From the IMG/VR virus record IMGVR_UViG_3300045996_000102, positions 1-23,353 of that record: DNA of 23,353 nt; one strand, written 5' to 3'. Numbering within the stretch: position 1 is the first letter of the stretch; each line of letters starts with the position of its first letter. Of this stretch, positions 1 through 23,353 are shown one piece after another. A program made the translations under genes and the position numbers. The stretch comes from a virus. The notes below the pieces were generated by a model, which saw only the letters and a list, made by a program, of their open reading frames with translations, had not been told where the DNA came from and did no database searches.

Positions 1-371
1 GTCCTGTGGTCCGCGGGCGCTCCCAGAAACTGGGCCGCTGTCCCGTCGATGTGTTCTCCGCGTGCGACTCGTCGGCCGAGGTCGGTGAGTGATGCGGCGA
101 GTTGGCCGCCTGCGCTGCGGTTGCATGCTTGGTGGGCTGGGTGCACGTCGTCGTGTTGGCCGTCGGCGATGGCGTGTGGTGTGCCGATGTGGTCCAGTTC
201 CCATGGTTGCCATGTCTGGATGGGGTCGCCGCATCGTGGGCATGGGACTGGTAGGCGTGCAGCCCATCGTCCTCGTAGTTGCTTCCACTGTTGGCCACTG
301 AGTTGCTTGCCACCAACGTGTTGGTGCCGTGACCCGTGGCGTGGGTTGCTGCCGCGCGGGTTGGTCACCAC
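1..371 (-). CDS. HNH endonuclease, 3' end cut by window edge
   Basis: I translated this frame by hand; it is open from a GTG at 371 to the left edge (123 residues visible). It carries a zinc-ribbon pair CPRC (residues 44-47) and then an HNH signature: WELDH (D60, H61), later H80, and C83-N84 in the pattern H-x2-CN. This is the beta-beta-alpha metal nuclease fold. The start is the first of two tandem GTG codons because AGAGG lies 8 nt upstream; no ATG exists in the frame and a TAG closes it at 510-512. Residues 5-20 are Arg/His/Gly-rich and likely disordered. In HK97-like phages an HNH protein encoded next to the terminase helps cut DNA at cos during packaging; that role is inferred from family knowledge. 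Its C-terminus is not visible. Confidence 0.8.
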   Translation of the reverse strand, partial: MVTNPRGSNPRHGSRHQHVGGKQLSGQQWKQLRGRWAARLPVPCPRCGDPIQTWQPWELDHIGTPHAIADGQHDDVHPAHQACNRSAGGQLAASLTDLGRRVARGEHIDGTAAQFLGAPADHR

Positions 372-400
372 CTGCGAAACCTCTGCGCTGTTGGTGCTGT

Positions 401-409
401 TTGTCCACA
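401..409 (+). promoter_or_regulatory. DnaA box, actinobacterial type
   Basis: TTGTCCACA matches exactly the DnaA-binding nonamer preferred in Streptomyces and mycobacteria. It lies about 90 bp from the iteron array and 30 bp upstream of the HNH start. A single 9-mer can occur by chance; its position next to iterons is what makes it worth annotating. Confidence 0.45.
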
Positions 410-489
410 GTTCGTCAGCCAGCCCGCAACCTGAGGCAGCATCCTCAGCCGGGGTGGTTGTCCTTGGTAGTCCTGTGGCAGTCCTATAG

Positions 490-558
490 ATGCCTCGTAT
501 GTGCAACCCCTAGGGGTTGCGTATGTGCAACCCCTCATGCCTCGTATGTGCAACCCCT
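490..558 (+). repeat. Three direct repeats (iterons) of 15 bp
   Basis: GTATGTGCAACCCCT occurs exactly at 497-511, 521-535 and 544-558, giving a period of 24 and 23 bp, about two helical turns. Copies 1 and 3 also share the preceding ATGCCTC (490-496 and 537-543). Such spacing puts all sites on one face of the helix, as in iteron origins and repressor arrays. The spacers are only 8-9 nt, so this is not a CRISPR. Confidence 0.85.
503..520. repeat. 18-bp perfect palindrome overlapping iteron 1
   Basis: GCAACCCCTAGGGGTTGC reads the same on both strands. Its left half is the GCAACCCC end of iteron 1, so the spacer between iterons 1 and 2 holds an inverted partial copy of the repeat. This suggests a dimeric binding site embedded in the array. 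Confidence 0.75.
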
Positions 559-601
559 GACCATGGTGGCGATGGCAGGCCCGGGGAGGGTTATGCACAT
601 T

Positions 602-617
602 CCCACAAGGCTGTGGG
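602..617. repeat. Short hairpin CCCACA-AGGC-TGTGGG
   Basis: Perfect 6-bp arms with a 4-nt loop lie just after TTATGCACA and before a second ATGCACA site. It could be a weak terminator or part of the origin/operator structure. No T-tract follows. Confidence 0.4.
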
Positions 618-683
618 CGCGACATATGCACAGCCCTGCTGGCGTCTGGCGACGTAGGCCCAGCGCATGGCATTGTCGGTGCC

Positions 684-794
684 ATGACTTATCAAGTGGT
701 GCTGACCGTGCCCGACTCAGTGGACTACGCAGACCTAGCGATGGCGTTGGAGGAGGCGCTGCCGGAGGACGTGACCTACGACCTGCGTTCATAG
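684..794 (+). CDS. Small rightward protein, 36 aa, unknown
   Basis: ATG at 684 to TAG at 792-794. The product is acidic, starts MTYQVVLTVPDSV and then holds a helix-like segment DYADLAMALEEALPED. It looks like a small alpha/beta protein with no recognised family. It is convergent with the winged-helix gene and overlaps its 3' end by 6 bp, as real tail-to-tail genes often do. It would be driven from the repeat-bearing control region. No strong ribosome site is visible. The regular hydrophobic pattern supports coding; the short length limits confidence. Confidence 0.5.
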   Translation: MTYQVVLTVPDSVDYADLAMALEEALPEDVTYDLRS

Positions 795-1109
795 CAGCGT
801 CAGTCGGTACACCTGATGGCGGTGGCCCCGGTTCGGCCACTCGTCCACGTCCACCAGCTTTGCGTCACGCAGTTCAGTGAGTGCCCGATACACAGCGCTG
901 CGACCACCAGCGGTGAGCCCACGGTGACCCATGCATGAGGCGAGGTGTTCCCAGCCTCGGAAGTAACAGGCCTCTGGTGTGTCCTTGGTGCCTGTGTCGT
1001 GTGCGTTCAACGCCATCAGCAGCAGCACATATCGGCTGGTGTTGCTGATGTCGTCCAGCCGCCCCGCCATGGCTAGCACCTCGACCTGGCGGGCCAACTG
1101 CGTACCCAC
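789..1109 (-). CDS. Winged-helix DNA-binding protein, replication-initiator-like
   Basis: A 106-aa protein with the layout of small actinophage winged-helix proteins: an N-terminal helical part ending in RYVLLLMALNAHDT, then YFRGWEHLASCMG (about residues 49-61), a recognition-helix region GRSAVYRALTELRDAKLVDV (about 69-88) and a basic wing ending in QVYRLTLL. Such proteins resemble the N-terminal domains of phage replisome organisers or replication initiators. GTG start, 1 nt after the stop of the upstream zinc protein, so translation is probably coupled. It is the last gene of the early leftward operon and lies 230 bp from the iterons, which it might bind; that is inference. Confidence 0.7.
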   Translation of the reverse strand: MGTQLARQVEVLAMAGRLDDISNTSRYVLLLMALNAHDTGTKDTPEACYFRGWEHLASCMGHRGLTAGGRSAVYRALTELRDAKLVDVDEWPNRGHRHQVYRLTLL

Positions 1110-1110
1110 G

Positions 1111-1368
1111 TCAGCGTCTGCGCTTGTGGTAGTGGGCTCGCTCGGTGTTGAGGTCGTGGAGCAACTGGCAGCGGTCGCAGTACGTGCCGGGTGGTGCGTC
1201 GGCGGCGAGCATCTGACCGCAGCGTGGGCACCTGTTCAGTTGGTCGTAGCGGCTGACGTGCTCAGCGGTCTGGTGCCCGCTGGGTGTGGTGCATGGTTCC
1301 CCTGGACCTGCGCCGCACGTGTCGCAGGCGTACGACCTGAGGATGATGCGCCATGTGCTCAGCGCCAT
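1111..1368 (-). CDS. Double zinc-ribbon protein, 85 aa
   Basis: Two metal sites can be seen. The first is C15-x2-C18 with GAGPGEPC26 and histidines 32/37, matching a common actinobacterial zinc finger of the form CxxCGAxPGxxC...H. The second is C47-x2-C50 with C64-x2-C67, a classical zinc ribbon. The C-terminus is basic (HKRRR), fitting nucleic-acid binding. The ATG at 1368 overlaps the upstream methyltransferase gene by 10 nt; longer upstream readings in this frame are not protein-like. The exact role is unknown. Confidence 0.7.
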   Translation of the reverse strand: MALSTWRIILRSYACDTCGAGPGEPCTTPSGHQTAEHVSRYDQLNRCPRCGQMLAADAPPGTYCDRCQLLHDLNTERAHYHKRRR

Positions 1369-2159
1369 GACTGCACGTCCAGCAGCTCGGCGATGGCCCA
1401 TGCAGCCTGCTGTGGCACGACGCCGTTCCCGAGCGCACGCAGTTGCTGGTTGTACGTCAGCCCGGGCACGTCGGTGACCCAGCCGTCGGGGAGGCCCATC
1501 ATCCACTCGACAAACCGTGGGGCGAGTCGTGGACCTTTCGGCCCGTCCTCCACGGGTGCTGGTGCAGCCCTCCCGAGCACGCCAGCCCAGCGGTGCACTG
1601 CGACATCGAACGGGCCCCAGTCCACGTCTGGCTGTTCCCCTGGTAGCGGGATGGCCAACTGCTCGCCCGGTGGGTCCAAGTCATCTGGCACACGTGCGAG
1701 GGCTGGCCCCACCCAGTTCAGCCCGGGTGACTTGCGCCGACCTTGTGACTCGGCGCCCAGATTCTTTGCGTCCTGCGTGGAGGGCGTGGGCAGCATGTAG
1801 TCAGCGGGTGTGTAGTGACCGGGCAGCAGCGGCATGCCGTCCAGCACCGACTGCACGATCACTGACAGCGCTGGCCCGTGCATGGTGCCGGTGCGCCGCT
1901 TCACGTCAGCGCGTCGTGCCTGCCACTGCTGTGGTGTCTCGGTGTTCTCGGAGTGGAACGGGTTGGGCGTGGGCAACAATGAACGATCGGAAGCGGACGT
2001 GCGGGGCGCCAACCTCTGACGCTTGTACGCCCGTCCACTGGCAGTCATACCTGAGACTGGCCAAGTCTCCGACCACACGCCCATATGCCCGCATGTGCAC
2101 ACCTGCGGTGTCTCCCACGCATCCCGGGCAGGGTTCCAGCTCGCTATCAGCTCGGGCAC
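1359..2159 (-). CDS. C5-cytosine methyltransferase, C-terminal/target-recognition protein
   Basis: A 266-aa protein carrying what the upstream methyltransferase gene lacks: RFVEWMMGLPDGW (motif IX-like) and LGNGVVP (motif X, about residues 243-249). The N-terminal part contains VWSETWPVSGMTASGRAY and two LLPTP/MLPTP segments, a pattern I recall from actinobacterial phage methyltransferase C-terminal regions (memory, not a search). The GTG start at 2159 is chosen because AGGAG lies 6 nt upstream (GAGAGGAGCGCACAGTG). The gene begins inside the N-terminal methyltransferase gene and overlaps it by 254 nt in the +1 frame. Together the two products contain a full motif set, suggesting a heterodimeric enzyme like M.AquI, or a frameshifted fusion. 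Confidence 0.75.
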   Translation of the reverse strand: MPELIASWNPARDAWETPQVCTCGHMGVWSETWPVSGMTASGRAYKRQRLAPRTSASDRSLLPTPNPFHSENTETPQQWQARRADVKRRTGTMHGPALSVIVQSVLDGMPLLPGHYTPADYMLPTPSTQDAKNLGAESQGRRKSPGLNWVGPALARVPDDLDPPGEQLAIPLPGEQPDVDWGPFDVAVHRWAGVLGRAAPAPVEDGPKGPRLAPRFVEWMMGLPDGWVTDVPGLTYNQQLRALGNGVVPQQAAWAIAELLDVQSWR

Positions 2160-2523
2160 TGTGCGCTCCTCTCACATTCTCCCAGACCACCAGCCGTGGG
2201 CGCAGCACTGCGATGGCTTCACGCATCGCCACCCACAGGTTGGATCGGGTGCCGGTTGTCATGCCGCCGCGCTTGCCTGCGTGCGACAAGTCCTGGCAGG
2301 GGGTGCCACCCGTGATGACATCGACGGGTGGCACTTGCGACCAGTCCACCTTGGTCACGTCGCCTAGGTTCGGCACGTGCGGGTGGTGGCTGGCCATGAT
2401 GGCTGCTGGTGCTGGCGCACTCTCGGCGTACCACGCCAGACGCGTGTCCACGACGGTGGCCAGTGCCAGTTCCAGACCGCCGTACCCAGCGAACATGGCG
2501 CCGACGGTCAGTGGTGTGTTCAT
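1906..2523 (-). CDS. C5-cytosine DNA methyltransferase, catalytic N-terminal protein
   Basis: A 205-aa protein with the catalytic half of a C5 methyltransferase: motif I FAGYGG (11-16, AdoMet binding), motif IV GGTPCQDLS with nucleophile C76, motif VI ENV (115-117) and motif VIII APHVRFR (173-179). It stops shortly after motif VIII, so the target-recognition domain and motifs IX-X are absent; family members are usually 320-450 aa. These parts are encoded by the overlapping gene at 1359-2159. The ATG overlaps the resolvase stop (ATGA). It probably methylates phage cytosines to escape host restriction. No partner restriction enzyme is present. Confidence 0.85.
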   Translation of the reverse strand: MNTPLTVGAMFAGYGGLELALATVVDTRLAWYAESAPAPAAIMASHHPHVPNLGDVTKVDWSQVPPVDVITGGTPCQDLSHAGKRGGMTTGTRSNLWVAMREAIAVLRPRLVVWENVRGAHSARADSELEPCPGCVGDTAGVHMRAYGRVVGDLASLRYDCQWTGVQASEVGAPHVRFRSFIVAHAQPVPLREHRDTTAVAGTTR

Positions 2524-2870
2524 CGTGCTGGCACTTTCAGCCGGTCCACGCGGATGAGCGTGGGAGCGATACGCACGGCGTACAGGTCCACCCAGCCACC
2601 GACTGAACGGCAGGCGAGCAGCGCCCGGGCGCCAGCCTGTTCAGCCGCTTCCACGAGGGCCAGCCGCTCGGCTGGGCTGATGCGTGGGCGTTCATCCCGG
2701 CGTGTGACTTTGCAGGACACCAGTAGCGGTTTCTTGTCGCCTCGTAGGGCCACGATGTCGGCTGGGCCCAGCGAGCCAGCGGCGCGCACCACCACCCACC
2801 CGTGGGCGCGTAGCGCGTCACGTGTCTGGCGTTCGAAGTAGTCACCCCGCTGGCGGTTGCTGTTCGCCAT
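2520..2870 (-). CDS. Hjc-like resolvase / PD-(D/E)XK nuclease
   Basis: A 116-aa protein matching small Hjc-type Holliday junction resolvases: RGDYFERQ (E13), RAAGSLGPADIVALRG (S33, D38) and VSCKV (K54), then a helical segment ISPAERLALVEAAEQAGARALLA. In archaeal Hjc the third motif is ExK; here the acidic position is Ser (SCK), and I recall actinophage relatives with QCK. It may therefore bind or cut junctions with altered chemistry. It probably resolves recombination or replication intermediates made by the neighbouring RecT-like and exonuclease proteins. ATG start with AGGA close upstream; it overlaps the Cys-rich gene by 29 nt. Longer upstream reading in this frame runs through the previous genes and is rejected. 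Confidence 0.72.
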   Translation of the reverse strand: MANSNRQRGDYFERQTRDALRAHGWVVVRAAGSLGPADIVALRGDKKPLLVSCKVTRRDERPRISPAERLALVEAAEQAGARALLACRSVGGWVDLYAVRIAPTLIRVDRLKVPAR

Positions 2871-3042
2871 CGTCCTGGTGCTCCGCGTTCCATACGTCCT
2901 CCGAGCCGTCGTTATAGCCAGCGTCGTAACCCGCATCGAAACCCTGCTGGTACGCGTCCTGAGGCTGGTCCTCGCTGCCGTCAGCGCAGCGCGGGCAGCC
3001 TGCACATGTGCAGTCATGGCATGTGCAGATGCCGCTAGACAT
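2842..3042 (-). CDS. Cys-rich acidic mini-protein, 66 aa
   Basis: The first 20 residues contain six cysteines in the order CTCHDCTCAGCPRC, an unusual dense metal-binding knuckle. The rest is acidic and Gln/Tyr/Gly-rich, with a short repeat GFDAGYDAGYNDG. The ATG has GGAGG 6 nt upstream and overlaps the methyltransferase stop by 8 nt. The function is not recognised; the spacing of cysteines would suit zinc or another soft metal. It sits between a methyltransferase and a nuclease in the early operon. Confidence 0.65.
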   Translation of the reverse strand: MSSGICTCHDCTCAGCPRCADGSEDQPQDAYQQGFDAGYDAGYNDGSEDVWNAEHQDDGEQQPPAG

Positions 3043-4147
3043 CTGCCACCTCCGTCAGTCGCTGGTGGGTGGTGTCCACTGCGTCGGCGTCGATGTCGCA
3101 GCCCACAAACCGTCGGTCGGTGGCGACACATGCGGCGGCGGTGGTGCCGCCGCCTAGGAACGGGTCGGCCACCAACTGGCCCGGTCTGGTGAACGTCTGC
3201 ACCACCTGCGTGAACGCGTCGAGGTTCTGGCCCCAGTAGTGGTGGCCCTTGTCGTCGCCGCTGCTGCGGAACACGTCGTGGAAGCGCGGCCCACCGCCGT
3301 AGATGAGCAGTGGTTTCCAACCTTGGATGACTCGTCGCGCATGGACGGTGCCGTGCGCCCCTGGCGTGAGGTAGGCGCACGTCCAGCGGTAGGGCCGATG
3401 GCCACTGAGGCGGGCGAACACCTCAGGCAGGTACATGTGCCCGCTGAGCACCACCAGCACGCCATCTGGTGTCAGCACGTCGTCAGCCCACTCGGCCAGC
3501 TCGCTGAACACGTGCAGGTGCTCGGCTGGGTAGGGCGGGTCAGTGATGATGGCGTCAACGTTCCGCAGACCACCCAACACCTGCGTGAAGTCGCCCACCT
3601 CGAGGGTCACCGTCGGTGGCAGTGCACGCAGCCGTGCGGCGTCCTCCAGCCCGTGGCGGTCGCGTGTCCTGGCTGCACGTGCGTACCTGGCGTCACGCAG
3701 CAGCCGATACCGCGCCACCTCCTTGTTGTGTCGGGTGGCGTCGGCCACCAGACCCTTGATGTCGTCCACGGTGAACGTGTCACGGATGGCCCGGGCCTCA
3801 GACACCATGCGATGGCTGAGGCCCAGTTCTGAGTACGTCGCTGGCGTATCCCCTTCGGATTCCGAAGGGGTTACGGGTGGGCGACCGCGACCGCCGCTGG
3901 CGTCGTGCACTTGGCCGGTGCGCTGCGCCTCGTCCACCACGTCGGCCAACTTGCGGTCACACAGCAGTTTCACTTCCTGCGCCATGTTGATGGCAGCAGT
4001 GCCTAGCCGCGCCTGCCGCGCCAACACCTCCACAGCCGACGCCATGGCGTGCAGACCCATCACCGAGGTGATGTCCCGGGCCTGTTCCAGTTGCTGGTGC
4101 GCCGCTGTCAGTTGTGCCAGTGCGTGCTGCTCGGGCTGCTCGGTCAC
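3035..4147 (-). CDS. DPPY-type DNA (adenine-N6 or cytosine-N4) methyltransferase with N-terminal helical domain
   Basis: 370 aa. The C-terminal half is an AdoMet amino-methyltransferase with motif IV DPPY (203-206) placed before motif I DPFLGGGTT (328-336) and VGCDID (348-353), the beta-class order. Residues 10-75 are predicted helical; about 80-150 include SELGLSHRMVSEARAI, similar to phage proteins that fuse a helix-turn-helix-like region to a methyltransferase. A palindromic element (3843-3872) encodes the linker TPSESEGDTP (93-102). The GTG start at 4147 gives a GTGA overlap with the upstream gene and has GGAGG 8 nt before it; the longer ATG option at 4207 would add 20 residues and overlap more. 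It probably protects phage DNA. Confidence 0.82.
   Translation of the reverse strand: MTEQPEQHALAQLTAAHQQLEQARDITSVMGLHAMASAVEVLARQARLGTAAINMAQEVKLLCDRKLADVVDEAQRTGQVHDASGGRGRPPVTPSESEGDTPATYSELGLSHRMVSEARAIRDTFTVDDIKGLVADATRHNKEVARYRLLRDARYARAARTRDRHGLEDAARLRALPPTVTLEVGDFTQVLGGLRNVDAIITDPPYPAEHLHVFSELAEWADDVLTPDGVLVVLSGHMYLPEVFARLSGHRPYRWTCAYLTPGAHGTVHARRVIQGWKPLLIYGGGPRFHDVFRSSGDDKGHHYWGQNLDAFTQVVQTFTRPGQLVADPFLGGGTTAAACVATDRRFVGCDIDADAVDTTHQRLTEVADV
3843..3872. repeat. Intragenic palindromic element, copy 1
   Basis: CCCCTTCGGA-T-TCCGAAGGGG has perfect 10-bp arms around one central base. With the flanks GGCGTAT and TT it is a 30-bp unit that recurs at 20573-20602 with a single difference, at the palindrome centre. 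It lies in frame inside the DPPY methyltransferase gene, in a linker. As RNA it would form a very stable hairpin. Confidence 0.9.
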
Positions 4148-4497
4148 GTCGATGTCCTCCAGTGCAGGTGCAGCAGGTCGGGGTGGTGGTGGTAGTCGTG
4201 CAGCCACCGCAGGTGCATGAGGTGGTCGCGCAGGCTGGTGGCGTCCAGCGGCTCGCGTCTGTCGTGCAGCACGAGGTGGGCAGGCGCATGCGCCATATCA
4301 GCCAGCCGGTTCAGCACGCGCATGGTGTGCTGTGGGTTGGTGCTGGCTTCCAGCAGGTACAGCGGGCGAGCACACCAGCCGCAGTAACCCATCAGGTCCA
4401 CGTCCATGGCGTACGCCCATGAGGGCAGCGCCCAGCGGTGCCAGTCCTGCACCGTGCGGTCGTGGTAGAGGTCCCGGTTCACGATCCGCAGCGGCAT
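4144..4497 (-). CDS. Conserved-looking phage protein, 117 aa, unknown
   Basis: Contains a Cys pair CGWC with a preceding GY and a following LYLLEAS (about residues 36-52), a possible metal or binding site, and a C-terminal region very rich in His (HDYHHHPDLLHLHW). The organisation DVDLMGYCGWCARPLYLLEA resembles a small actinophage family that I recall only as hypothetical. It starts 5 nt after the RecT-like gene and its stop overlaps the methyltransferase GTG (GTGA), so the two are co-translated. No enzymatic motif is visible. Confidence 0.65.
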   Translation of the reverse strand: MPLRIVNRDLYHDRTVQDWHRWALPSWAYAMDVDLMGYCGWCARPLYLLEASTNPQHTMRVLNRLADMAHAPAHLVLHDRREPLDATSLRDHLMHLRWLHDYHHHPDLLHLHWRTST

Positions 4498-4502
4498 GGC
4501 TG

Positions 4503-5591
4503 CTACTCGGTGGGTGGTGGAGGTCGGTCCACGGTGATGGCGCCTGTCTCAGCGTCCATGGCGTACGGCACCGAGCCGTCAGCGATGCTGGCCAGTGTGT
4601 CCAGCACCATCCACGCCTCGTCGCGTGTCACGTCCTTGGTGGATTCCACCGGGTGTTCCAAGATGGCCGACACCATCGCCAGCCGCTCCTCACGGGTGGA
4701 CGCGGTGCCCAGCTCGCGGGTCAGCGCTGCGTGCATGGCCCGCAACTGGCCGGGGCCGATGAGTGGTGGACCGAAACCTGGCGGTGGCGCCTCGGGTGGT
4801 GGCTGCTCGGGCTGCACGTCTGGCAGCGGCACGTCCTCCACGGGCTTGCTGGTGTCAGCGGGCCTGACCGCCCCCTGCCGAGGTGGGGGAACCTTGACAG
4901 GGGGCGGCGATGTGGGAGCAGGCTCAGCATGCGCCCACGGCTCACTGGTGGCCATATCCCGTACTGGTGAAAGGTCGGTGGCGTCTGTGTCCACGGGCGG
5001 CTTGCGCTTGCGCTGTAGGGCCTTGCGTGGCTTGTCCTGGTCGGGCTGCTCGGGTGCCCACGACTCCACCGCCAACACGTCGGCCTCATCCTCAGCGACG
5101 TAGCCCAGACCTTTCACCACGTCGGGGAACAGCACGCGGGCAAGGTCGCCGGTAGCGCGGGCCATCAGCATGGCGCGTGGGTAGTTCTGCCAGTTCTTAC
5201 GACCCAGCAGACCAGCAGCCCGGGCCATATCGGTGTTCCAGTCCACCGTCACCCGTTCAGTCTCAGGCCGACCAGCACGCAGACCTGACACCCGCACCCG
5301 GGTGCCGCTCATCTCATGCACCACCAGCGAGTGGCCAGCGCTGAGGATGAGGGCGCGCATCAGTTCCGCGCTGGGTGCCGGTCGGCCCTCCACCACGTGG
5401 ATGCTGGCCAGCGCCTGCATGGGCGTGATGCCCAGTTCATGCCCGTACAAGATGGCAGCGGCGATGGCGTCGGGCCTGTTGCGGAACGCAGCGGGCACAA
5501 ACTCGGTCTGGCTGAGCACGTCAGCCAACTGGCGTGCAGGCACCAGCATTTCCACCCAGCTCGTGGGTGTCTCAGCGACCTGGAGGCTCAT
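4503..5591 (-). CDS. RecT-like single-strand annealing protein
   Basis: 362 aa. Residues 15-175 match the RecT-like proteins of actinophages: ILYGHELGITPMQALASI, then SAELMRALILSAGH, WNTDMARAAGLLGRKNWQNYP and MLMARATGDLARVLFPDV. Such proteins coat single-stranded DNA and anneal homologous strands. The middle (about 185-285) is a Pro-rich, charged linker, and the C-terminus holds a small helical domain (about 285-350). It is encoded directly downstream of the RecB-like exonuclease and one small gene, the usual exonuclease plus annealase pair. The ATG overlaps the upstream stop (ATGA). Confidence 0.82.
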   Translation of the reverse strand: MSLQVAETPTSWVEMLVPARQLADVLSQTEFVPAAFRNRPDAIAAAILYGHELGITPMQALASIHVVEGRPAPSAELMRALILSAGHSLVVHEMSGTRVRVSGLRAGRPETERVTVDWNTDMARAAGLLGRKNWQNYPRAMLMARATGDLARVLFPDVVKGLGYVAEDEADVLAVESWAPEQPDQDKPRKALQRKRKPPVDTDATDLSPVRDMATSEPWAHAEPAPTSPPPVKVPPPRQGAVRPADTSKPVEDVPLPDVQPEQPPPEAPPPGFGPPLIGPGQLRAMHAALTRELGTASTREERLAMVSAILEHPVESTKDVTRDEAWMVLDTLASIADGSVPYAMDAETGAITVDRPPPPTE

Positions 5592-5788
5592 CGCCGCGCC
5601 TGCCGGTCTAGCAGGTCCTCGCCGTCGATGCGCTCGGCTGCGCTGGCTGCGACCAGCAGCACCCGGGCCACGTCGTCCAGCGGCTTGCCCATGCGCAGCA
5701 GCCAGATGGCGCGCTGCACGCCCTTGTTCAGCACGTGCTCAGCGGGTCGCGTCATGCGCCGCCCGGGCTTGTATCCACCGATGATCAT
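5588..5788 (-). CDS. Small helical protein between exonuclease and RecT-like genes, 66 aa
   Basis: A basic N-terminus (YKPGRRMTRP) is followed by two amphipathic helices (EHVLNKGVQRAIWLLRMG and LDDVARVLLVAASAAERI). ATGA overlaps at both ends make it a genuine operon member. I recognise no family. Its place between the exonuclease and the annealase suggests a helper of recombination, which is inference only. Confidence 0.65.
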   Translation of the reverse strand: MIIGGYKPGRRMTRPAEHVLNKGVQRAIWLLRMGKPLDDVARVLLVAASAAERIDGEDLLDRQARR

Positions 5789-6564
5789 GCTGCGCTCCCA
5801 TCCGGTACGGGCAGCGGTGCGCCCACCACGTCGTCACGCTTCACCTTTGACCAGTGCTGCCAGATGAACAGGCACGCCCTGAACACCACCCACGTGTCGT
5901 CGGTGACTTCCACGGGCACCAGTTCCCAGCCGTCAGGCCGCACCCACAGCACGCCGCAGCGGTCCACGTCGGGCATCACGAGGTCGCGGCCACCGATGGA
6001 CACATGCGTGGCTTGCTTGTAGCCGCACAGTTGGAGGGCGACCTCCTGCCACGGGCCGCTGGCGCCTGTCTTGTAGTCGATGAGCCAGCGGTTGCCGTCA
6101 CCCAGCACGCCGTGGAGGTCCAGCGTCCCGGCGTAGCGGTGGTCCTCGTTGAACACCATCGCCTCAGCCAGACGTGGCGTCACCTGCCACGCATCCATGA
6201 ACCTGGCGAGGTGTTCACCCATGCGGCGCACGTCGTCAGTCCATGGCACGCCGTCGGGGTCCTCGGGTGGCACGGGCTCGCCCCACACGAGGCGTTCAGC
6301 GATGGCGTGCACCTGCTTGCCAGCGGTGGCTGCGGTGTCGCGTACCTGGTCGCTGGCCCTCGCTGCGTTGGCCCTCCACGACTCGTCGCCCATCTGCGCC
6401 AGCTCTGCGGCATGTGCAGCAGCCCACGACGCGGTGGCGTTGGCCGCCCAGCGCATCAGACCTGGCTTGTCCAGCACGCCCTTGATAGCGCTGACCGACG
6501 GCACCCGCTGACCGTCGAGCGAGTACGTGTGAGCCCGCTCTGAGAACACCAGTCGGCTGGCCAT
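5785..6564 (-). CDS. RecB/Cas4-like PD-(D/E)XK exonuclease
   Basis: 259 aa. The core motifs appear in order: GKQVHAIAE (H86, E90), a Glu near 134, YAGTLDL (D149), WLIDYKTG (D163, K165) and QLCGYKQA (Q178, Y182). This is the full H-(E)-D-DxK-QxxxY set of the RecB/Cas4/YqaJ-type nuclease clan. It likely makes 3' single strands for the RecT-like protein. The ATG at 6564 shares one base with the stop of the HTH gene (TGATG); a GTG one codon earlier is equally possible. No Cys cluster for an iron-sulfur centre is seen, so it is not a full Cas4. Confidence 0.88.
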   Translation of the reverse strand: MASRLVFSERAHTYSLDGQRVPSVSAIKGVLDKPGLMRWAANATASWAAAHAAELAQMGDESWRANAARASDQVRDTAATAGKQVHAIAERLVWGEPVPPEDPDGVPWTDDVRRMGEHLARFMDAWQVTPRLAEAMVFNEDHRYAGTLDLHGVLGDGNRWLIDYKTGASGPWQEVALQLCGYKQATHVSIGGRDLVMPDVDRCGVLWVRPDGWELVPVEVTDDTWVVFRACLFIWQHWSKVKRDDVVGAPLPVPDGSAA

Positions 6565-6860
6565 CACTGCACCCCTTCCGACTCGTCGGGGTCGATGGCC
6601 AGTCCGAGCCGTGGCGGGTCGGTGAACACGGGCACCGCGTCAGGGTCCACGCGCATGGCCACCACCACCCGGGCCACGTCGTCGGGGTTCATGTAGTAGT
6701 GACCAGCGGACCGCAGGTGGGGCCAGCGGCCCTCCGAGCAGTTGCGCCACACGAGGCGCACCGACACGTGCAGCAGCGTGGCCACCTCGCGGGGCGTGTA
6801 GTAGAACACCTCCACTAACTCGCCGGTATCTGGGTCTTGATGTGGAAATGGAACAGGCAT
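6564..6860 (-). CDS. Excisionase-like helix-turn-helix protein
   Basis: 98 aa with a MerR/Xis-type winged helix: YYTPREVATLLHVSVRLVWR (about residues 22-41) followed by a wing region HYYMNPDDVARVVVAM. Such proteins bend DNA as recombination directionality factors or act as early regulators. It is the first gene of the leftward operon, preceded by GGGAG 7 nt before ATG and by the control region. Longer upstream readings are Thr/Arg-rich and not protein-like. The C-terminal DESEGV loosely resembles the peptide encoded by the palindromic element, but the DNA match is weak. Confidence 0.72.
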   Translation of the reverse strand: MPVPFPHQDPDTGELVEVFYYTPREVATLLHVSVRLVWRNCSEGRWPHLRSAGHYYMNPDDVARVVVAMRVDPDAVPVFTDPPRLGLAIDPDESEGVQ

Positions 6861-7280
6861 AACGATTCTCCCGAGGACCCATGGCGCCCTCCCCGTGACC
6901 TCTCCACCCGTTATCCGCCATGGTCTGGACAACGATGCTAGGTCGGGTTTCCCCGATTTGCCTAGTGCCCTCCACGATGCGGGCGCCGCGTGGCGACACG
7001 CCAGAGGTGTGATCGGTGCTGCGCCGCTCAATCGTCGGCGTGTCGTGTAGGGCACCGTCGGGTGGTGTGTGGTAGTGGTCGCGTGAACGTCGGTACGCAC
7101 CACCAGTAACACCTCAGGCGTAGTCCCGGGTGTCGCCGTATGTCGGCGGACGTGTCGCCGTTGTCCGGCGCGTCGGGGTTGCCGTTCATCCGCCACGGGG
7201 GTCTACTAGTGCCACCATTAGCCAACTGGTGGCAGTACGCGGGTCACCAGATACCAGTGCTCCCGGGAGGATAGGACTCA
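6861..7280. promoter_or_regulatory. Divergent control region between early leftward operon and rightward zinc-protein genes
   Basis: 420 bp with no convincing gene. It contains three copies of GTGTCGCC (7130-7137 and 7152-7159 direct, 22 bp apart; 6992-6999 inverted), an imperfect hairpin CTAGGTCGGG...CCCGATTTGCCTAG (6938-6965), and TGCCACC/GGTGGCA arms (7210-7216 and 7228-7234). GGGAGGATAGGA just before 7281 is the ribosome site of the rightward gene. This is the most likely place for the lysis/lysogeny operators and early promoters; clear -35/-10 pairs were not found. Confidence 0.55.
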
Positions 7281-7628
7281 ATGGCGACAAGAATAGGCAA
7301 GCGGCGCGTGGCAAACAGTGTGGAGGATTTCGCCCACCAGCTCAGCGACAAGATGCTGCACTGCCGCGAGTTGAACCACGTCTGGCGACCTTTCACAGTG
7401 CAGTGGGATCGCAAGTCAAAGTCGTACCACCGCCAGATGCGGTGCCCGTCGTGCCGAACCATCCGAACCCAACTACTCGACAGCGGAGGTCACGTCATCA
7501 GCAACTCATACAAGTATCCGGACGGCTATCTGGCCAAGGACATCAGAACAGGCGGCAGCAAGGACGCGTTCCGCGTGGAGTCTGTGCAGCGCTTCCTGAC
7601 CGCACACCAGCAGGAAGGTGCAGCGTGA
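7281..7628 (+). CDS. Zinc-ribbon protein, 115 aa, conserved actinophage type
   Basis: A C28-x4-H33 site (CRELNH followed by VW) and CPSC (C55, C58) make a probable zinc ribbon, followed by SYKYPDGYLAKD (about 76-87). I recall this pattern from small proteins of actinobacterial phages and integrating elements, where the function is unknown. ATG preceded by GGGAGGATAGGACTCA, a strong ribosome site. It is the first gene of the short rightward transcript opposite the early operon, a position where immunity or maintenance genes often lie. Confidence 0.75.
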   Translation: MATRIGKRRVANSVEDFAHQLSDKMLHCRELNHVWRPFTVQWDRKSKSYHRQMRCPSCRTIRTQLLDSGGHVISNSYKYPDGYLAKDIRTGGSKDAFRVESVQRFLTAHQQEGAA

Positions 7629-8128
7629 TGGCCCAGCACATCGTCACGCTGTGTGACGTGCACCTCATGGACAGCGGCGAGCAGGTGGCTGGACGCCAGT
7701 GGGAAATGGGCTGGCGCAGCCCTGACAACCCGCGCTGGGTGTGGTTCCTCATCGACTTGTGCGAGGAGCACGCCACCAACCTGTCAGTGGCACCACACGA
7801 TGCTGAGCAGTTCCTCGGGAAGTATGGACGCACTCACGAGGCGCCCAGCACGCAGACCAGCGAGCGCAGCACGCCACCCGAGACTTGCCCGCGCTGCGGC
7901 TTCCGGTCACGCAACCGGGCGGCGCTTAGGTCGCATGTGAACGCCAACCATCTGGACACGACACTGGACCAGTTGGAGGGCACTGCCACGCCCTTCCAGT
8001 GCGAGCACTGCCCTAGGGCGTACACACGTGCTCAGGGTCTGGCGCTGCACACAGTGCGCACCCACAAGATGGCGGTTCAGCCACCCGAGTCTGCGCCGTC
8101 GCCACGCAAGCGGCGCGGCTCATCCTGA
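7628..8128 (+). CDS. C2H2 zinc-finger protein with extra N-terminal zinc site
   Basis: 166 aa. Two textbook C2H2 fingers: C87-x2-C90-x12-H103-x4-H108 and C125-x2-C128-x12-H141-x4-H146. The N-terminal domain has a matching pair CDVH (C9, H12) and CEEH (C45, H48), probably a third zinc site, in a layout that resembles phage Lsr2-like N-terminal domains. The C-terminus is basic (PRKRRGSS). The role is probably DNA binding and regulation. The ATG shares one base with the upstream stop (TGATG). Its 3' end overlaps the opposing gene at 8077-8256 by 52 bp. Confidence 0.8.
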   Translation: MAQHIVTLCDVHLMDSGEQVAGRQWEMGWRSPDNPRWVWFLIDLCEEHATNLSVAPHDAEQFLGKYGRTHEAPSTQTSERSTPPETCPRCGFRSRNRAALRSHVNANHLDTTLDQLEGTATPFQCEHCPRAYTRAQGLALHTVRTHKMAVQPPESAPSPRKRRGSS

Positions 8129-8256
8129 GGTCGTGGCGGGCGTACTGGAAACAGTGCAGCCCGTAGCCGCGCCATAGCCGAGTCACCCACGGGCGGCGCG
8201 TCAGCAGCACGCTGGCGCGCCGCTCGTTTGATTTGCTCCCGCTGCTCATCGTTCAT
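8077..8256 (-). CDS. Small charged helical protein, 59 aa
   Basis: ATG at 8256. An N-terminal helix DEQREQIKRAARQRAADAPP is followed by GDSAMARLRAALFPVRPP and an Arg/Asp-rich tail. The APP...ARLRALL layout recalls tiny proteins next to integrases in actinobacterial mobile elements (memory, not searched). The 3' third is antisense to the end of the C2H2 gene, so only one of the two ends may be strictly constrained. No good ribosome site is visible. It lies beyond the terminator that follows the integrase, so it would need its own promoter in 8257-8446. Confidence 0.5.
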   Translation of the reverse strand: MNDEQREQIKRAARQRAADAPPVGDSAMARLRAALFPVRPPRPQDEPRRLRGDGADSGG

Positions 8257-8446
8257 GGCGCCACCGTCAGCCCAGACCTGGCGGGCTGGCAACCGAGCAC
8301 GACACGCCCAGCTCTGGCTGACAACTCGCCGCGTGTCTGCTGGCTGGCGGTGCACTGGCTGGCTGCTGGTGGACGCTGGCAGCACGTCGCTGGCAGTTTC
8401 CTGGCTGGTGCCAGCACTGCACACCATCCCACGACCTGAGACAGCA
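8257..8446. other. Gene-free CTGGC-rich segment, possible attP or leader
   Basis: CTGGC occurs about ten times between roughly 8277 and 8405 on the plus strand, often as CTGGCTGG. I find no protein-like frame here. The place between the integrase terminator and a mobile-element-type small gene would suit an attachment site or regulatory DNA. A common core cannot be identified without the host junctions. Confidence 0.3.
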
Positions 8447-8479
8447 ACGACCCCCGCTAGGCGTACTAGCGGGGGTCGT
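8447..8479. terminator. Strong bidirectional hairpin terminator
   Basis: ACGACCCCCGCTAG - GCGTA - CTAGCGGGGGTCGT: perfect 14-bp arms and a 5-nt loop, 36 bp downstream of the integrase stop and facing the rightward zinc-finger transcript from the other side. There is no long T-tract, which is common in high-GC genomes. It is well placed to insulate the two convergent units. Confidence 0.8.
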
Positions 8480-8515
8480 GCGGTGCGCCCGGGTAGACGC
8501 GGGCCTGAGGCTACG

Positions 8516-9901
8516 TCAGCGCCACGTCAGAGTCACGTGCCGCTCTGGATCGAACCTCTCCTTGCGCCCGGGCGCTGACGCGTTCACCGTCACGGTGGCC
8601 AGTGCGTCCACCACAGCCCGCTGGCGACCCAGCGGCGCAGCCCTGAACGCGTCACCAGCACCACGCCCGGTCATGCCAGCCAGCACAGCCTGCGGGCGCT
8701 TGTCGGCCACCTGCGCCTCAGCCAGCAACTCAGCCACGCGGGCCTGCTCAGTCTCCACACCAGCGGTGACACTGTTCAGCACAGCCATGGTCATGCGACC
8801 AGCGGCAAACTCTGCGCCAGCCTCAGCCAGCCGCTCGGCCAGCGCGTCACGCTGCATGGTCAGATGCGCCACCTCGTCGCTGGCTGAGTCCTCGAGGAAC
8901 GCGCCAGCCTCGTCCAGCGCCTCTAGGCGGGCCACGATGGCTTCCACCACGTACAAGTCCACTGCGTCCATCGCACGGGCCACGTGGGCGCCCGTAGGGC
9001 ATGCGTACGCCCTGCCGTCGCCCTTGTACGTGGGTCGGCCACGCAGCGCCAGCCCACACGTGCCGCAGCGGGCCATCCCGGTCAGCAGATACTTGCGGGC
9101 GTTCCCGGTGTTGTTGGTGCGACGCTCGGGCTTGTCCAGCAGCGCACACACAGCCTCGTGGGTGCCACGGTCGATGATGGCTGGCCAGTTGCCAGCGCCG
9201 ATCACTTCACCATGGTGGACACGCAGCCCAGCCAGATGCGGCGAGCGCAGCAGGTGGCGCATGTTGGGCCCGGTGATGGTGGCGCCGCTGGTGCCGGTCA
9301 CGCCCTGCTCGGCGCACCACTTGGCCAGCGAGTGCAGCGACTCACCACCCAGCAGGCGGCTGATGAGGTCACGCACCACCACAGCCTCAGACTCGCGGAT
9401 GGTCTGCATGCCGACCTCGTAGCCGAACCGGCGGCGACCACCAGCGGGCTTGCCCTGCTCAGCCATCTGCTGCACCTTGCGGGTGATGCGGCGCGACTTG
9501 TGCGCCGACTCGTACGCAGCAATAGACCCAGCCATGCGAGCCAGCAGCATGCCGTCAGGGCTGGTCGGGTCCAGTTCACCAGCGGTGACTGTGCGCACCG
9601 TGGCGCCAGCGCGGCCCACCACAGCCATGAGGTGTTCCAGCTCGGCGGGCTGGCGTGTCAGCCGGTCCACGTGCCACGCCAGCACAGTGTCCACAGTGCC
9701 AGCCTCGATGGCTGCGACCAGCGCGTCGTAGCCGGGGCGCGGCTTGCCTGAGTACGCGCTGAGGTCGTTGTCAGTGAACGTGTCCACGATGGTGAGCCCG
9801 TGCTGGTCGGCGTACGCCTCGCAGTCGGCCTGCTGGCGTCCGACACCCAGACCAGCGCCCATGCGGTCGCGGCTGATGCGGCAATAGATGGCGGCGCTCA
9901 T
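8516..9901 (-). CDS. int: Large serine integrase (site-specific recombinase)
   Basis: 461 aa. The N-terminal resolvase domain has AIYCRISRD with nucleophile S10, DNDLSAYSGKPRPGYDALV and HVDRLTRQPAELEHL (R80, R83). Then come the helical recombinase domain RRFGYEV..., a zinc ribbon MARCGTCGLALRG...ACPTGAH (C279, C282, C301 and probably H306 in place of the fourth Cys) and a coiled-coil region (about 325-390). It catalyses attP x attB recombination. The start MSAAIYC at 9901 overlaps the 36-aa zinc gene (ATGA); the longer reading is rejected because its first 26 residues duplicate that gene out of frame. Integrase in the middle of the map means the window is in phage order, not integrated-prophage order. 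Confidence 0.92.
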   Translation of the reverse strand: MSAAIYCRISRDRMGAGLGVGRQQADCEAYADQHGLTIVDTFTDNDLSAYSGKPRPGYDALVAAIEAGTVDTVLAWHVDRLTRQPAELEHLMAVVGRAGATVRTVTAGELDPTSPDGMLLARMAGSIAAYESAHKSRRITRKVQQMAEQGKPAGGRRRFGYEVGMQTIRESEAVVVRDLISRLLGGESLHSLAKWCAEQGVTGTSGATITGPNMRHLLRSPHLAGLRVHHGEVIGAGNWPAIIDRGTHEAVCALLDKPERRTNNTGNARKYLLTGMARCGTCGLALRGRPTYKGDGRAYACPTGAHVARAMDAVDLYVVEAIVARLEALDEAGAFLEDSASDEVAHLTMQRDALAERLAEAGAEFAAGRMTMAVLNSVTAGVETEQARVAELLAEAQVADKRPQAVLAGMTGRGAGDAFRAAPLGRQRAVVDALATVTVNASAPGRKERFDPERHVTLTWR

Positions 9902-10008
9902 GCGTTCACCTGCGTGATGCGCTGAGCGGTGCCACAGATAGGGCAGTAGTCGGCCTCGTACGCGCGGTGCAGCTCGCACCTGGTGGGCTGGGTGATGATG
10001 AGTTCCAT
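9898..10008 (-). CDS. 36-aa zinc-knuckle protein in front of integrase
   Basis: ATG at 10008 preceded by GGGAG with 7 nt spacing, stop overlapping the integrase ATG (ATGA). The product has C11-x2-H14 and C22-x2-C25 (CELH...CPIC), enough ligands for one zinc. Being co-translated with the integrase, it may affect integrase expression or act as an accessory DNA-binding factor; both are inference. Its start, ribosome site and cysteine pattern all agree, so I consider it real in spite of its size. Confidence 0.7.
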   Translation of the reverse strand: MELIITQPTRCELHRAYEADYCPICGTAQRITQVNA

Positions 10009-10029
10009 GGTGTGTCTCCCGGGCTAAGT

Positions 10030-10080
10030 GCGCTCACTGTTGAGCGCTTGCGCTCAGCCTAACATACACAGCGAGTATGT
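10030..10080 (-). promoter_or_regulatory. Integrase promoter with symmetric operators
   Basis: Two inverted repeats lie just upstream of the integrase unit: TGAGCGC-TT-GCGCTCA (10041-10056, with an extra GCGCTCA half-site at 10030-10036) and ACATAC-N7-GTATGT (62-80 of the 10000 block, i.e. 10062-10080). A leftward -10-like TATGTT (complement of 10061-10066) lies between them, so a repressor on either repeat would cover the promoter. A clear -35 was not found. Confidence 0.6.
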
Positions 10081-10106
10081 GCCATCTGGCACGCACTCTG
10101 AACGTG

Positions 10107-10158
10107 ACACTGCCACCAGCGCTAACCCGACCCCTGATCGGTGCGCTGGTGGCAGTGT
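10107..10158. terminator. 16-bp perfect inverted repeat after the late operon
   Basis: ACACTGCCACCAGCGC (10107-10122) and its exact complement GCGCTGGTGGCAGTGT (10143-10158) flank a 20-nt loop. It sits downstream of the last late gene and upstream of the integrase promoter. It may terminate late transcription, although a 20-nt loop without T-tract is not classical; a protein-binding site or attachment site are alternatives. The 11-mer CTGGTGGCAGT recurs at 7226-7236. Confidence 0.55.
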
Positions 10159-10183
10159 GCGATGTCCCCCACTGCGCACGCTA

Positions 10184-10324
10184 TCAATCGTCGCCGCGCC
10201 TGTGGTGGTTACCCCGGGTCATGTGCAGGCTGATGGTGTAGCCGCGCAGGAACGCCACGATGAGGGCCAGCGTCACGGGCGCAGATATCACCAGCGACAG
10301 CAGCAGCAGTTCCCGTGGCGTCAT
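10184..10324 (-). CDS. One-TM membrane protein, holin candidate, 46 aa
   Basis: From ATG at 10324: a short N-terminus MTPRE, one strong membrane segment LLLLSLVISAPVTLALIVAFL, and a basic His/Arg-rich tail. The position directly after the lysin and EEP genes, at the end of the late operon, fits a small holin or spanin-like lysis protein. The upstream stop lies 5 nt before the ATG. A longer in-frame start at 10378 would overlap the EEP gene by 50 nt and adds an unconvincing segment. Confidence 0.6.
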   Translation of the reverse strand: MTPRELLLLSLVISAPVTLALIVAFLRGYTISLHMTRGNHHRRGDD

Positions 10325-10328
10325 CAGC

Positions 10329-11129
10329 TCACCACTTGAACGCATCGCCGTACGGGCGATGGTCGCTGCTGTCGTCATCCTTCAGCAGGCGCGACTTGTT
10401 GGCGTTCCTGGTCGCCCACGTCGCGTCGATGAGTCGCTTGCCGTGGGTGCCACCGCTGGGCATGTGGCCCTTCCAGTTCAGCACCAGCGACGGGAAGCGG
10501 TCCTGTATCTCATCGCGCCAGCGGTCCATGTGAAAGTCGATGTTCCAGTCGGCCACCAGCAGCCCAGCGTCTGGCTGGTGTTGCTTGCGAAACTTGTTCC
10601 AGTGGTCGTGCCAGCCAGCCACCGCCGACTTCCACGCCGCAGCCTGCTTGTTGTCGTGGAACTTGCTGCCGTCCTGCACATTGCTGGGCAGGTGAGCCAC
10701 CGACAGGTAGATGGTGCGCCCACTGGTGTGGGTCAGTTTCGCGCTGGCGGCGTACGTGGTGTGTTTGCGGCCCTGTCCGTCGGTCCACACCTTGTCGGTG
10801 AGTTTGTGCAGGTCCTTCCACGTCAGCGACCAGTCAGCCTTGCGCCACATGATCCCGACATCTGCACAGCACGCTGACCCGTCCGGCACCCATGCGCCCC
10901 ACTCCCCTGGCGCGGCGTCCTTCAACACCTTGGTGCGTGCGTCTGAGCCAACCTCGGTGAGGGTCGCCAGATTGGCTGACGGGTCGGTGGCGGTGACCAG
11001 TCGGTGCAGTTCCTGTTCCAGCGGCACCTTAGGCCCGTCGTACAGGCTCGATGAGTGGGCGTGACGTATCGGCGGCTCGGCTGCCATGCCACCAGCAGCC
11101 AGCGCCAGCGCCAGCGCCACGCCGATCAC
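10329..11129 (-). CDS. Secreted endonuclease/exonuclease/phosphatase (DNase I-fold) protein
   Basis: 266 aa. A hydrophobic N-terminus (residues 1-18, ending GGMAAE) looks like a signal peptide or anchor. Then come EEP-fold motifs: TLTEVG (E59), SVAHLPS (H146), VADWNID (D194, N196), RLIDATWAT (D235) and SSDHRPYGDAF (D256, H257). These match the metal and catalytic residues of DNase I/exonuclease III-like hydrolases. The substrate could be extracellular DNA, RNA or a phospho-compound. The ATG overlaps the lysin stop (ATGA), so it is part of the lysis cassette and probably acts outside the cell or at lysis. The usual first Asn motif is not obvious. Confidence 0.78.
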   Translation of the reverse strand: MIGVALALALAAGGMAAEPPIRHAHSSSLYDGPKVPLEQELHRLVTATDPSANLATLTEVGSDARTKVLKDAAPGEWGAWVPDGSACCADVGIMWRKADWSLTWKDLHKLTDKVWTDGQGRKHTTYAASAKLTHTSGRTIYLSVAHLPSNVQDGSKFHDNKQAAAWKSAVAGWHDHWNKFRKQHQPDAGLLVADWNIDFHMDRWRDEIQDRFPSLVLNWKGHMPSGGTHGKRLIDATWATRNANKSRLLKDDDSSDHRPYGDAFKW

Positions 11130-11662
11130 TTCTGCACCCGCTGCAAGATTTCACGCAGCATCTGGCCAGCGGCCTTCTTGGTCTGCGACCCGTCGGGCTT
11201 GTCCACTTCCAGCTTCCGTTCCCACACCTCGTCGCGCACGATGCCGCGCAACTTGTCCCAGTCGTCTGGTGTCATTTCGTCCTCACCTCCTAGCGGCAGG
11301 TCGATGCCGTTCAGGTCCTCGGTCCAGCCCAGATAGGTCTGGCCCCAGTTGTTGACCGGCCAGTCAATGGCAGCCTCGGACACACGCCCGCTGCTGGTGC
11401 AGTCGGTGCTGCGCATGCGGTCAGCGGTGGCCACCACGATGTGGCCCCACGTGCCACCGCTGTAGAACATGGGCGCCCCCACGGGAGGGTTGCGGTCGCC
11501 CGGGTGGCGGTGCAGTGCGCCGTGCCACGCGTCGATGGCTGAGCCGTACAGCGCGTCGATGCGCCACGCCTGACCGCGCACGTATTGCAGGCACATCCCG
11601 CTGTCGTAGATGTCTACCTGGCGGGCGTTGGCCAGTGCCTGCTGTCCGCTCGGCGCAGTCAT
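11126..11662 (-). CDS. Endolysin with CHAP-like cysteine peptidase/amidase domain
   Basis: 178 aa. The motif DSGMCLQYVRGQAW (C24) and a later GTWGHIVVATADR (H74) with GAPMFYSGG before it form the Cys-His pair of the CHAP/NlpC-P60 superfamily as found in actinophage lysins. The catalytic domain ends near residue 115; the rest (about 130-178) is charged and helical (MTPDDWDKLRGIVRDEVWERK), possibly for wall binding or dimerisation. There is no signal peptide, so a holin is needed. ATGA overlaps on both sides. Confidence 0.75.
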   Translation of the reverse strand: MTAPSGQQALANARQVDIYDSGMCLQYVRGQAWRIDALYGSAIDAWHGALHRHPGDRNPPVGAPMFYSGGTWGHIVVATADRMRSTDCTSSGRVSEAAIDWPVNNWGQTYLGWTEDLNGIDLPLGGEDEMTPDDWDKLRGIVRDEVWERKLEVDKPDGSQTKKAAGQMLREILQRVQK

Positions 11663-11835
11663 ATGGACCGCTTCAACTGGACCAACACCCGCCCCAGCGC
11701 GTCGATGGCGTGCCGCTTGTCAGCTTTGCTGCGGTCAGGGTCGGTGAGGATTTCACGCAGCCTGATGGCGGCACGCACCAGCAGGTCGATGTGTGGCGTG
11801 TCGGGGTCCTGTACCTCAGGCCTGTCGGTCGCCAT
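11659..11835 (-). CDS. Small helical protein, 58 aa, unknown
   Basis: ATG at 11835 with AGGA close upstream; the stop overlaps the lysin ATG (ATGA). The product is MATDRPEVQDPDTP followed by helix HIDLLVRAAIRLREILTDP and a basic helix ADKRHAIDALGRVLVQLKRS. It could be a coiled oligomer. The start context CAGGACGATGGCGA is identical to that of the Hjc-like gene. An earlier start at 11883 would overlap the previous gene further and is less likely. Confidence 0.55.
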   Translation of the reverse strand: MATDRPEVQDPDTPHIDLLVRAAIRLREILTDPDRSKADKRHAIDALGRVLVQLKRSI

Positions 11836-12013
11836 CGTCCTGCGTGTCGTCCTCATCGGGGCTGCCCTCATCATCCTGACCATGGCGCCGGTTCGGGCTG
11901 GTCTGCGGCTCGCTGCTGGTCTGCTCGGTTTCCTCAGTGGTGGTCTGCTCCTTGGTCTGCTCGGTCACCTTGCGCCGCTCGGCGTCGTCCTGGCTGCTGG
12001 TCTGGTCGCTCAT
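11816..12013 (-). CDS. Acidic low-complexity protein, 65 aa
   Basis: Almost entirely Asp, Glu, Gln, Thr, Ser (for example TEQTKEQTTTEETEQTSS), predicted disordered, without hydrophobic core. ATGA overlap with the fibre gene supports translation. It lies between the tail fibre and lysis genes; similar linker-like proteins occur at the ends of tail operons but no role is known. Confidence 0.6.
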   Translation of the reverse strand: MSDQTSSQDDAERRKVTEQTKEQTTTEETEQTSSEPQTSPNRRHGQDDEGSPDEDDTQDDGDRQA

Positions 12014-12537
12014 GTGTCTGTCTCCTCATCGGTGGTTGGTAGTGAGTTGTCGATTTCGTCGGGCTCGTCGGGGTTACCGGGCGCGGGCAGCAGTTGGGTG
12101 CCGGGGGTGACCATGAAAGTCACGCATGCCTGCACCCCGCCCGAACCGGCAGGGCGCGCATCCACGGCGAAGATGTTCCCGGCGTTGCTGACGTAGAAGG
12201 AGTCCTTGGCGCCGGTAACCGCGATGATGCCGACAAAGACGGCACTCACGGGCGGGCGGTATCCGACCGGGAGCGTGCCGATAAGGGCGTTAGCCGCCCA
12301 TCCGGCGTTGTTGGTGGCGTCGAGCAGCATGACGACGAAAGGCCCGAACCGTTGGACGCGACAGCCTCCGGTCCCCCAACCCGCGCCCGGGGTCGGCACA
12401 ATGGTGCCCGCTGTGCCGGTCGGGGCCAGCGTGTCGTCAATCTTCTCCGCCAGCGCTTGCATGGCGTTATCGCCGTCCGCCACCCGGTCTGTGCCCGTCG
12501 GGTACGGGAGCCCGTATTTCGGCGTTGTGCCACCCAT
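12010..12537 (-). CDS. Minor tail / fibre-like protein, 175 aa
   Basis: ATG at 12537 with GGAGG 6 nt upstream and 2 nt after the stop of the large tail gene; a longer reading from 12594 is rejected because it overlaps that gene and lacks a ribosome site. The N-terminus TPKYGLPYPTGTDRVADGDNAMQALAEKIDDTL is the typical stalk start of actinophage tail-fibre proteins, followed by a beta-rich Gly/Val domain (about 45-155) and an acidic tail. It probably forms the tip or receptor-contacting fibre. (The N-terminal quotation spans positions 4-36 in two parts: KYGLPYPTG and DGDNAMQALAEKI are the key segments.). Confidence 0.7.
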   Translation of the reverse strand: MGGTTPKYGLPYPTGTDRVADGDNAMQALAEKIDDTLAPTGTAGTIVPTPGAGWGTGGCRVQRFGPFVVMLLDATNNAGWAANALIGTLPVGYRPPVSAVFVGIIAVTGAKDSFYVSNAGNIFAVDARPAGSGGVQACVTFMVTPGTQLLPAPGNPDEPDEIDNSLPTTDEETDT

Positions 12538-12539
12538 GG

Positions 12540-14348
12540 TCAGCCTCCTACTAGTTCCAGCGCAGCAGCGGGCGTGGTTGTCCACTGGTCCCACTGCGTG
12601 GCGCCTAGGTCGTCCCAGCGCTTGCTGGCGGGCACGTCAGACCAGCGGCCTAGGTCGGCGGCTGGGCCCAGACACGTGGCGTCGTTCCACGTCAGTGCTG
12701 GTGGTGCGGTGTCCCACGTCCACGTGGGTGCGAGGTCGTCCCAGCGCGGTGGTGGGCTGGTGCGGCAGTAACCACTGATGGCCAGTTCCAGTTCATGCAC
12801 GCCGTACGCCAGTCGCTCCTTCCAGCCCTCCACCCACAGCGCCGACGACGTGGGCGCGGTGCCGATGGCTGGCATGCCGGTCAGGCGCACGAGGTCGTGC
12901 AGGTCCAGCGCCAGCAGCGCCTCTGTCTCGTCGGCGTTCAGTGAGCCCACGTCCACGGGCAGTGACGACATCACCCACACGGGCGACGAGTTGCGCACCA
13001 GCAGCAGTTGGCCCATGGCGGTGGCGTCGGCCAGTGCAGCCAGCTCGGTGGTGGGACTGATGGCGTAGCGCCCGAACCTGGCTATGGACGTGGCGTCCTC
13101 TGCGACGTAGCGCGGCTGGTCGCCGCCACCTTCCGGTTCCACGCCGTAGCCGATGCTGACAGCGTTCACCAGACCGTCGAGGTTGCGCACCCACGATGGC
13201 GTCACCAGCACGTCGCACGCATCCAAGTCCAGCGACGGCGCGGCACCTCGTCGGTGGTCGGCGTCGGCGTAGCGGATGTCACCAGCTCTGGTCTGCCACA
13301 GCATCCCGCCCGCTGACTCGGCGGCGTCGTGGATGACTGACAGCGCGTCGGTGCGGTCCACGTCACGCGGTACGAGGTTCACCGTGCCGGGGTCAGACCA
13401 GCGCGGGTCTAGCGGGATGCCAGCCAAGTCAGCGATGCGTGCCACCCGCACGCCGTCCTTCTCCACGGGCCACGGGTTGTCGCCGACGACACGCCGCGCT
13501 AGGTCGGCGAGCATGCCCACGCAGGTGATCTGGCCGACGCCAGCGGATGGTGTGTCTGTGCCTGCGTCGTCCCAGCCCAGCACCACGTCTGTCACACGCC
13601 CGGTGAAGCGTGTGGCGCTTCCCTGCTCGGTGGTGGTGTTGACCACCACCACTGCGCCCACGTCCACCACAGCGGGCAGCGGGTCGTCGGGTGTGGCGGT
13701 GAAGTCGATGGTGGCGGCTGACGCGTTGGGCTGGCCGGTGGTGTCGTCGCGCCCATGCACGATGCCCACCTCGTCCACCAGACACGACAGGTCGGCACTG
13801 GCGCCCTTGCTGCGGTAGTGCACCTCTATGGATGACACAGATGGCGTGTACGGGCTGGCTGCTGGGTTCGGGCCCAACTGCACCTGCACGCCCAGCCACG
13901 GGAACTCTGCACCTGGTGGCGTGGTCTGCGGCATGACCCACTCCACGGTGTGGGTGCCGGGTTGCAACTCGGCGCCCATCTTCTGCTCCACCGCTTCACC
14001 TGCTCCTGCCCAGAACGGACCGACAGCAGCAGCGCGCTGAGTCTTGCCGAAATACAGCCACGCCCACATCAGTGTGCGCACCGGCACTGTCAACACCACC
14101 CGCACCCGGTACGTGTCCACGTTGGGTGGGCGGGCCACGGTGCTGGCGTCAGCGCGCACCAGCGCTGACCCACCGCCACCGGTCTGGGTGAACGTCGCCT
14201 GTCCACCGCTCCACGTCCACGCCAGACCGAACGGCTCAGGCGACCAGCCAGTTAGGTCCACGTCAAAGTAGGAGTTGGTGAACAGCGGCAGGCCCCAGCC
14301 CGCTGCGTTCCGGTCCTCGTACGCCACGACGCTGTGCATCCCGATCAT
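12540..14348 (-). CDS. Large minor tail protein (distal tail/baseplate type)
   Basis: 602 aa. The N-terminal third is beta-rich with a carbohydrate-binding-like look (NSYFDVDLTGW..., then HTVEWVMPQTTPPGAEFPWLG). The middle region has DFTATPDDPLPAVVDVGAVV and RFTGRVTDV, which resemble baseplate hub or tail-associated structural domains. The C-terminus has Trp-rich repeats of the form RWDDL (PPRWDDLAP, RWSDVPASKRWDDLG). It is encoded immediately after the tape measure (ATGA), where Dit/Tal-type proteins lie. No peptidase motif is obvious. A single large protein here suggests a simple tail tip. Confidence 0.72.
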   Translation of the reverse strand: MIGMHSVVAYEDRNAAGWGLPLFTNSYFDVDLTGWSPEPFGLAWTWSGGQATFTQTGGGGSALVRADASTVARPPNVDTYRVRVVLTVPVRTLMWAWLYFGKTQRAAAVGPFWAGAGEAVEQKMGAELQPGTHTVEWVMPQTTPPGAEFPWLGVQVQLGPNPAASPYTPSVSSIEVHYRSKGASADLSCLVDEVGIVHGRDDTTGQPNASAATIDFTATPDDPLPAVVDVGAVVVVNTTTEQGSATRFTGRVTDVVLGWDDAGTDTPSAGVGQITCVGMLADLARRVVGDNPWPVEKDGVRVARIADLAGIPLDPRWSDPGTVNLVPRDVDRTDALSVIHDAAESAGGMLWQTRAGDIRYADADHRRGAAPSLDLDACDVLVTPSWVRNLDGLVNAVSIGYGVEPEGGGDQPRYVAEDATSIARFGRYAISPTTELAALADATAMGQLLLVRNSSPVWVMSSLPVDVGSLNADETEALLALDLHDLVRLTGMPAIGTAPTSSALWVEGWKERLAYGVHELELAISGYCRTSPPPRWDDLAPTWTWDTAPPALTWNDATCLGPAADLGRWSDVPASKRWDDLGATQWDQWTTTPAAALELVGG

Positions 14349-15988
14349 GTGGCCACCAGACCCATGCGTCGGTCGTGGCCAGCCAGAATCCGGCGTATCT
14401 GGCGCGCTGTCGCCTCAGGGTCTAGTGCGCCGTTCACCGTGATGTTGATGCCACCAGTGGGCTGCACAGCTCGCTGACCTGGCGCAGCCGCCACCTGCGG
14501 CGCAGCAGCGAGTCCAGCGGGTGTGGTCGCCTGCATCATGTTGAAACCCGGGATGTTGGGCAGGTTGATGCTCGGCACCTTGATGCGGCCCAGCCAGCCG
14601 ATGAGGGTTTGCACAGCGTTGGACGCTGCGTCGATGGCGCCCTTAACGGCGTTGAACGGCGCAGCGAGGATGGCAGCCATGCCAGCGACGGCGCCCTTGA
14701 TGGCGCCGACCATGTTTCCCCACGCCTCGCGGATGGCACCGAAGATGGGCACCACGATGTCGCGCACCGTGCGGAACGCGTTGGCCACGACCTCGCGCAC
14801 TGCGCCTGCGCCCTCGCGGATGGCGCCCGTGGTCGCCTGCCATGCGCCACGGATGATGGCCAGCGTGTTGGCCCACGCCTCACGGATGCCAGCCCACACA
14901 GCGCGGATGATTTCGCTGGTCGTCCTGGCTGCGCCGGTGATGGCGTCCATGGTGGTGTTCCACGCGGTGCGGATGGCGCCAGCGACAGCCACCACGGTGG
15001 ACTTCACTGCGTTCCAGACCGCCAGCACGATGGTGCGGAATGTTTCGCAGCGCTTCCACAGCAGTACCACGATGGCGATAACGAGGCCCACAGCCACGAT
15101 CACCCCGGCCACGGGCAGGAACGCCATCACCCACGCCCGTGCTGCTGTGTTGCCCATAATCGCGGTGGTGATGGTGAGCACTTTCATGGCCACATTCAGC
15201 GCGAGGATGGCCACCGACACAGCCACGATCACAGCGGCGATGGCTTGGAACAGTGCCGGGTGCTCGGCAGCAAAGGTGGCGACCACGCCCAGCACTTCGG
15301 CCAGTTTCGCCATGGCTGGCAGCAGTGCCGCGCCGATGGCTTCCTGAGCCTCGCCCATGGCGACGTTCATCCGGTCCATCTTCCCGGCGGCGGTGTCGGC
15401 TGACGCTGCTGCGGCGCCACCGGTTGTCTTAGCCAGCTCGGCCATGATGGCGTCCATATCGCCGCTGGCCAGTGTCGCCTTGTCCAGCGACGGGATGAGC
15501 CGACCCAGACTGGTGGTGTTCCCGGCGTAGCCCTTAGCCAGCGCTTGACTGACCGACTCCACGTCCTTGCCGGTGGCGGCTGACACGTCCAGCGCTACGC
15601 CCAGCGCGTCCTGCGCCTTGGCGGTGTCCTTGGTGGCCAGCACCAGATTGGACATCGCTGGTCTGAGTTTGTCGTCAGCCACACCCGTGGCCAGTGCCAT
15701 CTTGCCTATGTATTCCTCGGTGGCGGCTATCTGGGCCTTGGTCGCGCCAGCACTGTTTTCCAGATTCTTGGCCAGCACAGCCTGCGACTGGGCATCCTCA
15801 GCGGCAGCACGTCCAGCACTGATGGCAGCAGCACCGACAGCGAGCAGCGCGGCAGCAGCGGGCGCGGCAGCCTTGCTGATGCCCTGCTGCATTTTGCCTG
15901 CCTTGGTGCCCACCTCGTCCATGCCGCTGGCGGCGTTCTTGGCATCGGTGATGATGCGGACCACCAGCTCAGCGACGGCGGCGGCCAT
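14345..15988 (-). CDS. Tape measure protein
   Basis: 547 aa, short for the family. Helical and Ala-rich, with a central hydrophobic stretch (about 245-310, including ILALNVAMKVLTITTAIM and VAGVIVAVGLVIAIVVLL) and then periodic Trp-containing repeats such as AVWNAVKST, IRTAWNTTM, IRAVWAGIREAW and IREAWGNMVGAI (about 320-430). The C-terminus is a flexible Ala/Pro region followed by INITVNGALDPEATARQIRRIL. At about 0.15 nm per residue it predicts a tail near 80 nm. It follows the frameshifted chaperone pair, as expected. Confidence 0.9.
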   Translation of the reverse strand: MAAAVAELVVRIITDAKNAASGMDEVGTKAGKMQQGISKAAAPAAAALLAVGAAAISAGRAAAEDAQSQAVLAKNLENSAGATKAQIAATEEYIGKMALATGVADDKLRPAMSNLVLATKDTAKAQDALGVALDVSAATGKDVESVSQALAKGYAGNTTSLGRLIPSLDKATLASGDMDAIMAELAKTTGGAAAASADTAAGKMDRMNVAMGEAQEAIGAALLPAMAKLAEVLGVVATFAAEHPALFQAIAAVIVAVSVAILALNVAMKVLTITTAIMGNTAARAWVMAFLPVAGVIVAVGLVIAIVVLLWKRCETFRTIVLAVWNAVKSTVVAVAGAIRTAWNTTMDAITGAARTTSEIIRAVWAGIREAWANTLAIIRGAWQATTGAIREGAGAVREVVANAFRTVRDIVVPIFGAIREAWGNMVGAIKGAVAGMAAILAAPFNAVKGAIDAASNAVQTLIGWLGRIKVPSINLPNIPGFNMMQATTPAGLAAAPQVAAAPGQRAVQPTGGINITVNGALDPEATARQIRRILAGHDRRMGLVAT

Positions 15989-16423
15989 GACGCTTCACCT
16001 CCTCCGCTTGCTTGTCGAGCACGTCCAGTGCTGTGGCTAACACCTCGTCTGACTCGTCCCACCAGTCGCGGGGTGCTGTCCTGGTCGCCACTGCTAGTTC
16101 CACAATCAGCCGGGATCGTGACCCGGCTGGGTAGGGCTTCCCTGCTCGGTGGTGTCGTCGGTGTCCATGGACGCCACGTCCAGTACGTCGGCCTCCCACT
16201 GGCTGTACGTGAGGTCAGTCAGACCAGCGCGGCGTGCAGCCGACCAACTGATGAACGTCAGCCAGCCGAACGGCGCATCATCAAACTTCGGCCAGACCGG
16301 TTTCTGCCGCAGCCTCGTGCGCTCATACGCCACGAGGTCGCGGTTGTCGGCCTGCACCTCGATGTCGTCCTGGCCGTCGCGCTTCACCAGCACCCGTGGC
16401 GCGGTCAGCTTCACATCACCCAT
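15969..16423 (-). CDS. Tail assembly chaperone, -1 frameshift product (G-T type)
   Basis: The reading starts at the same ATG as the short chaperone and moves to the -1 frame at the slippery site 16136-16142, ending at 15969; the total is 151 aa. The extension beyond the slip (KPYPAGSRSRLIVELAVATR..., ending in KRHGRRRR) is protein-like and has no start of its own. It overlaps the tape measure start by 20 nt. This layout equals lambda gpG/gpGT, where both forms help load the tape measure and build the tail tube. Length arithmetic agrees: 455 nt plus one reused base is 152 codons. Confidence 0.78.
16106..16423 (-). CDS. Tail assembly chaperone, short form
   Basis: 105 aa, between the neck protein and the tape measure. 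Sequence features: DGQDDIEVQADNRDLVAYERTRL (an N-terminal alpha/beta part), then WPKFDDAPFGWLTFISWSAARRAG, a pattern typical of actinophage chaperones, and an acidic tail. It stops at TGA right at the base of a hairpin that would stimulate frameshifting. It starts 2 nt after the preceding stop. Confidence 0.8.
   Translation of the reverse strand: MGDVKLTAPRVLVKRDGQDDIEVQADNRDLVAYERTRLRQKPVWPKFDDAPFGWLTFISWSAARRAGLTDLTYSQWEADVLDVASMDTDDTTEQGSPTQPGHDPG
16108..16142 (-). promoter_or_regulatory. Programmed -1 frameshift signal
   Basis: On the coding strand the order is GGGAAGC (complement of 16136-16142), 7-nt spacer, and a perfect hairpin AGCCGGG-TCACGAT-CCCGGCT (16128 to 16108). The zero frame reads GGA AGC and the -1 frame GGG AAG. 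The P-site Gly tRNA can re-pair fully; the A site has one mismatch. Spacer length and hairpin are ideal for -1 slippage. Confidence 0.72.
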
Positions 16424-16425
16424 GG

Positions 16426-16800
16426 CTAGGCGCCTTTCACCTTGTGCAGAATCGCCTGCGCCTCGTCCTCATAGGCAGGCATCCACGTGTCTGTTTCAGC
16501 GGCAGCGGGTCGCAGGAACGGCTGCGGGTTGATGTTGTGGCCACGCCAGCCGTACTCCTGAACGGGCGCGTACACGAGGTCTGAGCCGATGGTGACGCCA
16601 GTGCCACCCGTGCTGGCGGTGATGCTTTGCGCCAGCGTGCCTCTGACCTTGGGCGCCAGCGCTGATGCGCGCTGGCGGATGATCTGGCCAGCCCGCAGTT
16701 CGGCGGTGGCCATTTCCTCGAGGTCGTCACCAGCCCGGGCCAGCGAGGCACGCAGCGCGGTGGCGCCGTCCACCTCCACCTGCACACCGGGCTTGCTCAT
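16426..16800 (-). CDS. Neck protein, HK97 gp10-like
   Basis: 124 aa. The signature of the HK97-gp10 / tail-component family is seen: RAGQIIRQRASALAPKVRGTLAQSI followed by GTGVTIGSDLVYAPVQEYG and NPQPFLRPA (about residues 36-100). These proteins join the head connector to the tail. ATGA overlap with the tail tube gene. (Key residues: APKVRGTLAQSI at about 50-61 and YAPVQEYG at about 76-83.). Confidence 0.8.
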   Translation of the reverse strand: MSKPGVQVEVDGATALRASLARAGDDLEEMATAELRAGQIIRQRASALAPKVRGTLAQSITASTGGTGVTIGSDLVYAPVQEYGWRGHNINPQPFLRPAAAETDTWMPAYEDEAQAILHKVKGA

Positions 16801-17276
16801 GCCACGTCGTCCTGGTCGCGCTGCTCGTCCTCGTCAGCGCTGAACGCAGCGGGTGCGCCATACGTGTATGTGGGCTTGCCGACCAGCGCAAACTCGAAAT
16901 CACTGGTCATGGTTTCGCCGGTCGTGTCGCCACCGAAGTCCAGCGGGTCAACCACCAGCGTGCCCGTGGCGGTGGTGCCACCGTCGGTGGAGGGCGTGAA
17001 CACGTACGACAGTTGCGTGCCCGGTTCAGCCTGCGACAGCGCAAAGAATCCAGCCACGTCGGTCACGTCGGTATCCATGTTGCCGCTCAGGCTGTAGTCG
17101 TACGTGACCGAGCCAGCGCGCACGTCGCCGCACAGCTTGGTGGTGCTGTCGCCCTGAGTCTTTTCGGCAGCAATCACTGCGTTATTGACCAGACACGACA
17201 CGTCGATTTCGGTGCCGATGTCGCCAATCTTCAGGAGGCCCGGGCCCAGCGGGCGGGTGGTTTCCGGCAGTGCCAT
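16797..17276 (-). CDS. Major tail (tube) protein
   Basis: 159 aa, beta-rich, with DIGTEIDVSCLVNNAVI at the start, SGNMDTDVTDVAGFF and the C-terminal FEFALVGKPTYTYG typical of small tail-tube subunits. GGGAG lies 7 nt before ATG, stronger than its neighbours, as expected for a highly expressed structural gene. The acidic tail (SADEDEQRDQDD) is probably disordered. Confidence 0.75.
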   Translation of the reverse strand: MALPETTRPLGPGLLKIGDIGTEIDVSCLVNNAVIAAEKTQGDSTTKLCGDVRAGSVTYDYSLSGNMDTDVTDVAGFFALSQAEPGTQLSYVFTPSTDGGTTATGTLVVDPLDFGGDTTGETMTSDFEFALVGKPTYTYGAPAAFSADEDEQRDQDDVA

Positions 17277-17290
17277 GGTGTCGCTCCCTG

Positions 17291-17674
17291 CTAGGTGGTG
17301 GTCAGCCGCAGGCGTAGCCCGGGCATCGCCTGCTGGTCGTCAAGGTTGATCTGGACTGGCTCGGCGTACTGGACTGTTCCGACAGCCAGCAGTGCCATGG
17401 CCACGGTGTCGCGGTAGCCGTCGCCTTGGTCCACGGTGTGCTGCACGTAGTCAGCGGGCAGCGTGACCAGCACGTCGTACTGGTCGCGTGCCAGCGAGCA
17501 CAGCGGCCCGTCGTAGGTGGTCTGCACCCAGCGCGGCCACGCAGCACCAGCCACCGCTTGGTCTGGCGTGGTGCTGTACGCCGTCAGACCTGGCACGAGG
17601 CTCAGCGCGGTGACGATGCTGGCGCGGGTGTCGCCAGCTCGTGCTGTGGTGGTGGCGCCGTCAGCGAGGCTCAT
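17291..17674 (-). CDS. Head closure or tail terminator protein
   Basis: 127 aa from ATG at 17674 (ATGA overlap); the much longer open frame upstream is Arg-rich and antisense-like, so it is rejected. Contains helix TRASIVTALSLVPG, strand-rich QYDVLVTLPADYVQHTV and a C-terminus AMPGLRLRLTTT. Position (after the gp6-like connector, before the tube) and size fit a tail terminator of the lambda gpU type. The assignment rests mostly on order. Confidence 0.6.
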   Translation of the reverse strand: MSLADGATTTARAGDTRASIVTALSLVPGLTAYSTTPDQAVAGAAWPRWVQTTYDGPLCSLARDQYDVLVTLPADYVQHTVDQGDGYRDTVAMALLAVGTVQYAEPVQINLDDQQAMPGLRLRLTTT

Positions 17675-17997
17675 GCCAGCACGACCTTGCGATAGGCCCG
17701 CTCGTGCTGCTCCACCAGCGCGTCGTACATGGCCAGTGACTGCGGCCCGTACTCGGCAGCATCCAAGCCGACCATGCCCAGCGGCAGGTTGCGGGCAGCC
17801 ACCTCGCGCTGGACACGCCGCAGCAGCGCCTGCGCCAGTGCCGCTGGGTATGGCTCGGGTGCAGCGGGCCACGTGCAGCGCTGTGCCTGGTCGTCGGCGC
17901 TGGCGTCCAGCATCCGCTGCAAGTCCTCGTCGCTGAGCACCGTGGCAGGTACGCGCACGTAGGCGCGTACCTGCTCGATGGTCAGCGGCGCGGCCAT
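17671..17997 (-). CDS. Head-tail connector, gp6-like
   Basis: 108 aa, helical: LTIEQVRAYVRVP at the N-terminus, then DEDLQRMLDASADDQAQRC and ALAQALLRRVQREVAARNLPLG. This is the usual build of phage connector or DNA-packaging adaptor proteins encoded right after the capsid gene. Start and preceding stop share one base (TAATG). Confidence 0.75.
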   Translation of the reverse strand: MAAPLTIEQVRAYVRVPATVLSDEDLQRMLDASADDQAQRCTWPAAPEPYPAALAQALLRRVQREVAARNLPLGMVGLDAAEYGPQSLAMYDALVEQHERAYRKVVLA

Positions 17998-19241
17998 TAC
18001 TTGCCGTTGGTGCGGGTGGTCTGGCGGCTCCCGTTACCACCAGCGCTGGCGCCCTCAACCACAGGCGCGGGAACGGTGAACTTGGTGTATGCGTCGGGGC
18101 GCACGTTCAGGAACGCACCGAACCCAGCGAACCCGACCAACTGGCCGAGTACGTCCGGCTCACCCACCTGCATGAGGCCGTCCACGTCCTCGTACCACTC
18201 GGCGTAACGGCTCGGCCCCTGGATCATGGTGCTGGCCGGGAAGTTCCGGTCAACCACCATCGTGAAGCCCAGCGGCGAACCACTCAGCCCGCCCGGGTTC
18301 ATGCCCGGGAACATGGCCGACCCGTTGTCCACGGTGACGCCACCGAGTCGGCCCCACACGTCAGGCGAAACCCACAACGTGTCAGGTAGCGCGTTCACGC
18401 TTTGCAGCGAGTTGGCGGCGGCGCCGTAGATGGCTGCGTAGATACCAGCGGCGTCCCACGTCGCAATCGGGTCCACGTTCACCACGCTGGCTGCGAAGTC
18501 CTCGCAGGCCTCGTTGTCGGTGGCGTTGGCGTACACAGCAGCGAAGTCCTCGAACACCAACTGCAGGATGCCGGGGCTGGTCCACTTGATGTCCTGGCGG
18601 CTGATGTTGAGGTGACCAGCGAAGGTGTCAGCAGCCACGGGCAGCTTGCCGATGATCATTTTCTGGCTGGCGGTCAGAGTCTTTTCAGCGGCCTGCTTGT
18701 CGATGGCCACGTGCTGAGTGATCACTGGCCGATCGAACGATCCAGCGGGGAGTGCCTTGCGCGTGATGCTGTTGATGAACGGGCGGCTGGCGTCGATGTC
18801 GTTGACCAGCGGACCGAGCACCGGGCGCGGCACGATGCCCGGGTTGTCGGCCAGCAACTGGTGCGCTGTGGCGCGGTCCAGTTTCGCCTGCGCCTCAGGG
18901 TCGCGCATCGTCATGGCCCGGTGGACGGTGATGGCGTATTCACCCGCGCTGGCAAACTCGCGTGCGATGTCGTAGGGCTCCTCCACCTTGGCCACCCGGG
19001 TGGTGACTGTGGCGGGCGTGGATGAACGCAGCGCGGCGACCTTGCCAGCCTGCTGCTCAATCCCTGAATAGTGCTCGATGGCGGTCTGCAACTCAGCCAT
19101 CCGGCTGCGGTCGCGGTCCACCTGCGTCTGCTCGGCGTCGGTCACGTCGCGTGACTCGTCGGCGGCACGGTTCACCAGCGAGTCGATGCCCTCGCGGATT
19201 TCGTCAAACTGCTGGTTGAGTCGGTCCAGATAGGCGCCCAT
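17997..19241 (-). CDS. Major capsid protein, HK97 fold
   Basis: 414 aa. Residues 1-70 form a coiled coil (YLDRLNQQFDEIREGIDSLV..., MAELQTAIEHYSGIEQQ), the delta/scaffold domain removed by the prohead protease. The rest has HK97-family features: RPFINSITRKALPAGSF (E-loop region), IIGKLPVAADTFAGHLNISRQDIKW, and a C-terminal LGFTMVVDRNFPASTMIQG...VLGQLVGFAGFGAFLNV. The ATG has GGAGG 10 nt upstream. The C-terminal tail is Gly/Thr/Arg-rich and probably exposed. A likely protease site is within residues 70-115; I cannot place it exactly. Confidence 0.9.
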   Translation of the reverse strand: MGAYLDRLNQQFDEIREGIDSLVNRAADESRDVTDAEQTQVDRDRSRMAELQTAIEHYSGIEQQAGKVAALRSSTPATVTTRVAKVEEPYDIAREFASAGEYAITVHRAMTMRDPEAQAKLDRATAHQLLADNPGIVPRPVLGPLVNDIDASRPFINSITRKALPAGSFDRPVITQHVAIDKQAAEKTLTASQKMIIGKLPVAADTFAGHLNISRQDIKWTSPGILQLVFEDFAAVYANATDNEACEDFAASVVNVDPIATWDAAGIYAAIYGAAANSLQSVNALPDTLWVSPDVWGRLGGVTVDNGSAMFPGMNPGGLSGSPLGFTMVVDRNFPASTMIQGPSRYAEWYEDVDGLMQVGEPDVLGQLVGFAGFGAFLNVRPDAYTKFTVPAPVVEGASAGGNGSRQTTRTNGK

Positions 19242-19425
19242 GGCAGCCAGTCCTCCAGTGGTGTCGGAGTGTCTGACCGGGTGGCGGCTTGCCCTGTATC
19301 TGTCACGTCCCGGGGCGGCAGCTCAAAGGCTGGGTGGCCGGTGACGCGGGCGCCGGGTGGCGGTTCTGCGTACTGCGCCGGACCGTACGCCTGCGGTTCA
19401 GCGGGTGTCCACGGTTGGTCGCCTA
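19172..19425 (-). pseudogene. Coding-looking frame without start codon before the capsid gene
   Basis: The minus-strand frame that ends at TGA 19172-19174 is open up to TAG 19496-19498. From about 19425 it reads like a Pro-rich protein (DQPWTPAEPQAYGPAQYAEP, then GHPAFELPPRDVTDTG and PTPLEDWLPWAPIW), yet holds no ATG, GTG or TTG before GTG in RDVTD. A GTG at 19412 lies one frame off; removing one base from its ACCC stretch would give V-D-T-A-E-P-Q-A-Y. It overlaps the capsid gene by 70 nt. It may be a recent frameshift, a sequencing error, or a gene that needs readthrough or frameshifting. Confidence 0.35.
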
Positions 19426-19437
19426 TCGTGTGCGCAT

Positions 19438-19543
19438 GAACCTCACACCGCTCGGCGCCATCCGTCTGACCGTGGTGGCGTACGTCGCCGCGTGCCTAGT
19501 TGGTGCTGCGCTGTGGCAGTGGGTGGCGCGTCGTCGCCACTAG
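19438..19543 (+). CDS. Rightward one-TM mini-protein, possibly leaderless
   Basis: MNLTPLGAIRLTVVAYVAACLVGAALWQ... about 34 aa: one strong membrane segment (IRLTVVAYVAACLVGAALWQ) and a basic end WVARRRH, so an N-out/C-in anchor is likely. TATCGT (TANNNT, 19424-19429) lies 8 bp before the ATG, which would start transcription at or near the start codon: a leaderless message, common in actinobacteria. It is the only rightward gene inside the structural operon. It overlaps the 3' end of the 64-aa gene by 48 bp. Confidence 0.45.
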
Positions 19544-19690
19544 GTACGGGTTGTGCCACTGCCACGTCCTGGCAGCCAGTGCAGCGCGGCACTGCTCCAC
19601 GTCTGCGGCGCGGTCGCCCTCCACGATGAGGGCTGCCATGTAGTGCTCAACCTCCACCCGTGAGGTGGTCCATGGGTCGATGTCCAGCAC
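19496..19690 (-). CDS. Small head-module protein, 64 aa
   Basis: GTG at 19690 with GGAGG 6 nt upstream; it begins 1 nt after the stop of the upstream gene. Product: VLDIDPWTTSRVEVEHYMAA, then a helix-rich AADVEQCRAALAARTWQWHN. No family recognised. Its stop TAG is followed in the same frame by the start-less open frame described at 19172-19425. The longer reading from 19879 is rejected because its first half is antisense-like and overlaps the upstream gene. Confidence 0.6.
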   Translation of the reverse strand: MLDIDPWTTSRVEVEHYMAALIVEGDRAADVEQCRAALAARTWQWHNPYLVATTRHPLPQRSTN

Positions 19691-19691
19691 G

Positions 19692-19934
19692 TCACGCCTC
19701 CAGCCGTATGGCTGCCACGTCAGCCAACCTGGCCACGACCTGCTGGCCAGACTGCGGCCCGGTGCGGATGGTCGCTGACAGGTACATGCCGACAGCCCAC
19801 GTGTGGCTGCCAGTGTCGGTGTGGCGGGTGAAGTCAGCAAACGAGACAGCCACGTCACGCACCTGCACCCAGTCGCCACCGAGCAGCAGCGCAGCGATGG
19901 CGTCCGTGTCCACGTGGATGCCGCCGTGGCTCAT
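19692..19934 (-). CDS. Small protein after the protease gene, 80 aa
   Basis: ATGA overlap with the protease stop. Sequence: HVDTDAIAALLLGGDWVQV, SFADFTRHTDTGSHTWAVG, then GQQVVARLADVAAIRLEA. It looks like a compact alpha/beta domain. I do not recognise the family; the position between protease and capsid could suit a head assembly or decoration factor. Confidence 0.6.
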   Translation of the reverse strand: MSHGGIHVDTDAIAALLLGGDWVQVRDVAVSFADFTRHTDTGSHTWAVGMYLSATIRTGPQSGQQVVARLADVAAIRLEA

Positions 19935-20500
19935 GTGTTCAGCCCGTTCAGGAACGCCCGCAGGTCGTCCAGCCGTGGCGTCGGTGAGGGCCCCACGATC
20001 ATGGTGTGTTCACGTGCGACAGCCACGCCAGCGCCTGCGTACTGCGGTGTGGGTGTGGCTGCCACGTGTGACAGTCCGCAGGCCTCGCGCCACACGATGC
20101 GGCGCCCGTCCTGGTCCACCAGTGAGCGGCTGCGGTACACCCGCGCTGACACTGACCAGCCGGTCAGTTCACCAGCTCTGGCTTGCTCAGCCTGTGGGTG
20201 GCTGCGGTCCAGTCGGAACCCAGCGACCAGCCCTTGCGCAGACTCGGCCAGCGACACGCAGCGCCCTAGGAACCGGTCGCCCTCGTCGCCGTAGTGGCCC
20301 ACCATCAGGTTCACCCAGCGGCCACCTTTCACGCAGTCGCGCTGGTAGGCGCCATGGTTGAACGCCTCCCAGTACGTGGTGGCGCCGCCGTCGTCTGACA
20401 CCTGCGTGGGCACGTCGTACGGGACAGCCAGACCCTCCACGGTCCAGCCGTCACCGACGGGTTCCAGTGGTGCGGCTGCTCGCTCGATGGTCAGTTCCAT
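19931..20500 (-). CDS. Prohead protease, HK97 (S78/U35-like) type
   Basis: 189 aa. VEGLAVPYDVPTQV at the N-terminus, GHYGDEGDRFLGR with catalytic His69, GWSVSAR with the serine nucleophile (S116 or S118), then EACGLSHVAATPTPQY matching the family pattern (L/V)SxVxxPA. It matures the capsid by removing the delta domain. It begins 2 nt after the portal stop. The C-terminal third (160-189) is likely self-processed or a scaffold anchor. Confidence 0.85.
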   Translation of the reverse strand: MELTIERAAAPLEPVGDGWTVEGLAVPYDVPTQVSDDGGATTYWEAFNHGAYQRDCVKGGRWVNLMVGHYGDEGDRFLGRCVSLAESAQGLVAGFRLDRSHPQAEQARAGELTGWSVSARVYRSRSLVDQDGRRIVWREACGLSHVAATPTPQYAGAGVAVAREHTMIVGPSPTPRLDDLRAFLNGLNT

Positions 20501-20502
20501 GG

Positions 20503-21771
20503 CTATGCCACCTCCTGTGGCGTCAGGTCGCCGGTCTGCTCGGGCTGCTCGGGTGGCTGCTCGTCCTGGTCGGGCGTATCCCCTTCGGAATCCGAAGGGG
20601 TTTCTGGCAGTGGCCCGCGCCCGATCATGGCGCGGCCCTCATCGATGGTGAGCAGCCCACTGGACACCAGCGACCCGACCACCGCAGCGGTGGTGGACGC
20701 GTCGGCGCGCATGCGGCCTGCGTAGTCCCACTGCACGCTGGTGCCACGTGGCATCAGCCACTTGCTGAACGCTTCCGACAGTGGGCGTGCGTAGCGGTCC
20801 ACGCTGTCGCGCACAAACTCGATGTCTGCACTCTCAATGTTCTGGTACGTCATGGACGGGCCAGCCAGACCCAACTTGTAACTGGGTATGCCCAGCATCA
20901 TCGCCACCGCTGCGGCGTTCCACTGGCGCGACTCCACCAGTTGCGCCTTGTCGGCGTCGGTCACCACGGGTGTCAGCACGTAGCCGCTGGGCAGCACGAC
21001 CGGTTCCCGCGTGTTGGTCATGGTGCGCCACTTGGCTTTCAACTCGTCGGCCTGCCCTTGCGTCAGGACGACGGGCGCTTGCAGCACAGCGGGTGGCATG
21101 GCACCACCAGCGAAGTAGTTGCCTGCGTGTTCCTCAGCAGCGACCGAGCCACCGAGCCACACGCCGTACTGAGCCAGCACGCCACGCCCCAGCGCGTCAC
21201 CGCTGCGGTTGCCAGCGGACACGTGCAGCAGCTCGTCTGCGTCACGCAGGACACCACCGACGGTGAACGCCCACCGGTTGGTTTCCGGGTCGATGAGCAG
21301 CCACACGTCATCAGCGGGCAGCGGCATCAGCCAACCTGGCCGCAGCGTACGAAAGTCCACGTCGCCGTACAGTGCGAAGTGGTTGCCGTACAGCACGAGG
21401 TCCTCGACAGCAGCCCACTTGTATTGCCACGGGTCGGTGGTCGGGTCGGGGTCGGTCAACACCATCGGCTCATCGACAACCCGCACTGGTACGCCCTGCT
21501 CGGCGTCCCAGCGCATCGCCCTCCACGCGGTGCCAGCCACGGCGTTGGCCAGCAGTGCCACACCACGACCGAACGGCGGCAAGCCCATGGCTTCCGCTTC
21601 GGTGGCCATGGCGCCGTAGCCGGTGCCGTACGGCTCACCCGTGAGGAACGCCCACGACTGTGCTGGACGCAGACCGCCACGGGTGCTGGTGGCCATCACC
21701 CCGCCAGCAGCCAACCTGGCGCGGGCCTGCTTGCGGGTGGCGCGCTGCACGCGCTGGAGGTCAGTAGACAT
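20503..21771 (-). CDS. Portal protein, HK97 type
   Basis: 422 aa. Portal family hallmarks: GVALLANAVAGTAWRAM (about 69-85), WQYKWAAVEDLVLYGNHFALYG, and VESRQWNAAAVAMMLGIP...MTYQNIESADIEFVRDSVDRYARPLSEAFSKWL. The C-terminus is a Pro/Gln/Asp tail; it contains the linker TPSDSEGDTP (391-400) encoded by palindromic element copy 2. It overlaps the terminase by 11 nt. It forms the dodecameric DNA channel. (Key residues quoted in separate pieces.). Confidence 0.9.
   Translation of the reverse strand: MSTDLQRVQRATRKQARARLAAGGVMATSTRGGLRPAQSWAFLTGEPYGTGYGAMATEAEAMGLPPFGRGVALLANAVAGTAWRAMRWDAEQGVPVRVVDEPMVLTDPDPTTDPWQYKWAAVEDLVLYGNHFALYGDVDFRTLRPGWLMPLPADDVWLLIDPETNRWAFTVGGVLRDADELLHVSAGNRSGDALGRGVLAQYGVWLGGSVAAEEHAGNYFAGGAMPPAVLQAPVVLTQGQADELKAKWRTMTNTREPVVLPSGYVLTPVVTDADKAQLVESRQWNAAAVAMMLGIPSYKLGLAGPSMTYQNIESADIEFVRDSVDRYARPLSEAFSKWLMPRGTSVQWDYAGRMRADASTTAAVVGSLVSSGLLTIDEGRAMIGRGPLPETPSDSEGDTPDQDEQPPEQPEQTGDLTPQEVA
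20573..20602. repeat. Intragenic palindromic element, copy 2
   Basis: CCCCTTCGGA-A-TCCGAAGGGG with flanks GGCGTAT and TT. It equals the unit at 3843-3872 at 29 of 30 positions; only the palindrome centre differs. It lies near the 3' end of the portal gene, in the same reading frame as copy 1, and encodes TPSDSEGDTP against TPSESEGDTP in copy 1. Confidence 0.9.
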
Positions 21772-23353
21772 AGAAACTCAACGGTTCCTCTCGTGGCTGG
21801 TGGCGGTCAGCAATCGCCCACGCTGTCGCCCTGAGCAGGTCAGACCTGATGCCACGGTGCGCCACACCCAGCCCACCCGTGGCGGTCGGCACCAACTGGA
21901 CTGAACGCACCTGCAGGCCCAAGTCCTCGTCGCCGCTGTGCACGACCTGGCCAGCACGCAGCAGCGACCGCAGCAGCGGCAGCGCGGCACTGGTCTGCGC
22001 CACACCAGCACGCTTCACCATGGCGCGTGGCACCGACTGCTGCGCCTCGTCCACCGACAGGCTGCCACCGATCACCAGCGAGCAGTCAGGTCGCATGCCG
22101 ATGGTGAAGTTCGCCCACGCATACGCGTCAGCCCGCGACTCAAACTGGCCGCCCCACGTCAGCAGCCGCCCGTCAGCCAGCTCGGCCACAGCAGCAGCGG
22201 ACGCACCCAGCCCGTAGTAGTCCTCCACCGCGACAGTGACAGCGGCACCATCTGGTGCTGAGGCGTACAAGTCGGCTGCGTGGGACCACTGGTCCTTGTT
22301 GGTCAGCGGCTCGGTGCGGTTGCTGGCCACCAGTCGGCGGCGCGGCCAGATGTTCAGGAACTGGCTGCGGAATGACTCCACCGGGTCGTCCTCGTCGGGG
22401 TCCTCCGAGTAGCCCACCTGTGCCCGCGACAGTTTCCCTTCCAGCAGCCGTTCACGTGCTGGCGTCCAGTGCGGGCTGGCCAACCTCCACGCCGCGCGGT
22501 CGTCCAGTGCGGTGTCCCCTGGTGCCGACCACTCCACCAGCAGTGTGCGCACATCAGCGCGGCCCCACGCAGCGAAACACCCAGCACGCCGCAGCAGCAC
22601 CAGCGACGTAGCCTGCCGGTGCGCCGTCGAGAACAGACACAGTTGCGCGTTGATGCGCTCCGACAGTGTGGGTTCCAGACCGTCCTCCACCGTGGACGGT
22701 TCCAACTTCCACGCCTCGTCAGCCATCGCCAGCGAGCCACTGAACCCGAACACCGACAGCTTGGACCGCAGCATGTAGCGCGACCCGTCGGGATGCTCAA
22801 TCTCCTCCTGGTCGTTGGCGTCACGCACGCGGTAGCCGAGGTCCTTGCGTTCATGCGCCCACCGTCGAGCTGGTCGCTGAATCTCACGACAGATGGCGAT
22901 GTTGGCGCCCGTGTGCAGAATCGTCTGCTCCTCACCGAACAGCACCGACTGGTGCATCCGCCACACCGCCAGTTCACGCAGCAACACCGACTTGCCCACC
23001 TGACGTGCCGTCGAGCAGAACACCTCCAGCCAGATGAGGTCGCCGTCCGCGTCATGCTCCAACAGCCGGAAGATGACCAACGTCTGCCACCACCGCAGAT
23101 GCGTGCCACGCTCCGACTCGATCCACGCCACCGCTTGCGGCCCGTACGACCCAGTGGCGTCAGGATGCGGCAGGCTCATGTGGCGCGGCCACGTCGCGTT
23201 GGCCGGAACCACCAGCAGCGGCGCCAACCACGGGCACGCATCCCAGATGGCGTCAGTCGGTGGCGGTGTGATCGGCTCCGGTTCGGCGTCGTCGGCGTCG
23301 TCCACGGCGTCTGGCGGCTCGCTCGGGTCGCCCGGGGGTGTTCCAGCCTGGCG
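21761..23353 (-). CDS. terL: Terminase large subunit, 5' end possibly outside the window
   Basis: The frame is open to the right edge. A GTG at 23305 would give 514 aa but has no ribosome site, so the start may lie outside. The ATPase domain shows Walker A STARQVGKS (98-106, counted from that GTG), a Walker B LAMADEA (192-198) with catalytic Glu, and FSTAHR as coupling motif. The nuclease half contains VAVEDYYGLGAS near residue 355 and SLVIGGSLSVDEAQ. The enzyme cuts and pumps DNA into the prohead. No small terminase gene is seen; it is expected beyond the edge. Confidence 0.92.
   Translation of the reverse strand, partial: RQAGTPPGDPSEPPDAVDDADDAEPEPITPPPTDAIWDACPWLAPLLVVPANATWPRHMSLPHPDATGSYGPQAVAWIESERGTHLRWWQTLVIFRLLEHDADGDLIWLEVFCSTARQVGKSVLLRELAVWRMHQSVLFGEEQTILHTGANIAICREIQRPARRWAHERKDLGYRVRDANDQEEIEHPDGSRYMLRSKLSVFGFSGSLAMADEAWKLEPSTVEDGLEPTLSERINAQLCLFSTAHRQATSLVLLRRAGCFAAWGRADVRTLLVEWSAPGDTALDDRAAWRLASPHWTPARERLLEGKLSRAQVGYSEDPDEDDPVESFRSQFLNIWPRRRLVASNRTEPLTNKDQWSHAADLYASAPDGAAVTVAVEDYYGLGASAAAVAELADGRLLTWGGQFESRADAYAWANFTIGMRPDCSLVIGGSLSVDEAQQSVPRAMVKRAGVAQTSAALPLLRSLLRAGQVVHSGDEDLGLQVRSVQLVPTATGGLGVAHRGIRSDLLRATAWAIADRHQPREEPLSFYVY

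Follow-up and report, generated by a model that had tools for sequence, protein, structure and literature searches.

The stretch of DNA analysed here, below called the window, comes from an IMG/VR virus record and is 23,353 bases long. On its minus strand two open reading frames overlap by 254 bp, gene A (ATG start, 205 amino acids) and gene B (GTG start, 266 amino acids), whose products we call alpha and beta. Since the starts are 364 positions apart (2523-2159), which is 1 modulo 3, B is read in the +1 frame relative to A. When the reading frames were determined again, their coordinates, strand, register and overlap came out as the preliminary description had them, and so did an AGGAG six nucleotides upstream of the start of B (2170-2166, before the GTG at 2159). 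In its longer form, AGAGGAG, this stretch is predicted to pair with the anti-Shine-Dalgarno sequence at -10.8 kcal/mol.

Table 1. Features of the overlapping genes A and B, in window coordinates.
Feature	Position	Strand	Basis or remark
Gene A (alpha)	1906..2523	-	motifs I-VIII; PF00145 and phrog_363 matches
Gene B (beta)	1359..2159	-	overlap-coded N-terminus, LPTP region and motifs IX-X; phrog_1008, tblastn
Dual-coding stretch, A in frame 0 and B in frame +1	1906..2159	-	redraw test 0/3000; family synonymous constraint
AGAGGAG, Shine-Dalgarno of B	2166..2172	-	formed by AGA GGA (R-G) codons of A motif VI ENVRG
GTG start codon of B	2157..2159	-	same relative position in relatives
Motif VI ENVRG of A	2167..2181	-	sequence and invariant columns
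Motif IV PCQ of A, catalytic Cys76	2293..2301	-	sequence and invariant columns
Motif VIII GAPHVRFRSFIVA of A	1972..2010	-	within A/B overlap
Conserved B peptide WSETWPVSGMTASGRAY	2025..2075	-	+1 reading of A's motif VII-VIII region
Motifs IX-X of B (PRFVEWMMGLPDGWVTD ... GNGVVPQQA)	1404..1520	-	C-domain HMM, A2 invariant columns, confident predicted fold

Gene A matches Pfam family PF00145 (E 5.6e-26, profile positions 4-165) and phrog_363 (E 1.6e-58). Its profile finds M.HhaI chains as the nearest solved structures (E down to 7e-26), and it shares 45-66% identity with 53 relatives in the A3 set. C5 methyltransferase motifs I, IV (PCQ), VI (ENV) and VIII follow one another in order, the invariant columns including C76 and E115-N116-V117. 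Judged by these matches, A corresponds to the N-terminal portion of a C5 methyltransferase, comprising motifs I-VIII. Motifs IX and X were found on B and not on A, according to phrog matches and A2 invariants. B matches phrog_1008, 'DNA methyltransferase', over nearly its whole length (E 8.7e-46) and positions 278-317 of the phrog_363 profile; hmmscan gave no PF00145 match for B of the window. The distribution of motifs proposed earlier, with I, IV (C76), VI and VIII on A and IX-X on B, is borne out by PF00145, phrog_1008 and the invariant columns.

The neighbouring genes were examined as well. Directly upstream of A, the open reading frame at 2520-3380(-), whose stop overlaps the start of A as ATGA, matches the archaeal Holliday junction resolvase Hjc with its last 80-100 residues (PF01870, E 6.4e-13). 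A second DNA methyltransferase, of N6/N4 type and with a DPPY motif (PF01555, E 4.6e-13), lies just upstream of A at 3035-4207(-), so the phage encodes an adenine/N4-type enzyme in addition to the C5-type one. A match to a putative phage zinc-finger domain (PF24623, E 2.2e-06) was obtained with the gene following B (1111-1368, minus strand), whose ATG at 1368 lies inside the last codons of B.

Dual coding of the overlap was tested in the window itself. The protein sequence of A was kept fixed, its codons were drawn 3000 times from the usage of A and three other window genes, and the +1 peptide was scored against a family profile built without the window. The real peptide scored 75.4 bits, a value reached by none of the 3000 redraws (mean 33.2, sd 7.2, maximum 55.7), and the +1 frame stayed open in 56% of them. 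As the window has no close relative (the closest shows 71% over 120 columns), selection in it was tested through the family profile only.

Relatives were collected for a broader view. Searching by tblastn with B returned 569 phage records, whose names point to actinobacterial hosts almost throughout; A gave 1,099 records from a broader range of hosts. Altogether 449 loci were assembled from IMG/VR, GTDB genomes and GenBank, and HMMs of the A domain and of the IX-X domain defined 337 non-redundant loci in this set. Among these, 101 are split, with IX-X in the +1 frame, and include isolate genomes; 212 are one-frame, with IX-X in the frame of A and no stop between. The remainder comprises 8 loci with IX-X in +2, 3 in frame but interrupted and 13 without detectable IX-X. 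On the A-domain tree, 23 changes between the split and one-frame states are needed, at least 10 of them forced by well-supported (starred) branches. In three pairs of cluster-F-type mycobacteriophages (L138 and L301, L313 and L307, L306 and L305) a single inserted base separates the split locus from its closely related one-frame counterpart, L138 and L301 being otherwise identical. A single base thus shifts IX-X from one frame to the other; some of the split loci may be recent or erroneous, and these pairs may reflect sequencing errors or natural switching.

Two loci of the collection show peculiarities of their own. A beta-like peptide (36%, E 6e-7) is encoded at 1201-1506 of the locus from the Methylorubrum extorquens AM1 megaplasmid (L451), an alphaproteobacterial match, the one hit of this kind seen outside Actinobacteria, which suggests that the arrangement may extend beyond them. 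In Gordonia phage Sitar (L141), the A match is broken into two parts and about 490 extra bases are present; at 1877-2344 the methylase gene contains, in another frame, an open reading frame whose annotation is HNH endonuclease (in relatives LAGLIDADG), suggesting insertion of a homing-endonuclease gene.

Codon choice across the family carries a clear mark of the second frame. In split genes, the frequency with which distant homologues sharing an amino acid also share its A-frame codon is 0.334 upstream of the overlap (0.317 expected), against 0.670 (0.348 expected) and 0.466 (0.293 expected) within it. The Gly of LGYD is written GGG in 98% of split and 97% of one-frame genes (upstream Gly, 14% and 19%), which places a Gly in the TSG motif of B; in split genes Ser124 is AGC in 100% and Glu127 GAA in 99%. 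Fisher values for such columns take no account of phylogeny, and reliance is better placed on the thinned and redraw tests. The window itself has Arg (AGG) in the column of the LGYD Gly and still keeps the Gly of B. In sets thinned to below 70% identity, similarity of the +1 peptides exceeds that of synonymous redraws with z=19.6 (split, n=24) and z=17.9 (one-frame, n=48); the upstream control gave z 0.7 and 3.1, respectively, the latter indicating a small residual bias. Of 190 one-frame genes, 184 have the +1 frame open across the overlap, where 125 were expected and at most 137 were seen in 40 redraws.

Substitution rates between related pairs, counted per A-codon position 1/2/3, lead to the same result. 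Motifs I-VI show the pattern of a sequence coding in the frame of A (.086/.059/.267) and the overlap that of a sequence coding in both frames (.104/.059/.151). Between motif VIII and the +1 stop, one-frame genes change at.259/.125/.120, as expected if the +1 frame is coding, and the A frame takes over again after this stop (.141/.122/.307) and in IX-X (.105/.079/.322). The pattern of the +1 stretch repeats when each gene is used once, in 20 bacterial-genome pairs (.277/.095/.057) and in 39 virus pairs. The proposal that a long stretch is constrained in both frames thus finds support in family synonymous constraint, codon-position substitutions and window redraws alike, and A and B are an overprinted gene pair with both frames under selection in the overlap.

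It could be argued that the N-terminus of B is a passive shadow of the motif VII-VIII protein of A, and that a recent frameshift or sequencing error has broken a one-frame gene. The SETWPxSG pattern of B does partly follow from DLAxLGYD of A, one-frame relatives exist, and the three mycobacteriophage loci above are one inserted base away from such genes. Redraws that keep the protein of A, however, fail to reproduce the conservation of B, both in the family and in the window, codon positions reveal +1-frame selection in split and one-frame genes, and the split state recurs in 101 non-redundant loci, isolate genomes included. We regard this explanation as extremely improbable. For the window, an error or recent frameshift was rejected on the grounds of recurrence and selection; some of the mycobacteriophage 'split' cases could be of this kind. 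The rule that relatives with one continuous frame would betray such an event fails here, since 212 of 337 loci are one-frame and yet carry the conserved +1 gene.

The start of beta is conserved together with its ribosome-binding site. A start codon and a Shine-Dalgarno sequence were found at the right place in 72 of 88 split and 143 of 188 one-frame genes, as opposed to about 31% and 20%, respectively, in synonymous redraws. There are two main starts, counted from ENVRG: an ATG at +4 and a GTG at +22. The latter position (from the E of ENVRG), used by the window, is shared by 43 of the 88 split and 96 of the 188 one-frame relatives. The Arg of motif VI is AGA or AGG in 70% of split and 51% of one-frame genes (upstream Arg, 28% and 8%). 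A further gene set, mostly from bacterial genomes, has its own later Shine-Dalgarno-like stretch and ATG (translated KETTM), and ten split genes are without a clear start and Shine-Dalgarno sequence. For genes with a chosen start and Shine-Dalgarno sequence, the overlap has a median length of 224 bp in split genes, and beta one of 161 amino acids (range 70-422) in one-frame genes. This conservation across relatives supports the original suggestion of an internal start for B with a ribosome site written into the motif region of A.

The alternative offered at the outset is a +1 ribosomal frameshift; programmed and placed towards the end of A, it would yield a single A-B fusion with B not separately initiated. 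It would account for the fact that A and B together make up one complete methyltransferase and that the register is nearly always +1 (101 loci against 8 in +2). Yet the frame of B is selected over the whole overlap, upstream of the stop of A, and B possesses its own conserved start and Shine-Dalgarno sequence. All three stop codons occur at the end of A, in most cases 1-31 codons past motif VIII, and no slippery context is conserved there in the 101 split genes (positions -6 to -1 all at or below 46%). One-frame genes would, moreover, need a second, backward shift. For these reasons, namely the conservation of the B frame ahead of the stop, the separate start and the absent slippery consensus, frameshifting is disfavoured and appears quite improbable as the source of B.

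Let us turn to the one-frame relatives. Their +1 frame over motifs VI-VIII matches the N-terminus of B and runs on beyond it. From motif VIII to the +1 stop, the frame of A is open in 210 genes and interrupted in 3, where about 80 open ones would be expected if only B were constrained. As the +1 stretch evolves as coding sequence and the frame of A is kept free of stops, both frames appear to be translated. Substitution patterns indicate that a 'shadow' linker under almost no selection connects one-frame alpha to IX-X and that beta is a separate, selected product. In the AlphaFold model of one such alpha (L165), motifs I-VIII and IX-X are better supported, and pLDDT is below 50 in the linker (residues 225-267). 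Beta N-terminus matches overlap A in 419 of 420 cases, all in +1 (449 loci); the lone non-overlapping match (L005) begins directly downstream of the A match, and no free-standing copy, as a clue to the origin of this segment, was found in the 449 loci.

From these comparisons it seems highly probable that the C5 methyltransferases of actinobacterial phages and prophages, a large family, carry an obligatory overprinted second gene even where only one ordinary open reading frame is apparent. Read in +1, the DNA of motifs VI-VIII together with the next 30-350 codons would encode the second subunit, with the alpha frame held open as a nearly unselected linker. Hundreds of annotated single enzymes would then be two-protein ones, with up to about 400 dual-translated codons.

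What beta contributes besides IX-X is less evident from database comparisons. Pfam scans of beta and beta-prime gave nothing above the cut-off, the beta profile matched no sequence of solved structure, and no solved fold or Pfam family was matched by the N-terminus and LPTP region. AlphaFold assigns pLDDT 84-91 to the overlap-coded residues 1-50 of B and above 90 to most of the IX-X part, and low values to the region separating the two; the overlap-coded N-terminal segment is probably folded. A Foldseek search with this model gave weak short matches only, at E about 2 and for the most part to DNMT3 methyltransferase domains. Judging from its place, we infer that the LPTP region is the target-recognition part. 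A different view accepts dual coding and synthesis of both proteins and gives beta another job, above all in its IX-X-less form in one-frame genes: it might, for instance, regulate or inhibit alpha, serve as a partner that binds DNA, or act against restriction. Such a role would fit the lack of a known fold or Pfam family and the presence of all motifs I-X in one-frame alpha. On the other hand, beta of split genes carries the essential motifs IX-X, and the segment of one-frame alpha at the place of the target-recognition domain is a nearly unselected shadow, predicted to be disordered, so that target recognition must come from elsewhere. We hold another job for beta to be unlikely, though the least unlikely of the alternatives considered.

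By computational evidence, both frames are selected, the internal start and its Shine-Dalgarno sequence are conserved, and the frame of alpha is kept open. The most probable explanation is a two-chain cytosine-C5 DNA methyltransferase made from out-of-frame overlapping genes, with catalytic alpha and internally started beta assembling with each other. Both chains are most likely translated from one message, beta by internal initiation. Alpha would supply the cofactor-binding and catalytic part, motifs I-VIII; beta would supply the overlap-coded N-terminal segment, the variable LPTP region at the expected place of the target-recognition domain and, in the window, motifs IX-X. The two would join into one enzyme active in methylating phage DNA which, given the phage context, most likely guards it against host restriction. 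As for the forced co-expression of two subunits put forward in the preliminary description, we infer it together with heterodimer function. The window would thus be one variant within a family whose members almost all have a +1 beta gene. In split genes IX-X would ride on beta and in one-frame genes on alpha, joined to it through the out-of-frame linker, with beta ending before or just inside IX.

Existing annotations record this conserved arrangement only in part. Arthrobacter phage Andrew (gp43/gp44) and Mycobacterium phage Anthony (gp80/gp79) have the same pair in the same order, with annotated overlaps of 239 and 215 bp, and in Babsiella gp55 is embedded in +1 within one-frame gp54. In many other records, such as Abidatro, Inventum, phiBT1 and Tweety, B is started too late or omitted. 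In phiBT1 (L142, 1203-2241), the annotation of gp9.1 reads methylase and adds that it 'may be inactive'; an unannotated beta match follows, and gp9.1 may be part of a two-chain enzyme.

Long same-strand overlaps with both proteins conserved are thought uncommon in double-stranded DNA phages, and in this case a catalytic domain is one of the partners. With its hundreds of natural replicates, the family lends itself to gauging how a second frame restrains an enzyme, and annotations of missed, truncated or 'inactive' methylases can be corrected. It is predicted that an annotated single open reading frame expressed alone will fail or lack specificity. One-base natural switching of IX-X between chains also bears on the origin of split enzymes. 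In the literature searched, we found no paper on the conserved dual coding, its constraint or mechanism, or the hidden beta of one-frame genes. Split C5 methyltransferases are already known, as are some overlapping pairs and one embedded open reading frame in GenBank; what is new, as far as this literature shows, is that a catalytic region has conserved dual coding, that a second gene lies hidden throughout the family and that IX-X is placed in either of two ways.

Among known systems, M.AquI is similar in consisting of a I-VIII chain and a IX-X chain, the window having I-VIII on A and a variable region with IX-X on B. The gene overlap of M.AquI is short. Its large subunit contains motifs I-VIII and its small subunit part of the variable region and IX-X (PMC3404938). 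The cut there falls within the variable region, whereas here beta starts at motif VI, 254 bp are shared in +1 and an extra N-terminus is coded by the overlap. Split M.SssI, which like M.AquI lends support to the mechanism proposed here, works best with a C-terminal fragment starting between motif VIII and the target-recognition domain, and overlapping fragments work too (PMC3404938). Across split genes, the stop of A falls in the same region, as a rule 1-31 codons past motif VIII. In M.EcoHK31I, beta is read in a different frame from within the gene for alpha, a resemblance to the one-frame relatives described here. M.EcoHK31I naturally consists of two polypeptides jointly holding all motifs (PMC3404938). 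Its alpha, however, keeps I-VIII, X and the target-recognition domain and its beta supplies motif IX only, a division that differs from that of the window, where beta has both IX and X, and from that of the one-frame relatives, where beta has the LPTP region instead.
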